This document shows positions 1-64,000 of a stretch of 64,000 bases of DNA, piece after piece. Position 1 is the stretch's first letter, and each line of letters opens with the position of its first letter. This DNA comes from Gammaproteobacteria bacterium (GTDB taxonomy: Bacteria > Pseudomonadota > Gammaproteobacteria > Pseudomonadales > IMCC2047): NCBI GenBank assembly GCA_021773395.1, contig JAJFKB010000002.1, positions 124,001 to 188,000 on the forward strand, written 5' to 3'. The position numbers and the translations under genes were made by a program. A model generated the notes under the pieces. It worked only from the letters and a program-made list of their open reading frames with translations. It had not been told where the DNA came from and ran no database searches.

Positions 1-481
1 ATCGCTTGTCCGATGTCGTCTGATCGGCACCAGCATCTTGCGGTGGCTTTTGTGATGAATTCTGCCGTGACTTGTGTGGTGATTGCAGCAGTACCTGCAC
101 ATCCGGCAATGATCCACTGTCTGATCCACCTGGCGCCGCTAATATATCGAGGACGTAGATCGGGCCGTCAGTTTCCGAGCGCACCATGACACGGGTGGGC
201 TCAAAGGCTTGCCTGGCCAACAGGTATAGGGTGCCGTTGATGCTTTGGCTGCGCAGCAACGGTGTCAGTGACTGCGGCAACGCGATGCTCACCGAATCCG
301 GAAAATGCACCATGCGCTCTTCACCCACGACCAACGGAATGGCGATGGGCGCTTTGTCCCAGACAACGCGTTCCGGAACGTTCGAGGCCGCGTCATCGAC
401 TTGTGCAAAGGACAGCAGCGGGAAACAGAGGCCGAGTAAAACGATCCATCTCAATGACGCAAAGAAATCACGGGGATTCAT
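1..481 (-). CDS. ICE mating-pair protein, TIGR03749 (PFL_4704) family, partial
   Basis: Reading leftwards from an ATG at 481, the frame is open to the window edge and gives 160 residues of the N-terminus. It begins with a signal peptide (positively charged start, hydrophobic run of Ile, Val, Leu, Gly, Phe to about residue 25, then Ala-Gln). The mature part contains a segment with PERVVWDKAPIAIPL, typical of TIGR03749. The protein is probably exported and forms part of the type IV secretion channel, as a TraK-like component. The start overlaps the stop of the TIGR03746 gene by 4 bases (ATGA). The C-terminal part lies outside the window, and the visible end is low-complexity, rich in Ser, Gln and Pro. 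Confidence 0.8.
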   Translation of the reverse strand, partial: MNPRDFFASLRWIVLLGLCFPLLSFAQVDDAASNVPERVVWDKAPIAIPLVVGEERMVHFPDSVSIALPQSLTPLLRSQSINGTLYLLARQAFEPTRVMVRSETDGPIYVLDILAAPGGSDSGSLPDVQVLLQSPHKSRQNSSQKPPQDAGADQTTSDKR

Positions 482-1155
482 GGGGAGGTTTCCTTATTGG
501 TAATGGCGCCAGTCACCCTGGGTTCAGCCAGCTCGACATCGGTTAATCGACGCGGGCCGTCGCTGGCATAGCCATCGAGTACCAGCCCCCAGGGATTGGC
601 CTCCGGATCGATAGCCTGACGCACCACCCGAATCGGGTAGCGAATCGTGGTTTGCTTGACGGTCATGCCTTTCACGGACTCCAGCAGATCCAGATCCAGC
701 CAGACAATCCAGACATCGGGCGACAACACATCGACGCGACGTTCTTCGTAGCCGTGTCCTGGCACCTCATGGACACCGCGCACCCGGTAGGCCAACTCGC
801 CGCGCCGGGCTTTGAGTTCCATATCGGCGATCAGGTCATTGCGGTAGCGCGGTGTCAGGTAGGGCGAGATCCGAAAAATCGCGCTGCCGTAATCCGTTGC
901 GCCGTTGTCGGGCCAGCGATTGAGTTGCTGAAAGATATAGAACGCAAAGGCATAGACATTGGCCGGAGGCACCTCCTCGGCCGCCAACACAGCGCCCGAG
1001 CGCAGATCGGGTGGTACGTAAACCCGCAGCTGCTTGGGTGCCTGGCTCCAGCCGATCCAGAGCGCAAGAATGATCAGGCCTTGCAAGCCAATCACGATCC
1101 ACAGGGAACGCAAATGGGACCGCACGTTATCGATTTCGAGTCGGTAGCGACGCAT
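478..1155 (-). CDS. ICE mating-pair protein, TIGR03746 (PFL_4703) family
   Basis: 225 residues. A short basic N-terminus is followed by one membrane segment at about residues 16-36 (rich in Leu, Ile, Val, Trp), then a soluble domain. This is the TraE/VirB8-like layout expected for TIGR03746, with most of the protein on the periplasmic side. The soluble part contains the YAFAFYIFQQLNRWPDNGA segment common in the family. It overlaps the upstream TIGR03750 gene by 29 bases and the downstream TIGR03749 gene by 4, so translation is probably coupled. The family assignment comes from order and recognisable sequence. A biochemical role beyond channel assembly is not shown here. Confidence 0.82.
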   Translation of the reverse strand: MRRYRLEIDNVRSHLRSLWIVIGLQGLIILALWIGWSQAPKQLRVYVPPDLRSGAVLAAEEVPPANVYAFAFYIFQQLNRWPDNGATDYGSAIFRISPYLTPRYRNDLIADMELKARRGELAYRVRGVHEVPGHGYEERRVDVLSPDVWIVWLDLDLLESVKGMTVKQTTIRYPIRVVRQAIDPEANPWGLVLDGYASDGPRRLTDVELAEPRVTGAITNKETSP

Positions 1156-1507
1156 AATGCGTTCTCCCTATATCCCAGGACCCACTGCGTAGTACCCAAG
1201 GCGTGCGATACAGCCCCATCGTCTGCAGACGGATACGCAGCCATTGCTGGTAATAGCCTTCAGGCCGGCCGCGTTTGATCCGCTGAAACAGCGTCGCCAT
1301 AGCGACCACTGTGGCCACCACACCGACACCGGCAATACCAAAACCCATGGTGATGGCACCCAGCAACCAAGCCAATAACAGACTGAGGGGCAGCCAACTC
1401 ACAATCGCCAACCCCACAATCATGCCCAGCTCTGAAGAAGAGCAACCTTTAAAGATGGCGGGCTCGGCATTGAGCCGATCCGCCAGAATTTCATGGTCGT
1501 TGGACAT
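1127..1507 (-). CDS. ICE membrane protein, TIGR03750 (TraL-like) family
   Basis: 126 residues. The N-terminus has the LADRLNAEPAIFKGCSSSEL motif typical of TIGR03750, followed by two adjacent membrane helices at about residues 30-75, then a basic cytoplasmic tail with GRPEGYYQQWLRIRLQTMGL. The family resembles TraL of F-type systems, a small inner-membrane part of the transfer channel. It sits between TIGR03745 and TIGR03746, as in related elements, and overlaps the latter by 29 bases. Confidence 0.83.
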   Translation of the reverse strand: MSNDHEILADRLNAEPAIFKGCSSSELGMIVGLAIVSWLPLSLLLAWLLGAITMGFGIAGVGVVATVVAMATLFQRIKRGRPEGYYQQWLRIRLQTMGLYRTPWVLRSGSWDIGRTHYASLPTRNR

Positions 1508-1545
1508 TCGCGTCTCCTACGGCAAGTTGATATTGACGCTGGCTG

Positions 1546-1923
1546 TTAAATAACCCCAGCCGCTTCTGTGAGCAGATAGCTGGCGAAGATCAGCACGATC
1601 GCACCGACAATCCCCAGCACACCGACTTCGGCCCACTCCGCCTTGCCCTGGCGAGCTTCATTGAATTTTGCAAATCCCAGATAGGCGATCCAGAGAAAAC
1701 CAAGCACGGCGATGGCCAGTCCAAGTACCAAACCACCATCTTTGATGTAGCCCTGAATCAAGCCGATCCAGTCACCCGCTGGCGGCGCTGTACTCGGCGC
1801 AACCGGTGTCGGCAACGCCGCCCAGAGCGGCAGTGGGAATAGCACCACGGCCGCTGCCAATAGCGACTTGTGGATGGCAGCCGATTTCTTGTTAAAACCG
1901 CTTATTGGTTTTGATGTATCCAT
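1546..1923 (-). CDS. ICE membrane protein, TIGR03745 family
   Basis: 125 residues from the chosen start. A longer in-frame start exists at 1989, but the ATG at 1923 has a good ribosome binding site (GAGGA, 8 bases upstream) and gives a clean signal segment (KKSAAIHKSLLAAAVVLFPLPLWA). Two further hydrophobic stretches follow a Pro/Ala-rich linker, the second near AEVGVLGIVGAIVLIFASYLL. This matches TIGR03745, a small integral-membrane transfer protein comparable in size and topology to pilin-like TraA/VirB2 proteins. That functional parallel is inference. The gene lies between TIGR03758 and TIGR03750. Confidence 0.8.
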   Translation of the reverse strand: MDTSKPISGFNKKSAAIHKSLLAAAVVLFPLPLWAALPTPVAPSTAPPAGDWIGLIQGYIKDGGLVLGLAIAVLGFLWIAYLGFAKFNEARQGKAEWAEVGVLGIVGAIVLIFASYLLTEAAGVI

Positions 1924-2034
1924 AACAAATATCCTCTTCTGTAACGCTGTTAAAAAGGGGAACAACCCCCGCATCCCACTGCTCTGCATCGCCGTTTGCC
2001 CTTACCGGACTTTCTCGGTCTCAACTCGATCGAC

Positions 2035-2265
2035 TCACCGCAAATAGAAACCCAACACCATCAACACAATGCTTGCCCGCAGGGTGCTCCAGGTCAGATC
2101 AAAGAGCGTGGCCTGCCCTTCCTGCCACGCCCGAAAAGTGCCTAACACCACCCAGATCACCCAGACAAACGCCAACACCAACACCATCGACGCGATGGCT
2201 GTCAGCAGGGTGGCTGGGGTAATACCGGAACCGGCTTGAAAAGCTGTTTGCTGTGCAGCGTTCAT
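2035..2265 (-). CDS. ICE small membrane protein, TIGR03758 family
   Basis: 76 residues with two predicted membrane segments, one at about residues 17-42 (LLTAIASMVLVLAFVWVIWV) and one at the C-terminus (IVLMVLGFYL). They are joined by a short loop with FRAWQEGQATLFDLTWS. The length and the AFQAGSGITPATLL start are typical of TIGR03758. It follows the RAQPRD gene by 8 bases. Its precise role is unknown; it is an expected part of the conjugative channel operon. Confidence 0.8.
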   Translation of the reverse strand: MNAAQQTAFQAGSGITPATLLTAIASMVLVLAFVWVIWVVLGTFRAWQEGQATLFDLTWSTLRASIVLMVLGFYLR

Positions 2266-2273
2266 GACGAAAG

Positions 2274-2576
2274 CTATCGACGGTAATCGCCGCGCAAGGG
2301 CGGAAATGAGCGAGGCTGAGCACGGGGAGAGTCGATGTGTGACTGGATGCCGTCCTTGATCTGCTTCAGATCCTGACGCAGCCAGTCATAACGAAATCGG
2401 ATACGGGAATTCTGCTCGGCGTTGGCCTCGGCACGATTGATTAATGAGTCGAGGGCATTGAGCTCATGGATGACTTTGGCGAGCGCCTCGCGCTCGGCGT
2501 CTACATCGGCAAAAGCCGTCGGAGTGACAACCACGCCTATTATCAGAAAAGAAGGTAGCCAGAGATGGCTTTTCAT
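2274..2576 (-). CDS. RAQPRD family ICE protein (TIGR01690)
   Basis: 100 residues with a cleavable signal peptide (cleavage probably after AFA, residue 23) and a helical mature domain rich in Glu, Ala, Arg and Leu. It ends in PRAQPRSFPPLRGDYRR, a variant of the RAQPRD signature that names the family. The protein is predicted to be periplasmic. In related elements this gene directly follows TIGR03747. Here the two are separated by about 7.9 kb of cargo, so the RAQPRD gene is now the first backbone gene after the insertion and probably needs its own promoter or read-through. Confidence 0.85.
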   Translation of the reverse strand: MKSHLWLPSFLIIGVVVTPTAFADVDAEREALAKVIHELNALDSLINRAEANAEQNSRIRFRYDWLRQDLKQIKDGIQSHIDSPRAQPRSFPPLRGDYRR

Positions 2577-2742
2577 GGCACTGCTGCTCCCGTGAGTTGT
2601 TACGGGGCAGTGTGCGAGAATCAGAGACGGAGGACGATGGAAAATCTATTCAGTGGGCGGGGTGGTTTTTGAATTAAAGTCCTTCAGAATTTCTGTAGAT
2701 TCGGACTAAGCTGTTCGGCATTTTTAGTTGAGATTAAACCAT

Positions 2743-4671
2743 TCAGAACTCGCACAATGCTCTAAGTGCAGCATCTGCCCTAGAGCATGAAACCCATAGC
2801 TCGGGAGTCGAATGTAGTAATGCCGTCAGACGAGAACAAAAATCTTCAGCCTCATTTTTTTCCATTTGAGAAGAAGCTAGTTCAGTCAGCCATTGACCTG
2901 CGAAATCTCTCCAGTCAATGAGATCTTGGTGAGAAGAGGACGCAACGAGGCACACTCTCATAGCCTCTTCGATTGAAAATTTATATTGGGGATCGCGAAG
3001 ATAACGTCGCACGAGAATACGCAGCTCATCAGCCAGCGCCGGACTGCGAGAAGCAGCTGCAACAGTGGCTAGACCATTAAGTATGCCGACTAACTGAGAT
3101 TTGTCTTCCAGTTTAGAGAGCGTGTAGTTACCTAATCGAAGTGCTTTGGCCGCCAAATCCGCGTGACCGGATGTAATCTTAAAAATTATCGCAGAATTTA
3201 CGAGCGCAATAAATGAGGATGCATCAACGTCATCCGTGTTTAGCTGTTCATCTATAGCGCGCGCCAATTCTTCAGGTAATGGATTGGGACTCTCTTCAGA
3301 CCCTTCAAGAGGTCCCGGAAAATACGGACGAAAAAACGAGGACAATTTGGCGAGGCTTTGCTCGCCGTTACCCAAGATTGTTTCACGCAACTCCCCATCT
3401 CCCATATTCCCGAAATAATTATTTCCTGCAATCATTAAACGACCGAAGAAGTCTTCTTTTATCTGTGACGCATCGACAAGATCGGGATTCCAGCGTGGTT
3501 CAGTGCGCATATCCGCAAGAGACTGCATATAGTAGTGCTCAAACCGAGCGCTAAACGCCCACTCATAAAAACTTTTGTACTCAATACCGGACTGAACAAT
3601 TAAACGATGCATCAAAGCAGCGTGCGCCAGCGAGGCCAGCCTCCTGTAAAAAGGCGGAGTGTCAGACATCAAACGCGTTCTGGATAGCTCACCATCAACG
3701 AGAACAAATAATGCTGAGAAAAGCTTGAAGTCGGATTGCTCGCCCGCCAGATTATCGTCGCGAATTCGATGTACCAATTGCAGAAGGAACGGCTCTACCT
3801 CGGGTCTCTGTGGAAGTATTCTCAATCCAACTTCAAATGCCCCAAGTCGAGAAAGCATGTCTCCATGCGCCTCTACAAATTCAAATGCTCTTATAAGATC
3901 ATCGTTGCCCAAATGATCAATGCATATTTCAGCCGTCAAAGTGGAGTGAGACGCAAGAAACAAACTGAAGAGGAACCCTTCATAAGGCTGCCACTCCGAT
4001 AGGCTATTCAAAAATGCCTGCCCTGAACCAGCAGCATATTCCTTGCTAGAAGCACACCCGTCATAGGTGCCAACCAATCTACTATAGTAATCGCGCGAGC
4101 TAGGAACGAGGGACGATATGGTGCTCTGACCCGCATCGATCTCACTACGGATAGCCCGCTTCACATGTACGGGCGTGTTACAAATATCTCTGTGGAACGT
4201 ATCTATTTCGTCATCTTCGAGTGCGCGTTCTGTAAGTACCTCGATCCAACGTTCTTTCGCGTCAATAGGAAGATTCACATCAACTGCCGCCTGCTCCAGA
4301 GACCGGATGCGCATGTCGACTTCGCCGGAAAGCACGGCAAAATCGGGCAACATCAGACGTTCACCATTTGCGTTCAGGGCAAGAACGGGAAGTGCCCCCT
4401 CTTCGGCCTCATTTGTGAGCTGCCAGGCTCGATCTGCTTCGTCTACGATTTCTGCGTTTTCAGCACCTGCCAGAACGGAGCGAACGGCGTCGAAGAGTAC
4501 AGTCTGTTGGATGGCCACTCCACTTATTCCCAACGATATTACTGCTTCTGTTTTGAAGCCGAATTCTTCATTAAAAGAGGTCTCATCAAGCAATGTTCGG
4601 CGTATGAGCGGGGGAACATATTCCATTGCGGCTTGCGCAAGCGCTGCTCTGGCGAATAGAGAGTTTGTCAT
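2743..4671 (-). CDS. Unknown 642-residue protein, third gene of the motif-sharing cargo operon
   Basis: 642 residues of no family I recognise. It looks largely alpha-helical, with many Leu/Ala-rich helices and short loops suggesting a repeat-type fold in the C-terminal half (for example around residues 480-630). No signal peptide, membrane segment, nucleotide-binding loop or nuclease motif is apparent. The ATG overlaps the stop of the 1267-residue gene by 4 bases (ATGA), so the two are translationally coupled and probably act together, perhaps as a subunit or regulator. Base composition is clearly lower in GC than the ICE backbone, indicating separate acquisition. It is the last gene of the run. 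A 166-base gap then leads to RAQPRD. Confidence 0.85.
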   Translation of the reverse strand: MTNSLFARAALAQAAMEYVPPLIRRTLLDETSFNEEFGFKTEAVISLGISGVAIQQTVLFDAVRSVLAGAENAEIVDEADRAWQLTNEAEEGALPVLALNANGERLMLPDFAVLSGEVDMRIRSLEQAAVDVNLPIDAKERWIEVLTERALEDDEIDTFHRDICNTPVHVKRAIRSEIDAGQSTISSLVPSSRDYYSRLVGTYDGCASSKEYAAGSGQAFLNSLSEWQPYEGFLFSLFLASHSTLTAEICIDHLGNDDLIRAFEFVEAHGDMLSRLGAFEVGLRILPQRPEVEPFLLQLVHRIRDDNLAGEQSDFKLFSALFVLVDGELSRTRLMSDTPPFYRRLASLAHAALMHRLIVQSGIEYKSFYEWAFSARFEHYYMQSLADMRTEPRWNPDLVDASQIKEDFFGRLMIAGNNYFGNMGDGELRETILGNGEQSLAKLSSFFRPYFPGPLEGSEESPNPLPEELARAIDEQLNTDDVDASSFIALVNSAIIFKITSGHADLAAKALRLGNYTLSKLEDKSQLVGILNGLATVAAASRSPALADELRILVRRYLRDPQYKFSIEEAMRVCLVASSSHQDLIDWRDFAGQWLTELASSQMEKNEAEDFCSRLTALLHSTPELWVSCSRADAALRALCEF

Positions 4672-7600
4672 GCATCAGCCTCTTGGGATACATCGGTCTC
4701 TGCCAGTCGGCGTACCTGATCTCTATGCCAATTAACCAACCATTCGTACAGATCGGGAAACTGTTCCTTTACAGGGGAAAGAATTCTGTCTTCAACCCAG
4801 GTCCAATATGCATCAACAATCGAAGCTTCGACTTCAAGTGGTGGACTCAGAAGAAGGAGCATGTGTCCGCCACGACCTATGCGAACGACTTCGTCTGCAT
4901 GCTCCGGAATAAGACTATGTGCCCACCCGCGAACATCGACTTGATCCGAAAGCCAGTTGGAGCGTGCGATCACTTCGTCCAAGTTTGCTCTATCCTTCCA
5001 GAGGTCTCTCAAAACCTTGCCGAATGTCTTCAACGTCAAATCGAGCCATGGCGCTTCATTGGGAAGTTGAAGCCAGTCGCTCATTCTTACCCTCAGGACT
5101 GATTCACGGATTGCTTTCAGTTCAGCTGTTTCTATGACTTTACCGTCAACAACAGGTGAAGCGTTTATACATTGCTCCAGTTCATCTGCGTTGACCGGAA
5201 CAAAGAAATATCCCGCGCGCCTGAGTTTAGTTCGATGCTCCAGCAGGTCATCAGAAGAAATGATCGAAGCCGCGGCCAAGGAGTCTAGAAGGTCCAAGGT
5301 TGAAAGAAGCGGCGCCATTGTGCCGCCAAAATCTATATTCGTATGCTGGTTAATGAATCTGTCATCTACCACTGCGATTTCGCAATCGGGAGCCAAGGCT
5401 ATAATACCTAAAGTAGGATGTTCGGGTATTGGGTCATCACTTTCCATGTCAAACTTGCGCCTGCCACCGACCTTTACCTGCCCAGTTTCTATACGATGGT
5501 TCAATGTCGTTCGCATCCGTTCGATGACATTTTTCACCTCGTCAGAAATACGGTCGTAAGTGATAAGAGCATCCACTTCGGAAACCTCCCTCGGAGAGGA
5601 GACCGCCCTCAAGCCAGCATCTCTTAGCTTCCCAAGCAATCCAAGATGCAGCAGATAACTGATAGCCAAATCATCAAGATAAAGAACCGCACTATCCGCG
5701 ATCTCAGGCTGGTTGGGCCATGGTCTTTCTTTTAGTTGTAAATAAGCACGAGCCCGCTTTTCTTCGCTCCCTGTAATCTGCCCTTTCTGTTTGAGCGTTT
5801 CGACCACAGCAAGACAACTGCTCAACACGGGGTCATGTGCAGAAAGATCAGCTTCTTCCTCCAACAAACTGGAAAGTCGATGAACCGGTGCGGAACGCAC
5901 TACGATATGCTGGGTATTATCGCCCTCTCGTACCATCTCAGCTTCGGCAATAAGCGCTGCCAGTTCGTCTCCAACCTGAGTTGAGAGTTCACTATCGGCG
6001 ACGGTGCCTGGGACAAACCGTTCAAGCTTACCCGTTGCCAGCAAGTCACGTATCTGACGGGCATCAGCTACACGGCTGGGTTGATGGAAGGCGGCCTTCT
6101 GCCGCTCATTAAAAAGCCATCCCAGAGTTGAGTGAGGGATGAGCACTGTTCCGAACGTGTCCAGTGCGGTATCGAGCATATTCAGAAAACTAAGGGTCAG
6201 CAACGCACTAGCATCAAGAGCGACCGCTCGCCCTATGAGATCGATCTGTTGTGACGTACGCTTGCCACTATACGCTGGAATTGCGTTCCTTCGCCTAGGA
6301 TCAGCTTCAGTTAGGTTAGCTAGTGCAGGAAAAGTCGTAAGGTCAGTAAGCGTACGGTGGAGTGATTGCGCGGCCATAAATATCGGTATTTTGCCCTGCG
6401 CAAGCATTTGCCACGTATCCGATTCACGGCGATCCCAATCCGGCTTTCTGTCAAGAATATCCTTAAAACTCATACTTTGGAGCGGGCCGTCATCACCAGA
6501 TAGCTCCGCCGCCTGTTCTAACCATTGGAAAACTCCAGGATCACCTTCCCAGCCCGCGTTTGTTGACATGAAATATGCGGCGGCCAGTATAGCGGGGTCC
6601 CCTTCGGCCTTAGATGCGACTTCAAACACGAGGTCTTTCGCATGCGCTGAACCGATATGGAGAGCGAGTTGTGCTGCTCCTATAAGATCATGCACAGTTC
6701 GTTCTTTTCTATTCTGGTATTCGTTAACGATGTAAGCAGAAAGAGAGTTCCAATCTCCCATACTGATATAGAGATTAACTTGAAGCGCACGATAGTTGGG
6801 GGAATCTGCTTGATTAGTCAGTTCGGTCAACTTTAGGCGCGCTTCAAGAAATGCGCCTTCGTTGTATAAAGCCCAAGCGAAGGACATTTGTAGATGTTCA
6901 GATTGCTCAAGCAGGTCTGTATTAGATTGTATGAATTCGACGAGAGTCTTGGATTTGTGCGTGTTGTTTAATGAGTGCACTAGGCGTTCAGCGTCTTTGA
7001 GTGCCCGTGTTTGTTCAAATAACTTTTTACCGTATTCGGATAGGGCATCCCAGTTATGATGCTCTTCAAGTTCAGCAACAAGGTTTATCAGATCTACTAA
7101 TTCACCGGTAGATTCGTATTGTGCTTCACGAGATTCTACCGGATCACTTCCATGAGCCTCAGAGACAATACGTCGAAGGTTCTTTTCCTCGTCGTCAGAG
7201 ATACCCTCTTTAACAAGATGGTCAAGCACCGCATTAGCTCTGTCAATCAGGCTTGCCTGAGAATAAAGCTCGACCTGCCGAAAGCATATAAGCTTGGGGT
7301 CAACATGAGTAGCAAGCTGCTCCTGGTGTCTGACGATGTAGTTTGCGGCCTCTTCTGCGGTTGGTTTAGCGAATGCAAGAGCGAATCGAGCAACTGCCGC
7401 TTCTATTGTCATGCCACCATTGATGGCTATATTTCGGTCAATTTCTCTCTCAACCACATCATGGTCCAACTCGATGCCGAAACGGATAGCGTAATGAACG
7501 AATCCTAGGGCAGCACTAAGGTCACGGAGTTTGCCTTCCAGCCTTGTCTTTCCGTATGTAATCAGTTCCGGATCACGCAGTTCTAGCCATAGCGCAAATT

Positions 7601-8471
7601 CATCATCAATTTTCTCAGCTCGAAAGCATTTCAGGTCTTTAGCTGCTTCCGCAGCCTTAATGAAGCGATCGCGCGCAGATCGACGAGACTCCATCGAATT
7701 AGCATCAGAAGCAAGAGGAAAGCTATTCACCTCAAAAGGAACTTGTGTCAAAACGACACTTCTGAAATCCAGTGGTACGGTAGAAACCAACGTTGCTAAC
7801 GCAGACAAATGATGTAGGACAGGAGTAAGTTCAAAATCTGTATCGGCAAGTATACCAACAGCCTCCGCAGCCTTATCCCAGGAGCCAAGCTGTAGTTTTT
7901 GGGTGATTAGAAAACTCTTACCGTCAGAATCCAAGCTATCGATACCGTATCCCGCATCGTCCATCCACTTGAGCGCTCCATCGGCACCATCATGATGAGA
8001 AACGATCATCAAAGCAGTCGATCGCGAAGCGGCCAAGTCTAAACCGGAGAGGCCCTGAAGCGCTAAAGCCTTGTCTCCTTTTTGAGAAAGCACGAAAGCT
8101 TCAGCAATCTTGATCTCGGTACTATCTCCAAGATTCTTCGCCCGCTCCAAACACTCTTCCGCCTTATCGAGATGATCGGAACGAGTAAGCAGCCGCGCAC
8201 ACCACGCCAGCCCGAAACTCCTTACTTGATCCGAGCCTCCAGACAGGTCACCATCTACAAGTCGGTTACAAAGCTTCAAGGACGTGCCGATATGGTCAAA
8301 CTCAGTGAAGAAACGCCTTTTGCGAATTAGTTCAACCAGCTCCATGATTTTCTCATCAACGAGTTCTGTCGAAACATTCCCTTTTAGGATAATGTTGACG
8401 TCTCCACCTGCGATAACGTTTGTAGAGTTATCACCTGCGGAAATAGTCTGATTATCCTTGTTCCATATCAC
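4668..8471 (-). CDS. Large helical-repeat (TPR-like) protein with PIN-like segments and N-terminal amyloid-type motif
   Basis: 1267 residues, GTG start overlapping the previous stop (GTGA). Residues 7-27 form a Gly/Asn/Thr-rich motif (NQTISAGDNSTNVIAGGDVN, then I) almost repeated in the adjacent small membrane protein. Residues about 40-720 are helix pairs with TPR-like spacing (for example AEECLERAKNLGD, RANAVLDHLVKEG). Two later segments look like PIN nuclease starts: 750-785 (ALDASALLTL, Asp753) and 927-945 (VLYLDDLAISYLL). A C-terminal PIN-like patch follows at 1030-1090 (IAVVDDRF, Asp1036/1037, then a Leu-rich helix and LRRAGY). The likely role is a sensor whose C-terminus cuts RNA, with the N-terminal motif recruiting the membrane partner. 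This is inference; the PIN call rests on motif appearance only. No NTPase domain is visible, unlike NLR-type receptors. Confidence 0.85.
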   Translation of the reverse strand: MIWNKDNQTISAGDNSTNVIAGGDVNIILKGNVSTELVDEKIMELVELIRKRRFFTEFDHIGTSLKLCNRLVDGDLSGGSDQVRSFGLAWCARLLTRSDHLDKAEECLERAKNLGDSTEIKIAEAFVLSQKGDKALALQGLSGLDLAASRSTALMIVSHHDGADGALKWMDDAGYGIDSLDSDGKSFLITQKLQLGSWDKAAEAVGILADTDFELTPVLHHLSALATLVSTVPLDFRSVVLTQVPFEVNSFPLASDANSMESRRSARDRFIKAAEAAKDLKCFRAEKIDDEFALWLELRDPELITYGKTRLEGKLRDLSAALGFVHYAIRFGIELDHDVVEREIDRNIAINGGMTIEAAVARFALAFAKPTAEEAANYIVRHQEQLATHVDPKLICFRQVELYSQASLIDRANAVLDHLVKEGISDDEEKNLRRIVSEAHGSDPVESREAQYESTGELVDLINLVAELEEHHNWDALSEYGKKLFEQTRALKDAERLVHSLNNTHKSKTLVEFIQSNTDLLEQSEHLQMSFAWALYNEGAFLEARLKLTELTNQADSPNYRALQVNLYISMGDWNSLSAYIVNEYQNRKERTVHDLIGAAQLALHIGSAHAKDLVFEVASKAEGDPAILAAAYFMSTNAGWEGDPGVFQWLEQAAELSGDDGPLQSMSFKDILDRKPDWDRRESDTWQMLAQGKIPIFMAAQSLHRTLTDLTTFPALANLTEADPRRRNAIPAYSGKRTSQQIDLIGRAVALDASALLTLSFLNMLDTALDTFGTVLIPHSTLGWLFNERQKAAFHQPSRVADARQIRDLLATGKLERFVPGTVADSELSTQVGDELAALIAEAEMVREGDNTQHIVVRSAPVHRLSSLLEEEADLSAHDPVLSSCLAVVETLKQKGQITGSEEKRARAYLQLKERPWPNQPEIADSAVLYLDDLAISYLLHLGLLGKLRDAGLRAVSSPREVSEVDALITYDRISDEVKNVIERMRTTLNHRIETGQVKVGGRRKFDMESDDPIPEHPTLGIIALAPDCEIAVVDDRFINQHTNIDFGGTMAPLLSTLDLLDSLAAASIISSDDLLEHRTKLRRAGYFFVPVNADELEQCINASPVVDGKVIETAELKAIRESVLRVRMSDWLQLPNEAPWLDLTLKTFGKVLRDLWKDRANLDEVIARSNWLSDQVDVRGWAHSLIPEHADEVVRIGRGGHMLLLLSPPLEVEASIVDAYWTWVEDRILSPVKEQFPDLYEWLVNWHRDQVRRLAETDVSQEADA

Positions 8472-8677
8472 TTTTTCTTGACTCGCTTATCAATGTTGAT
8501 ATGAACATCTCTACCAGACTGGACATTAGTTGACCCTTCGCCTGCCAGGATAGTTTGATTCGATTCTGTCTGTCTTTTCTTAAAAAATATTCGACAGATT
8601 CCAGCGATGAAGACTACCCCAGCACCTGAGAACAACCACTCTTTGTTATCTGTTAAAAAGGTTACGATCTCGTCCAA
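8468..8677 (-). CDS. Small membrane protein with C-terminal amyloid-type motif (putative effector)
   Basis: 69 residues, TTG start preceded by a strong AAGGAG seven bases upstream that lies on the stop of the exonuclease gene. One membrane helix covers about residues 14-32 (LFSGAGVVFIAGICRIFF), followed by a basic stretch. Residues 40-60 form the motif NQTILAGEGSTNVQSGRDVH plus I, matching residues 7-27 of the next protein at 14 of 21 positions. The tail is basic (DKRVKKK). A membrane domain with a C-terminal motif, next to a large repeat protein with the same motif at its N-terminus, is the layout of bacterial amyloid-signalling effector/receptor pairs. A membrane-disrupting role when nucleated is inferred, not shown. 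Confidence 0.85.
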   Translation of the reverse strand: MDEIVTFLTDNKEWLFSGAGVVFIAGICRIFFKKRQTESNQTILAGEGSTNVQSGRDVHINIDKRVKKK

Positions 8678-8689
8678 TTTAGCTCTCCT

Positions 8690-9289
8690 TTAATACTCCT
8701 CATTGCCCATCCCATTTATAGCTTCAATGACTTGTGCAGTTTGCAAGCAATCATTCGCAGCTCCATGTACTCCATCGTTATCCGCTCTAACATTTTCAAC
8801 ATGAAGCGCTTCTGTCAAAGCATCTAACGACGGGCCTCGTTGGCTGCATGGCAAATTCATTGCCTGCGCCCAGGGGATCGCCGCTTTCTGACTGCAAAAC
8901 ACACCTTGAATTGGCGGCATTGATAAACCGTAGCGGGCAACGTGATCCAGCAGGGTCGGCCAGTCAAAACTGGCGTTGTGGATGACGATAAGCTGATCTT
9001 TCAGGTATTCGGCAATCTGGTGCCACTGGGAATCAAAGGAATCAAATTCTGCAGCCTGTTCGTTGGTAATGCCATGTATCGACTGCGCTTCTTCTGAAAT
9101 GTGTTTTTGTGGCCGTGTTTTAAATTCGACGGATTCCGTTATCTCTCTTTTTCTCACCACGGTGATGCCAAGTGTCACGATATCCGGCGGGCCGTTTTCG
9201 TCAGGGAGTCCGGTAGTTTCTGTATCGAGGACGATGTAATCGTCCGGGAGTTGAGTAAAGATCCACAGCAGCTCATTCCACTTAGACAT
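8690..9289 (-). CDS. DEDDh-family 3'-5' exonuclease
   Basis: 199 residues, the size of a stand-alone DnaQ-like exonuclease domain. The family's metal-binding motifs are all present: Exo I at 21-25 (LDTET, Asp22 and Glu24), Exo II at 103-109 (IHNASFD, Asp109) and Exo III at 175-180 (HGAAND, His175 and Asp180). The activity on single-stranded DNA or RNA ends is therefore probably intact. It starts 12 bases after the RES gene, and its stop codon overlaps the ribosome binding site of the small membrane protein, placing it inside the cargo operon. Its GC content is intermediate between the RES/Xre pair and the low-GC genes to the left. Whether it serves the defence module or is a passenger is unknown. 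Confidence 0.85.
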   Translation of the reverse strand: MSKWNELLWIFTQLPDDYIVLDTETTGLPDENGPPDIVTLGITVVRKREITESVEFKTRPQKHISEEAQSIHGITNEQAAEFDSFDSQWHQIAEYLKDQLIVIHNASFDWPTLLDHVARYGLSMPPIQGVFCSQKAAIPWAQAMNLPCSQRGPSLDALTEALHVENVRADNDGVHGAANDCLQTAQVIEAINGMGNEEY

Positions 9290-9301
9290 AGTACATTGCC
9301 C

Positions 9302-9994
9302 TCACTTCCTGCCACTGCCATCAAGGGATTCAACGTCAACGATTATTCCTTGGTCATAGTGGTAGCGCAGATAACGCCAGTGGATCGCATCGGACAGCGC
9401 TCGGGCACGCATTACCCCGTAACACTCCCCTTGCGCTCTCACGCTTTGGTAGTGAACGCCGTAACTTTTGGCATCACGTAACGCGTAACCGAGCTGCTGG
9501 GCTTCGCCGTAATTCTCGGGATCGTAGATGGCGTCTTCGGCCAGGTGACTTACATCGTGAAGGGTTGTCGGGCCCAGCTGTGCGCGAATCACGCGCATTT
9601 CCTGGGTGGTCTTGTCGATTCTGGACTCACGCAGGAAGCGCGCCCGGTGGTAGGACGATTCGGCGATGGCGACCGCTTCATCGGCAGCGCAGTAATAGAT
9701 GCCGAAGTCCCGGTTGAAGCGACCACCTCGGCCATCGACAGGCGGGTGGGTAAAGGCCGCCATGATCCAGGAGGCACCATCGCCATAAACCCTGTCTTCC
9801 GGCGGCACCAGACGAATATCACCGACTTCATCCCTTAACCTGGGATTCGTCAGGGACTCGACAGCGTAGAGCACATCCCAATCCTGTGGGTTGGAGACGC
9901 GCTCGAACAGGTGGATCTGCGGGTAGCGCGACAGGATGACCCGATAGACCGGTTCATTGACCTCGCTACTGGGTAGCGTATCGATAGCGATCAC
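9302..9994 (-). CDS. RES-domain toxin (NAD+-degrading family)
   Basis: 230 residues with the RES-domain features: VYRV at 17-20, GRGGRFNRD at 88-96 (Arg92), GIYYCAADEAVAIAES at 98-113 with Glu112 and Ser113, and a further conserved half towards the C-terminus. Characterised RES toxins (MbcT, PP_2434-type) cleave or phosphorolyse NAD+. The gene starts with GTG overlapping the antitoxin stop (GTGA), the normal order for these type II modules. An expected function is growth arrest when the antitoxin is lost, stabilising the ICE or acting as a phage-triggered abortive system. Confidence 0.9.
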   Translation of the reverse strand: MIAIDTLPSSEVNEPVYRVILSRYPQIHLFERVSNPQDWDVLYAVESLTNPRLRDEVGDIRLVPPEDRVYGDGASWIMAAFTHPPVDGRGGRFNRDFGIYYCAADEAVAIAESSYHRARFLRESRIDKTTQEMRVIRAQLGPTTLHDVSHLAEDAIYDPENYGEAQQLGYALRDAKSYGVHYQSVRAQGECYGVMRARALSDAIHWRYLRYHYDQGIIVDVESLDGSGRK

Positions 9995-10392
9995 CAGCTA
10001 CCCCGCTCCGCATCGAGAAAATCCCTAACCACCGCCAAGTCGACCACCTGACCAGCGAGTATCCGGTCCAGCGGCGCCGTGCCATTGAACAGCGGGTTGT
10101 CGTTGGGAGTAGCCATCCACTGGTCAGCCAGCACCTGATCAGGCAACAGGATTTGCAAGGACTTGTAGATCCCCAAAATGTAGCTGGTCCGTTCCAACAG
10201 GTCTCGCGTCAGCTTGGCCTTCTCGGGTTGACTCTTCCAGTTATAGAGAGTCTTCTCATTACTGAGCCCCAGTAGCGTCATCTGCTGGGCACCAGTGAGG
10301 CGCCACTGGCTGAAGATATTGAAAATCGCCGGCAGCAGTGAACGGGTGACACTGGAACCACGTTGCAGCAGTTGTTCGGCTTGAGCGATCAT
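9991..10392 (-). CDS. Xre/MbcA/ParS-type antitoxin
   Basis: 133 residues. The N-terminal half is an Xre-like helical DNA-binding region (LTGAQQMTLLGLSNEKTLYNWKSQP, about residues 32-58). The C-terminal half is the toxin-binding domain (DUF2384-type) with WMATPNDNPLFNGTAPLDRI and a terminal RDFLDAERGSW. This is the partner of the RES toxin, which follows with a 4-base overlap. Such antitoxins repress their own promoter; two matching palindromes lie just upstream at 10417-10432 and 10452-10469. Confidence 0.9.
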   Translation of the reverse strand: MIAQAEQLLQRGSSVTRSLLPAIFNIFSQWRLTGAQQMTLLGLSNEKTLYNWKSQPEKAKLTRDLLERTSYILGIYKSLQILLPDQVLADQWMATPNDNPLFNGTAPLDRILAGQVVDLAVVRDFLDAERGSW

Positions 10393-10416
10393 TATTACCT
10401 CCTGAACAGCATTCAG

Positions 10417-10432
10417 ACTGTATCTTTACAGT
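10417..10432. promoter_or_regulatory. Palindromic operator copy 1 upstream of the Xre/RES operon
   Basis: ACTGTA-TCTT-TACAGT: perfect 6-base arms with a 4-base spacer, 24 bases before the Xre start. The same arms recur at 10453-10468. A pair of identical palindromes in front of an autorepressing antitoxin gene is the expected operator layout. Binding is inferred. Confidence 0.6.
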
Positions 10433-10451
10433 GCTTAAGTGCAGCCTAGCA

Positions 10452-10469
10452 GACTGTAACGGTACAGTC
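10452..10469. promoter_or_regulatory. Palindromic operator copy 2 upstream of the Xre/RES operon
   Basis: GACTGTA-ACGG-TACAGTC: perfect 7-base arms with the same 4-base spacer as copy 1. The two centres are 36 bases apart. The promoter probably lies between or over the two copies. No convincing -35/-10 pair could be fixed by eye. Confidence 0.6.
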
Positions 10470-10490
10470 AACTGTTTCAATGACTTTGTA

Positions 10491-11228
10491 TCAAAGGTAC
10501 TTTTTAAAGGTACTGCCTGTGATAGTGACGGCAAAGGCAAACGCAAGCGCGAATGGCAGGATGATCCAGGACGGGTGCAAACTGAACGGTAGCGCCAGGT
10601 ACAACACCCAGGCGATGATGATCAGCGGTATGGCGGCTCTCTTGGCGTAGTGGTACACGAAAGAGCTTTCCCTGCCGCCGCCCCAGCGCCGCAGGTCGCG
10701 CCGCACCAGTCCATCCACCAGCGCCACCAGCGTGAACAGTCCAAATACCGGCGTGGCCAGCGTCAGGATGGCGAGTCGTACCGCAAAGACTTGGGTGATT
10801 TGCATACCGGCCAGCACATAGTCAGCGACGGGCCGGTAAAATCGGTGCAGCACCGGTCTCAGACCGGTCTCCTCCGCAGACGGTACCGGTGTAATCCAAT
10901 GAATCAGATCCACGAGCCCCGTCCACTCGAAGGCAAACTGGTAGATGCGATCGGAGAGGTTACTGGCGAACACCATCGGCTGGGCGGTTAGCCAGCTGCG
11001 ATGAAAGTCGGTGCCGAGGAACTGCAGCTCATTCACCAGCATCTGCCGACTGTGGCCAAGTCCTTGCTCTTCCCACCAAAACACCATGCCGATCCACTCC
11101 ACCAGAATGGAGAACATCAGAGAGAGAAACAGCCATTTGAGGCACTGGGCGATGCCCGTCAGCAGCCGGGATACGGTACCCGGCTGTGCAACCGGTCGTC
11201 GGGAATCACGCGACTCCACCGTGCTCAA
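10491..11228 (-). CDS. ICE membrane protein, TIGR03747 (PFL_4697) family
   Basis: About 245 residues. No ATG fits the start: a TTG at 11228 overlaps the TraD stop (TTGA) and has a GTGGG six bases upstream, and a GTG at 11219 is an alternative. The protein has an N-terminal membrane helix (LKWLFLSLMFSILVEWIGMVF), the conserved EWTGLVDLIHW region, and a C-terminal membrane pair (IPLIIIAWVLYLALPFSL and IILPFALAFAFAVTI). It is a multi-pass inner-membrane protein of the conjugation machinery, always next to TraD in this element class. The basic segment VRRDLRRWGGGRESSFVYHYAKR is a family hallmark. Confidence 0.83.
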   Translation of the reverse strand: MSTVESRDSRRPVAQPGTVSRLLTGIAQCLKWLFLSLMFSILVEWIGMVFWWEEQGLGHSRQMLVNELQFLGTDFHRSWLTAQPMVFASNLSDRIYQFAFEWTGLVDLIHWITPVPSAEETGLRPVLHRFYRPVADYVLAGMQITQVFAVRLAILTLATPVFGLFTLVALVDGLVRRDLRRWGGGRESSFVYHYAKRAAIPLIIIAWVLYLALPFSLHPSWIILPFALAFAFAVTITGSTFKKYL

Positions 11229-13354
11229 GTCTGCCCACTGGCATCTGAGGGTTGGATCGCGGCCTCGGCTACGGCGTGCCACCAGTAACCGGTGACCCGG
11301 TACCAGTGATCGTTGGTAATATAGCTGCGGCGCATGGCCTCGGTGATCGCCTCGAAGTCATCGGGCATGGCCGTATCCTCACGGTCATCCGGCAGCGGGA
11401 TGCGGATTTTCCAGAGCTGGCCGCCTTCCAGCAGGGCGAAGGCCTGCCCCTTGGGTAGTGTGACCATATCGGCGGCGGTCAACATCGGCACTTCCGAGAC
11501 GCTGATCCGGTCTTCGTTGCGGGATTTGAAGTCGACTCCTGAACCGGGATCCGATGAATCATCGACGCCGGAGACACTCATCAGGGTGAAGACTTCAACC
11601 CGCGGTAACTGCTCGGTCAGCATGGCGGCGGTATCCAGCTCTTTCACCCGCAGCATCAGCAGGGTATTGAAGTTACCGGCCACCTGCCCCGCTTTGGCTC
11701 TGCTGCCGATTCGCGCCTCCACGTCCGACCAGGTCTGGGTATAGGCCGTGACCTGAAAGCCTGCCCCTCCGGCCTTGTTCAGCAGTGGCACGAATTCATC
11801 ACCGATCAGCTCGTTGAACTCATCCGCATGCAGTGAGATGGTGGGGGTCGAGTGTGGCGAGGTTTTCAGGGTTGGCGCATCAGTACCCTTAGCCGCAACA
11901 CCGTGCTTGTAGATATGCCCCGCAACGGACACCAGATCCGCAAACATGGAATTGCCCACCGCACTGGCCACGGTGGTATCGGTAAGTGCATCCAATCCCA
12001 CATACACAATGCCCTTGCGGCGCACCACATCCATCCATTCAAAGATCGGCCTGGCGTCGTGCTCATCCTGGTAATCCGGTGAGATCAACCCGGCGATGGT
12101 GCCGGTGGTCAGCTTTTCCATCAGCGGGCCGACGGAGCTAACGATCTTGTCGAAATAGGTCTTGTCGTATTTGAACGCGGAAATCAGCCCGTCCAGCACG
12201 GGATCGTAAATGGCCTTCTCCTGCAGCAAGCGCATACAAGCGATGGCTTCCATCGACCGCCCACGCAGGGCATTGGGTAGATTGCGCTCTTTAATATCCG
12301 CCGCGCGCGCTTCAACCAGAGACGCCCAGGCTTCGATGCTGGCCACACCGGCACAGTGCCCGGCGTATTCCACAAACAGCGGTTCGATGTCGTTGATGTA
12401 GCGGCGGATTTGCTGGTAGTCCGGCCGGCGTTTCAGGGCCACCAAGGCGCGTGCAATGATGTTCACGAAGCGCCAAGCGAACTCCTTGAAGGCAGCAGAG
12501 TTGCCCTCGTTGGGCAGCTGATTGGCGATGCGGGTCGCGACCTCGGTGATACGAGAAAAATTGCCGATGGCGTTGTAACGCGCCGACAGTTCCGGAAAGC
12601 CGAGATGAAACAGATAAAAATCGTCCAGCCGACCGGCGCGCTTCGCCTCGGCGTAAATACGACGCAACAGATCGGCATCCCCTTTGGGGTCGAAGACAAT
12701 GACGACATCACCCCGGCGGATGTCCTGGGTAATCAGCAGTTCCGCCAGGCGTGTCTTACCGACGCGCGTGGTGCCCAACACCAGCGTGTGCCCGACCCGT
12801 TCACCCAGATCCATCCACACCGGCTGCTCTTGCGGTTCAACCGCGTGTAGGGCGGGCTTGCCGCCGACGGCCGGTAATGGGGCCAGTAGGTTCCAACGGC
12901 TGCGACTGCGCAGGGCTTTGGCCAGCAACGACAGAACTGGTACCGATTCCCAAGCCACTTCCTTTTGTCGTGCCCACTGGTAGAGCGTGCCCGGTTGAAC
13001 GTAACGTTGAACCTCGGGCTTCAGGGTATCGCGCAGACGCTGGGTGTGTTGCTGGCTCCAGCGGAAACCTTTACCCAAAAACAGCTTATGACGACTGACG
13101 GGGATCTGGTCGGCCCGCACTTGGTAATTCGGCAGCCGCTTCATGTGATGCTGGTAGCGCAATACGCGCCACGCTTGACGGCCCCGCCACAAGCCAAAAC
13201 CGAAAAAGGTCAGGCTCGTCGCTGTGGCAATATCGGGTGGCATCATCAAGGCCCAGGGTGCGAGCCAGGCCAACGTACCCGCCGCAAATGCCGTACCGGT
13301 GGACCACAGTTCCACGGGGGGCCGCAACAGCGCTTCCATTGGATGTGTACTCAT
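11225..13354 (-). CDS. traD: Conjugative coupling protein TraD (TIGR03743, SXT type)
   Basis: 709 residues. Two N-terminal membrane segments (about 20-55) precede the ATPase core, with Walker A GTTRVGKT at 194-201 and Walker B VVIVFDPKG at 217-225. Later come the LHADEFNELIGDEFVPLLNKAGGAG region and a conserved TQTWSDVEARIG. TraD couples the relaxosome to the secretion channel and pumps the nucleoprotein strand using ATP. The length fits the SXT/PFGI group. Its ATG overlaps the stop of the TIGR03765 gene by 4 bases, and its own stop overlaps the TIGR03747 start. Confidence 0.93.
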   Translation of the reverse strand: MSTHPMEALLRPPVELWSTGTAFAAGTLAWLAPWALMMPPDIATATSLTFFGFGLWRGRQAWRVLRYQHHMKRLPNYQVRADQIPVSRHKLFLGKGFRWSQQHTQRLRDTLKPEVQRYVQPGTLYQWARQKEVAWESVPVLSLLAKALRSRSRWNLLAPLPAVGGKPALHAVEPQEQPVWMDLGERVGHTLVLGTTRVGKTRLAELLITQDIRRGDVVIVFDPKGDADLLRRIYAEAKRAGRLDDFYLFHLGFPELSARYNAIGNFSRITEVATRIANQLPNEGNSAAFKEFAWRFVNIIARALVALKRRPDYQQIRRYINDIEPLFVEYAGHCAGVASIEAWASLVEARAADIKERNLPNALRGRSMEAIACMRLLQEKAIYDPVLDGLISAFKYDKTYFDKIVSSVGPLMEKLTTGTIAGLISPDYQDEHDARPIFEWMDVVRRKGIVYVGLDALTDTTVASAVGNSMFADLVSVAGHIYKHGVAAKGTDAPTLKTSPHSTPTISLHADEFNELIGDEFVPLLNKAGGAGFQVTAYTQTWSDVEARIGSRAKAGQVAGNFNTLLMLRVKELDTAAMLTEQLPRVEVFTLMSVSGVDDSSDPGSGVDFKSRNEDRISVSEVPMLTAADMVTLPKGQAFALLEGGQLWKIRIPLPDDREDTAMPDDFEAITEAMRRSYITNDHWYRVTGYWWHAVAEAAIQPSDASGQT

Positions 13355-13932
13355 TGCCGGATGCCCTCACGGGTAATCAACACCGGGTAATGATAAATAC
13401 CCAGTGCGGCGGCCAGATCACTCCCGGACCCCAGAGTGATGGATAAGCCCTGCGCCACTTCAGCAACCCGTCGAACATCCGCCTCGGTATCGGCTTGTAC
13501 CAACATGCCCACCGCACCCAGGGCTTTGAGAGTGTCGTGATGAGTCGCCAGCCATTGCAATGACAACGCATCCGAGCCGATGAGAAAGAAGGGGCGTGGA
13601 TTCCCTTGCGCCAAACGCGCCAGGGCTTCGGGATTCAGTTGGCTATCGGCGGTATCGCCGACCTGTAATCCGGGTGAACGTAGAGGCAATAAATTGCTGA
13701 GAGTCGCCGGACCGAGCAAGGTGTTGGACGATCGATGGGGATCGCTTGCCTCGACAGGTTCGGCCGATAACGTTTCGTCCGCCAAAAGCGGACCGAGCAA
13801 CGGTGCGAGCGGTTGGGTTTGGCCACTGTCATAAATCACTGTCAATTCAGCCCATGCGGCAGAACCCCCACTTATTGCGAGTAGCAATCCAAGCACAAGG
13901 GCTGACAACGATTGTTGTTTACGGATTCTCAA
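13351..13932 (-). CDS. ICE exported protein, TIGR03765 (PFL_4695) family
   Basis: 193 residues with a signal peptide (LSALVLGLLLAISGGSAAWA, cleavage near residue 28). The mature part contains LTVIYDSGQTQPLAPLL and ends with YHYPVLITREGIRQ, both typical of TIGR03765. It is predicted to be periplasmic. It lies between the transglycosylase and TraD, overlapping the former by 14 bases and the latter by 4. Molecular role unknown. Confidence 0.85.
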   Translation of the reverse strand: MRIRKQQSLSALVLGLLLAISGGSAAWAELTVIYDSGQTQPLAPLLGPLLADETLSAEPVEASDPHRSSNTLLGPATLSNLLPLRSPGLQVGDTADSQLNPEALARLAQGNPRPFFLIGSDALSLQWLATHHDTLKALGAVGMLVQADTEADVRRVAEVAQGLSITLGSGSDLAAALGIYHYPVLITREGIRQ

Positions 13933-14482
13933 TACTTACCTCCCTGGATGTATCGGTCAACTGCATCCAGTGCGCCTTAACCCGTTGGCCATAGCGATCA
14001 GCTCGGACAGGGTCATTGGGTGCGTGATAGCAGCCAGCGCTTTGAACCCATCGGATGTGTTCGACAAAGCAATCGCGCAGGATCGCTGCGGCCACACGCA
14101 GGTTGTGATAGGGATCCAGCGCCTGCCAGGAGGAGCCCAGGACCGAGCGGTGGTAACGCCAACTGATTTGCATCAGCCCGATATCCACCGACGAGACTTT
14201 CGTTCCCGTCAACACCGCCTGTAGGGCCTGCCATGCCCTCTGGCGCGAGGGGAAATAGTGCCCTTCCCCATCAACATTGAGCGCCCACGGCCAGGGGCGG
14301 AACTGTCCATCGCTGAGTGCGTTTTGACCGCTTTCGGTCAAGGCCACCGCATAGAGCAGGCCCGGAGGGAGACCGTATTCGTTCGCGACTTGCTGATAGC
14401 CCACGGGCACGGGTTGCGACTGCGCGGCCGTCGACCACCACAGCAAACCGATGACGCAAAGTGTGATCGGCCAATTCGCCAT
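13919..14482 (-). CDS. ICE lytic transglycosylase (SLT domain)
   Basis: 187 residues with an N-terminal signal segment (ITLCVIGLLWWSTAAQS). The SLT fold is visible: catalytic-Glu region LLYAVALTESGQN at about 42-54, the VDIGLMQISWRYH segment at about 100-112, and LDPYHNLRVAAAIL. The protein probably opens peptidoglycan locally for assembly of the transfer channel or pilus. It corresponds to the transglycosylase found at this place in PFGI-1-class elements. Confidence 0.88.
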   Translation of the reverse strand: MANWPITLCVIGLLWWSTAAQSQPVPVGYQQVANEYGLPPGLLYAVALTESGQNALSDGQFRPWPWALNVDGEGHYFPSRQRAWQALQAVLTGTKVSSVDIGLMQISWRYHRSVLGSSWQALDPYHNLRVAAAILRDCFVEHIRWVQSAGCYHAPNDPVRADRYGQRVKAHWMQLTDTSREVSIENP

Positions 14483-14494
14483 GACCGGCGCCCG

Positions 14495-15313
14495 CTAGAA
14501 TCGTGATACCGGTAAGGGCATCAAGCGATCATCCCGCCGCAGTATCAGTACCGGCAAATCGTGTCCTTGCAGACCCGTATGTGCGGAGACCTTACCTAGC
14601 GCACCGGCGTCGATGTTCAGGGTAATCTGGTGCTCGCTCACCCACTGGGGATCGATCTGTTTTGCCGTCGCCCAGTCGCGTATGCGAGATTCCTCACCGG
14701 CGGACACATCAATCAGGTACAGATCGATGCCGGAGAAGTGTTTAATCTGGCTGACCAATCGCTCCAGCACCGCATCGCAGATCGGACATTGGGTAGCGGT
14801 AAAGAACAAGATCCGATCCTCGGGCTGCCACGTCAGTTTTTCCGTTTGAACTTGAGTCGCTATTGAGGAAGCCAGAACACGGGTATCAATCAGCACGCCG
14901 TTGGGGAATAAGCGTCGCTGCGCGTCGTCGTAGGCCCGCTGAAACGCCAGGATGCGCTCGGCATCGTCACGCATCATCACGGCCCACTGCTCCGCATAGC
15001 GTCGACGTTCATCGGCACTGCGGGCGTGGATGCCCAGCACTTCGAGAGGTGACAAGGTCGCAGGACTCACGCTGCCCCGGATACCCTGCAGCAAAGATTG
15101 GTAACGCTGCCATTGCGATTCATCTAACCCCCACTGGTCAGCACGAAACGCCTGCGAGTCGATACGCTCTGTCGCAGATTGCTCGATCGCCAGTGTGTTC
15201 GAAGATGATGATTCGGCTGCTTGCCGGGTATCCGCATTCACGGGCAACATGATGCAAAGACAGTACCCGATGAATGCGATGGCGGATTTTCTCATGCGAT
15301 GATCAATGTCCAT
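14495..15313 (-). CDS. ICE exported protein, TIGR03759 (PFL_4693) family
   Basis: About 272 residues. The start is ambiguous: ATG at 15313, or ATG at 15295 with a more compact signal peptide (RKSAIAFIGYCLCIMLPVNA). The central part has WGLDESQWQRYQSLLQGIRG and LSPLEVLGIHARSADERRRYAEQW, hallmarks of TIGR03759. The C-terminal half resembles a thioredoxin-like fold with a CPICDAVLERL motif (a CxxC at about 185), fitting a disulfide-related role in the periplasm. That last point is inference. It overlaps the preceding small gene by about 11 bases. Confidence 0.82.
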   Translation of the reverse strand: MDIDHRMRKSAIAFIGYCLCIMLPVNADTRQAAESSSSNTLAIEQSATERIDSQAFRADQWGLDESQWQRYQSLLQGIRGSVSPATLSPLEVLGIHARSADERRRYAEQWAVMMRDDAERILAFQRAYDDAQRRLFPNGVLIDTRVLASSIATQVQTEKLTWQPEDRILFFTATQCPICDAVLERLVSQIKHFSGIDLYLIDVSAGEESRIRDWATAKQIDPQWVSEHQITLNIDAGALGKVSAHTGLQGHDLPVLILRRDDRLMPLPVSRF

Positions 15314-15530
15314 CTTTACTGACCTGTTGTTCAACGGGCACGGTCAGATCACGTTGAATGATCAGCTGAAGATCCGGATCACAAATGCGCACGAAGTGTT
15401 CTTGAGCGTCACCCTGCTCGCTGGTCAAAACCGCCTCGCTATCAGCGCGAGGTTCCGGATCAACATGCCTGGACTCAGCACCCATAACCCACGCGGTAAC
15501 AAAGACGATAGCAATGACAAAAGCTTCCAT
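15303..15530 (-). CDS. Small membrane protein between PilL and TIGR03759
   Basis: 75 residues from the ATG at 15530, which overlaps the PilL stop by one base (TAATG). It has an N-terminal membrane helix (FVIAIVFVTAWVMG) and an acidic soluble remainder with ICDPDLQLIIQRDLTVPVEQQ. The position is typical of a small accessory pilus or transfer protein in these ICEs. I do not recognise a named family. Confidence 0.7.
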   Translation of the reverse strand: MEAFVIAIVFVTAWVMGAESRHVDPEPRADSEAVLTSEQGDAQEHFVRICDPDLQLIIQRDLTVPVEQQVSKDGH

Positions 15531-16024
15531 TACTGCACACCTCCCGTCGCAATGGGGTTTAAAACCTTCGCGCAACGCTCGAATGCAATGAGGCGGTGAA
15601 CGGGATCCTGGATGAGATGAAAAGCAGGACCGATCATAAGTCCTATCACGGTTTGCAGCGGCATGGGTTCAAAGCGACGATGTACGGCTGGCAACGGCAG
15701 CTCCAGCATGGTTTTCGCCTCTTCCGACAGCACAGCATCCGCCGCCACGCGATAGCCCGTATCCCTTAATAGCCAGTGCAGAGCATCACCCACGCTTTCG
15801 GTGTCGTTTGGAATGGTGATTGATCTCGTCACGGACAACAGATCCCGCTGCCCGACGCTTGGCTGAGCGGCCATCGTTGAATAGCGGCTAATCTGAGTCT
15901 GGGTGTTCAGTGCCGTAACCGACAGCTCAGCTGCCGATACCGGTTCGCTTATCACGGTAACACCGGGGTAACACAATACCATCGCAAGCAGGTGAGTGAT
16001 GGGGGAATAAGTCGGCAATAGCAT
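15530..16024 (-). CDS. pilL: PilL N-terminal domain protein (ICE type IV pilus-like)
   Basis: 164 residues. A hydrophobic N-terminus (ITHLLAMVLCYPGVTVISEP) suggests export. The rest matches the PFGI-1-class PilL N-terminal domain: RDLLSVTRSITIPNDTESVGDALHWLLRDTGYRVA, then VHRRFEPMPLQTVIGLMIGPAFHLIQDPVHRLIAFE, with a TonB-secretin-like 'plug' pattern. PilL is an outer-membrane lipoprotein of thin mating pili. It starts the leftward transfer run, about 100 bases past the recombinase stop. Confidence 0.8.
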   Translation of the reverse strand: MLLPTYSPITHLLAMVLCYPGVTVISEPVSAAELSVTALNTQTQISRYSTMAAQPSVGQRDLLSVTRSITIPNDTESVGDALHWLLRDTGYRVAADAVLSEEAKTMLELPLPAVHRRFEPMPLQTVIGLMIGPAFHLIQDPVHRLIAFERCAKVLNPIATGGVQ

Positions 16025-16121
16025 AATCTGACCTCAATCAGGATGAATGCAAGGATCATCGCCAACCGGCGACCGGGAATGAAGGGTTAATCCATCTTCC
16101 GCCTGTCGGGTTTTTTGACGA

Positions 16122-16988
16122 TCATTTTGACAAGTAAATTCCGGTGACGGCCTCTCTATTATGGCCCAGCTCTTTACTGACCATCAGGCGCGCCTCCCGG
16201 TCTTTGACTTTCTGTTCCGGGGTAAGGATTTTATGCGACGGCCCGCCGGCAGCCGGTGCCTGCCAGCCGGTCAGTTCTTCATAGCGCTGCTGGGCATAAT
16301 GATGCCTGAGGCCGTGCAGTTTCGAAAAACCGGCAGCGGCCGTATAGCGCTCATAGATACGTAACTGCTGTCGGTAGTTGCAATGCCGCGGTATCAGCGA
16401 ACCTTTACCGGCCAAACGATGGGCACGCTCCAATACCTCGCGCTGGTACTGGTGGCGAATCGGAATGGTGCGCGCCTTACCCCCTTTGGTCCAGCTGGGC
16501 TTGAGTTGCAGGTGGTCACCCTGATCGGCATAGTCAGGACGAAACTTGATCGCCTCCTCCCGGCGCAGACCAAAGGCCTGCTGTAACTCCAGGCTCATGC
16601 GCACGTGTAGATCTTTTACTTGTGCGAGCCCTTCGGCGGTGAGTCGCTGCGCTTTTGAGTCATTCGTAACGAACTGTCGGTCCGGTATGCCGTAATGGGC
16701 ATTATGCCGGGCGACCACATTGGCGCGGTTGGCCTTGGCGGCCCACCAACGCAGACAGTTCATCCGGTTTTTGATTGTGCCAGATGACAGGTTACCTGCC
16801 AGCCAGCGTTCGACCAATGCATCAACATGTTTGGGTTTGAGCGAGCGCACCGTCATACCCCGATAGCCCATCTCATGTAGTTGATTGGCAATCAGATTCA
16901 ATAATCGCTGCCGGTCGGCCTGGGTATTATAACTACCGTCCGGATTGTTGTAACACAGCTGTTTTAATTGGTAGTTCAAATCTCTCAT
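16122..16988 (-). CDS. Internal tyrosine recombinase (Integrase_1 / SAM_2 type) of ICE
   Basis: 288 residues, with GGGAAG five bases before the ATG. An N-terminal SAM-like domain (to about 115) is followed by the catalytic domain with the tyrosine-recombinase residues: Arg in QAFGLRREEAI, His-x-x-Arg in LHGLRHHYAQQ, His in SKELGHNRE, and the nucleophile Tyr in VTGIYLSK near the C-terminus. This family is typical of the middle of PFGI-1/SXT-like elements and is distinct from the attachment-site integrase at the element's end. It may act in resolution of repeats or cargo exchange. Its function is not established. Confidence 0.88.
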   Translation of the reverse strand: MRDLNYQLKQLCYNNPDGSYNTQADRQRLLNLIANQLHEMGYRGMTVRSLKPKHVDALVERWLAGNLSSGTIKNRMNCLRWWAAKANRANVVARHNAHYGIPDRQFVTNDSKAQRLTAEGLAQVKDLHVRMSLELQQAFGLRREEAIKFRPDYADQGDHLQLKPSWTKGGKARTIPIRHQYQREVLERAHRLAGKGSLIPRHCNYRQQLRIYERYTAAAGFSKLHGLRHHYAQQRYEELTGWQAPAAGGPSHKILTPEQKVKDREARLMVSKELGHNREAVTGIYLSK

Positions 16989-17270
16989 CGTGTCTTCCCT
17001 TTCAGGTTAGTGTTTATGACCAACCGCAGGCTCGTAGCCTACTGGCCCGCAAAAGCGGAACGGTCCCGGGACACTACGCCCGTTGCGACCTGAAGATGCC
17101 TGGTCTCAGGCAGCATCGACTTGTTCCGGTGGGAATCGGTGCAATGCAAACCAATTGACTCATGAAAGAGTCCGCTGTGATGGTGAAAGAGTCACCTCCT
17201 GTTTAATGATGCGGAACCATCGGTCCGCGGGGTTAATAAAACCGCGCAAAACGCGGCGATGAGAAAAATA

Positions 17271-17290
17271 GCCGACCGGTAACAGTCGGC
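17271..17290 (-). terminator. Possible minus-strand terminator hairpin
   Basis: On the minus strand it reads GCCGAC-8-GTCGGC followed by TATTTTT, the form of an intrinsic terminator. No minus-strand gene is visible directly upstream, so it may end an unannotated RNA or be incidental. Confidence 0.35.
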
Positions 17291-17551
17291 TTAAGTTGGC
17301 GGGGTGCCAGAGGAAAGGTGGACACAAGGTCCTAAGGAGAAAAGTGGAAGGTGGGCGCTCAGCCTGGCGGCTGATGCGTCAGTTCTGCCCTGTGACGCAG
17401 TTCCCATTTCACCGAAGCAAGGGCGGGAGCCCCTTACCACATTACCGCTGTGGCGTGCGGATAGATTCGAAATATGAGGGCAGTATAAGAGCAGAAAACC
17501 TTTGCGTAACTTCGAAATTCGAGCGCGATACAGCGTGGTTACTGGCACAGA

Positions 17552-17594
17552 CGCCATCGTCACTACCCCGCTGCGCTCGGCAGTGACGATGGCG
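17552..17594. repeat. 43-base hairpin repeat, copy A (left of SPARTA)
   Basis: Perfect 13-base arms (CGCCATCGTCACT and AGTGACGATGGCG) around a 17-base loop. A copy with 4 differences out of 43 lies at 21221-21263 in the same orientation, so the two bracket the TIR-APAZ/Argonaute genes. Confidence 0.85.
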
Positions 17595-18071
17595 TAGATC
17601 GGGAATTTCGCAAATTTTACTGAAATCGAACGGATTTAATGCGGCAAAAGCGATCAGGGTCATGCGAAAACCTGACCACAGGGCTCACAACCACGTGACT
17701 TAAACATAACCGTGCGGGCTGCGCGAGCTAGAGGGCTCGCTTCGCAAGAACGTAATGGTTGTGGACTTGTGGACAGCTTTTTTCAACATCCCGAGAAATC
17801 AAATATTGCGTAATACCGCAAACTCATGTCACATTGCTCAATGCATAAATGATCTTGTACTATAGGCCGTTAATTATCGAGGTGTATAGGGAGGTAACTT
17901 GGTGATTGTTCCCTGAACCCCTTCCCTTTCCAGTACCTTTATAAAAAGATGAAGCGTTGTTTTTTTGGCTACAAGGGCCGTTTTCGCCCCAAAGCGGACA
18001 TTACCCTTAGGGATATAAATGCAACAGAATTCGGGAAAGCAAGGCTGATGAAGTGACAGGTGGATTAATAA

Positions 18072-19466
18072 TTGATTAGCGATAAAAGAAGGAGTTTGGT
18101 TTTCATTAGCCATGCTACGCCAGAGGACAATGAGTTTACCTATTGGCTTTCGACGCGATTGAAGTTGTTAGGTTATGAGGTTTGGTCTGATGTGACCCAA
18201 CTCTTTGGTGGCGAGAATTGGTGGGACGATATCGAAGAAGCCATCGATAAATTCACAATTAAGTTTATTCTTGTTATCACCAAGACAGCGCTATCTAAAC
18301 CTGGTGTTAAACGCGAACTTGATTTAGCCCTGAATGCAGAAGAAAATTATGATCTTCTAAGATTTGTCATACCCATAATAATTGATGACTCAAAGCCTGA
18401 AGCGCAGCCTTACGGCTTGTCAGATAGAAACATAGTCTTCTTCAATACTAATTGGGCTGACGGACTGAAAAAGCTTTCAAAACGGCTATTGGAAGATCTG
18501 GTTCCTAAGACTGAGAGTATCGCTACTGATTTGGGATCAGTTCTAAATTTACAGCGTAGTAATAATATAACTCTCACAGAAGAGCCGGGCTGCCTCCTAT
18601 CAAATTGGCTTTTAGTTGAAAGCCTACCCCCGAAGCTGTCTTTCTACAGCCTCCCGGTAAAAATTTCTGACTACAAAGAGACAGTGGCTGGTTTCCCCTG
18701 TCCTTGGTTTGAATATTCCGGTCGATTATCTACATTTGCTGACAAGTTCACTGTAAAGGGATATTTCGAAGATTGGGAAAACAGCATTTATCTGTACTCT
18801 GATTTGTACATGGATGAGATCAGTAAACTTGATGGTAAAGGCAAGTTAAATCTGACGACCAGTGAAGCCAATAAACGACTTAACTTCCTAATCTCTTCAT
18901 CCTGGGATAGGAATATGCGCAGCCTTGGCCTGAAAAACTATGACATGGCTAACGGCGTTGTGGCTTGGTTTTTCCCCTATGAAGACCCGTATATTGGAAA
19001 ATTGCAGCATCCGAATATAGACGGTGAGGTCAAACGTCGGGCAATTGTGGGCTACAGTAAAGCTAACAACGTATATTGGCATTACTGTGTCAGTATAAAG
19101 TCCCAGTTTGGACCACAGCCAAAGCTCACACTCATCCCCCATGTAGTTTTTACTGAAGATGGTTTCCATCCAATAAAAAACAGCCAAAAAATGCACACAT
19201 TGCGGCGACGGTTTTGCAAAAACTGGTGGAATCCTCGTTGGCGTGACATGTTGCTGACCTACCTGTATTTAGTTTCCGGCAAAGAGAAGACGATAAACCT
19301 TCCTGTAGGGAGTGACCAGTTTATTGAACTATGTGCCAGGCCGATGATATTGGATAGTCCGTTTAGCATTAGCTCATCTATTGAGGATCAGTTAGATGAA
19401 GATGACAAGGATGTTGTTGTAGAGTTTGAAGAGGAATCCGCAGGGGATGAGAATGGAGTTTTCTAG
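18072..19466 (+). CDS. TIR-APAZ protein of a SPARTA-type Argonaute system
   Basis: 464 residues. TTG start with AGGTGG eight bases upstream; no in-frame ATG precedes the TIR core. Residues about 8-140 form a TIR domain: first strand SLVFISHATPEDNEF, then YEVWSD, the WWDDIEEAI helix, and KPGVKRELDLAL, whose Glu82 is the probable NAD+-hydrolysing residue. Residues about 170-464 have the length and composition of an APAZ domain, which replaces the N/PAZ part of the Argonaute. In SPARTA the complex uses guide RNA to find invader DNA, oligomerises and depletes NAD+. The downstream Argonaute gene overlaps by 14 bases. Low GC relative to the ICE. Confidence 0.9.
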   Translation: MISDKRRSLVFISHATPEDNEFTYWLSTRLKLLGYEVWSDVTQLFGGENWWDDIEEAIDKFTIKFILVITKTALSKPGVKRELDLALNAEENYDLLRFVIPIIIDDSKPEAQPYGLSDRNIVFFNTNWADGLKKLSKRLLEDLVPKTESIATDLGSVLNLQRSNNITLTEEPGCLLSNWLLVESLPPKLSFYSLPVKISDYKETVAGFPCPWFEYSGRLSTFADKFTVKGYFEDWENSIYLYSDLYMDEISKLDGKGKLNLTTSEANKRLNFLISSSWDRNMRSLGLKNYDMANGVVAWFFPYEDPYIGKLQHPNIDGEVKRRAIVGYSKANNVYWHYCVSIKSQFGPQPKLTLIPHVVFTEDGFHPIKNSQKMHTLRRRFCKNWWNPRWRDMLLTYLYLVSGKEKTINLPVGSDQFIELCARPMILDSPFSISSSIEDQLDEDDKDVVVEFEEESAGDENGVF

Positions 19467-20979
19467 AAAAATAATTTTCCTAAAAGAACCTAAACTTTGT
19501 TTCCGTTTCGATCAGCAAACGGAATTCACTAAAGATGGGCTGACGTTGTTCGGCCCTCTAGATAGCGATCAAAACCCACCGCCCATGCGAGTTGGAGTTA
19601 TCGCCTCTCAACTGGGTTTAAAGCTTTATAAAAACTGGGTGAAATCGATTAATGGTTATCTCCCTCCCCTGAACACAACCAGGGAGCATCATGTAGGATT
19701 TCCCGGCTTTGAGGCAATCTTTGGTGTGCGTTGGCCAGAAAACCCAGCGAGTCAAATCATTATTTCAAATCAGGAAATACTTGATGCTATCCATATTCAG
19801 GATACTCACCAGGCAATTTACAAAACAGTTTCTCTATATGAAGACAAAATCAGGGCACATCGACAGGAGGAAGAACAGTCTGTAGATCTCTGGTTTATTG
19901 TGATTCCAGAAGAGGTTTATAAATTTGGTAGGCCGAACTCAAGAGTGCCCCGCACCTTGGCAAAAAATTCTCCCGTGCAAATGACAGAAGCGATGGCTGA
20001 TCGATTGGAGAATCAATTTTCATTTTGGGAAGAAGATCACGAGAATGCCGAAATATATAAGTACGAGAAGAATTTTCATAATCAGCTAAAAGCCCGGCTT
20101 TTGGACACACAGGAAGTTATTCAAGTCGTTCGTGAAACTTCGCTGGCTCCAGAAGAGTTCACAAATGCGGGTGGCAGGCCGATTCGACAAGTTCAGGATC
20201 CAGCTACCCTAGCTTGGAACCTATGCGTTGCCTCTTACTTTAAATCTTCGGGTCGGCCTTGGAAGTTGGCAGATGTTCGTGAAGGAGTGTGTTATGTGGG
20301 GCTTGTGTTTAAGCAGGATGTAACGGATAGGGATCCGCGAAATGCGTGTTGTGGCGCACAAATGTTTTTGGATTCGGGTGATGGGTTGGTTTTTAAAGGC
20401 GCAGTTGGTCCGTGGTATGTAGAAGAAACTGGTCAATATCATCTGAGTTATGAAAAGGCAAAATCCTTAGCTGAAATGATTGTCGACGCATATAAGAAGA
20501 AACACGGGTTTGCTCCTGGTGAACTTTTCATTCACGGCAAAACGTTTATTGATCAATATGAGTGGCAGGGGTTTTGCGATGGCGTTCCAGAAGAAACCAA
20601 CGTGGTGTGCATCCGAATTCAGGATGAAAGACAATTCAAATTATATGACGCTAGCAACCGGGCGGTACCTCGCGGTACAGCTTACTTACTGAGTTTCCAC
20701 CGAGCTTACCTTTGGACGAAAGGGTTTATCCCCAGGCTACAGACATACCCTGGTTGGGAGGTGCCGAAGCCACTGAGTATTGAAATAACGCGTGGCAATT
20801 GCGACTTGCAGCAGGTGCTACGCGATATTATGGGGCTTACGAAGGTAAATTTTAATGCGTGTTTATACTCAGATGGTGACCCAGTAACTCTCCGCTTTGC
20901 TGATAGAGTGGGAGAAATACTTACGGCGATTCCTGATGCAGCCAAAGTACCTCCGCTTCCTTTTAAGCACTATATCTAA
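19453..20979 (+). CDS. Short prokaryotic Argonaute (MID-PIWI) of a SPARTA-type system
   Basis: 508 residues from the ATG at 19453 (AGGGG six bases upstream). The length is that of short Argonautes made of MID and PIWI only. Visible PIWI features are the strand-rich core CYVGLVFKQ, FIHGKTFIDQYEWQGFCDG, the guide-end-binding-like RGTAYLLSFHRAYLWTKGF and the C-terminal hydrophobic end. I see no clear DEDX slicer tetrad, as expected for short, catalytically inactive Argonautes. It overlaps the TIR-APAZ gene, so the two are co-translated and should form the heterodimer that senses invading DNA. Confidence 0.9.
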   Translation: MEFSRKIIFLKEPKLCFRFDQQTEFTKDGLTLFGPLDSDQNPPPMRVGVIASQLGLKLYKNWVKSINGYLPPLNTTREHHVGFPGFEAIFGVRWPENPASQIIISNQEILDAIHIQDTHQAIYKTVSLYEDKIRAHRQEEEQSVDLWFIVIPEEVYKFGRPNSRVPRTLAKNSPVQMTEAMADRLENQFSFWEEDHENAEIYKYEKNFHNQLKARLLDTQEVIQVVRETSLAPEEFTNAGGRPIRQVQDPATLAWNLCVASYFKSSGRPWKLADVREGVCYVGLVFKQDVTDRDPRNACCGAQMFLDSGDGLVFKGAVGPWYVEETGQYHLSYEKAKSLAEMIVDAYKKKHGFAPGELFIHGKTFIDQYEWQGFCDGVPEETNVVCIRIQDERQFKLYDASNRAVPRGTAYLLSFHRAYLWTKGFIPRLQTYPGWEVPKPLSIEITRGNCDLQQVLRDIMGLTKVNFNACLYSDGDPVTLRFADRVGEILTAIPDAAKVPPLPFKHYI

Positions 20980-21493
20980 TGGATATGGTACTGACAGGTA
21001 GAATCGAAAAATAGCGCCAAACAATACCTAAAATGTCCGCTTATGGCGATTCCAGACAATGAAAAAAGTCGACATGTGAATTTTCAACCGTCCAGCCCCA
21101 TCCCGGTTCAATTCCCAAAAAGCACTTTGAGCTTTGTCGGTACGTATGCCGGTACGCCTCAAAAATTGAACCGAGTGAATTTCGCGAGCGCGTAATAAGA
21201 TAGTCAGACGATTAAAATCCCGCCTTCGTCACTACCCCGCTGCTCTCGGCAGTGACGAGGGCCACATTGGTCAACGCATCAAAGCGCACGCCAGACTAAG
21301 GCCTGTCATGAACGATAAACAAGCCGATCCGTTCGATCTATTGTTTCAATGAAACCATAGTCAAAACGTAGAATAATTAGGATATTGGCACTTTCAGGCG
21401 ACAGCAGTAGTGCGCAAAAAGACAGGTGGGAAAGGTAGAGGTGCCACTTTTATCCCAAGTGGCCAGGGCAAGGAGCCGATTCGATCGGCGATG
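20980..21493. other. Intergenic region right of SPARTA
   Basis: 514 bases without a supported gene. It contains the second 43-base hairpin at 21221-21263. The rest has no clear promoter or terminator by eye. Composition returns to that of the ICE backbone in this interval, so the right edge of the cargo is probably here. Confidence 0.5.
21221..21263. repeat. 43-base hairpin repeat, copy B (right of SPARTA)
   Basis: Same orientation and length as copy A at 17552-17594, with 39 of 43 bases identical. The core CGTCACTACCCCGCTGC is unchanged. Its outer stem is slightly imperfect (CTTCG against CGAGG), so copy A is the better-preserved hairpin. Confidence 0.85.
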
Positions 21494-21916
21494 TTAATCT
21501 TCGGTGGGCAACATGATCGTAACGACCGATTCACCGGCATCGCCGGGACCAACCATCAGTTTCAAGCGCACCTCTTCAGCCTTTATCGAGTGGCCGTCTC
21601 TGGGTACTCGGTATAACGAGAACAGTAATCGATCACCGGGATCCGTGGTTGAGCGAATGGCGTAAAATGCCAAAAACAGCACATCCCACAAACGACCCGA
21701 CTCATCCTGGTGCACCTGAAAGCGATTATCCCGCTCCGTCCAGGCTACGCAATCACACCAAGCTGCAAGGGTGATTGCCACCGGCCATTTGAAACCCGCT
21801 TCATGTGCTACGTCGGTAACGTCAACTAACACACCATCTTCGATAGCCTGTGCTCGGCTGTAGCATGATATGACAGGACCAAAGCTGTCTTCCAATGCTG
21901 TTTTATCTGAGTTCAT
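21494..21916 (-). CDS. DUF6573-like ICE protein
   Basis: 140 residues from ATG 21916, chosen because AGGGAG lies 8 bases upstream. A longer frame to 21991 lacks support and would run through two hairpins. The sequence ALEDSFGPVISCYSRAQAIEDGVLVDVTDVAHEAGFKWPVAIT is typical of DUF6573, found on plasmids and ICEs. A second half contains GDRLLFSLYRVPRD. Soluble, function unknown. It is the last gene of the leftward stabilisation/replication block. Its ribosome binding site lies in the arm of a hairpin (21924-21956). Confidence 0.75.
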   Translation of the reverse strand: MNSDKTALEDSFGPVISCYSRAQAIEDGVLVDVTDVAHEAGFKWPVAITLAAWCDCVAWTERDNRFQVHQDESGRLWDVLFLAFYAIRSTTDPGDRLLFSLYRVPRDGHSIKAEEVRLKLMVGPGDAGESVVTIMLPTED

Positions 21917-21923
21917 AAAGTTT

Positions 21924-21956
21924 CTCCCTGAGGATATAAGTAGAATATTCAGGGAG
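21924..21956 (-). promoter_or_regulatory. Hairpin covering the ribosome binding site of the DUF6573 gene
   Basis: CTCCCTGA (21924-21931) and TCAGGGAG (21949-21956) form a perfect 8-base stem. On the minus-strand mRNA, the arm nearest the start carries AGGGAG, the only plausible Shine-Dalgarno for the ATG at 21916. The stem would hide it. Regulation by structure is inferred. Confidence 0.5.
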
Positions 21957-21965
21957 TCCCTCCTT

Positions 21966-21995
21966 CCCAATGGGAAGCAGGAACTTCCCATTGGG
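21966..21995 (-). terminator. Perfect 12-base inverted repeat between radC and DUF6573 genes
   Basis: CCCAATGGGAAG and CTTCCCATTGGG pair perfectly around a 6-base loop, 17 bases after the RadC stop. No T-run follows on either strand, so it could be an mRNA-processing or attenuation stem instead of a simple terminator. Confidence 0.4.
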
Positions 21996-22011
21996 TTGAG
22001 TAAATTGTATT

Positions 22012-22530
22012 TCAGAGCAATCCCGTTTCGGCAAACGAAACCGTCTCACCCACTGTGACCACAATGTGATCCAGTACGCGGATGTCAACGAGTGCCAACG
22101 CTTCTTTCAAACGCTTGGTCATCGCTTCGTCCGCGTGACTGGGCTCGGCGACACCACTCGGGTGATTATGAAAAAACATCACCGCTGCCGCGTTTAGTGT
22201 CAGTGCTTGCTGTACCACTACACGGGGGTAAACCGATGCCCCGTTAATGGTGCCATGAAACAGCTCGGCCGTTTCGATCACACGATGCCGGTTGTCCAGA
22301 AACAAGCAACCAAAGACTTCTGCTTTACGATCGGCCAACAACATCCGCAAGTAATCACAGGTTTCATTGGGGCTTGGCAGCGCAACGCCTGGCTGGTGCC
22401 GCTCCTGTAATACCGCAAAGGCCAGCGCCAGCAGAGATTGCTTTTCAGGATCGCTTAGCGTTTGGCTTTTAATCGCTACAAAACGGTTTTGCGTTTTCAC
22501 CTTTGCAGGCGAAGAGGTAGAAGCCATCAT
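22012..22530 (-). CDS. RadC-like JAB-domain protein (ICE type)
   Basis: 172 residues from the first of two tandem ATGs, with AGGGAG six bases upstream; a longer frame to 22623 has no such site. The JAB/MPN metal motif is clear: the upstream Glu region, then FFHNHPSG with SHAD following (about residues 117-131). The C-terminus DIRVLDHIVVTVGETVSFAETGLL is typical of RadC. Chromosomal RadC proteins carry an extra helix-hairpin-helix domain, which is missing here as in most plasmid and ICE versions. Proposed anti-restriction or repair roles are unproven. Confidence 0.9.
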   Translation of the reverse strand: MMASTSSPAKVKTQNRFVAIKSQTLSDPEKQSLLALAFAVLQERHQPGVALPSPNETCDYLRMLLADRKAEVFGCLFLDNRHRVIETAELFHGTINGASVYPRVVVQQALTLNAAAVMFFHNHPSGVAEPSHADEAMTKRLKEALALVDIRVLDHIVVTVGETVSFAETGLL

Positions 22531-22632
22531 GGGTCTCCCTAAATGGCGCGAGGAGATCCATTCCGCGAGGGATAGGCTCCCTCGCTGGGTTGAAAGATTG
22601 GCCGCATCCAGCGATGCCGCCAATGATTGCTA

Positions 22633-23061
22633 TTAGGCGGTGGCCTTTCCGGCCGCCGGTTCCGGCGCTGGAAAGGGTTGTCCTTCCACTTTGATCCATA
22701 GGAATCGCAGTAATCGGGACTTCAGTCCAATGCCGGTTGTTCCAGCCTGATCGCCCTGTTTAAAGGTGAAGGTCTCAGCCTGTAAATCACTGAGGTGAAA
22801 GCCCACCAGCACTTTCATGTCCGCATCGACTGCACGCTTCAACTGGCGCACCAGATCCTTCGCTTCTTCGCCCGACACAATACAGTCAAAATGCGTGTGC
22901 TGGACGTTATCGGCGGCCCCTCGTAGCGCTGCGATCGTGACACTGAGAAAGGGAATCCCATTCTCGGGCGTCACTTCGCGAACCCGGTTAAGGTAACCGA
23001 TACCTTTGATATCCAGATCGAAATACTTCGGTTTTTCAGCTGTAGTTCGTCTATTGGTCAT
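22633..23061 (-). CDS. DUF3577 (STY4534 family) ICE protein
   Basis: 142 residues. The sequence FDLDIKGIGYLNRVREV, PFLSVTIAALRGAADN and FDCIVSGEEAKDLVRQLKRAVDADMKVLVGFHLSDL is characteristic of DUF3577. The Ala/Pro-rich C-terminal tail is variable. It may be an OB-fold, single-strand-binding-like protein, judging by the strand pattern and its usual neighbours (ssb and topoisomerase genes). It lies between the ParM-like gene and radC. Confidence 0.85.
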   Translation of the reverse strand: MTNRRTTAEKPKYFDLDIKGIGYLNRVREVTPENGIPFLSVTIAALRGAADNVQHTHFDCIVSGEEAKDLVRQLKRAVDADMKVLVGFHLSDLQAETFTFKQGDQAGTTGIGLKSRLLRFLWIKVEGQPFPAPEPAAGKATA

Positions 23062-23243
23062 AACACAATCTCCTTAAATCAAATGAAATACCGGAGAATG
23101 TCATTCCCTAACGGGATAACATCTCCCGGCAGGGTGGGTGAATTGGGAAGATTCCCGATGGATTGACGGTAAACCGCGGTATTCTTTGCACAATCCTTGA
23201 ATACCTTGCTTTGCCACTGAGACCGCAGTGGCCACGTACAAAG

Positions 23244-24362
23244 TCATCGCCCGTAATTGGGTTGCTCCTCACACACATACTGCAGATACTTAAGCATCCC
23301 GCGCGCATTGGCAAAGGCGGGTTGCTCGATGATCTGCTGATTGGGAAACCAGTTCGCAATCTCCTTCGCCAGTGCGGCACTACCACCACCGACAAAGAGC
23401 ACACGATCCAGTTCAGCGCCTTGCCCCAGCAAACGGCGGGTTTCAGCATAGAGGCGCTCGACCAACTCACCCTGTGCGATCTGGATCAATTCTGAAATAT
23501 TGTGTGCTTTACCGTGTAACCGAATCGACTGATGAGTCATCGCCGCCGCTACCCGTTGCTCACTTAAGCTGTCCAGGCCAAAGGTATCCTGAATCCCCTG
23601 GGCAATTTGCTGTTTCACATCCAGCAGGCCCCGGTTTAAAGAACCGGATGCGCCGTGAACAACCCCTTGATCCTGCACCACCACATAATCGGTGGTGCGC
23701 CCGCCGATATCGACGATAGCGATCGGTGCGTTGACGCGATCGGCATCCAAGGATACGCCCTCCTGCGATGTGAGGATGACATAGTCATACCAAGCCGCTA
23801 AGGCTTCCGGGATCACCTCATGAAAGGCCACACTGGCCGGCAGTATCGGCCGCGGACGCTGTTTACCTTGCCGGGGGAAAGGTCTGACGGGAAGCTTGAG
23901 GTTGTCGCATTTATTTGCGATGGCTTCTGTTCGGCGTTGCCCATCATGACGGTAAAAAGCGCGCACCGGCAAACCGGAAACCAGGTGCAGGGTTTGGCCG
24001 GCCAAACCGGCAGATTGCAGGGCATGTTGCACAATAACCCGGTTTAATCCGGAGGTAACATACCCGTCAAAGTGCGTCGGTTCGCCGTCCACTGCCCCCG
24101 CTGAATAGATCGTGCCCTGGGTTTCATATTCAAAGATGGTTTGCTCGGCTTCGCGCATCCAGGTAACCCCGGCCTGGCCTAACCGGGCACGCGAAGGGAT
24201 AGCCAACAATCGGCCATCCGCCAAGGCGAGTTTGGTATCGGCATAACCGTCGTCAAGCCCTAAGCGGGTAACGGTCGGCGTCTGGGATTGCGGCACGGTC
24301 ATCGGCGGCATAGGGTGTTTGGTCGCATCCTGCACAATATTGATTTCCTGATCTTTTGGCAT
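23244..24362 (-). CDS. ParM/StbA-like actin-family partition protein
   Basis: 372 residues from the ATG at 24362 (alternative ATG at 24377). Actin-fold ATPase motifs are visible: phosphate-1 RLGLDDGYADTKLALADG, phosphate-2 IAIVDIGGRTTDYVVVQDQG, and the adenosine motif LFVGGGSAALA followed by QPAFANARGMLKYLQY at the C-terminus. ParM-type proteins form filaments that push DNA copies apart. It is unusual in a PFGI-1-class ICE, where a ParA is expected. A small gene just upstream may encode the adaptor. This suggests that the excised circle is actively partitioned. Confidence 0.9.
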   Translation of the reverse strand: MPKDQEINIVQDATKHPMPPMTVPQSQTPTVTRLGLDDGYADTKLALADGRLLAIPSRARLGQAGVTWMREAEQTIFEYETQGTIYSAGAVDGEPTHFDGYVTSGLNRVIVQHALQSAGLAGQTLHLVSGLPVRAFYRHDGQRRTEAIANKCDNLKLPVRPFPRQGKQRPRPILPASVAFHEVIPEALAAWYDYVILTSQEGVSLDADRVNAPIAIVDIGGRTTDYVVVQDQGVVHGASGSLNRGLLDVKQQIAQGIQDTFGLDSLSEQRVAAAMTHQSIRLHGKAHNISELIQIAQGELVERLYAETRRLLGQGAELDRVLFVGGGSAALAKEIANWFPNQQIIEQPAFANARGMLKYLQYVCEEQPNYGR

Positions 24363-24402
24363 CCGTTCTTCTCTCATTAAAGTATCGATGGGGTGGACGG
24401 CA

Positions 24403-24783
24403 TCAGCCCACGACCTGGCCTAACGCGGCAAAGGGCTTGTAATTGGGCTTTTCCGATCCGTCAGCGTTCAGGGATTCTTTCACACTCGGCGCGAGCGATG
24501 CGGTCGTTGAGGCCGGTGGTTGACTTTGCTTGCGCCGGGTCATCAGCCAATGTACATAGCCTTCCTGACTTGCACCGGTATTCAGTGACGGCCAGTCAGC
24601 ACCGCCCTCGCCGGCCTTGAGCAGCTGGCATTCAAATAAAAAGCCGCTCACCATCAAGTGTCGCAGCCAATCCTCCCGTCGTTTTTCGGGTATTTTGGAG
24701 CAACGGTTGAGTAGCAGCGATTCGATGGCAATACGCGCATCAAGGATAAAGCTGACCGTTTGTTGCGCTCCTGTGGTTGACAT
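24403..24783 (-). CDS. Small protein upstream of the ParM-like gene, possible ParR/StbB-type adaptor
   Basis: 126 residues, soluble. The N-terminal half is helical (VSFILDARIAIESLLLNRCSKIPEKRREDWLRHLMVSGFLFE) and the C-terminal half is a disordered, Ser/Ala/Gln-rich tail. Position 40 bases before the ParM gene on the same strand, the size and the tail all fit a ParR/StbB-like adaptor, which binds a centromere and the filament end. No ribbon-helix-helix signature can be asserted by eye, so this is inferred from context. Confidence 0.65.
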   Translation of the reverse strand: MSTTGAQQTVSFILDARIAIESLLLNRCSKIPEKRREDWLRHLMVSGFLFECQLLKAGEGGADWPSLNTGASQEGYVHWLMTRRKQSQPPASTTASLAPSVKESLNADGSEKPNYKPFAALGQVVG

Positions 24784-24892
24784 GTTTATTGATTCCGGTG
24801 AGGAAAGATGTTCCGGTATTATGGGGATTTACCCTTCTATTTCGAGGCGATATCCCCTCAGTGAGCGACGTCGTTTTCGCTCGCAAAGCGGT

Positions 24893-25681
24893 TTACTCGC
24901 GCTTGGGCAGAGTAGCGTCCGGTGGCATCGGTTTTTCCGCAAGTGAATCCTGGCGTGTAGCGGTGCGGGAATCGGTCCTTGTTTGCCGTGCTGTTCGCGA
25001 TTGCGGCGCCAGAAGCGCCCGTTGTTGTCCATTGAGAATCGCCTCGGGAATCACACCCATCAGCGCTTGTGCCTGCTGTGCCGGAGCCGTGTTTTGCTCG
25101 ACGGCGATTTTATCGATACCCAGAAAACGGTAGCGCTGCGGCACCAGAAAGGTTGCGCGTATGCTGCGCTCACAGCGCCCGACATCCTGCGCTTGTTCCG
25201 GTGTACATGCCAAGCCGATATGAATAAGCGTGCGTTGGCCACACACCAAGCGGTCATATTCCGCCAGCATCTGCGCCCCTAAAAATGCATAGGGATTAGC
25301 GAACTGTAAGACGATCTGCTCAGGGTGAGTGGCGGCCACATCACCGATATCCAATGCACAATCTTGCTGCAAACGCCGGGTCGCCGCTTCATGGGTTTGG
25401 CGGATTAAGCCACGTGTCTGTTTTAGCGATTGCTCCACTTCCCATAACCACCAATGGGCATAGGGGTCCTCCGCTTTGGCACCCTGCCACAGGGTTTTGA
25501 GTTTTTCCGCAAAGCCCAAGAGCCCGAGGATGGGTGGGACGCCTTCGCTGCCTCGGCGGCCATGCACCAGCCTTAACGCCGGGTGAGTCTGGAGAGTGAG
25601 CGTGATGCGGCCGCGTAGTACCCCCAATGCCGTCTTAGCTGGATGATTCTTTGCTGTTACAGTCTTGTGGATCGGAACCAT
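24893..25681 (-). CDS. ICE protein, TIGR03761 (PFL_4669) family
   Basis: 262 residues from the ATG at 25681, eight bases after AGGAG; the frame extends to 25825 without a better site. Family features include LRGRITLTLQTHPALRLVHGRRG, PPILGLLGFAEKLKTLWQGAKAEDPYAHWWLWEVE and LQFANPYAFLGAQMLAEYDRLVC. The C-terminal 40 residues are Arg/Thr/Gln-rich and poorly conserved. It is probably a DNA-metabolism accessory of the element, since it always sits beside the replication gene. Function unknown. Confidence 0.85.
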   Translation of the reverse strand: MVPIHKTVTAKNHPAKTALGVLRGRITLTLQTHPALRLVHGRRGSEGVPPILGLLGFAEKLKTLWQGAKAEDPYAHWWLWEVEQSLKQTRGLIRQTHEAATRRLQQDCALDIGDVAATHPEQIVLQFANPYAFLGAQMLAEYDRLVCGQRTLIHIGLACTPEQAQDVGRCERSIRATFLVPQRYRFLGIDKIAVEQNTAPAQQAQALMGVIPEAILNGQQRALLAPQSRTARQTRTDSRTATRQDSLAEKPMPPDATLPKRE

Positions 25682-25838
25682 CGGCATCACTCCTGGATGA
25701 TAAATAGGGGCATCTATCAATCCACAGGCCACCATGATCCACAATGGGATATGTCGACAGGTGCCGTTGGCGTTAGTTTTTGTGGAAAGTCGATCGAAAG
25801 CACCGTGCTGAAGCCGCGCTTTCAAAGTGCTGACAGTG

Positions 25839-27098
25839 TCAGCACCCCGGGTTTTCGGGTTTAACGTCAGTCGAACGGTGTTTGCCTGTGGATAACCCCA
25901 GGGACTGGCGCAGTAACCTTAACTGTTCTTCCGCTTGCGGGGTGACGGGTGATTTGGCTACAGGGGAAGATGCTTCCAGTAAGGACAATTGGCGTTGATT
26001 CGCTGATCGTGATTTTTGCTGTGCGATTCGGGCGTCTTTTACCGCAATGCCCAGATTAGCCGTAAATGCTCCGCGCTTTGCTGCCTGGCAAAGTGCATAC
26101 AGGAAACGCAACGGATCATACAGCGGTGCCATCCCGTGCTTTTCAGCCGCCAGACGTCCCTGCAGCTCATCCAACACCGGCTGATGCAGCTCGCTATCTA
26201 CCGGCAAAAGATAACGCGCAGCCAGCAATCGCTGATTGACCGATAACCGAGCGGGAAAAATAAGGGCCGCGGATAGTGCACGAATATCGGCTTGTACCGG
26301 GGAGTTTTCGGTGGTTAACTCTGTAGTTGTTGTATTGTTTAAATCACAACTACTACTGGGAAGACCCCCATCTACCGCCTTTAAATTTTGGTCCTGGTGA
26401 TTTCCAGCTTCCCCCTTCCTATTATTCAGGTGTTTTAACGCATTCCCGGTAAACGCAAAATAGCGTTTCGATTGTGTTGTATTGGAAAACCCGGCACGTT
26501 GCGCGCGCCGCTCCAGTACCGATTCAGATTGGGTTAAATTACCCCCACCTTTGATCCCCTCATCCATGGACAGCAACACGGCCTGCGCCACCCGGCAAAC
26601 TCTGGCATGGTGATGACCGGTGGCGCGGTTGATATACGTCATATAGTCTGCATCGAGCTGCAGCGTTTCATGGAGCGCTAGCGGCTCATCGTGCAGGGCA
26701 TAGACATTGCCACGAAATTGACCCTGGGCATTTCTTACACGAGCGCATAGGGTTAACCAGCGGGTGATGCGAAGAATGGCGATGGCTCGAGAGACGGTGG
26801 TGGTAGAGCCGATGTTGGCGGTGCGGGCTATCGTGTCATAGCGTGGAAAAGCCGTGCGGCCACCGGTTTGCTGCGCTTGCAGCTGAATCACCATCCAAAC
26901 CAGCTTATCCACCGGTTCCAGTACCGGATCCTGCACCACTAGGGCCGGAATCGCCTGATGCCAATTGCCCATAAACACCAGGCTGTCAGATGGATCTGCC
27001 CCGCCCCGTTGGCGGACTTGTTTGACCGCCCGTTGGATGAGGGCCTGTAACGCTGACTTGTCGGCGTAAAGCTCCCTGGATTCAGTCTCCATCGTCAT
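25839..27098 (-). CDS. STY4528-type pathogenicity-island replication protein
   Basis: 419 residues from ATG 27098, which lies within the end of the DUF2857 gene (overlap 17 bases). The N-terminal half contains a helix-turn-helix-like region (PRYDTIARTANIGSTTTVSRAIAILRITRWL), and the family hallmark LVFMGNWHQAIPALVVQDPVLEPVDKLVWM lies near residue 45. The C-terminal third is helical and variable. The family is thought to start replication of excised islands. The gene forms a block with DUF2857 and ParB, as in PFGI-1-class ICEs. Confidence 0.85.
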   Translation of the reverse strand: MTMETESRELYADKSALQALIQRAVKQVRQRGGADPSDSLVFMGNWHQAIPALVVQDPVLEPVDKLVWMVIQLQAQQTGGRTAFPRYDTIARTANIGSTTTVSRAIAILRITRWLTLCARVRNAQGQFRGNVYALHDEPLALHETLQLDADYMTYINRATGHHHARVCRVAQAVLLSMDEGIKGGGNLTQSESVLERRAQRAGFSNTTQSKRYFAFTGNALKHLNNRKGEAGNHQDQNLKAVDGGLPSSSCDLNNTTTTELTTENSPVQADIRALSAALIFPARLSVNQRLLAARYLLPVDSELHQPVLDELQGRLAAEKHGMAPLYDPLRFLYALCQAAKRGAFTANLGIAVKDARIAQQKSRSANQRQLSLLEASSPVAKSPVTPQAEEQLRLLRQSLGLSTGKHRSTDVKPENPGC

Positions 27099-27696
27099 TG
27101 AGGTCGGTATCGCCCTGTGACGGATCGTCGGGCAAACCATCCTGATACCACCGTTGCGCTAGCATCCAGATCGCGCGTAGCGGAATGTCAGTCGTCTGAT
27201 AGAGCGATAAATAGGCCTCCGCGCTCAATTCACACCCGTCATTCTCTCCCTGGTCATCGATCAAGGCTTTCCAGGCGTACCACAGCCGATGGTTGGTCGG
27301 CTCATCCAGTTCGGGCGGACGGCCGACCGAGGGCGCCAGGGTCAGTAGACGACGCCAGCGGGTGTATTCCCGACTACTCATGCCAAACAGACGATGCATC
27401 ATTTCCAGTGGCGCATCGGCACGAATCAGCTGTTGCTGCAACTCTTCGGATTCGCGCTGTCCCTGCAAGTGTTCCACCAGAGGCCAAAACACCCGCCGAT
27501 CGAGATGAACCTGTAGGCAATGGGTGCGCAACGAATCGATCCGGTATAGATCGGCCAAATTCAGCTGCTTGAGAGCGTCCATCTCCTTGGGGCCAAAATT
27601 CATGCTGCGCAGCGCCGCCTGGTCGCCTTCCACCAGACACCGCATGGCATAGAGCAATACCGCGGTCATCAGTTCCGCTTCCTTTTGCTGTGACAT
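27082..27696 (-). CDS. DUF2857 (STY4526 family) ICE protein
   Basis: 204 residues, soluble. Recognisable parts are LLYAMRCLVEGDQAALRSMNFGPKEMDALKQLNLADLYRIDSL, LEMMHRLFGMSSREYTRWRRLL and LSLYQTTDIPLRAIWMLAQRWYQDG. The middle part looks like a helix-turn-helix. It lies 12 bases after ParB and overlaps the replication gene by 17 bases. The acidic C-terminus (DDPSQGDTDLNDDGD) is unusual. DNA-binding regulation of replication or partition is plausible but unproven. Confidence 0.85.
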   Translation of the reverse strand: MSQQKEAELMTAVLLYAMRCLVEGDQAALRSMNFGPKEMDALKQLNLADLYRIDSLRTHCLQVHLDRRVFWPLVEHLQGQRESEELQQQLIRADAPLEMMHRLFGMSSREYTRWRRLLTLAPSVGRPPELDEPTNHRLWYAWKALIDDQGENDGCELSAEAYLSLYQTTDIPLRAIWMLAQRWYQDGLPDDPSQGDTDLNDDGD

Positions 27697-27708
27697 AACG
27701 GGATCCTC

Positions 27709-29166
27709 TTATGTCCAGAGCGGATGGCCGCTCATCATCGCCTCATGGTGTAATTGACGGTAGGTCTTCATTAAGGCCAACAGGGTTTGCCAATCTGCAT
27801 CGGTCAGCTGACGCCACAATTGGTGTCCGATTTGTCCCGGGTCCAAGGTCCAAACACGATCAAACAGCAACGCCGCATCCTGATTAACCAGGGCCCGATA
27901 AAGCACACTGTCGGATTCCAGGTGCGGAATCAGGTAATCAAGCGGTGCCACAGTAATTTCCGCACACGCTGCCAGCTGCCACCAGACCATCGAGACCTGA
28001 CCGAGGAGATCGGGATCCAGGGTTTCTTTTAGCGCCGGATCGGGCACCTCAATAATAAGAAAACCGATTCCTTGATCGGTCAGAGGGATAATACGATCCC
28101 CCAACCCGTGGCGCTGCGCCAGTTTGGCGGCAGAATCAAAAGCACTTTGCCGTAACGGCCCTAAGGGGTCCACGGCCGTGCGCGGTGGGTTTGTCGTCGG
28201 TGACTCCGGTGTGACCTGCCCATCTGGCAAATCGGTGCCCTTTGACCCCGTCCCTTGAGGCGCGAGGCACTCGACCCTTGGTGGGTCACAGTCTGACGCG
28301 GCATCGGGTGTGTCCGCCGTTGTAGCAGCCGCTTCACTTGGGTCAGGGATATAGGCTGGTATTTCTCCACCGTTGAGCAGCGCACCGAGCGTCAGTCTGA
28401 TCATTTGCAGTGGCGCTTGCGTCGCATCAGCAATCTCATTTTCCAGAGCGTTTCTCAAGGGCTCCACCGTCCAATCCGGGGTATCGTAACGCCGACAGAG
28501 GGTGGCAAAGATATCAGCAAATTCGGCTTCATTGCCGACCTCCCGCTCCACCCAATATTGGCCTCCCGCGCGCTCCAGCGCCCGGATCTTCTCCACCTGT
28601 GGTCTGCCAAGACCCGCTTCCAGCGCTTGGGGTATGAGCGGTAATAACCGATGAACGGCATATCCCATTTTGGAGATCACCGCATTACCTAAGGGAAATC
28701 CATGCTGTTTTAACAGTTGCTCTAATCGTCGCAGGGAAAGATCCTGAACCTGCAACTCCTGCTCAAACAACCGTTTGGCTTCATAGACAGCTAATGCCTT
28801 ATCGATAAAAGGGAGTTCACCGCGCAGTTCGTTTTCGCGCAAATGCGCTAACAAAACGGCTGACTCTTCCACCCAGGGTTTCAGTAGACAATGGATGGTA
28901 TAGAATCGGCTTTCTCCCGTTTCCTGGTAAAGCGCTTTGAGCGCCTGTAGGCGCGTATTGCCGCCGGCCAGCAAAACGTAATGGGATTCGCCCGGCTTTT
29001 GGGTGACCACTAACGGTTGATCCAGTCCCTCTTGGCGAATGGACGCCTTGATACGCTCATATTCCGGATTGGCCTGTCGCCGGGGGTTCCCCGCGTAGCC
29101 ATGTATTTGATCGATAGTCAGTTCTATCACCCGCGGTTCTCTGTGTTGCTGATCGATACCGGACAT
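27709..29166 (-). CDS. ParB-family protein (TIGR03764, PFGI-1 class)
   Basis: 485 residues. The ParB/Srx nucleotide-binding domain is at the N-terminus (about 10-110): IDQIHGYAGNPRRQANPEYERIKASIRQEGLDQPLVV, then VLLAGGNTRLQALKAL. A helix-turn-helix-like part follows (LRRLEQLLKQHGFPLGNAVISKMGYAV). The C-terminal third (from about 280) is an acidic/Pro-rich linker plus a domain seen only in the ICE version. It would bind a centromere-like site. No ParA is present next to it in this window; a ParM-like gene lies 3.3 kb downstream. Confidence 0.9.
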   Translation of the reverse strand: MSGIDQQHREPRVIELTIDQIHGYAGNPRRQANPEYERIKASIRQEGLDQPLVVTQKPGESHYVLLAGGNTRLQALKALYQETGESRFYTIHCLLKPWVEESAVLLAHLRENELRGELPFIDKALAVYEAKRLFEQELQVQDLSLRRLEQLLKQHGFPLGNAVISKMGYAVHRLLPLIPQALEAGLGRPQVEKIRALERAGGQYWVEREVGNEAEFADIFATLCRRYDTPDWTVEPLRNALENEIADATQAPLQMIRLTLGALLNGGEIPAYIPDPSEAAATTADTPDAASDCDPPRVECLAPQGTGSKGTDLPDGQVTPESPTTNPPRTAVDPLGPLRQSAFDSAAKLAQRHGLGDRIIPLTDQGIGFLIIEVPDPALKETLDPDLLGQVSMVWWQLAACAEITVAPLDYLIPHLESDSVLYRALVNQDAALLFDRVWTLDPGQIGHQLWRQLTDADWQTLLALMKTYRQLHHEAMMSGHPLWT

Positions 29167-29181
29167 CTATTAGCAAGCCTC

Positions 29182-29811
29182 CTAACGTACCAGACCACAA
29201 GCCAAACAGCGCTTACGGGGCCGCCCTTTTTTATGAAGGGGAAATGTCGCATTGCAATGCCTGCAGCGCTGATCAAAATAGAGGGTGCACCCGTAACAGG
29301 ATCGTGCCAACCGATCGACGGGAGCCAAATAGTTCGCACGGCATTCGGGACATCCCCGTTCTTCCCAGGACAAGGTTGTGACCAGTCGGGTCACAAAATG
29401 CACCCGGGTAATATTCAGCAACGGAGTTTTCACAAGACTGACATAGGCCTGATAAACGGCGATTAATTGCTGGGCCGCAGAGCACCCGAAATCGGCCGTT
29501 TGTCGAAACAACCGCCATACCACAGAGACATGGAGCATCAACCGGTCATTCTTGATATACCAGGTATCCGTAAAGGGCGTAAGTCCTGGGGCCGAGGGGG
29601 CACCCGTTAACTGTCGGTACAATCGACTCACCACCTGCTTATTGACATCAGTTAGCTGGCAGATCAAATTCGCACGAGCGCCCAATTCAATCAGCCTGAT
29701 GGCTTCCAGTTCGCGTTGGATACGGGCCATGGGGTTACTGGCCCCATCAGGTATTGTTGGGTTACCTTCATGGAAGGCTTGGCTTAGTTGCCAGCTTAAG
29801 CAACTACTCAT
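29182..29811 (-). CDS. FlhC/SetC-like transcriptional activator subunit
   Basis: 209 residues. FlhC-type layout: a helical N-terminal half (IRLIELGARANLICQLTDVNKQVVSRLYRQLTG, a helix-turn-helix-like region) and a C-terminal zinc site with cysteines in GCPECRANYL and SCYGCTLYF. A second pair of CxxC motifs (CRHCNATF, RCLACG) extends the tail beyond a flagellar FlhC. The ATG overlaps the FlhD-like stop (ATGA), so the subunits are co-translated. In SXT/R391 elements the homologous SetCD activates transfer genes, and the same role is likely here. No flagellar genes are nearby. Confidence 0.85.
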   Translation of the reverse strand: MSSCLSWQLSQAFHEGNPTIPDGASNPMARIQRELEAIRLIELGARANLICQLTDVNKQVVSRLYRQLTGAPSAPGLTPFTDTWYIKNDRLMLHVSVVWRLFRQTADFGCSAAQQLIAVYQAYVSLVKTPLLNITRVHFVTRLVTTLSWEERGCPECRANYLAPVDRLARSCYGCTLYFDQRCRHCNATFPLHKKGRPRKRCLACGLVR

Positions 29812-30131
29812 TGCTTGCCCCCACCGACAACCGTGTCTAATACAGCTAAATTGGCATGCTCAATCACCGTATCCACTTCATGGGCGCGCGCATCCTTGAG
29901 CGCAATCAATAAACGTGACCACCACCAGGGCTCGGTTCTTGGAATGAAGAGGGGTGCCTTGATGCTGGTTAAGCTCACCAGGAATTCCAGACTGACTTCG
30001 GCCAACAATTTGACCAGTTCCGCCGGCAGACCAAACACCGCCGCGGCCAATTCAGGGTTTTGTTTTGCGATATCACGAAACTGAATGAGGTATTGGAGGT
30101 TTACACGAGAGAAATCGAACTCAATGTCCAT
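29808..30131 (-). CDS. FlhD/SetD-like transcriptional activator subunit
   Basis: 107 residues. The FlhD pattern is visible in VNLQYLIQFRDIAKQNPELAAAVFGLPAELVKLLAEVSLEFLVSL, a helical dimer-forming domain, followed by APLFIPR. Together with the overlapping FlhC-like gene it would form a heteromeric activator. It is the first gene of the leftward ICE block, with a 377-base divergent regulatory region upstream. Ligand or induction signals cannot be read from the sequence. Confidence 0.85.
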   Translation of the reverse strand: MDIEFDFSRVNLQYLIQFRDIAKQNPELAAAVFGLPAELVKLLAEVSLEFLVSLTSIKAPLFIPRTEPWWWSRLLIALKDARAHEVDTVIEHANLAVLDTVVGGGKQ

Positions 30132-30508
30132 ATAATGCTTGTCCTTTTATGATGAATTAAAACAGTTTTATGCCAACGTTATGCATTACGCGTTATCAAT
30201 CGGATTCATCACGTTATCGTCTGATGAATGATTGTCTCAACCCAAACAGCAAACCTTACAAACACCGCGGATACCGGTTGAGAAACGTCCGCCCTCTCCA
30301 AGAATAGTGCACAGTTTAGTGATGGAAAAATAATTAAATAGATTGAAAGCACAAGGCTATGCAGTTGCTTTAAGCCTATTTTTCGTCAAAAACAGTTTTT
30401 AAAATCGACTACATCATAAATTTGGTATTCGAAATCGCTGATGGCATTTTACGAACATGCGCGTAAGTAGAAATTGACACAAAAATCATTTTATCGAAGG
30501 ACAAGGTA
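30132..30508. promoter_or_regulatory. Divergent control region between flhD-like and xis-like genes
   Basis: 377 AT-rich bases with no gene. Two near-palindromes AAAACAGTTTT lie at 30159-30169 (28 bases before the flhD-like start) and at 30389-30399. A TTGACA occurs at about 30475, but without a clear -10 before the xis start. Transcription in both directions must begin here; the palindromes are candidate repressor sites. Confidence 0.45.
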
Positions 30509-30709
30509 ATGAACAGCAAAGAAGCTGCCTTATGGCTAGGTTATGCAGAAAAGACTTTACGAGAGTCCAGAATCACAGGAATACTTGCAGGAGTTACTAC
30601 GCCTCCATATATCAAGAGAGGAGGAAGAATCATCTATGACGAAAACGATCTGCGAGAATGGAATGCTCAGTTTAAGAAAATTACGAACACTGCGCAGTCA
30701 TCTATATGA
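30509..30709 (+). CDS. Xis/AlpA-like helix-turn-helix excisionase
   Basis: 66 residues with a winged helix-turn-helix of the MerR/excisionase type: MNSKEAALWLGYAEKTLRES, then PPYIKRGGRIIYDENDLREW. AAGGACAAGGT lies directly before the ATG. It is the gene closest to the presumed attachment site, the normal place for a recombination directionality factor. It reads towards the tRNA, opposite to the ICE backbone. It may equally be an AlpA-type regulator. Confidence 0.8.
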   Translation: MNSKEAALWLGYAEKTLRESRITGILAGVTTPPYIKRGGRIIYDENDLREWNAQFKKITNTAQSSI

Positions 30710-30748
30710 GATTTTGATACTTAATTAAAGCACTTCTTCCAGTCAAAC

Positions 30749-30877
30749 TTAATAGTGTACTACCCACGCAGATACTATCTTCTCAGTACTGCTATCTTTC
30801 ATAGCTTCAAGTAACAACTCAGCACAAAACCCAATCTCTTGACTGGTCGTGCTGCCCACAGCTATAAATCCAGCCTC
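30749..30877 (-). pseudogene. Possible gene remnant at the ICE end
   Basis: An open minus-strand stretch of about 42 codons ending in TAA at 30749, with coding-like composition (GFIAVGSTTSQEIGFCAELL, then LEAMKDSSTEKIVSAWVVHY). It has no start codon with a ribosome binding site and is cut by a TGA at 30878. I do not recognise the family. It could be the tail of a gene truncated by ICE integration or deletion. Confidence 0.3.
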
Positions 30878-31042
30878 TCAACGTTACCGAGATATCGGAT
30901 TAAATGGATTTCTACGGGAAACACATTAAGAAATATTAAAGATTTGTGTGGCTATTGTGTGACTAATAGATTTTAGGAACTTGAGACAGCCGTTCTTGCG
31001 ACGTAGAAATTTATATAAGCTATTGATATTATTAAAGTTAAA

Positions 31043-31119
31043 TGGCGACCCGGAAGGGACTTGAACCCTCGACCTCCGGCGTGACAGGCCGGCATTCTAA
31101 CCAACTGAACTACCGGGCC
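31043..31119 (-). tRNA. tRNA-Asp (GTC)
   Basis: 77 nt including an encoded CCA. Acceptor stem GGCCCGG/CCGGGTC, D arm GTTCAGTTGGTTAGAAT, anticodon loop CCTGTCACG with anticodon GTC, T arm GTTCAAGTC. It is complete. Its 3' end points at the mobile element, making it the probable attachment gene. Confidence 0.96.
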
Positions 31120-31134
31120 GCACTTAACTTAAAC

Positions 31135-31210
31135 TGGTGGGTGGTACAGGGATCGAACCTGTGACCCTCGCCTTGTAAGGGCGATGCTCTCCCAGCTGAG
31201 CTAACCACCC
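31135..31210 (-). tRNA. tRNA-Val (TAC)
   Basis: 76 nt with encoded CCA. Acceptor GGGTGGT/ACCACCC, D arm TTAGCTCAGCTGGGAGAGC, anticodon loop CCTTACAAG with anticodon TAC, T arm GGTTCGATCCC. It lies 15 bases upstream of tRNA-Asp and probably forms one transcript with it. Confidence 0.96.
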
Positions 31211-31469
31211 AAACAACTGAGAGTGCGCATTTTATAGAATCTGGCCTTTAAGTCAAACATTAATAGCAAAAAATTAGGCGCAGGTTTCGATAACGACAAA
31301 CTTACAAAAATCATCCTATTTAATTCATTAGATGTTTACTTTTTGCGGTTCCGATTAAGGCTCTCAAACACCGGTCGACGAGATAAAAAATGAGAGATGT
31401 GGAGTCAAACCAAGGGTCCGATGTTAAAATACCAAACATCGAATTATCACTGAAGAAATTAACTAATCA

Positions 31470-31826
31470 ATGGAAATATACAAAGAGTTTACATTCGAAG
31501 CCGCACATCACCTGCCTAACGTCCCTGCCAACCACAAGTGCCGACGTTTACACGGTCACTCGTTTAAAGTCACTATAGCCGTTGAAGGCACAGCGGGGGA
31601 CAAATCTGGCTGGGTAATGGATTTCTCTGATATCAAGAAAGCGTTCGACCCTTTGTATGATCAACTGGATCACTATTATTTGAATGAAATCGAGGGATTG
31701 GAAAATCCAACCAGTGAAAATCTGGCAGTATGGATCTGGAGACGCCTTAAACCTGCTTTACCCGAACTCAGTCAGATAACCATTAAGGAAACCTGCACCA
31801 GTGGCTGCATATATCGCGGTGAATAA
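31470..31826 (+). CDS. queD: 6-carboxy-5,6,7,8-tetrahydropterin synthase (QueD)
   Basis: 118 residues, the usual QueD length. The zinc-binding His residues are present: AAHHLPN (His near residue 12) and CRRLHGHSF (His-x-His near 29-31), with the catalytic Cys in KCRR. Later come VMDFSDIK, the LDHYYLNE motif and NPTSENLAVWIWRRL. The enzyme converts 7,8-dihydroneopterin triphosphate to 6-carboxytetrahydropterin in queuosine (preQ0) synthesis. It is the first chromosomal protein gene after the ICE. An 18-base-stem terminator follows. Confidence 0.95.
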   Translation: MEIYKEFTFEAAHHLPNVPANHKCRRLHGHSFKVTIAVEGTAGDKSGWVMDFSDIKKAFDPLYDQLDHYYLNEIEGLENPTSENLAVWIWRRLKPALPELSQITIKETCTSGCIYRGE

Positions 31827-31906
31827 ATGATTGGAAAGCGTAATATCAATAGAGACCTTTGCATCACTACTACGCCAGGGAACTACATTATGTAAAAACC
31901 TCCAAT

Positions 31907-31946
31907 AGTAATAAAAAAGCCGACTAACGTCGGCTTTTTTATTACT
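31907..31946. terminator. Bidirectional intrinsic terminator between queD and the TonB-operon TPR gene
   Basis: Perfect 18-base inverted repeat (AGTAATAAAAAAGCCGAC, loop TAAC, then its complement). GCCGAC/GTCGGC followed by six T on both strands ends the convergent queD (+) and TPR (-) transcripts. Confidence 0.92.
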
Positions 31947-31963
31947 TCTTTCAGTACGTACGC

Positions 31964-33316
31964 TTAGCTCAAACCTTTTTTAAGCGATCTTGCTCTATCC
32001 CGCTCTCCGCGCACATAGCGAATCCATTGATTAGCTGTCTTAATAGTCTGCTTATCTTTCTTACCAGCAGCTTTTTTGGCTTTCTCGAACTGTTGGATCG
32101 AATCTCCATACTTTTTAACATTGAAATAGGCCATACCCAACACAATATGTGCCGTTTCGGGCTTCTTCAACTTGCCCTTTTTAAAGGCACTATTAACTGA
32201 ACTTATCGCTTTGTCCCAGTCTTCTACATTAAGATAAGACTGCGCCAGGGAAGCATACATATCGCCAGTTTCCGATAACTTGGCTGCGGATTCAAATGCC
32301 GGAATGGCTTTTTTATCTTCTTTCGCCAAAGTCCAGCAATTGCCAAGCAATTTAAAATTACGATCGGTTTCTTCTACTTTCTTTTCTTTCAATCCTTTTT
32401 CAAGAATCACAGCCGCACGATAAGGTCTTTCATTTTGTAACAGAAATTGTGCGTAAGTGACGAGCTCGGAATTTTTTACGAGCAAACTGGCATCATTCAT
32501 CGCTGCAACAGTAGAATACTGGTTAAACTCTTGTTTGAGTTCACCATACATGGCAGCTAGCTGTGAATAGTATTCCTTCTTTGGATACTCGTGCGTTAAG
32601 GTTCTGAGAATTTCAAAGGTTTTGTTATAGTCTTCATGCTCGTAATACATGGCCCTCAAAAGCAGATACCAGTTCTCTTTGACCTGCTTTTCCCTGCTAC
32701 GGGTAATCTCAATCGCTTTTTCTACCGCAGGAATCGCTTTCTTGAAATCCTTAAGCTGGTAGTAGCCCTGCCCCAGTAATATGTAGGCATTCGCCCCTGG
32801 ATTTTCAGCAACTTTGAACCATTCGTTCAGCATTTCAACTGCTTTGCGATAGTCCTCCTGCACAAAATAAATCTGCGCCAAACTGTACAAAGTCCCTACT
32901 TCCAGTGCTTCCGGCAGATCGGGTTGCTTCAGTACATTCTGATAGGCTTCGATCGTCTTACGATAATTTTCCTGCGAATAGTAAATAAACGCATAAAAAT
33001 TCCACAACATAGCTTTTTCATAGCTATTGTACTTATCGTACTTCTTGGGAGAACGGAGCTCATTGAGTGTTTCTATTGCCCCTGCGCTGTCACCTGCCTC
33101 ATTTTTTTCCTGCGCTTCCTGCAATTTCTCATGAAGTTTCAGACTGAGGGTCGGAGTTTTTTTTGTCTTTCGTTGAGAGTGTTTCTGCTGCTGCTCTTCC
33201 GCAAATGCTTGATTTGCTCCCATCTGACTTGAGAGAGGCGTCAGCACGAACATCGATATAATGCTCGCTACTGTAACACTACCCGCTTTTTTTAATAACT
33301 TTGTAGCTAAAGCCAT
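31964..33316 (-). CDS. TPR-repeat periplasmic protein of the ExbB/ExbD/TonB operon
   Basis: 450 residues from ATG 33316, with GGAA eight bases upstream; another ATG two codons earlier is too close to that site. A signal peptide covers about residues 1-40 (GSVTVASIISMFVLTPLSSQ, then AFA). The rest is tandem TPRs, for example YYSQENYRKTIEAYQNVLKQPDLP, YFVQEDYRKAVEMLNEWFK and YLNVEDWDKAISSVNSAFKKG. It is the last gene of a six-gene leftward operon with TonB2-type components. TPR proteins at this place support TonB2 energy transfer to outer-membrane receptors in vibrios and relatives. Confidence 0.88.
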   Translation of the reverse strand: MALATKLLKKAGSVTVASIISMFVLTPLSSQMGANQAFAEEQQQKHSQRKTKKTPTLSLKLHEKLQEAQEKNEAGDSAGAIETLNELRSPKKYDKYNSYEKAMLWNFYAFIYYSQENYRKTIEAYQNVLKQPDLPEALEVGTLYSLAQIYFVQEDYRKAVEMLNEWFKVAENPGANAYILLGQGYYQLKDFKKAIPAVEKAIEITRSREKQVKENWYLLLRAMYYEHEDYNKTFEILRTLTHEYPKKEYYSQLAAMYGELKQEFNQYSTVAAMNDASLLVKNSELVTYAQFLLQNERPYRAAVILEKGLKEKKVEETDRNFKLLGNCWTLAKEDKKAIPAFESAAKLSETGDMYASLAQSYLNVEDWDKAISSVNSAFKKGKLKKPETAHIVLGMAYFNVKKYGDSIQQFEKAKKAAGKKDKQTIKTANQWIRYVRGERDRARSLKKGLS

Positions 33317-33387
33317 AATCATATTTCCGCTTATTCAATCGCTATTCTTTTAGAACCACCTATGAATCGATAGTCATAAAAGCCAAT

Positions 33388-34014
33388 TTATTCAGCAATT
33401 TTAAAGGTGATTTTGTTTTGCACGCCTGCCACATCTACTGGCTCACCATCGATAATCTTAGGCTTGTACTTGAATTTCAGCGCGGCTTTAACGGCGGCAT
33501 TATTGAAGATCGTTGTTGGATTGCCTTTATCGGTAAAGGCCTCCACCACAAACGGATCCGTTACCGTACCTGCCTTATTCACCGTAAACTCAACAATCAC
33601 ATATCCTTCTATGCCCCTTGACAGAGCCCGACTAGGATAGATTGGCGCGACCTTAACAATAGGCAAATATTCACCATCACTAGCCCCTAAGCCAATTCCA
33701 CCCAAGTTGACATTCGCACTAACCTGCACCGGAGCCATGGAAATACCACCGGTATCAGGTACCGAAGTATCCACTGGCGGAGGCGCCAAATCGGGCGGTG
33801 GCTGCTCAGGCTCATCAGGCTTCTCAGGTTTTTCTTCTTCCTGAATAACCTCCATCTCCCGCTCGGGCATGATAATATCTGCTATCTTTCTCGTCTCACC
33901 TTTCTCAATCTCACCCGTGCCCATCGCAATCAGCGCCTGCATCAGGAAAAACAAAGACAGTGTGGTGACCGCCGCAAGCAGAATCGCCAGGGGGTATTTA
34001 ATTACCGAACCCAT
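33388..34014 (-). CDS. TonB family energy-transducing protein
   Basis: 208 residues. N-terminal membrane anchor (PLAILLAAVTTLSLFFLMQALI), then a Glu/Pro-rich linker (EEEKPEKPDEPEQPPPDLAPPP), and the C-terminal TonB domain with YPSRALSRGIEGYVIVEFTVNKAG and ALKFKYKPKIIDGEPV. TonB transmits the energy of the ExbB/ExbD motor to outer-membrane receptors. The linker is shorter than in classical TonB, as in TonB2-type proteins. It lies 14 bases after ExbD. Confidence 0.93.
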   Translation of the reverse strand: MGSVIKYPLAILLAAVTTLSLFFLMQALIAMGTGEIEKGETRKIADIIMPEREMEVIQEEEKPEKPDEPEQPPPDLAPPPVDTSVPDTGGISMAPVQVSANVNLGGIGLGASDGEYLPIVKVAPIYPSRALSRGIEGYVIVEFTVNKAGTVTDPFVVEAFTDKGNPTTIFNNAAVKAALKFKYKPKIIDGEPVDVAGVQNKITFKIAE

Positions 34015-34028
34015 AAAGCTCTCCTGTT

Positions 34029-34427
34029 TTAATCTTCAGTTGCTAGCGATACGTCGAATACACCAGCTTCCCGGGCTGCATCCATTACTTTAATAATAAT
34101 ATCGGCAGTGGCTTTTTCGTCTGCCTGAATAACAACCGCTCCTTCCGGATTTTCGGCTCGCAGCCTTTCTATATTTGACCTCACCGCTCGCACATCTATC
34201 CTTCTTTTGTCAATCCAGATCTCCCCATTACCATTAACGGCAACCAGAATACTGGCGTTATCTTTTGATTGTGCAGTTGAAGCGTCGGGTCGATTAACTT
34301 CAATACCTGTTTCCTTGATAAAGGAAGCAGTTACAATAAAGAAGATCAGCATGATGAACACCACGTCTAGCATCGGCGTCAAATCAATCGACTGTTCTTC
34401 TTCTGCTCGTGCAGTATGTCTACGCAT
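34029..34427 (-). CDS. exbD: ExbD/TolR family biopolymer transport protein
   Basis: 132 residues. One N-terminal membrane helix with the essential Asp (IDLTPMLDVVFIMLIFFIVTA, Asp near 22), then a periplasmic domain with RIDVRAVRSNIERLRAENPEGAVVIQADEKATADIIIKVMDAAR. It forms the proton channel with ExbB. It is the third gene back from the operon end, 10 bases after ExbB. Confidence 0.94.
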   Translation of the reverse strand: MRRHTARAEEEQSIDLTPMLDVVFIMLIFFIVTASFIKETGIEVNRPDASTAQSKDNASILVAVNGNGEIWIDKRRIDVRAVRSNIERLRAENPEGAVVIQADEKATADIIIKVMDAAREAGVFDVSLATED

Positions 34428-34437
34428 AGGTCTACTC

Positions 34438-34965
34438 TCAATGCTCTATGGTGAGTTGATCTTGAATCAGTTCTTTTTCTCGCTCTGCTTTACGTGATAA
34501 CCAGGTGGAGGCAAAAACACCTGAAAGCGCTGCCACCATGCCTGCCATGGTTGGTATCGTCGCTTTAGATACCCCGCTGGCCATGGAACGCGCATCGCCG
34601 CCCCCGGTTATTGCCAGGATATTAAATACCTCAATCATTCCAGTTACGGTACCTAACAGCCCAAGCAAAGGACAGAGCGTCACCAATGTCTTAATAATCT
34701 GAAGATTCTGATCGACACACAAATTAACTCTGGATATCGTCGCTTCACGGATACGGTGTGCGCGCCAGGATTTGATATCTTCGCGGGTGTTCCAGTTGTT
34801 CACCACCTGCTGGATAAGCCTGCGGTGTGTAGTACCGAAGTACCACACCCGCTCAAAAATCATGGTCCACATCACCAATAGCAATCCTGCGATCAGCCAG
34901 AGTACGGGGCCACCAGAATCAAAAAAACTGTTGATGGCATCGTAAATATCATAAAACCAAAACAT
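34438..34965 (-). CDS. exbB: MotA/TolQ/ExbB proton channel family protein
   Basis: 175 residues. Three membrane segments: LWLIAGLLLVMWTMIFERVWYF, LVTLCPLLGLLGTVTGMIEVFNIL and ATIPTMAGMVAALSGVFASTWLS. The GLLGTVTGMIEVF and GVSKATIPTMAG motifs are family hallmarks. It acts with ExbD as a proton-driven motor for TonB. It is the second ExbB-like gene of the operon, without the long N-terminal extension of its neighbour. Confidence 0.93.
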   Translation of the reverse strand: MFWFYDIYDAINSFFDSGGPVLWLIAGLLLVMWTMIFERVWYFGTTHRRLIQQVVNNWNTREDIKSWRAHRIREATISRVNLCVDQNLQIIKTLVTLCPLLGLLGTVTGMIEVFNILAITGGGDARSMASGVSKATIPTMAGMVAALSGVFASTWLSRKAEREKELIQDQLTIEH

Positions 34966-34988
34966 GGTTAGATTCCCGTTGTCGGTGA

Positions 34989-36377
34989 TTAACTATTTTG
35001 TTCTGATTGCTCGGCGATTATACCCGCTGACTGCTCTTCCAGAATATGGATGATTTTCTTGCTGCGACCACTTACCAGCGCATGCAGAAATACCGTTGGG
35101 ATAGCAACACAAAGGCCCAACACAGTCGTTACCAGTGCACTGGAAATACCACCAGCCATCGCCTTCGGATCACCTGTACCAAAAATGGTAAGGGCCTGGA
35201 AGGTAAGAATCATACCTGTAACCGTACCCAACAGTCCGAGCAAAGGAGCAACCATGGATGTGATTTTGATAAATCCAATCCATTTTTCCAAAGCCGGGGT
35301 TTCCTTCAACACAGCCTCGTGAAGTTTTAACTCCAGCGTTTCGGTATCGGCTCCCGCGTTTGCTTGATTAACCGTCAAGACACGACCCAGTGGGTTGTTG
35401 GTTTTTGGTGTGGAAATATTTTTCAGCTGTGAATTGACTTTCGCACCAACCGCGCTAAGTGCCAGCAATCTCCAAACTGAGATCAACAACGCCACAATAC
35501 CTATTGCAATAATGATATAGCCCACTTCACGACCCTGGTGAATGCGTTCGATGAGTGTTGGGCTATCAATGAGTGCGGCCAGGAATGAACCTCCTGAAGG
35601 ACCGGTCGGGTCTACGCCAAATTGGCTAAATCCGTCGGACGCAGACTCAAGGGCAACTGCTCCTGAGATATAGCGTCCGGCAGGCTGTCTGGGCAGAACC
35701 AGCAAAGTCTCTGTCTCTGACTCGTACTGCAGATAATCACCACCGGAAACAATATTGTAGGTACCTACACGCACCACTTCTTTGTCTTCACGGGTTCCAT
35801 CCGGAGATACTACAGTAGTATTAAAGCGGGCAATACGACCAGATTCGGTCATTTCCTGTTGCATCAGGAACCACAATTGTTCCAACTCGCCAATGGTAGC
35901 CAGCTGTGTATTGCTACCCATTTTTTTGATCAACTTATCAAGAAACTGGGTGCGTCCTGGATATTGTGCGCTAATAAGCGAATTCACAATGGTTGATCTT
36001 GTATCACCGGCCACACCCTGAACGGTGCCGAACAGTTCTTTCAGCACGCCGAGGCGCTCTGTTAACTGTTGTCTTTTATTGGCGATTCGAATTTCATTAG
36101 CCGCGTAATCAGCTTCCAGCTTGGCACTGCGGGCCTCCTCCTGTGCGCGAATTCTCTTCGCTTTCGCTAACAGATTTGCTTGCTCATTTTTCTCTCGCAG
36201 GAAGGTCGCTTCACGTGCTTTCTGCTCTTTATTATCCTGTGCAGTACCCTGTTTGACTCGGTTTAGAAGTTCGTCCAGGGTTACAGCGTCAGCCGCAAAG
36301 CTATTGGAGGACAGCAGGCCAATGGTTGCCGCCAAAACCAGGCTCACTATGGTTCCGCTTTTCTTTAAACTAATCAT
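34989..36377 (-). CDS. Extended MotA/TolQ/ExbB protein with periplasmic coiled-coil N-terminus
   Basis: 462 residues. Signal peptide (to about 28, ending SFA), then a coiled-coil region rich in Arg, Lys, Glu and Ala (EARSAKLEADYAANEIRIANKRQQLTERL), a middle beta-rich domain, and a C-terminal ExbB domain from about 275: three membrane segments with GTVTGMILTFQALTIFGTGDPKAMAGGISSALVTT. This is the long ExbB form (TtpC-like) of TonB2 systems. The start overlaps the DUF3450 stop by 4 bases, so the coiled coils of both proteins may pair in the periplasm. Confidence 0.9.
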   Translation of the reverse strand: MISLKKSGTIVSLVLAATIGLLSSNSFAADAVTLDELLNRVKQGTAQDNKEQKAREATFLREKNEQANLLAKAKRIRAQEEARSAKLEADYAANEIRIANKRQQLTERLGVLKELFGTVQGVAGDTRSTIVNSLISAQYPGRTQFLDKLIKKMGSNTQLATIGELEQLWFLMQQEMTESGRIARFNTTVVSPDGTREDKEVVRVGTYNIVSGGDYLQYESETETLLVLPRQPAGRYISGAVALESASDGFSQFGVDPTGPSGGSFLAALIDSPTLIERIHQGREVGYIIIAIGIVALLISVWRLLALSAVGAKVNSQLKNISTPKTNNPLGRVLTVNQANAGADTETLELKLHEAVLKETPALEKWIGFIKITSMVAPLLGLLGTVTGMILTFQALTIFGTGDPKAMAGGISSALVTTVLGLCVAIPTVFLHALVSGRSKKIIHILEEQSAGIIAEQSEQNS

Positions 36378-37153
36378 TGGGCGTTCTCCGGAGCTTCAAT
36401 AGGTAACATCATGATATCAACGGTCGCTTGCTTGCGCGCAATACGGATCCCTTGGCGTACGGGGTTGCGATAGGCAGCAGGCAACTCAATCCACTGGCGC
36501 TGCTCATTGTCCCATGCCATCGTGATCTTCTCGTCTTTTGTTTGAGCGACCAGAGCGATACGACCTATGCGCAGTACGTTAACATTTACTTCCGCACCAC
36601 TAATATCGACTGTATCAGAGTATGCATCCAGTTTACGTCCATACTCACTTTCGATTTGATAACCTTCCAGAACCTGTCGGAATTTTTCAGAATCAGGAAT
36701 ATCAGGATTATCAAGCGCATCACTGATAAACTGTAATCTATCCTCACGTTCTTGCTTATGGAAAGGAACATCAAGACTCACAAACTGCTCTAACCCATCG
36801 TACATTCTGTGCATTAACGGAGTAATCTGGCGCTTAATAACCGTCGCCTGATTGATCGACTCTTCCAACTCATCCAGCCGTCTCAGTTGTGCCGATATTT
36901 GTGTTTCTAACTGGCTGTTATAAACACGCAAGCCATCAATAATTTTATTGACTGCTTTATATTCGTCCAGCAACTTGAGCCGCTCGTCATTGAGCTTATC
37001 TACCCGGACTTGAGACACCTGGGCTTTTTTTGTTCGATCTTTGTTAATTTTATGCACCTCATCAAGCTGATCAGCAGAACATATGCCGCCAAAAAACAAG
37101 GCAACTGCTGCTAGCACCGAGGCTGAGATGGTCTTTAGAGGATGACTATTCAT
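36374..37153 (-). CDS. DUF3450 family periplasmic coiled-coil protein
   Basis: 259 residues. AGGAAAGATGT precedes the ATG. Signal peptide (ISASVLAAVALFFGGICSA), then a long coiled coil (about 30-110: VDKLNDERLKLLDEYKAVNKIIDGLRVYNSQLETQ), and a C-terminal domain with LRIGRIALVAQTKDEKITMAWDNEQRQWIELPAAYRNPVRQGIRIARKQ. DUF3450 proteins regularly start ExbB/ExbD/TonB operons of this type. The role is probably to connect the motor to TonB or the outer membrane. It is the first gene of the operon. Confidence 0.92.
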   Translation of the reverse strand: MNSHPLKTISASVLAAVALFFGGICSADQLDEVHKINKDRTKKAQVSQVRVDKLNDERLKLLDEYKAVNKIIDGLRVYNSQLETQISAQLRRLDELEESINQATVIKRQITPLMHRMYDGLEQFVSLDVPFHKQEREDRLQFISDALDNPDIPDSEKFRQVLEGYQIESEYGRKLDAYSDTVDISGAEVNVNVLRIGRIALVAQTKDEKITMAWDNEQRQWIELPAAYRNPVRQGIRIARKQATVDIMMLPIEAPENAQ

Positions 37154-37704
37154 ACATCTTTCCTATTGGTTTGCACTTAAGCTTAAATATTTAAAGATTA
37201 AAAAGAGCAATAAAATCCAGCTTTTTTTCTTAAAAATAATTTTTTCTTAACAATAAAAACAACCGGACAGGAGGAAGAATCAACTGATCAAAGTTAATTT
37301 TTCCTCCCAAGAATTGTTTTAGGTTAAATGTTATTACAACAACCAACGAGCATCAAAATACACGTCGACAGAGGCAGGTCATATTTTTTTAGTTTTAAAT
37401 GTTGGCGTTCTTATTCCAACACCTCGCCATGCGGTGTAATTAAACAACATCGCTTGCCCGGTTTGCAACTAATAATTCAACAACGCGCAACAAAACTGGG
37501 CCATTCACAGCTTTTCATGTATCAAATAGGATCAGCAAATCAGTAGGATATAAAAAATATTGACTACATGAATGTTCAGTATTCATGTTAACCATGGCGC
37601 TCATGTTTAATCAACCACCGCCTATTGGTATGATCAATACGATGTTAACATAGCAAAAATGTCTGTCTGTTACAGGCTATGCACGCGCAAATTGAGGAAT
37701 ACAA
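37154..37704. other. Divergent intergenic region between DUF3450 and aceB
   Basis: 551 AT-rich bases, with no gene supported. It must hold both the TonB-operon promoter and the aceB promoter. By eye I find no convincing Fur box or strong -35/-10 pair. A weak match (TTGGTA, then CATAGC 18 bases on) precedes aceB near 37635. Confidence 0.4.
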
Positions 37705-39312
37705 ATGATGAGCAGCTCCATTGAAATAAATGGTTTAACCGTTTTGGGAACCACAGACTCCGTCTACCGAGAAATTCTTTCTGATGAAGCATTAGCTTTT
37801 CTATCGGAGCTGGTGGAAAAATTCGGTCCTGCTCGCGACGAACTGCTGCAAAAAAGGGTCCAAAAACAAGCATCTTACGATGCAGGTGGGTTACCTGACT
37901 TTTTACCGGAAACCAAGGCAATCAGAGAAAGTGACTGGCAAATAGCCGGGATTCCGAAAGACCTCATGGACAGGCGTGTTGAGATAACCGGCCCAACCGA
38001 CCGCAAAATGATTATTAACGCGCTCAATGCGAATGTTAAAGTATACATGTCCGACTTCGAAGACTCTCTTTCCCCAACCTGGGCAAATGTCGTCGAGGGC
38101 CAGGTCAATTTGCGCGACGCTAACCTAGGGACCATCGAATACACCAATCCCGGTAACGGCAAAAGCTACGCGCTGAAGAAAAAGGATGTGGTATTAATTG
38201 CCCGAACTCGTGGGCTACACCTGCCAGAAAAGCATATGACTTTCAATGGACAGCCTATTCCTGGTTGTCTGATGGATTTTGCGCTCTATTTTTTCCACAA
38301 CTACCAAGCTCGAATGAAAAACAGTACCGGCGTCTATTACTACATACCTAAACTTCAAAGTCATATGGAAGCTCGGTGGTGGAATGAGGTATTTGAGTAC
38401 ACCGAAAATAAATTTGCCGTGGATGTCGGCACAATTAAGGCAACCTTCCTGATCGAAACCATTCCTGCCGTATTCGAGATGGACGAAATTCTCTATGAAT
38501 TACGCGACCACGTTGTAGCTCTAAACTGCGGACGGTGGGACTATATTTTCTCTTACATCAAGACATTGAGAAAACATGGTGACAGAGTTCTTCCTGACCG
38601 CCAGGCTGTAACAATGGACAAACCCTTTCTCAATGCCTATTCACGCCTGCTGATCAAAACCTGTCATAAACGCGGCGCAATGGCCATGGGTGGCATGGCA
38701 GCTTTTATTCCCTCTAAATCACCTGAGGAAAATGAAAAAGTCATCCAGAAAGTCACCAACGACAAACAAATGGAAGCCAATAACGGTCACGATGGCACCT
38801 GGATAGCGCACCCCGGACTTGCAGATGTCGCTCTGGGGGTATTTAACCAAGCCATACCGTCCGGAAAACCCAATCAGCTGGATGTCAGCCGAGAACAGGA
38901 TGCGGAAATAACCGCTGCCGATTTACTTGAGCCGTCGGAGGGTGATCGCACGGAAGAAGGAATGAGGCTGAATATCCGTATCGCGCTGCAATATATTGAA
39001 GCCTGGATCGATGGTAACGGCTGCGTACCAATTTATGGACTGATGGAAGATGCTGCGACTGCGGAAATCTCTCGAGCATCCATTTGGCAGTGGATACAAA
39101 ATGAAAAAACCTTATCCAATGGCAAGCAGGTTACTGTCGAGCTTTTCAGGGAACTTCTTAAAGAAGAGCTGGACAATGTCCGTAAAGAGGTGGGTGAAGA
39201 TCGTTGGCAACAGGGTAAATTTAGCCGCGCGGCTGAAATTTTTGATGAAATCACGACTTCGCACGAGCTGGTAGATTTCCTCACACTGCCTGGATACGAA
39301 GAGCTGAACTAG
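37705..39312 (+). CDS. aceB: Malate synthase A
   Basis: 535 residues, standard for malate synthase A. GAGGAATACAA precedes the ATG. Hallmarks are YMSDFEDSLSPTWANVV, RTRGLHLPEKH, the LIETIPAVFEMDEILYELRDHVVALNCGRWDYIFSYIK active-site stretch, AMGGMAAFIPSK and NNGHDGTWIAHPGL. The enzyme condenses glyoxylate with acetyl-CoA in the glyoxylate bypass, allowing growth on acetate and fatty acids. No isocitrate lyase gene is next to it in this window. Confidence 0.97.
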   Translation: MMSSSIEINGLTVLGTTDSVYREILSDEALAFLSELVEKFGPARDELLQKRVQKQASYDAGGLPDFLPETKAIRESDWQIAGIPKDLMDRRVEITGPTDRKMIINALNANVKVYMSDFEDSLSPTWANVVEGQVNLRDANLGTIEYTNPGNGKSYALKKKDVVLIARTRGLHLPEKHMTFNGQPIPGCLMDFALYFFHNYQARMKNSTGVYYYIPKLQSHMEARWWNEVFEYTENKFAVDVGTIKATFLIETIPAVFEMDEILYELRDHVVALNCGRWDYIFSYIKTLRKHGDRVLPDRQAVTMDKPFLNAYSRLLIKTCHKRGAMAMGGMAAFIPSKSPEENEKVIQKVTNDKQMEANNGHDGTWIAHPGLADVALGVFNQAIPSGKPNQLDVSREQDAEITAADLLEPSEGDRTEEGMRLNIRIALQYIEAWIDGNGCVPIYGLMEDAATAEISRASIWQWIQNEKTLSNGKQVTVELFRELLKEELDNVRKEVGEDRWQQGKFSRAAEIFDEITTSHELVDFLTLPGYEELN

Positions 39313-39324
39313 TAGATTTCTAAG

Positions 39325-39366
39325 CGGTGCCTCAACCTAGCTAAAAAGGAAAAGGAAGAGGCACCG
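39325..39366. terminator. Inverted repeat between convergent aceB and ribBA
   Basis: CGGTGCCTC and GAGGCACCG pair as a 9-base stem with a 24-base loop, 13 bases after the aceB stop. It lacks a T-run, so it may be a weak or Rho-aided terminator. Confidence 0.45.
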
Positions 39367-39429
39367 GTGTAACATTCGCTAGCAAAAAAAACAGGTTAGA
39401 CGAAAACTATTGCTTTACAGCGTTCCCGT

Positions 39430-40545
39430 CTATTTTTTATCAATATATTCGACCACTTCCAGATCAAACCCTGAAAGTCCTGTATAGCGCACAGGAGGAC
39501 TTAGCAGACGCATTTTGCGCACACCCAAATCCCTTAGAATCTGCGATCCGGTTCCCACCGTGCTAAAATCACCTAATACTTTAGGGCGTACGGCCTTCTC
39601 GCGTTTAACTTCGTTACGCAGCATACTTGCATGATGCAGAATATCCGCTGAGGGATCCTCAGTCGCCAGAATGACCAAAACCCCGCTGCCTTCCTGCTCG
39701 ATTTTCTGCAATGATTCTGCAATGGTCCAGCTCTTGCGACCCGTCATGTCGACCTTAAGCACATCCCTGAATGCCTCTACCTGGGTAACACGCACCAGCG
39801 TTGTATTGTCCGCTTCGATATCACCCTTAACCAGGGCGATGTGAACATCCTGCAGGATCTCATCCTCATAGGTTACCATTTTGAACTCACCAAACTGGGT
39901 GTTAACCTGCTGCTCTTCTACCCTTGAAACCGTTGTTTCGTTCAACATCCGGTAGTGGATCAGCTCCGCAATGGTACCCATTTTCATGTTGTGCTTTGCG
40001 GCAAACTCTTCCAGATCCGGACGCCTTGCCATGGAACCATCAGGGTTCATGATTTCAACAATAACTGCCGCAGGTTCTTTGCCAGCCATTCGAGACAAAT
40101 CACAACCCGCCTCAGTATGACCCGCTCGACTTAACACGCCACCCGGACTAGCCATCAAGGGGAATATATGCCCTGGCTGCACTAGATCTTCAGCTCGAGC
40201 ATGCTGCGCAACAGCCGTCACTACCGTATGAGCACGATCTGCCGCAGAGATACCCGTAGTCACACCCTCCGCTGCCTCAATCGATACCGTAAAATTGGTC
40301 GAATGCTGGGCATTATTATCGTATACCATCAGAGGCAAGCGTAATTGACTGCAGCGTTCCGGTGTCAGGGTCAGACATATCAGCCCACAGGCGTGACGCG
40401 CCATAAAATTAATTACATCCGGCGTCACCATCTCTGCGGCAATAATTAAATCACCTTCGTTTTCTCGATCTTCATCATCCATAAGGATGACCATTTTGCC
40501 CTGCCTGATCTCTTCAATCAGCTCGGGAATAGTATTGAGTTCCAT
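39430..40545 (-). CDS. ribB: 3,4-dihydroxy-2-butanone 4-phosphate synthase with degenerate GTP cyclohydrolase II domain (RibBX type)
   Basis: 371 residues. The N-terminal RibB domain (1-200) is intact: DDEDRENEGDLIIAAE, FMARHACGLICL, FTVSIEAAEGVTTGISA and PGHIFPLMASPGGVLSRAGHTEA. It makes the four-carbon unit of riboflavin from ribulose 5-phosphate. The C-terminal half (205-371) has the GCHII outline but no Cys at all, so the zinc-binding C-x2-GD-x8-C-x-C site is missing and GTP cyclohydrolase activity is not expected. Such RibBX variants are common in Proteobacteria, with a separate ribA elsewhere. No FMN riboswitch is visible in the 290 bases upstream. Confidence 0.94.
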   Translation of the reverse strand: MELNTIPELIEEIRQGKMVILMDDEDRENEGDLIIAAEMVTPDVINFMARHACGLICLTLTPERCSQLRLPLMVYDNNAQHSTNFTVSIEAAEGVTTGISAADRAHTVVTAVAQHARAEDLVQPGHIFPLMASPGGVLSRAGHTEAGCDLSRMAGKEPAAVIVEIMNPDGSMARRPDLEEFAAKHNMKMGTIAELIHYRMLNETTVSRVEEQQVNTQFGEFKMVTYEDEILQDVHIALVKGDIEADNTTLVRVTQVEAFRDVLKVDMTGRKSWTIAESLQKIEQEGSGVLVILATEDPSADILHHASMLRNEVKREKAVRPKVLGDFSTVGTGSQILRDLGVRKMRLLSPPVRYTGLSGFDLEVVEYIDKK

Positions 40546-40835
40546 TGAATATACGTCTTCTTACTATGGGAAAGTGAGTCATTCTACACAAGTAACATAT
40601 TTCTCGCTAAGCCTATTGTCATGATTTCTCGATCAGTATTGGAGAAGAACCCTACCTAGCGGCTAAACACCCTTTTTATTGACGCTGCCTCTTGCTTCAT
40701 AAACCAAACTGCAGATCCGACTATTTTCATTTATTGACTGTTTAATTTGACTTGAGGTGATGAATTAAATTTATAATAAGCTGTCTCAAAGGCTGAATTA
40801 TTTACCTTTATTGATTGCTCCAGGGAGATTGGCGT

Positions 40836-41375
40836 TTGTCTTTGCACAATATCATAGATGATAATATTGAGGCATTGCATGCAGGCACCTGCGTTCTTCA
40901 ACAAGTAACGCCAGAGCAGTTTACCGAGGTATCCCAACCCTACTTTAGCGCATCCGCCGGCAAACACTTTCGGCACATTCTGGATCACTACCTTAGCTTT
41001 TTTGATGGCTTGAGCGAATTGCGTATCGAGTATGACTTAAGAGCTCGAGAACTGCGCGTAGAGCAGGATAAAGACTATAGTTTGCAGCTCATCCAAAGCA
41101 TTATCTCTCAGTTAAATCAGCTTAAATCGTTAACCATAACCGATAGCCCCTTGCAGGTACTACTAACGACCTCCACCGATACCACTAAACCCTCAGCTGT
41201 GCCCTCGTCAATTGCGCGTGAGTTGGTATTTTTGCAGGGGCACACCACCCATCATTTTGCGATTATTGCCGGCATTTTAAAATTGCTGGATGTTCCTGTC
41301 AGTGATAGCTTTGGTGTGGCTCCCTCCACCCTGATGTATGAAAGAGGTATAACGTGTGCACCGCATCCTGGTTAA
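40836..41375 (+). CDS. DinB-like four-helix-bundle protein
   Basis: 179 residues from TTG 40836 (AGGGAG eight bases upstream); a TTG at 40815 is an alternative. The DinB-type histidine triad is present: ASAGKHFRHILDHYLSFFDGL and ELVFLQGHTTHHFAIIAGIL, likely binding a metal. The N-terminus LHNIIDDNIEALHAGTCVLQQV is also DinB-like. The substrate is unknown; some relatives are thiol-dependent transferases. It overlaps the next gene by 22 bases, so the pair is one operon. Confidence 0.82.
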   Translation: MSLHNIIDDNIEALHAGTCVLQQVTPEQFTEVSQPYFSASAGKHFRHILDHYLSFFDGLSELRIEYDLRARELRVEQDKDYSLQLIQSIISQLNQLKSLTITDSPLQVLLTTSTDTTKPSAVPSSIARELVFLQGHTTHHFAIIAGILKLLDVPVSDSFGVAPSTLMYERGITCAPHPG

Positions 41376-42058
41376 TTTCCAAGGATAACTATCAGGTCTT
41401 TTTTAATCGCGATGAGTTAAAATCGCGTAAAAAAGCCAGACAGCCGCTAAAGCAGGAAAAGCTCAAAGTGAGGTATCTGTCCCCTATTGATACAGATGCG
41501 GGCGGCACCTGGATTGGCGTCAACGAGTATGGCATTACGCTCTGCTTGCTGAACAATTATTCCACAACAGCCCCGCAGGAAACGCGTAACTATAAGAGTC
41601 GCGGTCACATTATCAGCTCTGTAATGCACTTAGACAAGGTATGCAGCGTAATCTCCTATCTGAAAAGGACTGACCTGGCATATTTCCGACCTTTTGATCT
41701 ACTTGTATTTGGACTTCTCAAGAAACCCTGCAGGCTAGCCTGGGATGGCGAAAAAAAGAACTTCGACAAGCAAATCAAAATGCCGTTAACATCCTCATCT
41801 TTCAAAACAGAGCAAGTAATTCAGTCCCGGGTTAGTCAACTCCGTCACGCAGAGAGTTCGTCCGAGGAAAAGCTTATTGAGCTTCATGCAAGCCACTACC
41901 CCGAGAAAAGCGCACACTCGATATGCATGCACAGGGATGATGCCGGCACCGTCAGCTTTAGCCATATAACAGTGAGTAATGCTCTTATCACATTCGAATA
42001 CAAGGATGGAGCTCCTTGCGAAGCTGTTTCAAAATCAATGGTAACGCTCAGCAGGTAA
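41354..42058 (+). CDS. NRDE/TANGO2-family protein
   Basis: 234 residues with a GTG start giving Met-Cys, after AGAGG six bases upstream. The family hallmarks are Cys2 (an N-terminal nucleophile-type residue), FFNRDEL at about residues 17-23, and GGTWIGVNEYGITLCLLNNY. The C-terminal part ends in HRDDAGTVSFSHITV. TANGO2-like proteins have proposed roles in haem or acyl-CoA handling, but the reaction is not established. It is co-transcribed with the DinB-like gene. Confidence 0.85.
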   Translation: MCTASWLISKDNYQVFFNRDELKSRKKARQPLKQEKLKVRYLSPIDTDAGGTWIGVNEYGITLCLLNNYSTTAPQETRNYKSRGHIISSVMHLDKVCSVISYLKRTDLAYFRPFDLLVFGLLKKPCRLAWDGEKKNFDKQIKMPLTSSSFKTEQVIQSRVSQLRHAESSSEEKLIELHASHYPEKSAHSICMHRDDAGTVSFSHITVSNALITFEYKDGAPCEAVSKSMVTLSR

Positions 42059-42177
42059 CAGCGATGGGAACGAACATAAAGGCAAAACAGGCGCTTGAAT
42101 ACTGAGTTTGAGTAAAACCAAACCCCTTATCATGCATCTACAGGCATCAAGCCTATTCCTTGCTAAAGGACAATATA

Positions 42178-42978
42178 ATGCGCCACCAGAATCGTTTACA
42201 AAGCACTCCTCCTCAATTTCAAGAATACCAGGCGGGTCACTATAGCGTGAGACTTGCATCAAGTGCTGAGGAACTGGCCGAGGCACAAGCCCTGCGTTAC
42301 CGCGTTTTTTATCAGGAAAAAAAGGGACAGCCAACTATCGAAATGAAGCGATTACAGCGCGAGGTTGATGAATGGGATGATATCGCTTATCACATCATTG
42401 TCACGGATCAAAATAGTGCAGGAGCAATCGTCGGCACACTGCGCCTGGTTAGCAACGATTGTTTGGGTTCCAATCAGTGCTTTTACACGGAAAAAGCATT
42501 TAATCTGCACAAACTGAAAGGTAATTATGATCGCATATTGGAACTCAGCCGATATTGTATCGATCCACAGGGAAGAAGCGGAATTATACTGATGCTGATA
42601 TGGAAATTTGCAATGAAATTTATCATAGATAACAAGTACCAACTAATGCTTGGCTGCGCCAGTTTTCCTGGAACTGATATTGCTCAACACCGGGAAATAT
42701 TAACCTATTTATATCAGCAAAATTTAGCACCCGCATCACTGCGTCCGCATCCGATAAGCCGTGAAGCGGTCGCCATAAGCTCTTTAGGACTGAAAAATTC
42801 AGAGTGGAACCACGCTAAAAAAGCTGTACCAACGCTACTCAGGGGCTACTTAAAGTTGGGGGCGAAGATCAGTGATGCCGCCATTATTGACCCTCACTTT
42901 AATACTGTATTCGTCTGCATTTATGTTGATGCCGCTGAAATGCTCAAAGATAAACATACGCTGGTGCCAAGGTCGTAG
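42178..42978 (+). CDS. olsB: OlsB-like GNAT acyltransferase (ornithine-lipid synthesis)
   Basis: 266 residues from the ATG at 42178 (AAGGA seven bases upstream; an earlier in-frame start at 42160 has no site). GNAT-type fold with VRLASSAEELAEAQALRYRVFYQEKKG, VDEWDDIAYHIIVTDQNSAGAIVGTLRL and ILELSRYCIDPQGRSGIILMLIWKFAMKFI, matching OlsB/PlsC-associated acyl-ACP N-acyltransferases. It would acylate ornithine to lyso-ornithine lipid. The next gene is the matching O-acyltransferase, 15 bases downstream. Confidence 0.85.
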   Translation: MRHQNRLQSTPPQFQEYQAGHYSVRLASSAEELAEAQALRYRVFYQEKKGQPTIEMKRLQREVDEWDDIAYHIIVTDQNSAGAIVGTLRLVSNDCLGSNQCFYTEKAFNLHKLKGNYDRILELSRYCIDPQGRSGIILMLIWKFAMKFIIDNKYQLMLGCASFPGTDIAQHREILTYLYQQNLAPASLRPHPISREAVAISSLGLKNSEWNHAKKAVPTLLRGYLKLGAKISDAAIIDPHFNTVFVCIYVDAAEMLKDKHTLVPRS

Positions 42979-42993
42979 AGCATTATATTGAAT

Positions 42994-43806
42994 ATGGATA
43001 AATCACCCTACTCGCTAATCAGAAGCATTTTTCGGCTATCTATTCTTGCTTTCTGGTGCGTTATCGCCCCGCTCCTCTATTTTCTGCTCAAAATAATCTG
43101 TCACAAAAGTGCGGAAAGTATACCCATGCTGTTTCATCAGGGTTGCGCACTTATCCTTGGTCTGCGTATTGCCCGAAAGGGAATATGCGTCACACATCGA
43201 CCAACGCTATTTGTAAGTAACCATGTTTCCTATCTGGACGTGTTTGTTCTCGGGGGCATAATACCGGGTTGTTTTATTGCCAAATCCGAGGTCGCACACT
43301 GGCCTATATTGGGCCGACTGGCGCGCATTCAGAATACTCTTTTCTTTGAACGCAAGGGTAGCAAGGCGCACAGCCAGATCACCATCATGTCTAATCATCT
43401 TTCAAATAAAGGTAATTTGATACTGTTCCCGGAAGGCACCAGCACGGAAGGCACCCATGTCGAACCCTTTAAAAGCAGCCTTTTTCATGCTGCGGAAATC
43501 GCTCAGAATACACTGATACAGCCAGTCGTGATTGGCTACACCAAGTGTCAAAATAATCCAATGACCAAGGGGATCAGGGATAGTTTTGCTTGGTATTCAA
43601 CTATGCCCTTCGCTTCCCATTTTTTAAAAATGGCCGGAATGCAATCTGCACAGGTAGAACTTATTTTTCTCGATCCAGTCAAAATACAGGACTTCAACTC
43701 ACGCAAAGACTGCGCAGAATATTGCCAAAAGCAAATTGCGGAGGTGCTAGAAGCAACACTTTTAGCAGCGGAAACCACCGCATATTGTGAAGGAAACCAA
43801 CTATGA
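42994..43806 (+). CDS. olsA: OlsA/PlsC-like lyso-lipid acyltransferase
   Basis: 270 residues. N-terminal membrane helix (LSILAFWCVIAPLLYFLLKII), then the PlsC motifs: NHVSYLDVFVLGG (the HX4D catalytic motif as VSNHVSYLD), FFERKGSK and LILFPEGTSTEGTHVEPF. It would complete ornithine lipid by adding the second acyl chain. It follows the OlsB-like gene and overlaps the YHS gene by 4 bases. A general 1-acylglycerol-phosphate acyltransferase is the alternative, but the gene pair favours OlsA. Confidence 0.85.
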   Translation: MDKSPYSLIRSIFRLSILAFWCVIAPLLYFLLKIICHKSAESIPMLFHQGCALILGLRIARKGICVTHRPTLFVSNHVSYLDVFVLGGIIPGCFIAKSEVAHWPILGRLARIQNTLFFERKGSKAHSQITIMSNHLSNKGNLILFPEGTSTEGTHVEPFKSSLFHAAEIAQNTLIQPVVIGYTKCQNNPMTKGIRDSFAWYSTMPFASHFLKMAGMQSAQVELIFLDPVKIQDFNSRKDCAEYCQKQIAEVLEATLLAAETTAYCEGNQL

Positions 43807-44270
43807 TTTTCAGATTGCAGGCCACAGACCTAATGAGGAAACTGGCTCTCGTCTTAATGTTCACCTGCAGTGCTCCTGCATTTGCTATCGATGCAATTAA
43901 TAGTACGTTTTTTGGCAATCTGGCTATCGAAGGCTACGATCCTGTCGCATATTTCACTGTTCACAAAGCAGTAAAGGGCAAAAGCCAACATGAGCTCGAG
44001 TGGATGGGTGCCAACTGGCGATTTTCCTCTGCAGAAAACCTCGAGTTATTTAGAGAGAACCCAACGAATTATGCTCCACAATATGGTGGATACTGCGCTT
44101 ACGCTGTCTCACAAAATGACATTGCTGGCATAAAACCAGAGCTCTTTACAATCCATGAAAATAAACTCTACCTAAACTATAACAAGCCGGTTAATCGGAA
44201 ATGGCTCCAGGATAAAAGCCACTTCATCACTCAAGCCAATCGATATTGGCCGCAGCTATTGGCCAAATAA
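43803..44270 (+). CDS. YHS-domain exported protein
   Basis: 155 residues. Signal peptide (LMRKLALVLMFTCSAPAFA), then a YHS-type domain: NLAIEGYDPVAYFTVHKAVKGKSQHELEWMGANWRFSSAENLELFRENPTNYAPQYGGYCAYAVS, a periplasmic metal-binding-like fold. It ends with NRKWLQDKSHFITQANRYWPQ. It often follows lipid or haem-related genes. Here the 4-base overlap with olsA makes it part of that operon. Function unknown. Confidence 0.88.
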   Translation: MIFRLQATDLMRKLALVLMFTCSAPAFAIDAINSTFFGNLAIEGYDPVAYFTVHKAVKGKSQHELEWMGANWRFSSAENLELFRENPTNYAPQYGGYCAYAVSQNDIAGIKPELFTIHENKLYLNYNKPVNRKWLQDKSHFITQANRYWPQLLAK

Positions 44271-44544
44271 TGCCTGCCGCGAAAAGATGTTCTGTAAAGG
44301 CAACGCGCCCCGGTCTCATCAAGTTAAAAATACGAACTCTGCCGCCCCGCAGCATGACTCTTTTTTGTTACGGTGGCTGGGCCTTCTATGCCAACCATGA
44401 TTATGGCTTTAATGTGGCATCCAAAAATACTGGTGACAATTTTCCCCGGCGCCTTCACAGGCACCGTTTACACTGTTTGTTACTGTATGGTGCTGAGCAA
44501 AGCATCTGCGGGAAATCACCCGCTCACCGATACCGTCCAAAAGA

Positions 44545-45978
44545 TTAGAACAACATAAAGTCTACCGGTACAAACTCACCTTTTATAATTTCCTCCTGTT
44601 TTGGCTGCGCCAGGTACTGCCGCATAATCTGTTCGTAGTGTCGTACTTGCTGCACATATCGCACTGGCTCAGACCCCCTGGCGTAACCGTATTTGAGGAA
44701 CTTGTAATAACTTGGATCGCTCAGCAGGGGTAGTGCCTTCTTTACATCATGCCAACGATACGGATTATGCCCAAAATGGCGAGCCAGTTTCTGAGCATCC
44801 CTCAGATGCGACAAACCAACGTTATAAGCGGCCAAAGCAAACCAGGTTAAATCAGGCTCCTCAATATGTTTTTTTAATTTGGATTTCAATTTAGCAAGAT
44901 ACTTCGCCCCCCCCATGATGCTCTGTTCGGCATGCAATCGGGTCTTTATACCCATGGATTTGGCGGTAACCAAGGTAAGCATCATGATACCTCTAACGCC
45001 AGTCGGACTTTTAGCCTTCGGGTTCCAGTGTGACTCCTGATACGCTTGGGCCGCTATAAGAAATTCTGGAAGGTCATACGTTTCTGCCGCTTTTTGAAAA
45101 TCCGATTGATACCGTGGGTAATGTGATTCCAGTCTCCGGATAAACGCAGCGGTATCCACATAGTCAAACAAGGATACATGTCCATAGTACTGTTCCTGCA
45201 CCCTTTTTATTTTTGTAGCCGCTACACTACTGTTAAACCAGTCATTGACCGCTGCCTGCAAAGACTCAGCTCCCTTGGGCAACACCCACGCAAGCTGATC
45301 TGGCGATCCCAACGTAAAACGAACTTTCAGTTCAGGAAAATAGCGTTGATTTATCGCAACGATATTTGAGTCCATTACAGTACATCCCACTTCCCTCTTC
45401 CACACTTTTTCCAATAATTGTTCGGCACTCACGCCATCGGTAGTGAGCCAATTTAAACCGGGATACTCTTTCTGTAATTTCTTCAATCGTTCCTCATAAC
45501 TGCTCCCGGCGATAACAACTAAATCAACATCGCTGAGGTCTGATACTTTTTTGGGACGAGCTCCACCTCGCCGACAGACCACCTGCTGACTAACCTGCTG
45601 GTATGTGTCACTGAAAAGAAAAAGCTGCTTGCGTTGTTCAGTTATGGATAAACCCGCTGCCGCAATATCACCTTCTCCAGCGGCAACGGCTTCAAGAAGC
45701 TCTGCTACACTAAGTTTTGTTACAAAATAGGGTTTAACCGAAATGGCATTGGCAAACGCGGTGATTAGCTTGTATTCAGGCCCTGATTCGCGGCCGTCCC
45801 TGTCAGTATAAAAAGTGCTAGGATTATTTTGAGTGAGTACTATCAGCTTACCACTATGCTGAATCTCTTCGAGGCTACGTACGTTATTTGAAACACCATT
45901 GGTTCCGAATTTTATCGCCAATAGCAGCAGCAGGGATATGAGGACCAAAACAGCAGTGTCGATACATAAACGCGGCAT
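44545..45978 (-). CDS. mltF: Membrane-bound lytic murein transglycosylase F
   Basis: 477 residues. Signal anchor (AVLVLISLLLLLAIKF), a periplasmic amino-acid-binding-like domain (about 40-270: LIVLTQNNPSTFYTDRDGRESGPEYKLITAFANAI), then the SLT lytic domain with the catalytic Glu in AAQAYQESHWNPKAKSPTGVRGIMML. MltF cleaves glycan strands of peptidoglycan at the inner face of the outer membrane; the binding domain modulates it. The length is typical. Confidence 0.95.
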   Translation of the reverse strand: MPRLCIDTAVLVLISLLLLLAIKFGTNGVSNNVRSLEEIQHSGKLIVLTQNNPSTFYTDRDGRESGPEYKLITAFANAISVKPYFVTKLSVAELLEAVAAGEGDIAAAGLSITEQRKQLFLFSDTYQQVSQQVVCRRGGARPKKVSDLSDVDLVVIAGSSYEERLKKLQKEYPGLNWLTTDGVSAEQLLEKVWKREVGCTVMDSNIVAINQRYFPELKVRFTLGSPDQLAWVLPKGAESLQAAVNDWFNSSVAATKIKRVQEQYYGHVSLFDYVDTAAFIRRLESHYPRYQSDFQKAAETYDLPEFLIAAQAYQESHWNPKAKSPTGVRGIMMLTLVTAKSMGIKTRLHAEQSIMGGAKYLAKLKSKLKKHIEEPDLTWFALAAYNVGLSHLRDAQKLARHFGHNPYRWHDVKKALPLLSDPSYYKFLKYGYARGSEPVRYVQQVRHYEQIMRQYLAQPKQEEIIKGEFVPVDFMLF

Positions 45979-46117
45979 ACCCCTAGACTGATCTCCTTAA
46001 TAGCTACCTGAATTATTAGAACCGAATTCAACGGGATTCACAAGGTATGATCTACGGCATATTCAGATTTTGGCACGCCGGAGTCTAATCATCTAATTAA
46101 TTTCAATAGCGCCCAGC

Positions 46118-46873
46118 TCAAGACTCCATAAGAAAGTCTTTCGCCGAATTGATTTTAGCTGCCAAATAATTGCTGCCACCACGATCAGGATGAAAACGCT
46201 GAATCAACTGTCGATGTGCGGAAATGATATCCTTCTCTTCTACGGGATCCTTCAGACCCAGAATATCCAGCGCCTGAGTGCGCGTCATTTCCTCGTACAT
46301 CACCGAGCCATACGAATCATTGTTTTCATCACTGTTTTCGCCACTGTCATTGTCACGCCATTGCGTTTCGTATTTGCGATCAAGATACGCCGCCAGTAAC
46401 GATGCGGAATCGGGGTCTTGAACAAGGCATTCCTTAAACAACACCTTGAGCTGTTCCAGATCCAGATCACTAAGTGCTTTTCCCTGATGCTCCCCTTGTA
46501 AAATTACGCCCGAAATCTCCCCCGTATCATGATTGAGCTCCATTCTAAAATAATGACTTTCAACGCTGGATTGCTGACCTTGGCTTGGCCTGCCGTTATT
46601 TTGTGCTGCACCAAATGCGGCTCTAATAGATTTCAGTACAGGTAGAAAACGGATTAGCGAAACCGCCCGCCCAAGCAGAGGAACGAGCCCGGCAACCAGG
46701 GCATACAACCAGTGCAGGCGTCCTGTGATCGCTGCCAAAACCAGCAGTGAAATGACAAAAATCGCCAACCAATAGGCAAATTTCTTAGTGAATTGTTGGG
46801 GATTTTTGTTGTATCGCTTACGTAATATGAAATAGAGCAACGCAATTGCTGCCAGTACAATAATGAATCGCAA
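46118..46873 (-). CDS. Membrane-anchored DnaJ-domain protein
   Basis: 251 residues, TTG start with GGGAG seven bases upstream. An N-terminal membrane helix, a second helix pair (KFAYWLAIFVISLLVLAAITG and LYALVAGLVPLLGRAVSLI), and an extreme C-terminal J domain: ALDILGLKDPVEEKDIISAHRQLIQRFHPDRGGSNYLAAKINSAKDFL, with the HPD motif intact. It resembles TIM14-like membrane J proteins of bacteria. It should stimulate DnaK near the membrane. It is co-transcribed with the upstream VWA gene. Confidence 0.88.
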   Translation of the reverse strand: MRFIIVLAAIALLYFILRKRYNKNPQQFTKKFAYWLAIFVISLLVLAAITGRLHWLYALVAGLVPLLGRAVSLIRFLPVLKSIRAAFGAAQNNGRPSQGQQSSVESHYFRMELNHDTGEISGVILQGEHQGKALSDLDLEQLKVLFKECLVQDPDSASLLAAYLDRKYETQWRDNDSGENSDENNDSYGSVMYEEMTRTQALDILGLKDPVEEKDIISAHRQLIQRFHPDRGGSNYLAAKINSAKDFLMES

Positions 46874-46884
46874 GTCATTACTCC

Positions 46885-47589
46885 CTATTTAGATTCCAGT
46901 TGACTTGCAAAATGCTCAAGAAAAGGTGTTTTCTGACTATATTCCAATGCCGCTTGCCTGCCACCAGTTGCAAACAAGGCGACAGCTTTTAACAACTCCG
47001 TTAACTGCTGGGCACTTTGCTGATCAAAACTACAATGGGCTCCACCGGAAAGACGCGCCATTTCTCTGAACGCGTTGTTGGCAACTGGATCACCCCCTTC
47101 CTGAAACAAAAAAACCGGAACACCCTTGATTCCCAGCTTGCCCGCCAATTGGCATAACTCATCTACATCCTCTTCCATGCAGTCTCCCACGAAAACCAGT
47201 GCATCAACGGATGAAGCATCGGCCTCGCGAAGCGTGTGTTTTAAAACCCTGGCAATCTGCGTCTGGCCACCCATACAGGCAACTTTTGCCATTGCCTTGT
47301 GTAAACTAACGGCTTCCTGCATCCATCTACTCGTCTTACACTCGTTGTAGCCTCGATAGAAGCAAAGCTGTACGGTAAGCTTTCCCTTGGCTACAACCGT
47401 CTCAAACATACTACGCTGTATATGACATGCAAGATCCCATGATGGCTGTCTGCTGGCTGTGGCGTCCATTGCAAATATAAGCCGTCCGGTATGCTCAGTG
47501 CTCAGGTCACTGGACATCTCTTTGACCTTTGACACGAAGGCCTCTATTTCAGCGCTGCTTCCCGGTTTACGGATGCTTTTATCGTTCAT
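46885..47589 (-). CDS. VWA-domain protein upstream of the J-domain gene
   Basis: 234 residues. A VWA-like fold is suggested by LIFAMDATASRQPSWDLA (a MIDAS-type DxTxS near residue 43), a Gly-rich stretch GGQTQIARVLKHTLREADASSVDALVFVGDCMEEDVDELCQLAGKLGIKGVPVFLFQEG, and GAHCSFDQQ. It would bind a metal and a partner protein in the cytoplasm. No peptidase or chaperone motif. It forms a two-gene operon with the DnaJ-like gene, 11 bases apart. Confidence 0.8.
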   Translation of the reverse strand: MNDKSIRKPGSSAEIEAFVSKVKEMSSDLSTEHTGRLIFAMDATASRQPSWDLACHIQRSMFETVVAKGKLTVQLCFYRGYNECKTSRWMQEAVSLHKAMAKVACMGGQTQIARVLKHTLREADASSVDALVFVGDCMEEDVDELCQLAGKLGIKGVPVFLFQEGGDPVANNAFREMARLSGGAHCSFDQQSAQQLTELLKAVALFATGGRQAALEYSQKTPFLEHFASQLESK

Positions 47590-47705
47590 GGAAAACTACT
47601 CAGCCTCGAACATCGAAATTAAAATATATCCCAAAAATACAGCCAGCGACACTATTTTAGTGTCCTAATAAAATACGCCATATCCAGGGTAAATCCCGAC
47701 AATAT

Positions 47706-47876
47706 ATGACTCGCCTTGTTGATAGTCTTGATAATTTCGTTAGTACAGATAACCTGGTGCGGGTTAATGGTACCTTCATCAAATCTCTGTATATAGCTGA
47801 GCTAGCGTTTACCCCGTTGTTGACCAAAGATGCCGACCGAAAACCTTATCGACCCGCTGAACACCTCAAGCTCTAG
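47706..47876 (+). pseudogene. Truncated IS1182-type transposase N-terminus
   Basis: 56 codons from ATG 47706 to TAG 47876. The sequence (NFVSTDNLVRVNGTFIKSLY, later AELAFTP, and finally KPYRPAEHLKL) matches the N-terminal domain of IS1182-like transposases, where a DLLxLGF-like helix and GRPxYHPxxLLKLYIYGY follow. The reading breaks at the stop right after LKL. No terminal repeat or catalytic part is visible. It is a remnant of an old insertion in the gap between the VWA gene and gltD. Confidence 0.65.
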
Positions 47877-48008
47877 AGCGATTGCGTCTGATAAAAAGAA
47901 AATCAGACCCATTTTCCAGTACCAGAAAAGCAAAACCCCACCGAGATTCGATAGGGTTTCGAGAGACTGCCGCCCGAAAGCGAGTCTTTATGCAACAAGC
48001 CATAAAAT

Positions 48009-49481
48009 TTACGGCAGCTGCGTGGACCCCATTAGGAATCGATCAATTTCGCGTGCGGCCCCACGTCCTTCATTAATACCCCAAACCACAAGAGACTGAC
48101 CTCTTCGGCAATCACCCGCTGCATATAATCCAGGTACCGATGTATTGAACTGGCCATAGTCCGCTTTATAGTTACTGCGCTGATCCAGCTCTAAATCCAG
48201 CTGATCAATTACGTAATGTTCAGGCCCTAAAAAACCCATTGCGAGCAGAATCAAGTCGGCCTCCCAGACCTTTTCTGTCCCTGCAATCTCCTGAAATGTC
48301 ATCTGCCCATCTTTCTGAACCCACTCTATGTTAACGGTTTTAATTCCTGTCAACTGCCCCTGTTCATTCCCTGTAAACTCTTTTGTCAGTATCGAATAAG
48401 TACGGGGATCACTACCAAATTTGCTTTGGGCCTCCGCATGGCCATAATCCACACGCATAATTTTAGGCCACTGTGGCCAAGGATTATTAGGCGCCCTTTG
48501 CCCGGGAGGCTCTGATAATAATTCAAAATTAACTACCGACTTACAGCCATGACGAATTGAGGTTCCGATACAATCCGTTCCCGTATCACCACCACCAATA
48601 ACGATTACATTTTTATCTTTCGCCGAAATATAATTGCCATCGTCCAGGCCAGAATCGAGCAGGCTTTTGGTATTAGCCGTCAGGAAATCCATCGCAAAAT
48701 GAATGCCCTGTAGCTCCCGGTTAGGCGCAGGCAAATCGCGCGGGTTAGTAGCACCTGTCGCTAACAGCACAGCATCATTGGCCTTTCTCAGCTCGTCGAG
48801 ACTCACCGCATCCACATCATTACCACCGACATTAATGCCTGTAACGAAAGTAACACCTTCATCACGCATCAGATTGACACGCCTTTCAACAACATCTTTT
48901 TCCAACTTCATATTCGGGATGCCGTACATTAACAGCCCACCTATTCGATCCGCGCGCTCATACACCGTCACCTGATGCCCGGCACGATTCAACTGCATCG
49001 CCGCTGCTAGACCAGCGGGCCCTGAGCCAACGATCGCAACATTTTTACCCGTCCTCGACGCCGGTGGCATGGCTTTAACCCAGCCATTATCAAAAGCCGT
49101 ATCAACAATCGCTTTTTCAATATTCTTAATAGTAACAGCCGGATTAGTAATGCCCAGCACACAAGCGCCCTCACAGGGGGCGGGGCAAACACGACCTGTA
49201 AATTCCGGAAAATTATTGGTTTTATGCAATCTATTGATTGCATCTTCCCATCGCCCGTTATAGACCAAATCATTCCACTCGGGTATCAAGTTATAAACTG
49301 GACAACCCGTTTCGGATTGGCAAAATGGAACCCCACAGTCCATACAACGTGAGCCCTGAGACCGCAAATGCTCTTCATTATGCTCGGTGTATAACTCTTT
49401 ATAATCCCCTATACGAATCAGCGGATCCCGATAGGGTTCGGTTTTACGATCGACTTCTTTAAATCCGGTAACTTTTCCCAT
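48009..49481 (-). CDS. gltD: Glutamate synthase (NADPH) small subunit
   Basis: 490 residues, typical. N-terminal iron-sulfur Cys cluster ([29 protein letters not shown]), then the FAD-binding [20 protein letters not shown] and a second nucleotide site [21 protein letters not shown] for NADPH. The C-terminus has [30 protein letters not shown]. It passes electrons from NADPH to GltB, which makes glutamate from glutamine and 2-oxoglutarate. It lies 23 bases after gltB. Confidence 0.97.
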
Positions 49482-49504
49482 ACTTGTGTTCTCTCGAAAT
49501 CCGG

Positions 49505-52500
49505 TTATTGCACTGCAGCAGAAACATTGGGGTTGCTTTTACTAGCCGTTGAGCTGGCATCCGCCTTCAGGGCTTGCTGTTTACGCTCTTCCAGTACTCG
49601 TTTGTAATCCACTGGCATTACCTTCACGAATTGGCCCAGGCTAGATTGCCAATCCGCTAATATGCGCTCAGCTACTTTTGATCCGGTATACTTCAGGTGA
49701 TTGGTAATTAGCTGTTTTAGCTCAGCAATATCCTCATCTTCTTCGACCGCCTCCAGATTAACCATACCTGGATTACATTTATCAGCAAAATTCTTATCTG
49801 TATCTAACACATAGGCGATCCCGCCACTCATTCCCGCCGCGAAGTTCCAGCCTGTTGTGCCCAGCACCACAACACGACCACCGGTCATATACTCGCAGCC
49901 ATGGTCTCCCACACCCTCTACCACTGCTGTTGCACCACTGTTACGCACGCAAAAACGTTCTGCCGCGATACCATTAAAGTAGGCCTCGCCAGAGGTCGCA
50001 CCATATAGCACAACGTTACCGACAAGTATGTTTTCCTCGGCATTAAAAGTACTTTGTTTGGGTGGATAGACAACCACTCGACCACCACTGAGACCCTTGC
50101 CGACATAATCGTTGGTATCTCCTTCAACCTCGATTGTTACACCCTTAGCAAGGAAGGCACCCAGACTCTGTCCGGCCGAACCATTTAGTTTTATATGTAC
50201 CGTATCATCTGGAAGCATAGCCTCACCCCATTTCTTGACGATCTGGTGTGACAGCATGGTTCCAACTACACGATTAATATTGACGACCGGGAGTTCCATT
50301 CGAACCGATTCACCCTTTTCAAGGGCAGGTTTGGCACGTTCGATAATCTCATTATCCAGCGCCAAATCGAGCCCGTGATCCTGCGCCATCACCTGATATA
50401 CCTGAACATTTTCGTTGGGTTTCTCAGCAGGTGACAGTATCGACGCAAGATCGACACCGCTAGCTTTCCAATGCTCGACTGCTTTATCCATTTCCAGATA
50501 GTCAGTACGCCCGATCATTTCGTTTACAGTTCTGAACCCTAGTTTCGCCATAATCTGGCGCAGCTCTTCAGCGACCATGAACAAATAATTCACTACATAT
50601 TCAGGTTTACCGCTGAACTTCGCTCGCAGTTCGGGATCCTGTGTCGCAATACCGACTGGACAAGTGTTCAGATGACATTTACGCATCATGATGCAGCCAA
50701 GGGTAATCAGGGGTGCAGTAGCAAACCCGAACTCTTCAGCGCCTAGCAAAGCGGCAATTGCTACATCACGACCCGTTTTCAACTGACCATCTGTTTGTAG
50801 AACGACACGGGATCGCAGGTCGTTCATTACTAAGGTTTGATGCGTTTCCGCCAAACCCAGTTCCCACGGCAAACCAGCGTGTTTGATGGAGGTGATTGGC
50901 GATGCGCCTGTTCCTCCGTCATGCCCTGCAATAACAATATGGTCTGCCTTCGCTTTGGTTACACCGGCGGCGATAGTCCCAACACCCATTTCCGCAACCA
51001 GCTTCACGCTGATGCGCGCGTCCCGATTGGCATTTTTCAGGTCATGAATTAACTGCGCCATATCTTCGATAGAATAGATATCATGATGTGGCGGTGGACT
51101 GATTAAGCCAACCCCAGGAGTGGAGTGTCGCATGCGTGCGATATAATCATCTACTTTAGGGCCAGGCAACTCACCACCTTCACCGGGCTTGGCACCTTGA
51201 GAAATTTTGATCTGAATTTCGTCCGCATTAGCTAAATACCAGGTCGTGACACCAAAGCGACCGGAAGCGACTTGCTTAATAGCTGACCGCTTGGAGTCAC
51301 CATTAGCCAAAGGAATAAATCTTTCCGGATCCTCTCCTCCTTCACCTGTATTGGATTTACCCCCCATACGATTCATGGCTACTGCCAGTGACTCATGGCT
51401 TTCCTGTGAAATCGAGCCAAAACTCATTGCGCCTGTCGCAAAACGTTTTACAATTTCCTGTACCGACTCCACATCGTCAATGGAAATCTCACTAGCATTA
51501 ACACCTTCTTTAAAGTTGAGCAAACCACGCAGAGTGCAGTTGCGGGTATTATGCTGATTAACACGTTCGGCGAAACGCCCGTAGGCGTCTTTATCGTTGG
51601 TACGTGAAGCTGACTGCAGTTCAGATATTGCCTGGGGATCCCACATATGATGATCGCCATTCGCTCGCCAGTGCATTTCACCATTATTGGGTAGTACAGG
51701 TATACGGATCTGCTCACGAGACGGGTACCCCAGCTCATGACGACGCAACGATTCTTCAGCTAACACATCCAAGCCGACGCCAGAGACCCGGCTAACCGTG
51801 CCTGAAAAACAGCGTTGAATTACTTCATCAGCCAAACCAACCGCTTCAAAGATTTGTGCCCCTTTATAGGATTGCAGGGTAGAAATCCCCATTTTAGCCA
51901 TGACTTTGAGCAACCCTTTTGCGACACCTTTTCGATAAGCAGCAACAATTTTGTCGTCGTGGTCATACTGCTCTCCCACCAACAAACCATCTCGTTGTGC
52001 TTGCCAAAGCGACTCAAAAGCCAGATAAGGGTTAATCGCATCCGCACCATAGCCAATTAATAGGCAGTGGTGATGAACTTCTCTCGCTTCTCCTGATTCC
52101 ACGACTATACCGATGCGCGTGCGCTCATGTGCTTTCACGAGGTGATGGTGAACCGCGCCAGTTGCCAATAGCGCACTAACCGGGACTCGGTCAGGACCGA
52201 CACTGCGATCAGACAGCACGACCAAGCTGTATTCATCGTCAATCGCCTTTAAGGCTTCCTGGCAGATACGCTCCAGTGCATTAACCAATCCTTTCTGACC
52301 TTCCGCCTTGGCAAAAGTGATATCAATGACTTTTGACTTCCATTGGCGATGCTCAACGTGCTTATGATTAATGTGCTTTAAAGCCGCCATCTCTTCATTA
52401 GAAAGAATCGGGTGTGGTACCAATAGTCGATGAGCATGCTGTTTGGTAGATTCCAGCAGGTTACCTTCCGGCCCGATGTAACACTCCAGCGTCATCACAA

Positions 52501-54148
52501 CTTCTTCGCGAATCGAATCAATGGCCGGGTTAGTCACCTGGGCAAAGAGCTGTTTAAAATAGTCGTATAACATCCGTGGTTTATCGGAAAGACAAGCCAA
52601 AGCCGAGTCATTTCCCATTGACCCTACAGGATCTCTAAGTTCTGTAACCAAGGGCAGCAGCATGAACTGTAACGTTTCAACGCTATAGCCAAAGGCCTGC
52701 ATACGATCCAGCAAAGTATCCGGATCAAAGCCATGCGCTTCCTCTTCTGTATGCAACTTGCGCAACTCGATACGCTGGTCGTCCAGCCATTCACCGTATG
52801 GTCGTTTTCTGGCAAAATCGTCTTTCAACTCTTCGTCAGAAATCATTCGTCCCTGTTCAATATCAATGAGAAACATTTTTCCGGGTCGCAGTCGCCCCTT
52901 ATATTTAACATTCAATGGATCAACCGGCACAACACCAACTTCCGATGCCATGATCACATGATCATCATGTGTCACATAATAGCGACTAGGACGCAACCCA
53001 TTTCTATCCAGTACCGCTCCAATGTAATGACCATCTGTGAAAGCAATTGAAGCGGGACCATCCCAGGGCTCCATCAAAGCAGAGTTATATTCGTAAAAAT
53101 CCCTCTTATGCTTAGGCATCGATGCATCATTCTGCCATGCTTCAGGAATCATCATCATAACGGCTTCCTGTAAAGTACGGCCGTTCATCAGCAGAAATTC
53201 CAGAACGTTATCAAAGCTACCGGAATCGGAGCAGTCGGGCTCAACAACCGGAAACAAATCTTTAAGCTGATCACCAAACATCACGCTTTCAGCTACACCT
53301 TCCCTTGCCATCATGGAATTGATATTGCCCTGGCGAGTATTGATCTCGCCATTGTGACTCATAAAACGATTAGGCTGAGCTCTATCCCAGGATGGAAAAG
53401 TATTGGTACTAAAACGAGAGTGAACCATCGCCAAATGTGATTCATAATCTGTATCGACAAGATCTTTATAAAAGAGGGATACTTGCGCAGTGGTTAACAT
53501 GCCTTTATAGACAATCACCTTAGTGGACAAGCTACAAAAATAGAAGGTCTTAGCCTGCGATAGCGACTCAATACCGCGCAATTGATGCGTACTCTTTTTT
53601 CGCAACAAATAAAGCTTTCGCTCGAGCTCATCGCCGCTCAGACCCTGCTGATCTGCAATGAACAACTGCTCTATTTCGGGACGCGCGGCAAGCGCGGTAG
53701 GACCAATATCAGCGGATTCTGGATCGACCGGCAGCAAGCGCCAACCCAAGAGCTTTAGCCCCAGATCAGAAATATTTTTCTCAACTGTTGCCTTACAAAG
53801 CGACCGCTCATCTGAATCCGTCGGCAGGAACACGTTGCCTGCGGCATAGCTACCTTTTTCAGGCAAATCAACGGCTAGATCCTGCTTTACGACCCGCTCA
53901 AAAAGCTTATGTGGAAGGGTTGTTAAGATCCCTGCGCCATCCCCGGTGTTTGCCTCACAGCCGCACCCCCCCCTGTGCTCCATCTGCTCTAGCGCATGGA
54001 TAGCATCACGGATAATTTTATGACTGGCTTCGCCCTTAATATGGGTTACAAAACCCACGCCACAACTGTCTTTTTCAAATTGAGGGTCATACAAACCCTG
54101 CTTTTGAGGTAGACCGAATGCCTTTATTGGAATCATATCATTGGCCAC
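49505..54148 (-). CDS. gltB: Glutamate synthase (NADPH) large subunit
   Basis: About 1547 residues. I chose GTG 54148 as start: AAGGAG lies seven bases upstream, while the ATG at 54172 has no such site. The protein then begins [12 protein letters not shown]. Processing would expose the glutaminase nucleophile in [14 protein letters not shown]. Domains in order: class II glutaminase (to about 420), central domain, FMN-binding synthase domain ([24 protein letters not shown]; iron-sulfur Cys in [20 protein letters not shown]), and the C-terminal GXGXG beta-helix ([19 protein letters not shown]). It takes ammonia from glutamine to 2-oxoglutarate and forms an operon with gltD. Confidence 0.97.
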
Positions 54149-54567
54149 ACCGAATCTCCTTCCAATCTTCATTGCTCGAATTACATCTGCGCTATTCTTA
54201 CCGTTGCGCTTGTCTTCCCGAAAGCCCTGAACTCCAGGCTTCCAATTTTTTTGTCAACACTTCTTTATCGGCTAATAATGTCATAGCCAATGAAGTAAAA
54301 AATTTGGGAGTCGATCAACTAGCGGAGTCAATAAACAACGTTTTTATCGATATTTATCAACAAGCTAGATGTTAACAAGGTTTGACCTGGTAATAACAGA
54401 TTACATACGCGGTTAAACGCGGAGCGTAAGTTTACCACTAGAAATAGAAAAGGTTAATGAAAAAAGGGGAAATTATTTACTGCAGGAGTCTAATTAGAAA
54501 CCCATAGTACCGCATCTTTTGTCAGGTAATCAGACACCACTACGACGCCCCACCTCAGCATCGACCA
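54149..54567. other. Region upstream of gltB
   Basis: 419 bases without a gene. It must hold the gltBD promoter. A perfect TTGACA on the minus strand (54252-54257) lacks a good -10 at the right distance, and TTGTTA followed by TAAATA near 54350 is a second weak candidate. The bolA gene ends at 54568, and no clear terminator is seen. Confidence 0.35.
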
Positions 54568-54879
54568 CTATTTGGACCCTCCCTGACAGGGTGGAGACAT
54601 TGGCTCTGAACCACCCTTTTCCTCCCACTCTGAAGCCGTATAGAGGTGCAACGCCAAGGCATGCACCCCCGATCGCAACTCCTCATTCAAAAGTTGATAT
54701 ATCTTCTGATGACGCGCCACGACTCTCAGATTTTCAAACTCATCAGATACGATAGTAACCTTAAAATGTGATTCGGAACCTGGTGGAACGCTGTGCCGAT
54801 AACTCTCATTTTCCACTTTCATATGCAGCGGACTAAACTCTTCAGCCAGTTTTTCCTCGATTACCTCACAAACACTCAT
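54568..54879 (-). CDS. bolA: BolA family protein
   Basis: 103 residues from ATG 54879 (GAGGTG upstream). Class II KH-like fold: KLAEEFSPLHMKVENESYRHSVPPGSESHFKVTIVSDEFENLRVVARHQKIYQLLNEELRSGVHALALHLYTASEWE, with the conserved His and the signature RHxxIYxLL. BolA proteins bind DNA and partner with monothiol glutaredoxins in iron-sulfur handling and stress morphology. The C-terminal tail (GGSEPMSPPCQGGSK) is longer and more Pro-rich than usual. Confidence 0.93.
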   Translation of the reverse strand: MSVCEVIEEKLAEEFSPLHMKVENESYRHSVPPGSESHFKVTIVSDEFENLRVVARHQKIYQLLNEELRSGVHALALHLYTASEWEEKGGSEPMSPPCQGGSK

Positions 54880-55057
54880 CACTATCACCTCATCAACGCT
54901 TTATCGAAACAATCTGTCGGAACATTTGGCAGTGGCTTGCCGATACAAACCCCAGGCTCATGATTGTTCATCAAATTGTATTTTTCCCATTAAAGTTATT
55001 ATAACTTCAATTTCCGGCTGGAGGCTGCATCTTAAATGAGAAAAATTCACTAAGGTT

Positions 55058-55447
55058 TTAGTGCCTACAGCGATGATCGTGTCGATGCCTGTCACGCCCA
55101 TTATGCCTGGGCTCATAATGCCTGCGCTTTTTATAGTGCTGATAATCCGGCGCTACGAAGAACCCGTAGCTATAATGGCTACTCGGACCTCCCCAAAAAT
55201 ATCCACCCGATCCATTATAAGGATAAATATGGTTGCGGCTGTACCCTATCCAGCCCCGACGTTTATGGTCTCTTTTGTAGTTAAACCGCTTTCGCTCATC
55301 ATGGCGACGATAATCAGAATAATCATGACTACTTTGACTGACATGTCGGCGAGTTTGTTTACTGCCAAAGTCCGCCTCAACGCTTGTTACTGCTACACAA
55401 AAACCCAGAATAGGAATAGATATATAGTGTCGTAAATTCATCATCAT
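55058..55447 (-). CDS. Small secreted His/Arg/Tyr-rich protein
   Basis: 129 residues beginning with three Met codons (ATGATGATG). Signal peptide (LRHYISIPILGFCVAVTSVEA). The mature protein is almost entirely His, Arg, Tyr, Gly, Asp and Ser: KRRGWIGYSRNHIYPYNGSGGYFWGGP and the end NGRDRHRHDHRCRH. It looks intrinsically disordered, with metal- or polyanion-binding capacity. I recognise no domain. Similar low-complexity proteins are known near stress or envelope genes, so the role is only inferred. Confidence 0.7.
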   Translation of the reverse strand: MMMNLRHYISIPILGFCVAVTSVEADFGSKQTRRHVSQSSHDYSDYRRHDERKRFNYKRDHKRRGWIGYSRNHIYPYNGSGGYFWGGPSSHYSYGFFVAPDYQHYKKRRHYEPRHNGRDRHRHDHRCRH

Positions 55448-55569
55448 GTCCTCTTGTTGCTGACCTTAGCAGACTGTAAAACATCTATGATGAACACAAA
55501 CTGAACCACCTTATTTTTTTGAATACTCTCCGGGCCCGGTCCCGCAGTCAATCTACTCCTTCGCTGGCA

Positions 55570-56157
55570 CTATATACCTAATACTTTTTGAATATTCGCT
55601 TGCAACGCAGTAACTACTTCATCGAACCAGGGGTTCTTTCTAAGCCACAGGTTATTTCTCGGTGAGGGATGTGGTATTGGGAAAAATGAAGGCATGAACT
55701 CTTGCCAGTGGGCCACGACTTCTGTCAGGCTTTTATACTCATGCTGAAGATAATAGTTCTGTGCATACTGCCCTATAAGTAATGTTAGCTGTACATCAGG
55801 CAGTAGTTTGTGGATTTTTGGCCGCCACAATTGAGCGCACTCATTCCGCGGCGGCAGGTCTCCTGACTTACCCTTCCCAGGATAGCAGAAACCCATTGGT
55901 ACAATGGCTATTCCTGGGTTGCAATAAAAGGTAGCAGCCGACACTCCCATCCACTCTCTCAACCGCGCTCCACTGGGGTCATTCCAAGGAATATTCGTTT
56001 GGTGCACACGCAATCCTGGCGCCTGACCGACTACTAATACGCGGGCACTTTCCGTCATACTTATTATGGGATTGGCTCCCAGGGGAAGCTCAGGCTCACA
56101 GACTCTGCAAGCCCTTATATCTTTCAATAAACTAACCATGGGAATGGATCGGGACAT
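55570..56157 (-). CDS. Uracil-DNA glycosylase family protein
   Basis: 195 residues from ATG 56157 (a TTG at 56175 is an alternative). The UDG-fold motif GQAPGLRVHQTNIPWNDPSGARLREWMG (residues about 50-75) and the C-terminal IPHPSPRNNLWLRKNPWFDEVV (His-Pro-Ser loop) are typical. An N-terminal CRVCEP hints at an iron-sulfur-like pair, but the other cysteines of type 4 enzymes are not all evident. It would remove uracil or related bases from DNA, though some of these family members have lost that activity. Confidence 0.85.
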   Translation of the reverse strand: MSRSIPMVSLLKDIRACRVCEPELPLGANPIISMTESARVLVVGQAPGLRVHQTNIPWNDPSGARLREWMGVSAATFYCNPGIAIVPMGFCYPGKGKSGDLPPRNECAQLWRPKIHKLLPDVQLTLLIGQYAQNYYLQHEYKSLTEVVAHWQEFMPSFFPIPHPSPRNNLWLRKNPWFDEVVTALQANIQKVLGI

Positions 56158-56205
56158 ACTGAAAGGTTCTTTCAAAACCCGCCTAAAAAGCGTCCTATGT
56201 GCTAA

Positions 56206-56466
56206 TTATTTCAATAAATCATGATTTGCAGGTAGCAGTTTAGAGATCCAGATTGCAAGCTTATGCCTAATATTTTGGCTATTTTCTCTATCCTTGGGTA
56301 AAGGTTGTATCTGTTTATCCATCACTAAAAGCGTATAAACCGCTTTAGCTTTAAAATCCAAATCATCTGTCGCTTCAAATTCCGCAACGCCTCTCTTGCT
56401 CAAATAAACCAAACCCACCCTAACTGCCTCCTTGAAAAGCGCAGTTTCATTCTTTAGTTTTTTCAT
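56206..56466 (-). CDS. DUF5062-like small protein
   Basis: 86 residues, soluble and helical: KKLKNETALFKEAVRVGLVYLSKRGVAEFEATDDLDFKAKAVYTLLVMDKQIQPLPKD. It resembles DUF5062, known in vibrios and other marine gammaproteobacteria. No function is known. It lies 48 bases before the glycosylase gene on the same strand. Confidence 0.7.
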   Translation of the reverse strand: MKKLKNETALFKEAVRVGLVYLSKRGVAEFEATDDLDFKAKAVYTLLVMDKQIQPLPKDRENSQNIRHKLAIWISKLLPANHDLLK

Positions 56467-56850
56467 TTTATTTACCCAAGCAAATATTTTTCAAGCTTCC
56501 CATACACTAAGTTAATTATCTTTCGAGGTAAAGCTGATACCACAAATAACAGGTTAAAGCGGTGAGCTCTAAGCGTAATGACATAGGCTAAATAAAAAAT
56601 GAGGCACCAATCCTATCGCCCCTTTCAGCCCAGAGAACTACCGGCCCATCCAAAGATTAAGCAATGTAAGTTATTTCCTACGCCACTATAGGATATCTTC
56701 CATTTTTTATTGCGGCCAGAGAATAATTTTAGTAAAATTACTCATTGAGTGGACCTCAGTACTCAAATCCATGCCCATCGATGACGCAACGATTGAAAGT
56801 GGCATGTGTGCATAACTAAAAAACCAGGCACATCAACTAGAGGAGTTAGA
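56467..56850. other. Intergenic region upstream of DUF5062-like and DUF6316-like genes
   Basis: 384 AT-rich bases separating divergent genes. It must hold promoters for both; none can be fixed by eye. I see no RNA gene or repeat in it. Confidence 0.4.
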
Positions 56851-57096
56851 ATGAAAGCAAACCGAAGTGGTGAAATAGGGCAGCCGCCACCCAGATCTTC
56901 CAGGATTTTTAATATGCAGAATCACTGGTATTTTTCAACACGGGAAGGAAGTGATGTGGGACCATTTGGTAGTCGTGAAGAAGCGAGCTATGGCTTACAG
57001 GATTTTGTTCAATTCATTCAGCTGGCTAACCAAAGCACCCTTAAGAATTTCTTAACCTCATTAGCAGCAACTGATCGGCATCAGATTTCAGCATAG
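56851..57096 (+). CDS. DUF6316-like small protein
   Basis: 81 residues from ATG 56851 (GAGGAG with 5-base spacing); the frame extends upstream to 56806 without a site. Recognisable: NRSGEIGQPPPRSSRIFNMQNHWYFSTREGSDVGPFGSREEASYGLQDFVQFIQL, a DUF6316-type pattern (HWYFxTREGxxxGPFxS), known from Cellvibrionales and Pseudomonas-related bacteria. Function unknown. Confidence 0.78.
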   Translation: MKANRSGEIGQPPPRSSRIFNMQNHWYFSTREGSDVGPFGSREEASYGLQDFVQFIQLANQSTLKNFLTSLAATDRHQISA

Positions 57097-57179
57097 CCGG
57101 TAGCTGCTTCGCTCGTTACCGCGTTAAGCGCGGAAGGGTTTTCTGCCCTCTTTATTTTGTCCAGAATATAATTTTCGCG

Positions 57180-58112
57180 TTACTCTACCGCTGATTCGAA
57201 CAGCAATCCAAGCCCTTTCTCCAGTTTTAAAGAAGCCACCAGACCTAAGGCTTCACGCAGTTTATCCGTATTGGCACAAGAGTGCTTTATATCACCTTTA
57301 CGCGGAGGCAGGTGAGCTACAGCAACATTAGAGCCAACAACCGTTTTTACTACCTGTACCAATTCATTCACGCTAACCGCATTGCCGGTTCCAAGATTCA
57401 ATACGCCCTGATAGCTGCCGCTTAAAGCTTCACAAACTATTTTTGCCAGATCTCCAACGTATACAAAATCTCTGGTTTGAAAACCATCACCGTATATACT
57501 AATTTTCTTTCCATTTATCGCGCTATCCATAAATATCGATATCACCCCCGAGTATTGTGAACTCGGATCCTGACGTGGACCATATATATTAAAAAAGCGA
57601 AATCCCAGAGTCTTCATTCCATATAATTTCGCGTACAGCTCAGCGTAACGCTCGTTTGTGTACTTATCCAATGCATAGGGGGAAATTAGTTCTCCTGGTG
57701 CGCACTCTTCAGCCAAAGATTTTTCCGCAGCGTCACTCCCATAAACCGCAGAACTAGACGCATAGATAAAACGACCTTGAAATCCCCGCTCTTTTAAACA
57801 ATTCAGAACATTGAGAAATCCAGTCACATTGGTAGCCGCTGACTTATCTGGTGATGAGATAGATAACGGGACCGATACCAGTGCGGCCAGATGTATAACC
57901 GCATCAATATCTAGACAAGCTCTTCCGAGTAGCTGCTTATCAACAATGGAGCCTTCAATAAATTCAAGCCATTCATGATTTATCGGTATATTAGCCCGTT
58001 TCCCGCTACTAAGATCATCCAGCACACGCACTTTGCACCCATCGTCCAACAGCTTCTGGACGATATGAGAGCCTATAAATCCCGCCCCTCCGGTTACTAG
58101 CACTCTATCCAT
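57180..58112 (-). CDS. NAD-dependent nucleotide-sugar epimerase (GalE/WbpP-like)
   Basis: 310 residues. GAGGAACTCGA precedes the ATG. Extended SDR fold: GGAGFIGSH at 8-16 for NAD+, the VIHLAALVSVPLS motif, catalytic Ser in YASSSAVYGS and Tyr-x3-Lys in SPYALDKY (about residue 145-149), then GFRFFNIYGPRQDPSSQYSGVISIFMD. It probably interconverts UDP-sugars (Glc/Gal or GlcNAc/GalNAc types). It opens the sugar-polymer locus that continues to the right edge. Confidence 0.93.
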   Translation of the reverse strand: MDRVLVTGGAGFIGSHIVQKLLDDGCKVRVLDDLSSGKRANIPINHEWLEFIEGSIVDKQLLGRACLDIDAVIHLAALVSVPLSISSPDKSAATNVTGFLNVLNCLKERGFQGRFIYASSSAVYGSDAAEKSLAEECAPGELISPYALDKYTNERYAELYAKLYGMKTLGFRFFNIYGPRQDPSSQYSGVISIFMDSAINGKKISIYGDGFQTRDFVYVGDLAKIVCEALSGSYQGVLNLGTGNAVSVNELVQVVKTVVGSNVAVAHLPPRKGDIKHSCANTDKLREALGLVASLKLEKGLGLLFESAVE

Positions 58113-58348
58113 TCGAGTTCCTCTACACTGCGCACAGACTGCGCCTCATAAGAATTTTCATTCGTTCGACTGCGAAAAATACTGGTTTTTTCCATGGCTT
58201 GTTTTACCTTACGCAATCATAGCGGGCAAGCGCATAGACTATGAGTATATAACAGAAATAAAAGGGAAGAAGTGTGAACCGCCACAGGACATGGCGTTAA
58301 CGGAATAATAAACTAACTTGATAAATACACTAAATAAAAAGTTCAGCT

Positions 58349-58615
58349 TTACCCGGCAGCACGCCTATCATCACAGGAACGTCTATCAAAGGGAATCACC
58401 TCCCCCGTCGGTAACTCCAAAGGGAATCCTATTTCTCCGGAAGACTGCCTTCGATCCCGATCAGTTCGCACCACATACAGCCGATTTTCCTCCGCTAGCT
58501 CCATATCTGTATCTTCATCCGATACATAATTCCTGGCAGCGACCGTAAATACATAAGCAGCAATCAATATGGCGCCAATACCCAAGATACCCAGTATTAA
58601 CAGCACAATATTCAT
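58349..58615 (-). CDS. Small membrane protein of unknown function
   Basis: 88 residues. GAGGAAACTGATA precedes the ATG. One membrane helix (IVLLILGILGIGAILIAAYVFTVAARNYV), then an acidic and Arg-rich cytoplasmic tail with SGEIGFPLELPTGEVIPFDRRSCDDRR. No known family recognised. It lies alone between the epimerase and the HAD-like gene. Confidence 0.75.
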   Translation of the reverse strand: MNIVLLILGILGIGAILIAAYVFTVAARNYVSDEDTDMELAEENRLYVVRTDRDRRQSSGEIGFPLELPTGEVIPFDRRSCDDRRAAG

Positions 58616-58877
58616 TATCAGTTTCCTCAGTACGGGTACATTTTATTTTTTTTGTTTAAGACCCAATCCATGTCGTCATACTCAAAAATGAACGCAAAAT
58701 ACGAGCCAATATTATATTATCCTTAATTAACAACAAATTGCGCGATCGCCTTACATTCTGTGTCGTCAAACTTCCGCGTTACTGTAATATTTTTTGACAC
58801 TGATGTCAGCTATTTCTTACAAAGAATCGGCTTAAGACTTGAGCTCTGTCAATTGCAACCCGGCTTATAATTGAAAC

Positions 58878-59273
58878 TCAGCATTTTTTACTCGTCGGCC
58901 TTCCCTCATTGGTAACCACCTCGACACAACGATCATCCCATAGAACTATCATGCCAAAATCTTTTATATTGGTAACCTTGAGTGGTGGAAGCCCCTGTTT
59001 TTCAATCCACTTAACGACATAGGGTATATACTCTGGAACAGAAGCTCTTGCGGTAAACACCCTCACTTCCACACCTTCACTCAACCAACCCCTCACTCGC
59101 TCCATCATTGGCTCTATGGGCTCGCCAATATAAGCCGGGCCATACCATCCATCATAAGTCGCCAACGTACCGTCAAGATCAACCCCAATCCACCCCCCAT
59201 CTTTTGTGGATGCGACTGGTTTTTCGTCCTGTTGCTCCCTACCTAAAAGTTTTCTAAGCAAGACTTTTACCAT
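58878..59273 (-). CDS. HAD-superfamily-like protein
   Basis: 131 residues. GAGGAAGAATTTAG precedes the ATG. HAD motif I GVDLDGTLATYDGWYGPAYIG (nucleophile Asp) at about residue 31, VFTARASVPEYI (motif II-like Thr) and a C-terminal VLWDDRCVEVV (motif IV-like Asp pair). A short phosphatase-like enzyme of unknown substrate. It ends 88 bases before the sugar-transferase stop in the same orientation. Confidence 0.85.
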   Translation of the reverse strand: MVKVLLRKLLGREQQDEKPVASTKDGGWIGVDLDGTLATYDGWYGPAYIGEPIEPMMERVRGWLSEGVEVRVFTARASVPEYIPYVVKWIEKQGLPPLKVTNIKDFGMIVLWDDRCVEVVTNEGRPTSKKC

Positions 59274-59360
59274 CTAAATTCTTCCTCGACATCCATAGAA
59301 AACAGAAATAAATTGATTCGCCTTATCAGTAACTGCACAACCACTATTGACGAGTACCCT

Positions 59361-60767
59361 TTACCGAGCACCTTTGCGAAAAAGCACAACTTCTACAGTT
59401 TGCACCAATATCAGAAAATCGAGGAACATGCTGTGATTCTTAACATAATACAAATCAAACTGCAGTTTTTGCTCCGCATCTTTTTCGCTCGCGCCGTAGG
59501 GGTAACACAGCTGTGCCCACCCGGCAATACCTGGCTTCACCTGGTGACGCGCAGCATAGTGGGGAATGCGTCGACTTAGCTGATTTACAAATTGAGGGCG
59601 TTCCGGACGTGGCCCAACAAAAGCCATATCTCCCGCCAACACATTAATTATCTGAGGTAATTCATCCACTCTGCATTGTCTTATGATACGGCCCACCTTC
59701 GTTACTCTGTCATCATTCTCCTTTGCCCAAACTGCTTTCCCATCTCTTTCTGCATCGACCCTCATACTCCGAAATTTGAGCACGTTAAATTCTTTGCCAT
59801 TCAGTCCCACACGTTTTTGCCGGTATACCAGGGGCGAACCGAAGCCCTCTTCCAGCCAAATGGCAATAACTGTCAGCATCATCATCGGCCATGTTGCCAT
59901 TAGAAGAAAAAAACTGGCTAGCAGGTCAAAAGTTCTTTTACTTAAATGTCGAAAAGCACCAAACTGAAACCCATCCGAAAACACCATCCAACCAGGCGTC
60001 ACAAACGAAAGCATGATTCGACCAGTTTCTCGCTCGAAAAACTGAACGATATCCAGCACATCCACCCCACCCAATTTACAGGCCAGCAAATCATTAATGG
60101 GTAACCCGCGCCTTCGGTCATCGACGGCAACTAGAATTTCATCAACTTCGTGTGCTCGCGCATAGCTCAACAGTGAACCCGTTAAATGAATAACCTGCGA
60201 ACTATCAACCAGATCATTCTCACCCTCAACATGCGCAAATCCAACAAACTTAAAGCCTCTGCGATCAGAACGTCGACGTAACTGGTTTAACACATCATTT
60301 GCCTGACGACCCGCACCGAACACCAAAACTCTACGCTGAAGTCGTCCTTGGTCAACCACTTTTTCAAAAAAAAGACGGCTCAGAGAAGTGAGCAAAAAGG
60401 CGACAATTAATGATAAAGCCAGTGCACCTCGGCCCAGTAAAAGATCAGGGAAAAGATAGAAAATTACAGAAATCGCCAGCCCCATAAACAAAAAGGCACC
60501 AAGGGTTCTGATAACTACACCACTTGAACCCTCTCTGGTATGCGGCTGATACAAGCCCATAGCACTCATCGATAGAACCATGACGATAGCGAAAATAAGA
60601 GCTCTGGGTAATATGGGTCCGATACTCTCCTCTGCGATCACCGCACTACCTTCAAAGCGGAAGTAGGCTCCAAGATAAACCGACACCAAGAATAGCAAGA
60701 ATTCTACGAAGGCCAGCCACAAAAATACCGTATGGATATGGTGTTTAAAAACACGGACCGTACCCAT
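59361..60767 (-). CDS. Polyprenyl-phosphate sugar-1-phosphate transferase (WbaP/EpsB-like, TIGR03013 type)
   Basis: 468 residues. Four to five N-terminal membrane helices (to about 120), a nucleotide-binding-like middle (VLVFGAGRQANDVLNQLRR), a further helix, and the catalytic sugar-transferase domain: KRTFDLLASFFLL, GSPLVYRQKRVGLNGKEFNVLKFRSMRVDAE, CRVDELPQIINVLAGDMAFVGPRPERPQFV and KPGIAGWAQLCYPYGAS. It puts the first sugar phosphate on undecaprenyl phosphate for an exopolysaccharide, in the type seen in XrtA/EPS clusters. The start has a weak ribosome binding site. Confidence 0.94.
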   Translation of the reverse strand: MGTVRVFKHHIHTVFLWLAFVEFLLFLVSVYLGAYFRFEGSAVIAEESIGPILPRALIFAIVMVLSMSAMGLYQPHTREGSSGVVIRTLGAFLFMGLAISVIFYLFPDLLLGRGALALSLIVAFLLTSLSRLFFEKVVDQGRLQRRVLVFGAGRQANDVLNQLRRRSDRRGFKFVGFAHVEGENDLVDSSQVIHLTGSLLSYARAHEVDEILVAVDDRRRGLPINDLLACKLGGVDVLDIVQFFERETGRIMLSFVTPGWMVFSDGFQFGAFRHLSKRTFDLLASFFLLMATWPMMMLTVIAIWLEEGFGSPLVYRQKRVGLNGKEFNVLKFRSMRVDAERDGKAVWAKENDDRVTKVGRIIRQCRVDELPQIINVLAGDMAFVGPRPERPQFVNQLSRRIPHYAARHQVKPGIAGWAQLCYPYGASEKDAEQKLQFDLYYVKNHSMFLDFLILVQTVEVVLFRKGAR

Positions 60768-61100
60768 TAGTCAGTACCAGACAAAAACGAAATAAACCCA
60801 CAGGCCGCTTTTCGGCCCCTTTTTGTCGATGCTGCACGCATCATTGATAATCCCTGTTTGTCACTTATTTTTAGAATGGTAGGTTTCTGCTATATTTAAA
60901 CCCGGCAACCAACCCCGCCGGTTATTAATACTAGCATAGCGATAAAATCTAGCCACTAAGAAAGATAATATAAACTGATGAACACAATCCACCCAACTTC
61001 CCGGCATACCGGCCGATACCTCGCAGATTTTTTTGCTCCTTCTCGGCAAACTTGGTCTATAGTAAGCTTATCTTTTCAGCATAATGATTTGGGATTTTGA
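60768..61100. other. Divergent intergenic region between the sugar transferase and UDP-HexNAc dehydrogenase genes
   Basis: 333 bases with no supported gene. Promoters for both directions must lie here. A TTGCTC/TATAGT pair at 61033-61063 has too long a spacer (19) to be sure. Confidence 0.35.
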
Positions 61101-62378
61101 ATGCGCAATATTAACGATTTTAAGATAGCGGTGATAGGCTTGGGGTATGTTGGCTTGCCCTTAGCGGTTGAATTTGCAAAGAAATATCCCACCCTCGGAT
61201 TTGACATCAACTCGGCGCGCGTATCTGAACTGATACAAGGGAAAGATAGTACACTGGAAGTGGATCGCGAGGACCTTTCAAACGCTCACTTACTTCAGTT
61301 TAGCGATGACATCGAAAAATTAAAGGATTGCAATTGTTATATCGTTACTGTACCAACACCTATCGATCAGCATAGGCAACCCGATCTTTCCCCCTTGAAA
61401 GCAGCCAGCAGAACAGTGGGTAGAGCAATCGGTAAAGGGGATATCGTCATCTACGAATCTACCGTATACCCCGGAGCGACCGAAGAGGTTTGCATCCCCA
61501 TCGTCGAGCAAGAATCAGGGCTTTCCTTCAAAACAGATTTTCACGCCGGCTACAGCCCGGAGAGAATCAATCCTGGCGATAAAGAGCATCGTGTCTCGAC
61601 CATTATGAAAGTCACGTCCGGCTCATCACCAGAGGTTGCCAACTTGGTTGATGCGCTTTATTCAAGCATTATTAAAGCTGGAACGCATAAGGCAAGCAGT
61701 ATCAAGGTAGCGGAAGCTGCAAAAGTTATAGAAAATACTCAACGTGATTTGAACATAGCCTTAATCAATGAATTAGCACTGATCTTTAACAGGTTGGGCA
61801 TTGACACTTTAGAGGTTCTTGAGGCGGCTGGCACTAAGTGGAATTTTCTTCCTTTTCGACCCGGCCTGGTGGGAGGACATTGCATCAGTGTTGACCCATA
61901 TTACCTCACTCACAAGGCTCAAGAGATTGGTTACAACCCGGAAATAATCCTTGCCGGGCGGCGAATTAATGATGGAATGGGATCCTATGTAGCCGAACGT
62001 GTCATCAAGTCGTTGACACGTAAACGAACCCATGTGGTGGGGTCCAACATCCTGATGCTGGGACTTGCCTTTAAGGAGAATTGTCCCGACCTGAGAAATA
62101 CGCGCGTCGTCGATGTTGTCAACGAACTGGCCAGTTATCATGCAAATATCGACATCTACGACCCATGGGTTGATGCGGATGAAGCTCGCGATGAGTATGG
62201 TATTGAGCTCATCGAAACACCTCATAAGAATCATTACGACGCGATTATTCTAGCGGTGGCTCACCAACAGTTTAAGGATCTTGGCGCTCAAGGAATACGC
62301 GCTTTTGGCAAGAAAGGCGCGATATTATTTGATGTGAAATATGCTTTACCTAAAAACGAAGTCGATGAACGACTGTAA
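61101..62378 (+). CDS. tviB: UDP-N-acetylglucosamine C6-dehydrogenase (TviB/WbpO-like)
   Basis: 425 residues. NAD-binding [29 protein letters not shown] at 9-37, then [26 protein letters not shown], the catalytic loop [25 protein letters not shown] (Cys nucleophile near residue 262), and [25 protein letters not shown]. It oxidises UDP-HexNAc to UDP-HexNAcA for capsule or O-antigen. It reads towards the right, apart from its leftward neighbours. Confidence 0.95.
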
Positions 62379-62452
62379 TACGAGGAACCATTGATTTCTA
62401 AACACGGTCTAATGGAGACATTTCCCAGAGCGATTTAAAAAAGGGGAAAGCT

Positions 62453-62671
62453 ATGGACTACGTAGAAGACAAAGCCAATCTCGAAAAACAGTTTTTTGAT
62501 GAAATACACCACATCCTGGGTATACACCGAAGCACAGAAATGAATCTAGCATGGCTAGGAGATACTGTCACATTGGAAGGTAGCTTCACATCAGCAGAAC
62601 TTAACCAGATTGCCGAGACTTTAGATAAATACAAAGCAAGCTATATTGCACTGCGTAATGAACTTGAGTAA
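62453..62671 (+). CDS. Small acidic protein of unknown function
   Basis: 72 residues. AGGGG lies 7 bases before the ATG. Acidic, helical: YVEDKANLEKQFFDEIHHILGIHRSTE, then ELNQIAETLDKYKASYIALRNELE. No membrane segment or known domain. It follows tviB by 74 bases on the same strand and may be co-transcribed. Confidence 0.65.
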   Translation: MDYVEDKANLEKQFFDEIHHILGIHRSTEMNLAWLGDTVTLEGSFTSAELNQIAETLDKYKASYIALRNELE

Positions 62672-62686
62672 CTGATCTTTAAATAG

Positions 62687-63709
62687 CTATTGATTGTTGA
62701 TTTGCACCCGACCTGCACCAAGCTTAATTGAAAGCAGAACCAATGGAGAATAAGCCAGCAGCGCTATGGCAAATCCCAGACCTGGCCAGAGAGTCGCCAG
62801 GTAGGCTAAAGGCATCAGCCAAATCAAGTTAGTGAGCAGCACACATAATGACGTTTTGCCATGTGATTGCCATTTACGTGCGACTATCTGATAAGCATGG
62901 CTTTTGTGGGCTTCATAGACCTTTTGCCCATGCATTAGGCGACATATCAGTGTAACGGTCGCATCCGCAATAAAAACTGCCAGCAAAATCAGCCATGACC
63001 ATATACTGATCAGTCCAGATAGAGCAGTTATTAGCGCTAAGGCACCCAGCATTAAACCAATAAAACCGCTGCCGACATCTCCCATGAAAATTTTTGCTGG
63101 TGGCCAGTTCAAACAACCAAAGCCCGCGACGGAAAAAAGCAAAGACAAAAGCAACCTTATTTCAGTTGACGCATTCGAGCCACTCATTATCAGTGCGGCA
63201 CCCAACAACACTGACATTGCCTCTATCGCAGCCAACCCATCTATCCCATCCATGAAATTAAATAAATTTAACAACCAGACCAAGGCCAATAGATAGAAAA
63301 TGGATAAGGCATACTGATTAGCCCAGAATCCATCGAACATCGGGATCGGAGGAAGGGGAAACAGCAGAAAAAGCAACAAAGAAACCGCTATGAATTGAAC
63401 GACTATCCTGATTAATACACTTAACCGAAAATGGTCATCGGCAAAGCCGATGACAGCGACAATACCCCCGCAAATACCTAAAGTTAGAGCTTGCCGTGCT
63501 GAGACACCTTCCAATAAAGCTGCCCAAATGAGATAGGCTAGAAATGTAATGACTATCGCAACCCCGCCACCCGTTGCTGTTGGTATCCGATGCGAACTTC
63601 TATAATCCGGCACATCCAGCAGATTTTTACTATGAGCATAACCAAGCATCCAGCGAGTGATTAGCCAACTGCAGGGAAGACACATAGCCAGCACTATCCA
63701 TTCAAGCAT
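62687..63709 (-). CDS. WecA/MraY-like undecaprenyl-phosphate sugar-1-phosphate transferase
   Basis: 340 residues, about ten membrane segments. Family motifs are YRSSHRIPTATGGGVAIVITFL, GICGGIVAVIGFADDHFRLSV (Asp-Asp), NLFNFMDGIDGLAAIEA and KIFMGDVGSGFIGLMLGALA, and HGQKVYEAHKSHAYQ. It makes polyprenyl-linked GlcNAc- or GalNAc-type lipid intermediates for O-antigen or exopolysaccharide. A second epimerase begins upstream of it, at the right edge of the window, as in WbpL/WbpV-type loci. Confidence 0.93.
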   Translation of the reverse strand: MLEWIVLAMCLPCSWLITRWMLGYAHSKNLLDVPDYRSSHRIPTATGGGVAIVITFLAYLIWAALLEGVSARQALTLGICGGIVAVIGFADDHFRLSVLIRIVVQFIAVSLLLFLLFPLPPIPMFDGFWANQYALSIFYLLALVWLLNLFNFMDGIDGLAAIEAMSVLLGAALIMSGSNASTEIRLLLSLLFSVAGFGCLNWPPAKIFMGDVGSGFIGLMLGALALITALSGLISIWSWLILLAVFIADATVTLICRLMHGQKVYEAHKSHAYQIVARKWQSHGKTSLCVLLTNLIWLMPLAYLATLWPGLGFAIALLAYSPLVLLSIKLGAGRVQINNQ

Positions 63710-63813
63710 AGGCCATCATCTCTTACTCATATCTTTTTGATATTTAAAGATATTATATACTCTCACTTGCTGACTCCAAAATAACAGCCTGCGCTAAAAC
63801 CAAACTGAGCCCT

Positions 63814-64000
63814 CTAGGGTGCAAAAGCACTTTGTATGCCCGCTTCAAAAGGAATAGGAGGATGCCAGTCCAGGATTTCAATAGTGTGCGATATATCAAC
63901 AGTATAGCTTTCGGTAAGTCGTCTAACATCCCCTGACCTTCCCATCACTGCACCACACAAGTTTAACAACTTTACCGGGAAATAAATCAGCCTGCTTTCC
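63814..64000 (-). CDS. NAD-dependent epimerase/dehydratase, C-terminal part
   Basis: 62 codons of the C-terminus, stop TAG at 63814; the rest is beyond the window. LIYFPVKLLNLCGAVMGRSG, then RRLTESYTVDISHTIEILDW and HPPIPFEAGI match the end of extended-SDR sugar-nucleotide epimerases (WbpV/Gne-type). It is probably in one operon with the WecA-like gene, whose product uses its nucleotide-sugar product. Confidence 0.8.
   Translation of the reverse strand, partial: ESRLIYFPVKLLNLCGAVMGRSGDVRRLTESYTVDISHTIEILDWHPPIPFEAGIQSAFAP

Follow-up and report, generated by a model that had tools for sequence, protein, structure and literature searches.

Signalling amyloids in bacteria have been described mainly from filamentous actinobacteria and cyanobacteria, and a 2021 review asks whether NLR-independent signalling amyloids exist in bacteria (PMC7889193, in the passages on bacterial systems). 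In the BASS and Bell-NLR pairs, as outlined in parts of two sources (Dyrka et al. 2020 via PMC7889193; PMC8086366), the two genes are adjacent or overlapping, and a motif lies at the C-terminus of a small membrane-helix effector and at the N-terminus of its receptor. Another conflict system, TPR-GreA/B-C-PIN, occurs mostly as standalone genes and has an N-terminal slot that holds an effector or EAD10 (Kaur et al. 2021, PMC8195603, in the passages on this system). According to the same passages, EAD10 is the archetypal N-terminal domain of these proteins, and the proposed trigger is an invader-modified transcription complex.

Here, we analyzed a window of 64,000 nucleotides (the whole stretch of DNA under study) from a gammaproteobacterium. 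The following features, all on the minus strand, are relevant to the comparison with these systems.

2743..4671, minus strand: 642-aa partner with a Permuted_GreAB-C match at residues 52-97; its gene overlaps the large gene by 4 bases
4668..8471, minus strand: large protein ORF, 1267 aa, GTG start; TPR-double-PIN, proposed sensor/nuclease with an N-terminal motif
5337..5681, minus strand: second PIN domain (PF20698, Pfam), in which the acidic residues D933, D1036 and D1037 are kept
6258..6467, minus strand: HTH_upstream_double_PIN domain (PF24407, Pfam, above cut-off)
8391..8453, minus strand: receptor-side motif NQTISAGDNSTNVIAGGDVNI, residues 7-27 of the 1267-aa protein
8468..8677, minus strand: small protein ORF, 69 aa, TTG start; single-pass membrane protein, proposed effector
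8498..8560, minus strand: effector-side motif NQTILAGEGSTNVQSGRDVHI, residues 40-60 of the 69-aa protein
8582..8638, minus strand: predicted transmembrane helix (residues ∼14-32, limits read from hydropathy) with K/R residues after it
8690..9289, minus strand: DEDDh (DnaQ-like) exonuclease, accessory (RNase_T E 6e-20; PADLOC DEDDh E 8e-27)
9302..9994, minus strand: RES-domain toxin (PF08808), 12 bases upstream of the exonuclease
9991..10392, minus strand: Xre/MbcA/ParS-type antitoxin (Pfam)

The ORF coordinates bear out the 4-base overlap between the genes of the 69-aa and 1267-aa proteins that the earlier note had reported. Its motif match was also confirmed when recomputed: NQTILAGEGSTNVQSGRDVHI and NQTISAGDNSTNVIAGGDVNI share 14 of 21 residues, and no other ungapped 21-mer comparison of the two proteins scores higher. 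When the 69-aa protein was shuffled 2000 times and compared with the whole 1267-aa protein, the top score was 9/21 (reached by 30 shuffles), which rules out chance similarity of the two motifs. A motif-only profile, whose rows include the window's small-protein motif and exclude its receptor motif, recovered the effector copy (E 6e-10) and the receptor copy (E 6e-8) in the host genome, and no third copy at E ≤0.05. The 69-aa protein has a single hydrophobic stretch (maximum 19-aa Kyte-Doolittle value 1.87), and its alignment with 39 relatives gave a layout of short N-terminus, helix, basic stretch and C-terminal motif. The net charge of the C-flank exceeded that of the N-flank in all 40 aligned effectors, and since K/R residues follow the predicted helix, the motif of the membrane protein should face the cytosol. 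The BASS-like layout proposed before (C-terminal effector motif, N-terminal receptor motif, overlapping genes) is supported by these data. The PADLOC phage-defence candidate PDC-M43A matched residues 6-62 of the small protein (E 7.7e-7) and has the same N-terminal membrane module; however, the full-length PDC-M43A match, L085, lacks the motif and runs on into a receiver-like domain. No close E. coli copies of window positions 2600-9400 were found.

On the basis of Pfam matches above cut-off, the 1267-aa protein is a member of the published TPR-GreA/B-C-PIN conflict system, namely HTH_upst_double_PIN (E 7.5e-25, about 87.5-92 bits versus a cut-off of 27) and PIN-TPR-GreABC (PF20698; E 4.9e-9, 37 bits versus 27.8). 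The three acidic residues of the second PIN domain are invariant in seven homologues (D274, D377 and D378 in alignment numbering). TPR gave a weak Pfam match (TPR_14, PF13428; E 0.21, below its cut-off), no PADLOC model matched at E ≤1, and no solved-structure relatives of the PIN half were found by sequence search. Relatives of this protein (L024, L027, L025, L135 (G593), L026 and L037) show 51-72% identity. In the 642-aa protein, Permuted_GreAB-C scored 27.0 bits, exactly its cut-off (27); in L025, this partner and the PIN protein form one polypeptide, where the same domain scored 14.4 bits. A match of the 642-aa protein to protein A among solved structures (E 0.013) was taken as chance. Like the described system, the window has an HTH upstream of the double PIN and PIN-TPR-GreABC, together with a candidate Permuted GreAB-C partner and what may be an N-terminal slot for an exchangeable effector or coupling domain. 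Unlike the system as presented in the relevant passages of PMC8195603, its slot has only a motif of ∼20 residues, its proposed effector stands apart as a one-helix membrane protein that carries this motif too, and its GreAB-C-like part is encoded by its own gene. Thus, the earlier description of a receptor with PIN domains held, no NTPase being detected by Pfam, whereas its novelty as an arrangement had to be given up in part because TPR-GreA/B-C-PIN had already been published. The N-termini differ, by eye, in the large-protein relatives L002, L003, L005 and L133.

The exonuclease gene lies 12 bases upstream of the membrane protein gene. The same gene precedes remnants in L010/L136 and L073, and no match to it was found in the examined stretches of L024-L027, L037 and L135. 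The Xre-RES-exonuclease order recurs in G180, where Xre and RES were recognized by eye.

When genomes were scanned for the small protein, 80 loci were obtained from 89 confirmed stretches; 79 of these loci showed the membrane pattern and five the scan's motif pattern, so the loci had been selected by their membrane stretch. The motif was present in 32 of 41 small proteins, compared with 3 of the 39 larger proteins (p=6e-11, Fisher test). All 32 motif-bearing small proteins have a neighbouring gene whose product opens with the motif, as seen by profile for 28 and by eye for four (L033, L037, L042 and L067); homologues lacking paired motifs, which the earlier note had set against its own proposal, did not occur among them. 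One scoring of the partners used a profile built exclusively from small-protein motifs. Only one other match, internal and of 7.1 bits, was found when 1493 ORFs (minimum length 100 aa) were scored, which rules out that ORFs in these neighbourhoods commonly carry the motif. Among the nine small proteins that lack the type-1 motif, four carry a second motif type, L070 is cut off by the end of its contig and L073 is shortened by a deletion; in L096, L099 and L038, the last of which has an NTPase as its neighbour, no paired motif is clear. In a motif-only search of 210 and 220 genomes, matches over at least 16 of 24 positions were found solely in adjacent pairs, that is, G000, G424 and G967, whose effector motifs are rows of the search profile, and G1274, a new pair outside the 40-pair set; the four remaining matches covered 11-13 positions. 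Pairs were found in loci spanning at least six phyla (as named in record titles). No relatives were detected in three viral-contig scans, and no relative of the small protein was found in phage records.

Because the genes overlap, copying across the junction would be mechanically easy, and the motif might have been duplicated between adjacent genes and be drifting without function. We consider such an origin very improbable. The pair persists across all these phyla, the bodies of its LPO_1073 partners are only 16-41% identical to the first one, and it also occurs with partners that are unrelated and with a second motif type matched in both proteins; given this conservation, duplication without function is disfavoured.

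The partners over the 40 pairs were 7 TPR-double-PIN, 28 LPO_1073, 2 STAND/NACHT-type, 1 TPR and 2 unknown proteins. The LPO_1073/Vpar_1526 assignment was matched by all 28 of its partners, and a census of LPO_1073 in the host's class found it in 1 of 369 genomes (G424). The STAND/NACHT-type proteins, L041 (below the NACHT cut-off) and L067 (by its P-loop), are paired with the small protein via the same motif, which ties the family to the NLR paradigm. In four Bacillota pairs, the small protein has a type-2 motif, QIGxQNNYY, which the partner matches with QIVEQNNYY, QIAQQNNYY, QILEQNNYY or QIANQTNYY. On a tree of 27 of the 28 LPO_1073 partners (the contig-end fragment L042 was left out), this type corresponded to two changes, a single origin being possible. 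Coupling of effector and sensor through the shared motif is well supported.

We also compared motifs within and between pairs. Over the 36 type-1 pairs (the four type-2 pairs, with windows anchored by hand, were left out), motif identity was 8.89 of 20 in cis versus 7.44 in trans, and within the 24 LPO pairs it was 8.83 versus 7.82; both gave p=5e-5, the floor of 20,000 permutations. Scoring by BLOSUM62 gave the same direction (p=5e-5 for 36 pairs and p=6e-4 for 24 LPO pairs). When cis pairs were compared with the nearest relative's motif (n=28), 14 were better, 5 tied and 9 were worse, which is not significant (p=0.20), and no cis excess was observed in the seven TPR-PIN pairs (p=0.41). Thus, fine-scale co-variation of paired motifs is not supported.

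Such coupling might also be a constitutive tether, in which simple beta pairing keeps TPR-PIN bound to the inner membrane and lets it sense incoming DNA or RNA there; the small protein would then be an anchor and not a killer, and no amyloid would form. This explanation appears unlikely, although several observations fit it. Without the motif, the NKEWLFSG membrane module also occurs in fusions to receiver-like proteins (L039, L043, L050, L059, L068, L085, L090, L098 and L102) and to a type annotated in L011 as a helix-turn-helix regulator (L080 and L081 are alike by eye), so it looks like a general anchor. In L028 and L064, the module is directly fused to a body that serves as a motif partner at other loci (43% and 38% identity; the L028 body is 34% identical to the G1274 partner), which suits an anchor equally well, natural fusion being as expected for plain tethering as for signalling. 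However, a lock-and-key tether needs no identity, so the fact that both partners share the same motif, not complementary ones, counts against it, as does the change of motif type in both. The composition of the motif, rich in Gly, Asn, Ser and Gln, also speaks against a simple tether. The RHIM tetrad has the pattern [VI]Q[VILC]G, and its presence in 17 of 40 effectors points the same way; it was found in 1 of 40 receptors and is absent from the window's effector.

The motif sequence itself was compared with known amyloid-signalling motifs. With the motif profiles, 40/500 and 21/500 shuffles scored as high as one printed BASS3 peptide, so BASS3 membership, tested with this single peptide, is not supported. 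For a second printed peptide (Methanothrix), the value was 61/500 with the receptor profile, and the effector profile gave no match. Among 25 of the 29 Pfam families that matched the 40 effectors at E ≤1, there was no amyloid-motif family (RHIM, HET-s, sigma and PP being absent). The pairs resemble BASS and Bell-NLR pairs, as far as these are set out in the parts of PMC7889193 and PMC8086366 cited above, in gene adjacency or overlap, in motif placement and in having the RHIM-like tetrad in part of the set. They differ in that the receptors are mostly not NLRs (the window protein having no NTPase by Pfam), the effector is a single helix of ∼60 aa, the hosts are largely non-filamentous bacteria, and the motif has no significant match to the one printed BASS3 peptide.

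The motif might instead be a reduced EAD10, its beta half, giving homotypic but not necessarily amyloid coupling of effector and core. It shares with EAD10 the receptor system, the adjacent-gene pairing principle and a similar ...NI..G.D.HI... stretch (Kaur et al. 2020, PMC7159879, in the passages on this domain), and the archetypal position of EAD10 in TPR-GreA/B-C-PIN would agree with such an origin. Among the 40 effectors, four matched Pfam EAD10 (PF19954) at E ≤1, the best at E 0.0052 and 17.2 bits over ∼27 of 77 positions; the match lay in the motif region in the three inspected (L024, L036 and L058). With hhalign, P was 0.0015 over EAD10 columns 41-60, and 22 of the 40 effectors scored higher with the EAD10 profile than 99% of shuffles. 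In contrast, every Pfam match was below the cut-off of 24.1, the hhalign probability was only 16%, the reverse search of motif profiles against 10 EAD10 sequences was weak, and just 1 of 40 receptors scored. EAD10 as described spans 77 positions and includes a helical half, which is missing from the motif of ∼20 residues. EAD10 membership is thus weak, and we keep it as a rather doubtful rival.

The reading that we favour, with a confidence slightly above even, is a two-gene module in which a homotypic, amyloid-like motif resembling RHIM connects a membrane effector of one helix with a sensor. As sensor, the TPR-double-PIN protein, a member of the TPR-GreA/B-C-PIN system, would act together with the 642-aa GreAB-C-like partner; the effector would be the membrane protein, its motif pointing into the cytosol. 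Once triggered, probably by an invader-modified transcription complex, the sensor may cluster and expose its N-terminal motifs, which would stack with those of the membrane protein in an amyloid-like, RHIM-resembling manner rather than simply tether it. Stacking might gather many membrane helices and damage the membrane, so that growth would stop before a phage or plasmid spreads; a role in defence would follow from such a chain of events.

The recurrence of this pairing across many bacterial groups and with several unrelated large partners suggests a widespread wiring of membrane effectors to danger sensors. More tentatively, at somewhat less than an even chance, the motif may represent a widespread amyloid-like type that acts mostly without NLRs, with one small membrane effector family in at least six phyla, several unrelated sensors joined to it by the motif (TPR-double-PIN nucleases, LPO_1073/Vpar_1526 proteins and STAND/NACHT-type NTPases) and matched motif switches, and with EAD10 and RHIM-like BASS as variants. 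Since the pairs occur mostly in bacteria other than filamentous actinobacteria and cyanobacteria (by record title) and mostly with non-NLR sensors, they would make the question of NLR-independence directly testable. They also give the so far uncharacterised LPO_1073/Vpar_1526 family a candidate function, and indicate that a TPR-GreA/B-C-PIN system can receive its effector in trans.

The earlier note had claimed a match at 14 of 21 residues between the 69-aa membrane protein and the 1267-aa protein, and recomputation from both ORFs confirmed 14 of 21 identical residues. The layout described there was also recovered: the motif is C-terminal in the small protein (residues 40-60) and N-terminal in the large one (residues 7-27), and the genes overlap by 4 bases. 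In 2000 shuffles of the 69-aa protein against the full 1267-aa protein, the best match was 9 of 21. The genes concerned are:

8468-8677, reverse strand, 69-aa membrane protein (proposed effector)
4668-8471, reverse strand, 1267-aa TPR-double-PIN protein (proposed receptor)
2743-4671, reverse strand, 642-aa downstream partner protein
8690-10392, same strand, Xre antitoxin, RES toxin and DEDDh exonuclease

The 69-aa protein consists of a single hydrophobic helix followed by basic residues. Since the C-flank of the helix was more positive than the N-flank in all 40 small proteins compared (positive-inside rule), the effector motif should lie on the cytosolic side. An initial profile search of 369 genomes from the class gave matches at E 0.01 in 10 of them, including loci L013 (genome G593) and L016 (G424), the latter with a membrane helix itself unlike the others. 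A small-protein scan of genome contigs yielded 89 related stretches, from which 80 loci were retained; the encoded protein is no longer than 80 aa at 41 of them and exceeds that length at 39. The motif, called by its own profile at 10 bits or more, was present in 32 of the 41 short and 3 of the 39 longer proteins (Fisher p=6e-11). It should be noted that the scan had selected on the membrane stretch, because 79 of the 80 loci carried the membrane pattern and just 5 the motif pattern. The small membrane gene of L004 (4992-5159, Azospirillum plasmid record) was missing from the record's incomplete gene table; small membrane genes of this kind may therefore be widely overlooked.

For the pairing test, a profile built from small-protein motifs only was applied to all ORFs of the 80 loci. 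Among the other ORFs of 100 aa or more, 1493 in all, only 29 reached 7 bits or more, and 28 of these lay immediately downstream of a small protein with the motif, the match being near the ORF start; the remaining one was internal, located elsewhere and scored 7.1 bits. At L033, L037, L042 and L067 the adjacent gene (upstream at L067) bears the motif by eye, so that paired motifs, as in the pair of the earlier note, are kept in homologues at 32 motif-bearing loci (28 by profile and four by eye). With the window, L004, L013, L016 and four loci of a second motif type, 40 pairs were available. A motif-only profile of 24 positions was also run on 210 genomes from the class of the host and on 220 from that of G967. 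Matches over at least 16 positions were exclusively adjacent pairs. They came from G000, G424 and G967, each of which had supplied its effector motif to the profile as a row, and from a new pair in G1274; four further matches spanned 11-13 positions.

The partners belonged to several families. LPO_1073/Vpar_1526 (NF045477) was matched by 28 of 28 partners tested. This family, found at 28 loci, was the most frequent partner of the motif-bearing membrane protein; we found no described function for it, and the literature match listed for the name Vpar_1526 was an outer-membrane proteome paper. Seven partners were TPR-double-PIN proteins and that of L077 a TPR protein. The partners of L041 (NACHT E 1.2e-4, under the cut-off) and L067 (class assigned by eye) were STAND/NACHT-type with a visible P-loop; those of L057 and of L004 (the latter after a domain scan) were given no family. 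Each small protein of the Bacillota loci L066, L079, L082 and L084 has QIGxQNNYY and a few further residues as its C-terminal end, and its LPO_1073 partner starts with the counterpart, QIVEQNNYY, QIAQQNNYY, QILEQNNYY or QIANQTNYY. On the partner tree this type-2 label takes two changes and is compatible with a single origin.

The earlier note had described a receptor with PIN-like segments and TPR-like repeats. The PIN part held, with HTH_upst_double_PIN and PIN-TPR-GreABC both exceeding Pfam cut-offs, whereas no TPR repeats scored above the cut-off in the 1267-aa protein. On the basis of these domains and a Permuted_GreAB-C match in the 642-aa protein, with a score equal to the cut-off, the 1267-aa protein is by sequence a member of the TPR-GreA/B-C-PIN conflict system (Kaur et al., 2021, PMC8195603). 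That paper predicts RNA polymerase complexes transcribing viral DNA as the target, and release of the N-terminal effector upon failure of action on RNA polymerase. The second PIN domain may well be an active nuclease, because three acidic residues (D933, D1036 and D1037) are kept in seven homologues; in the first, the leading Asp is replaced by Glu in L037. The N-termini of relatives vary and, as read by eye rather than by Pfam, were alpha/beta-hydrolase-like (L002, Agrobacterium plasmid), hydrophobic helices (L003, Methylophaga plasmid), restriction-endonuclease-like (L005, Gloeocapsopsis plasmid) and nucleoside-phosphorylase-like (L133). The family was scarce: counting the host, members occurred in 2 of the 245 genomes searched within the order and in 4 of 398 within the phylum. 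At L025 (6203-11923), a single 1907-aa protein fuses the TPR-double-PIN protein and the 642-aa partner.

The module sits as cargo in an integrative element, flanked by its conjugation genes, TIGR03747 and TraD on one side and RAQPRD, TIGR03745, TIGR03750 and TIGR03746 on the other. The Xre, RES and exonuclease genes lie ahead of it, no gap exceeding 12 bases. In G180 (L136, 2820-4542) this order is kept, with Xre and RES read by eye, and only a 67-aa PIN-protein remnant follows; at L073 (5384-5995) the exonuclease remains, together with a truncated membrane protein and the C-terminal end of the 642-aa protein. Both decayed copies thus retain the exonuclease and have lost the module, a pattern that would fit loss of a costly module. 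Outside the element (37705-62378), nine of ten ORFs scanned resembled ordinary chromosomal genes (malate synthase, glutamate synthase large and small subunit-like, RibBA-like, lytic transglycosylase, acetyl- and acyltransferase, sugar transferase and UDP-sugar dehydrogenase); the tenth had no Pfam match.

The motif is short, homotypic and rich in Gly, Asn, Ser and Gln. The RHIM tetrad occurred in 17 of 40 effectors but not in that of the window, and 39 of 40 receptors lacked it. The motif had no significant BASS3 score against the single BASS3 peptide compared, and no amyloid-motif family was among the 25 listed of the 29 Pfam families matched by effectors. EAD10, described as alpha+beta, has been found on this receptor system, according to Kaur et al. 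(PMC7159879); its resemblance to the motif here was weak. Pfam EAD10 matched 4 of 40 effectors (best E 0.0052), hhalign gave P 0.0015 (probability 16%), 22 of 40 effectors and 1 of 40 receptors exceeded the shuffle 99th percentile of the EAD10 profile, and the reverse search of motif profiles was weak. We regard a possible relation as a lead. EAD10 matches also clustered in genomes from the phylum of G966, with three to six of them within 8-18 kb: G1058 (L115, L122, L126, L129-L131), G1009 (L117, L123, L127) and G1027 (L118, L125, L128; one of three under the cut-off). By word search, RHIM was absent from both eLife texts and the name Dyrka from that of 2021. Among the literature matches listed, with subscription journals mostly outside coverage, no title or abstract start described the motif pairing.

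Two loci, L028 (Fibrobacter) and L064 (Paenibacillus), have the membrane module joined directly to bodies that are elsewhere motif partners (L028, 43% identical to the L034 and 34% to the G1274 partner; L064, 38% to the L057 partner). Fusions to a receiver-like domain, without the motif, were seen at L039, L043, L050, L059, L068, L085 (PADLOC PDC-M43A), L090, L098 and L102, and at L012 (2968-4666, Shewanella plasmid) the module precedes an ATP-binding protein gene; these are a candidate membrane signalling or defence family. Because motif-less fusions involve receiver-like and also HTH-annotated proteins, a general anchor role is favoured in those cases. They speak for a constitutive tether between membrane protein and sensor, which we consider less likely; the motif being of one kind on both sides and its joint change between clades argue for templated assembly instead.

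Over 36 pairs, motifs were more alike in cis (within one pair) than in trans (between pairs), with 8.89 versus 7.44 of 20 positions identical (p=5e-5 for both identity and BLOSUM62), and so they were over 24 LPO_1073 pairs (8.83 versus 7.82; p=5e-5 for identity, 6e-4 for BLOSUM62). Within the seven TPR-PIN pairs there was no cis excess (p=0.41), and in 28 comparisons the cis motif was better than the nearest relative's motif in 14, equal in 5 and worse in 9 (p=0.20). The cis likeness is therefore a between-clade effect and not one acting pair by pair. The best supported reading is that the motif couples the membrane effector to the sensor through like-with-like contact, and the likeliest form of coupling would be a templated, amyloid-like assembly. 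The receptor family, together with the cargo position between conjugation genes, suggests that the module would serve in defence.
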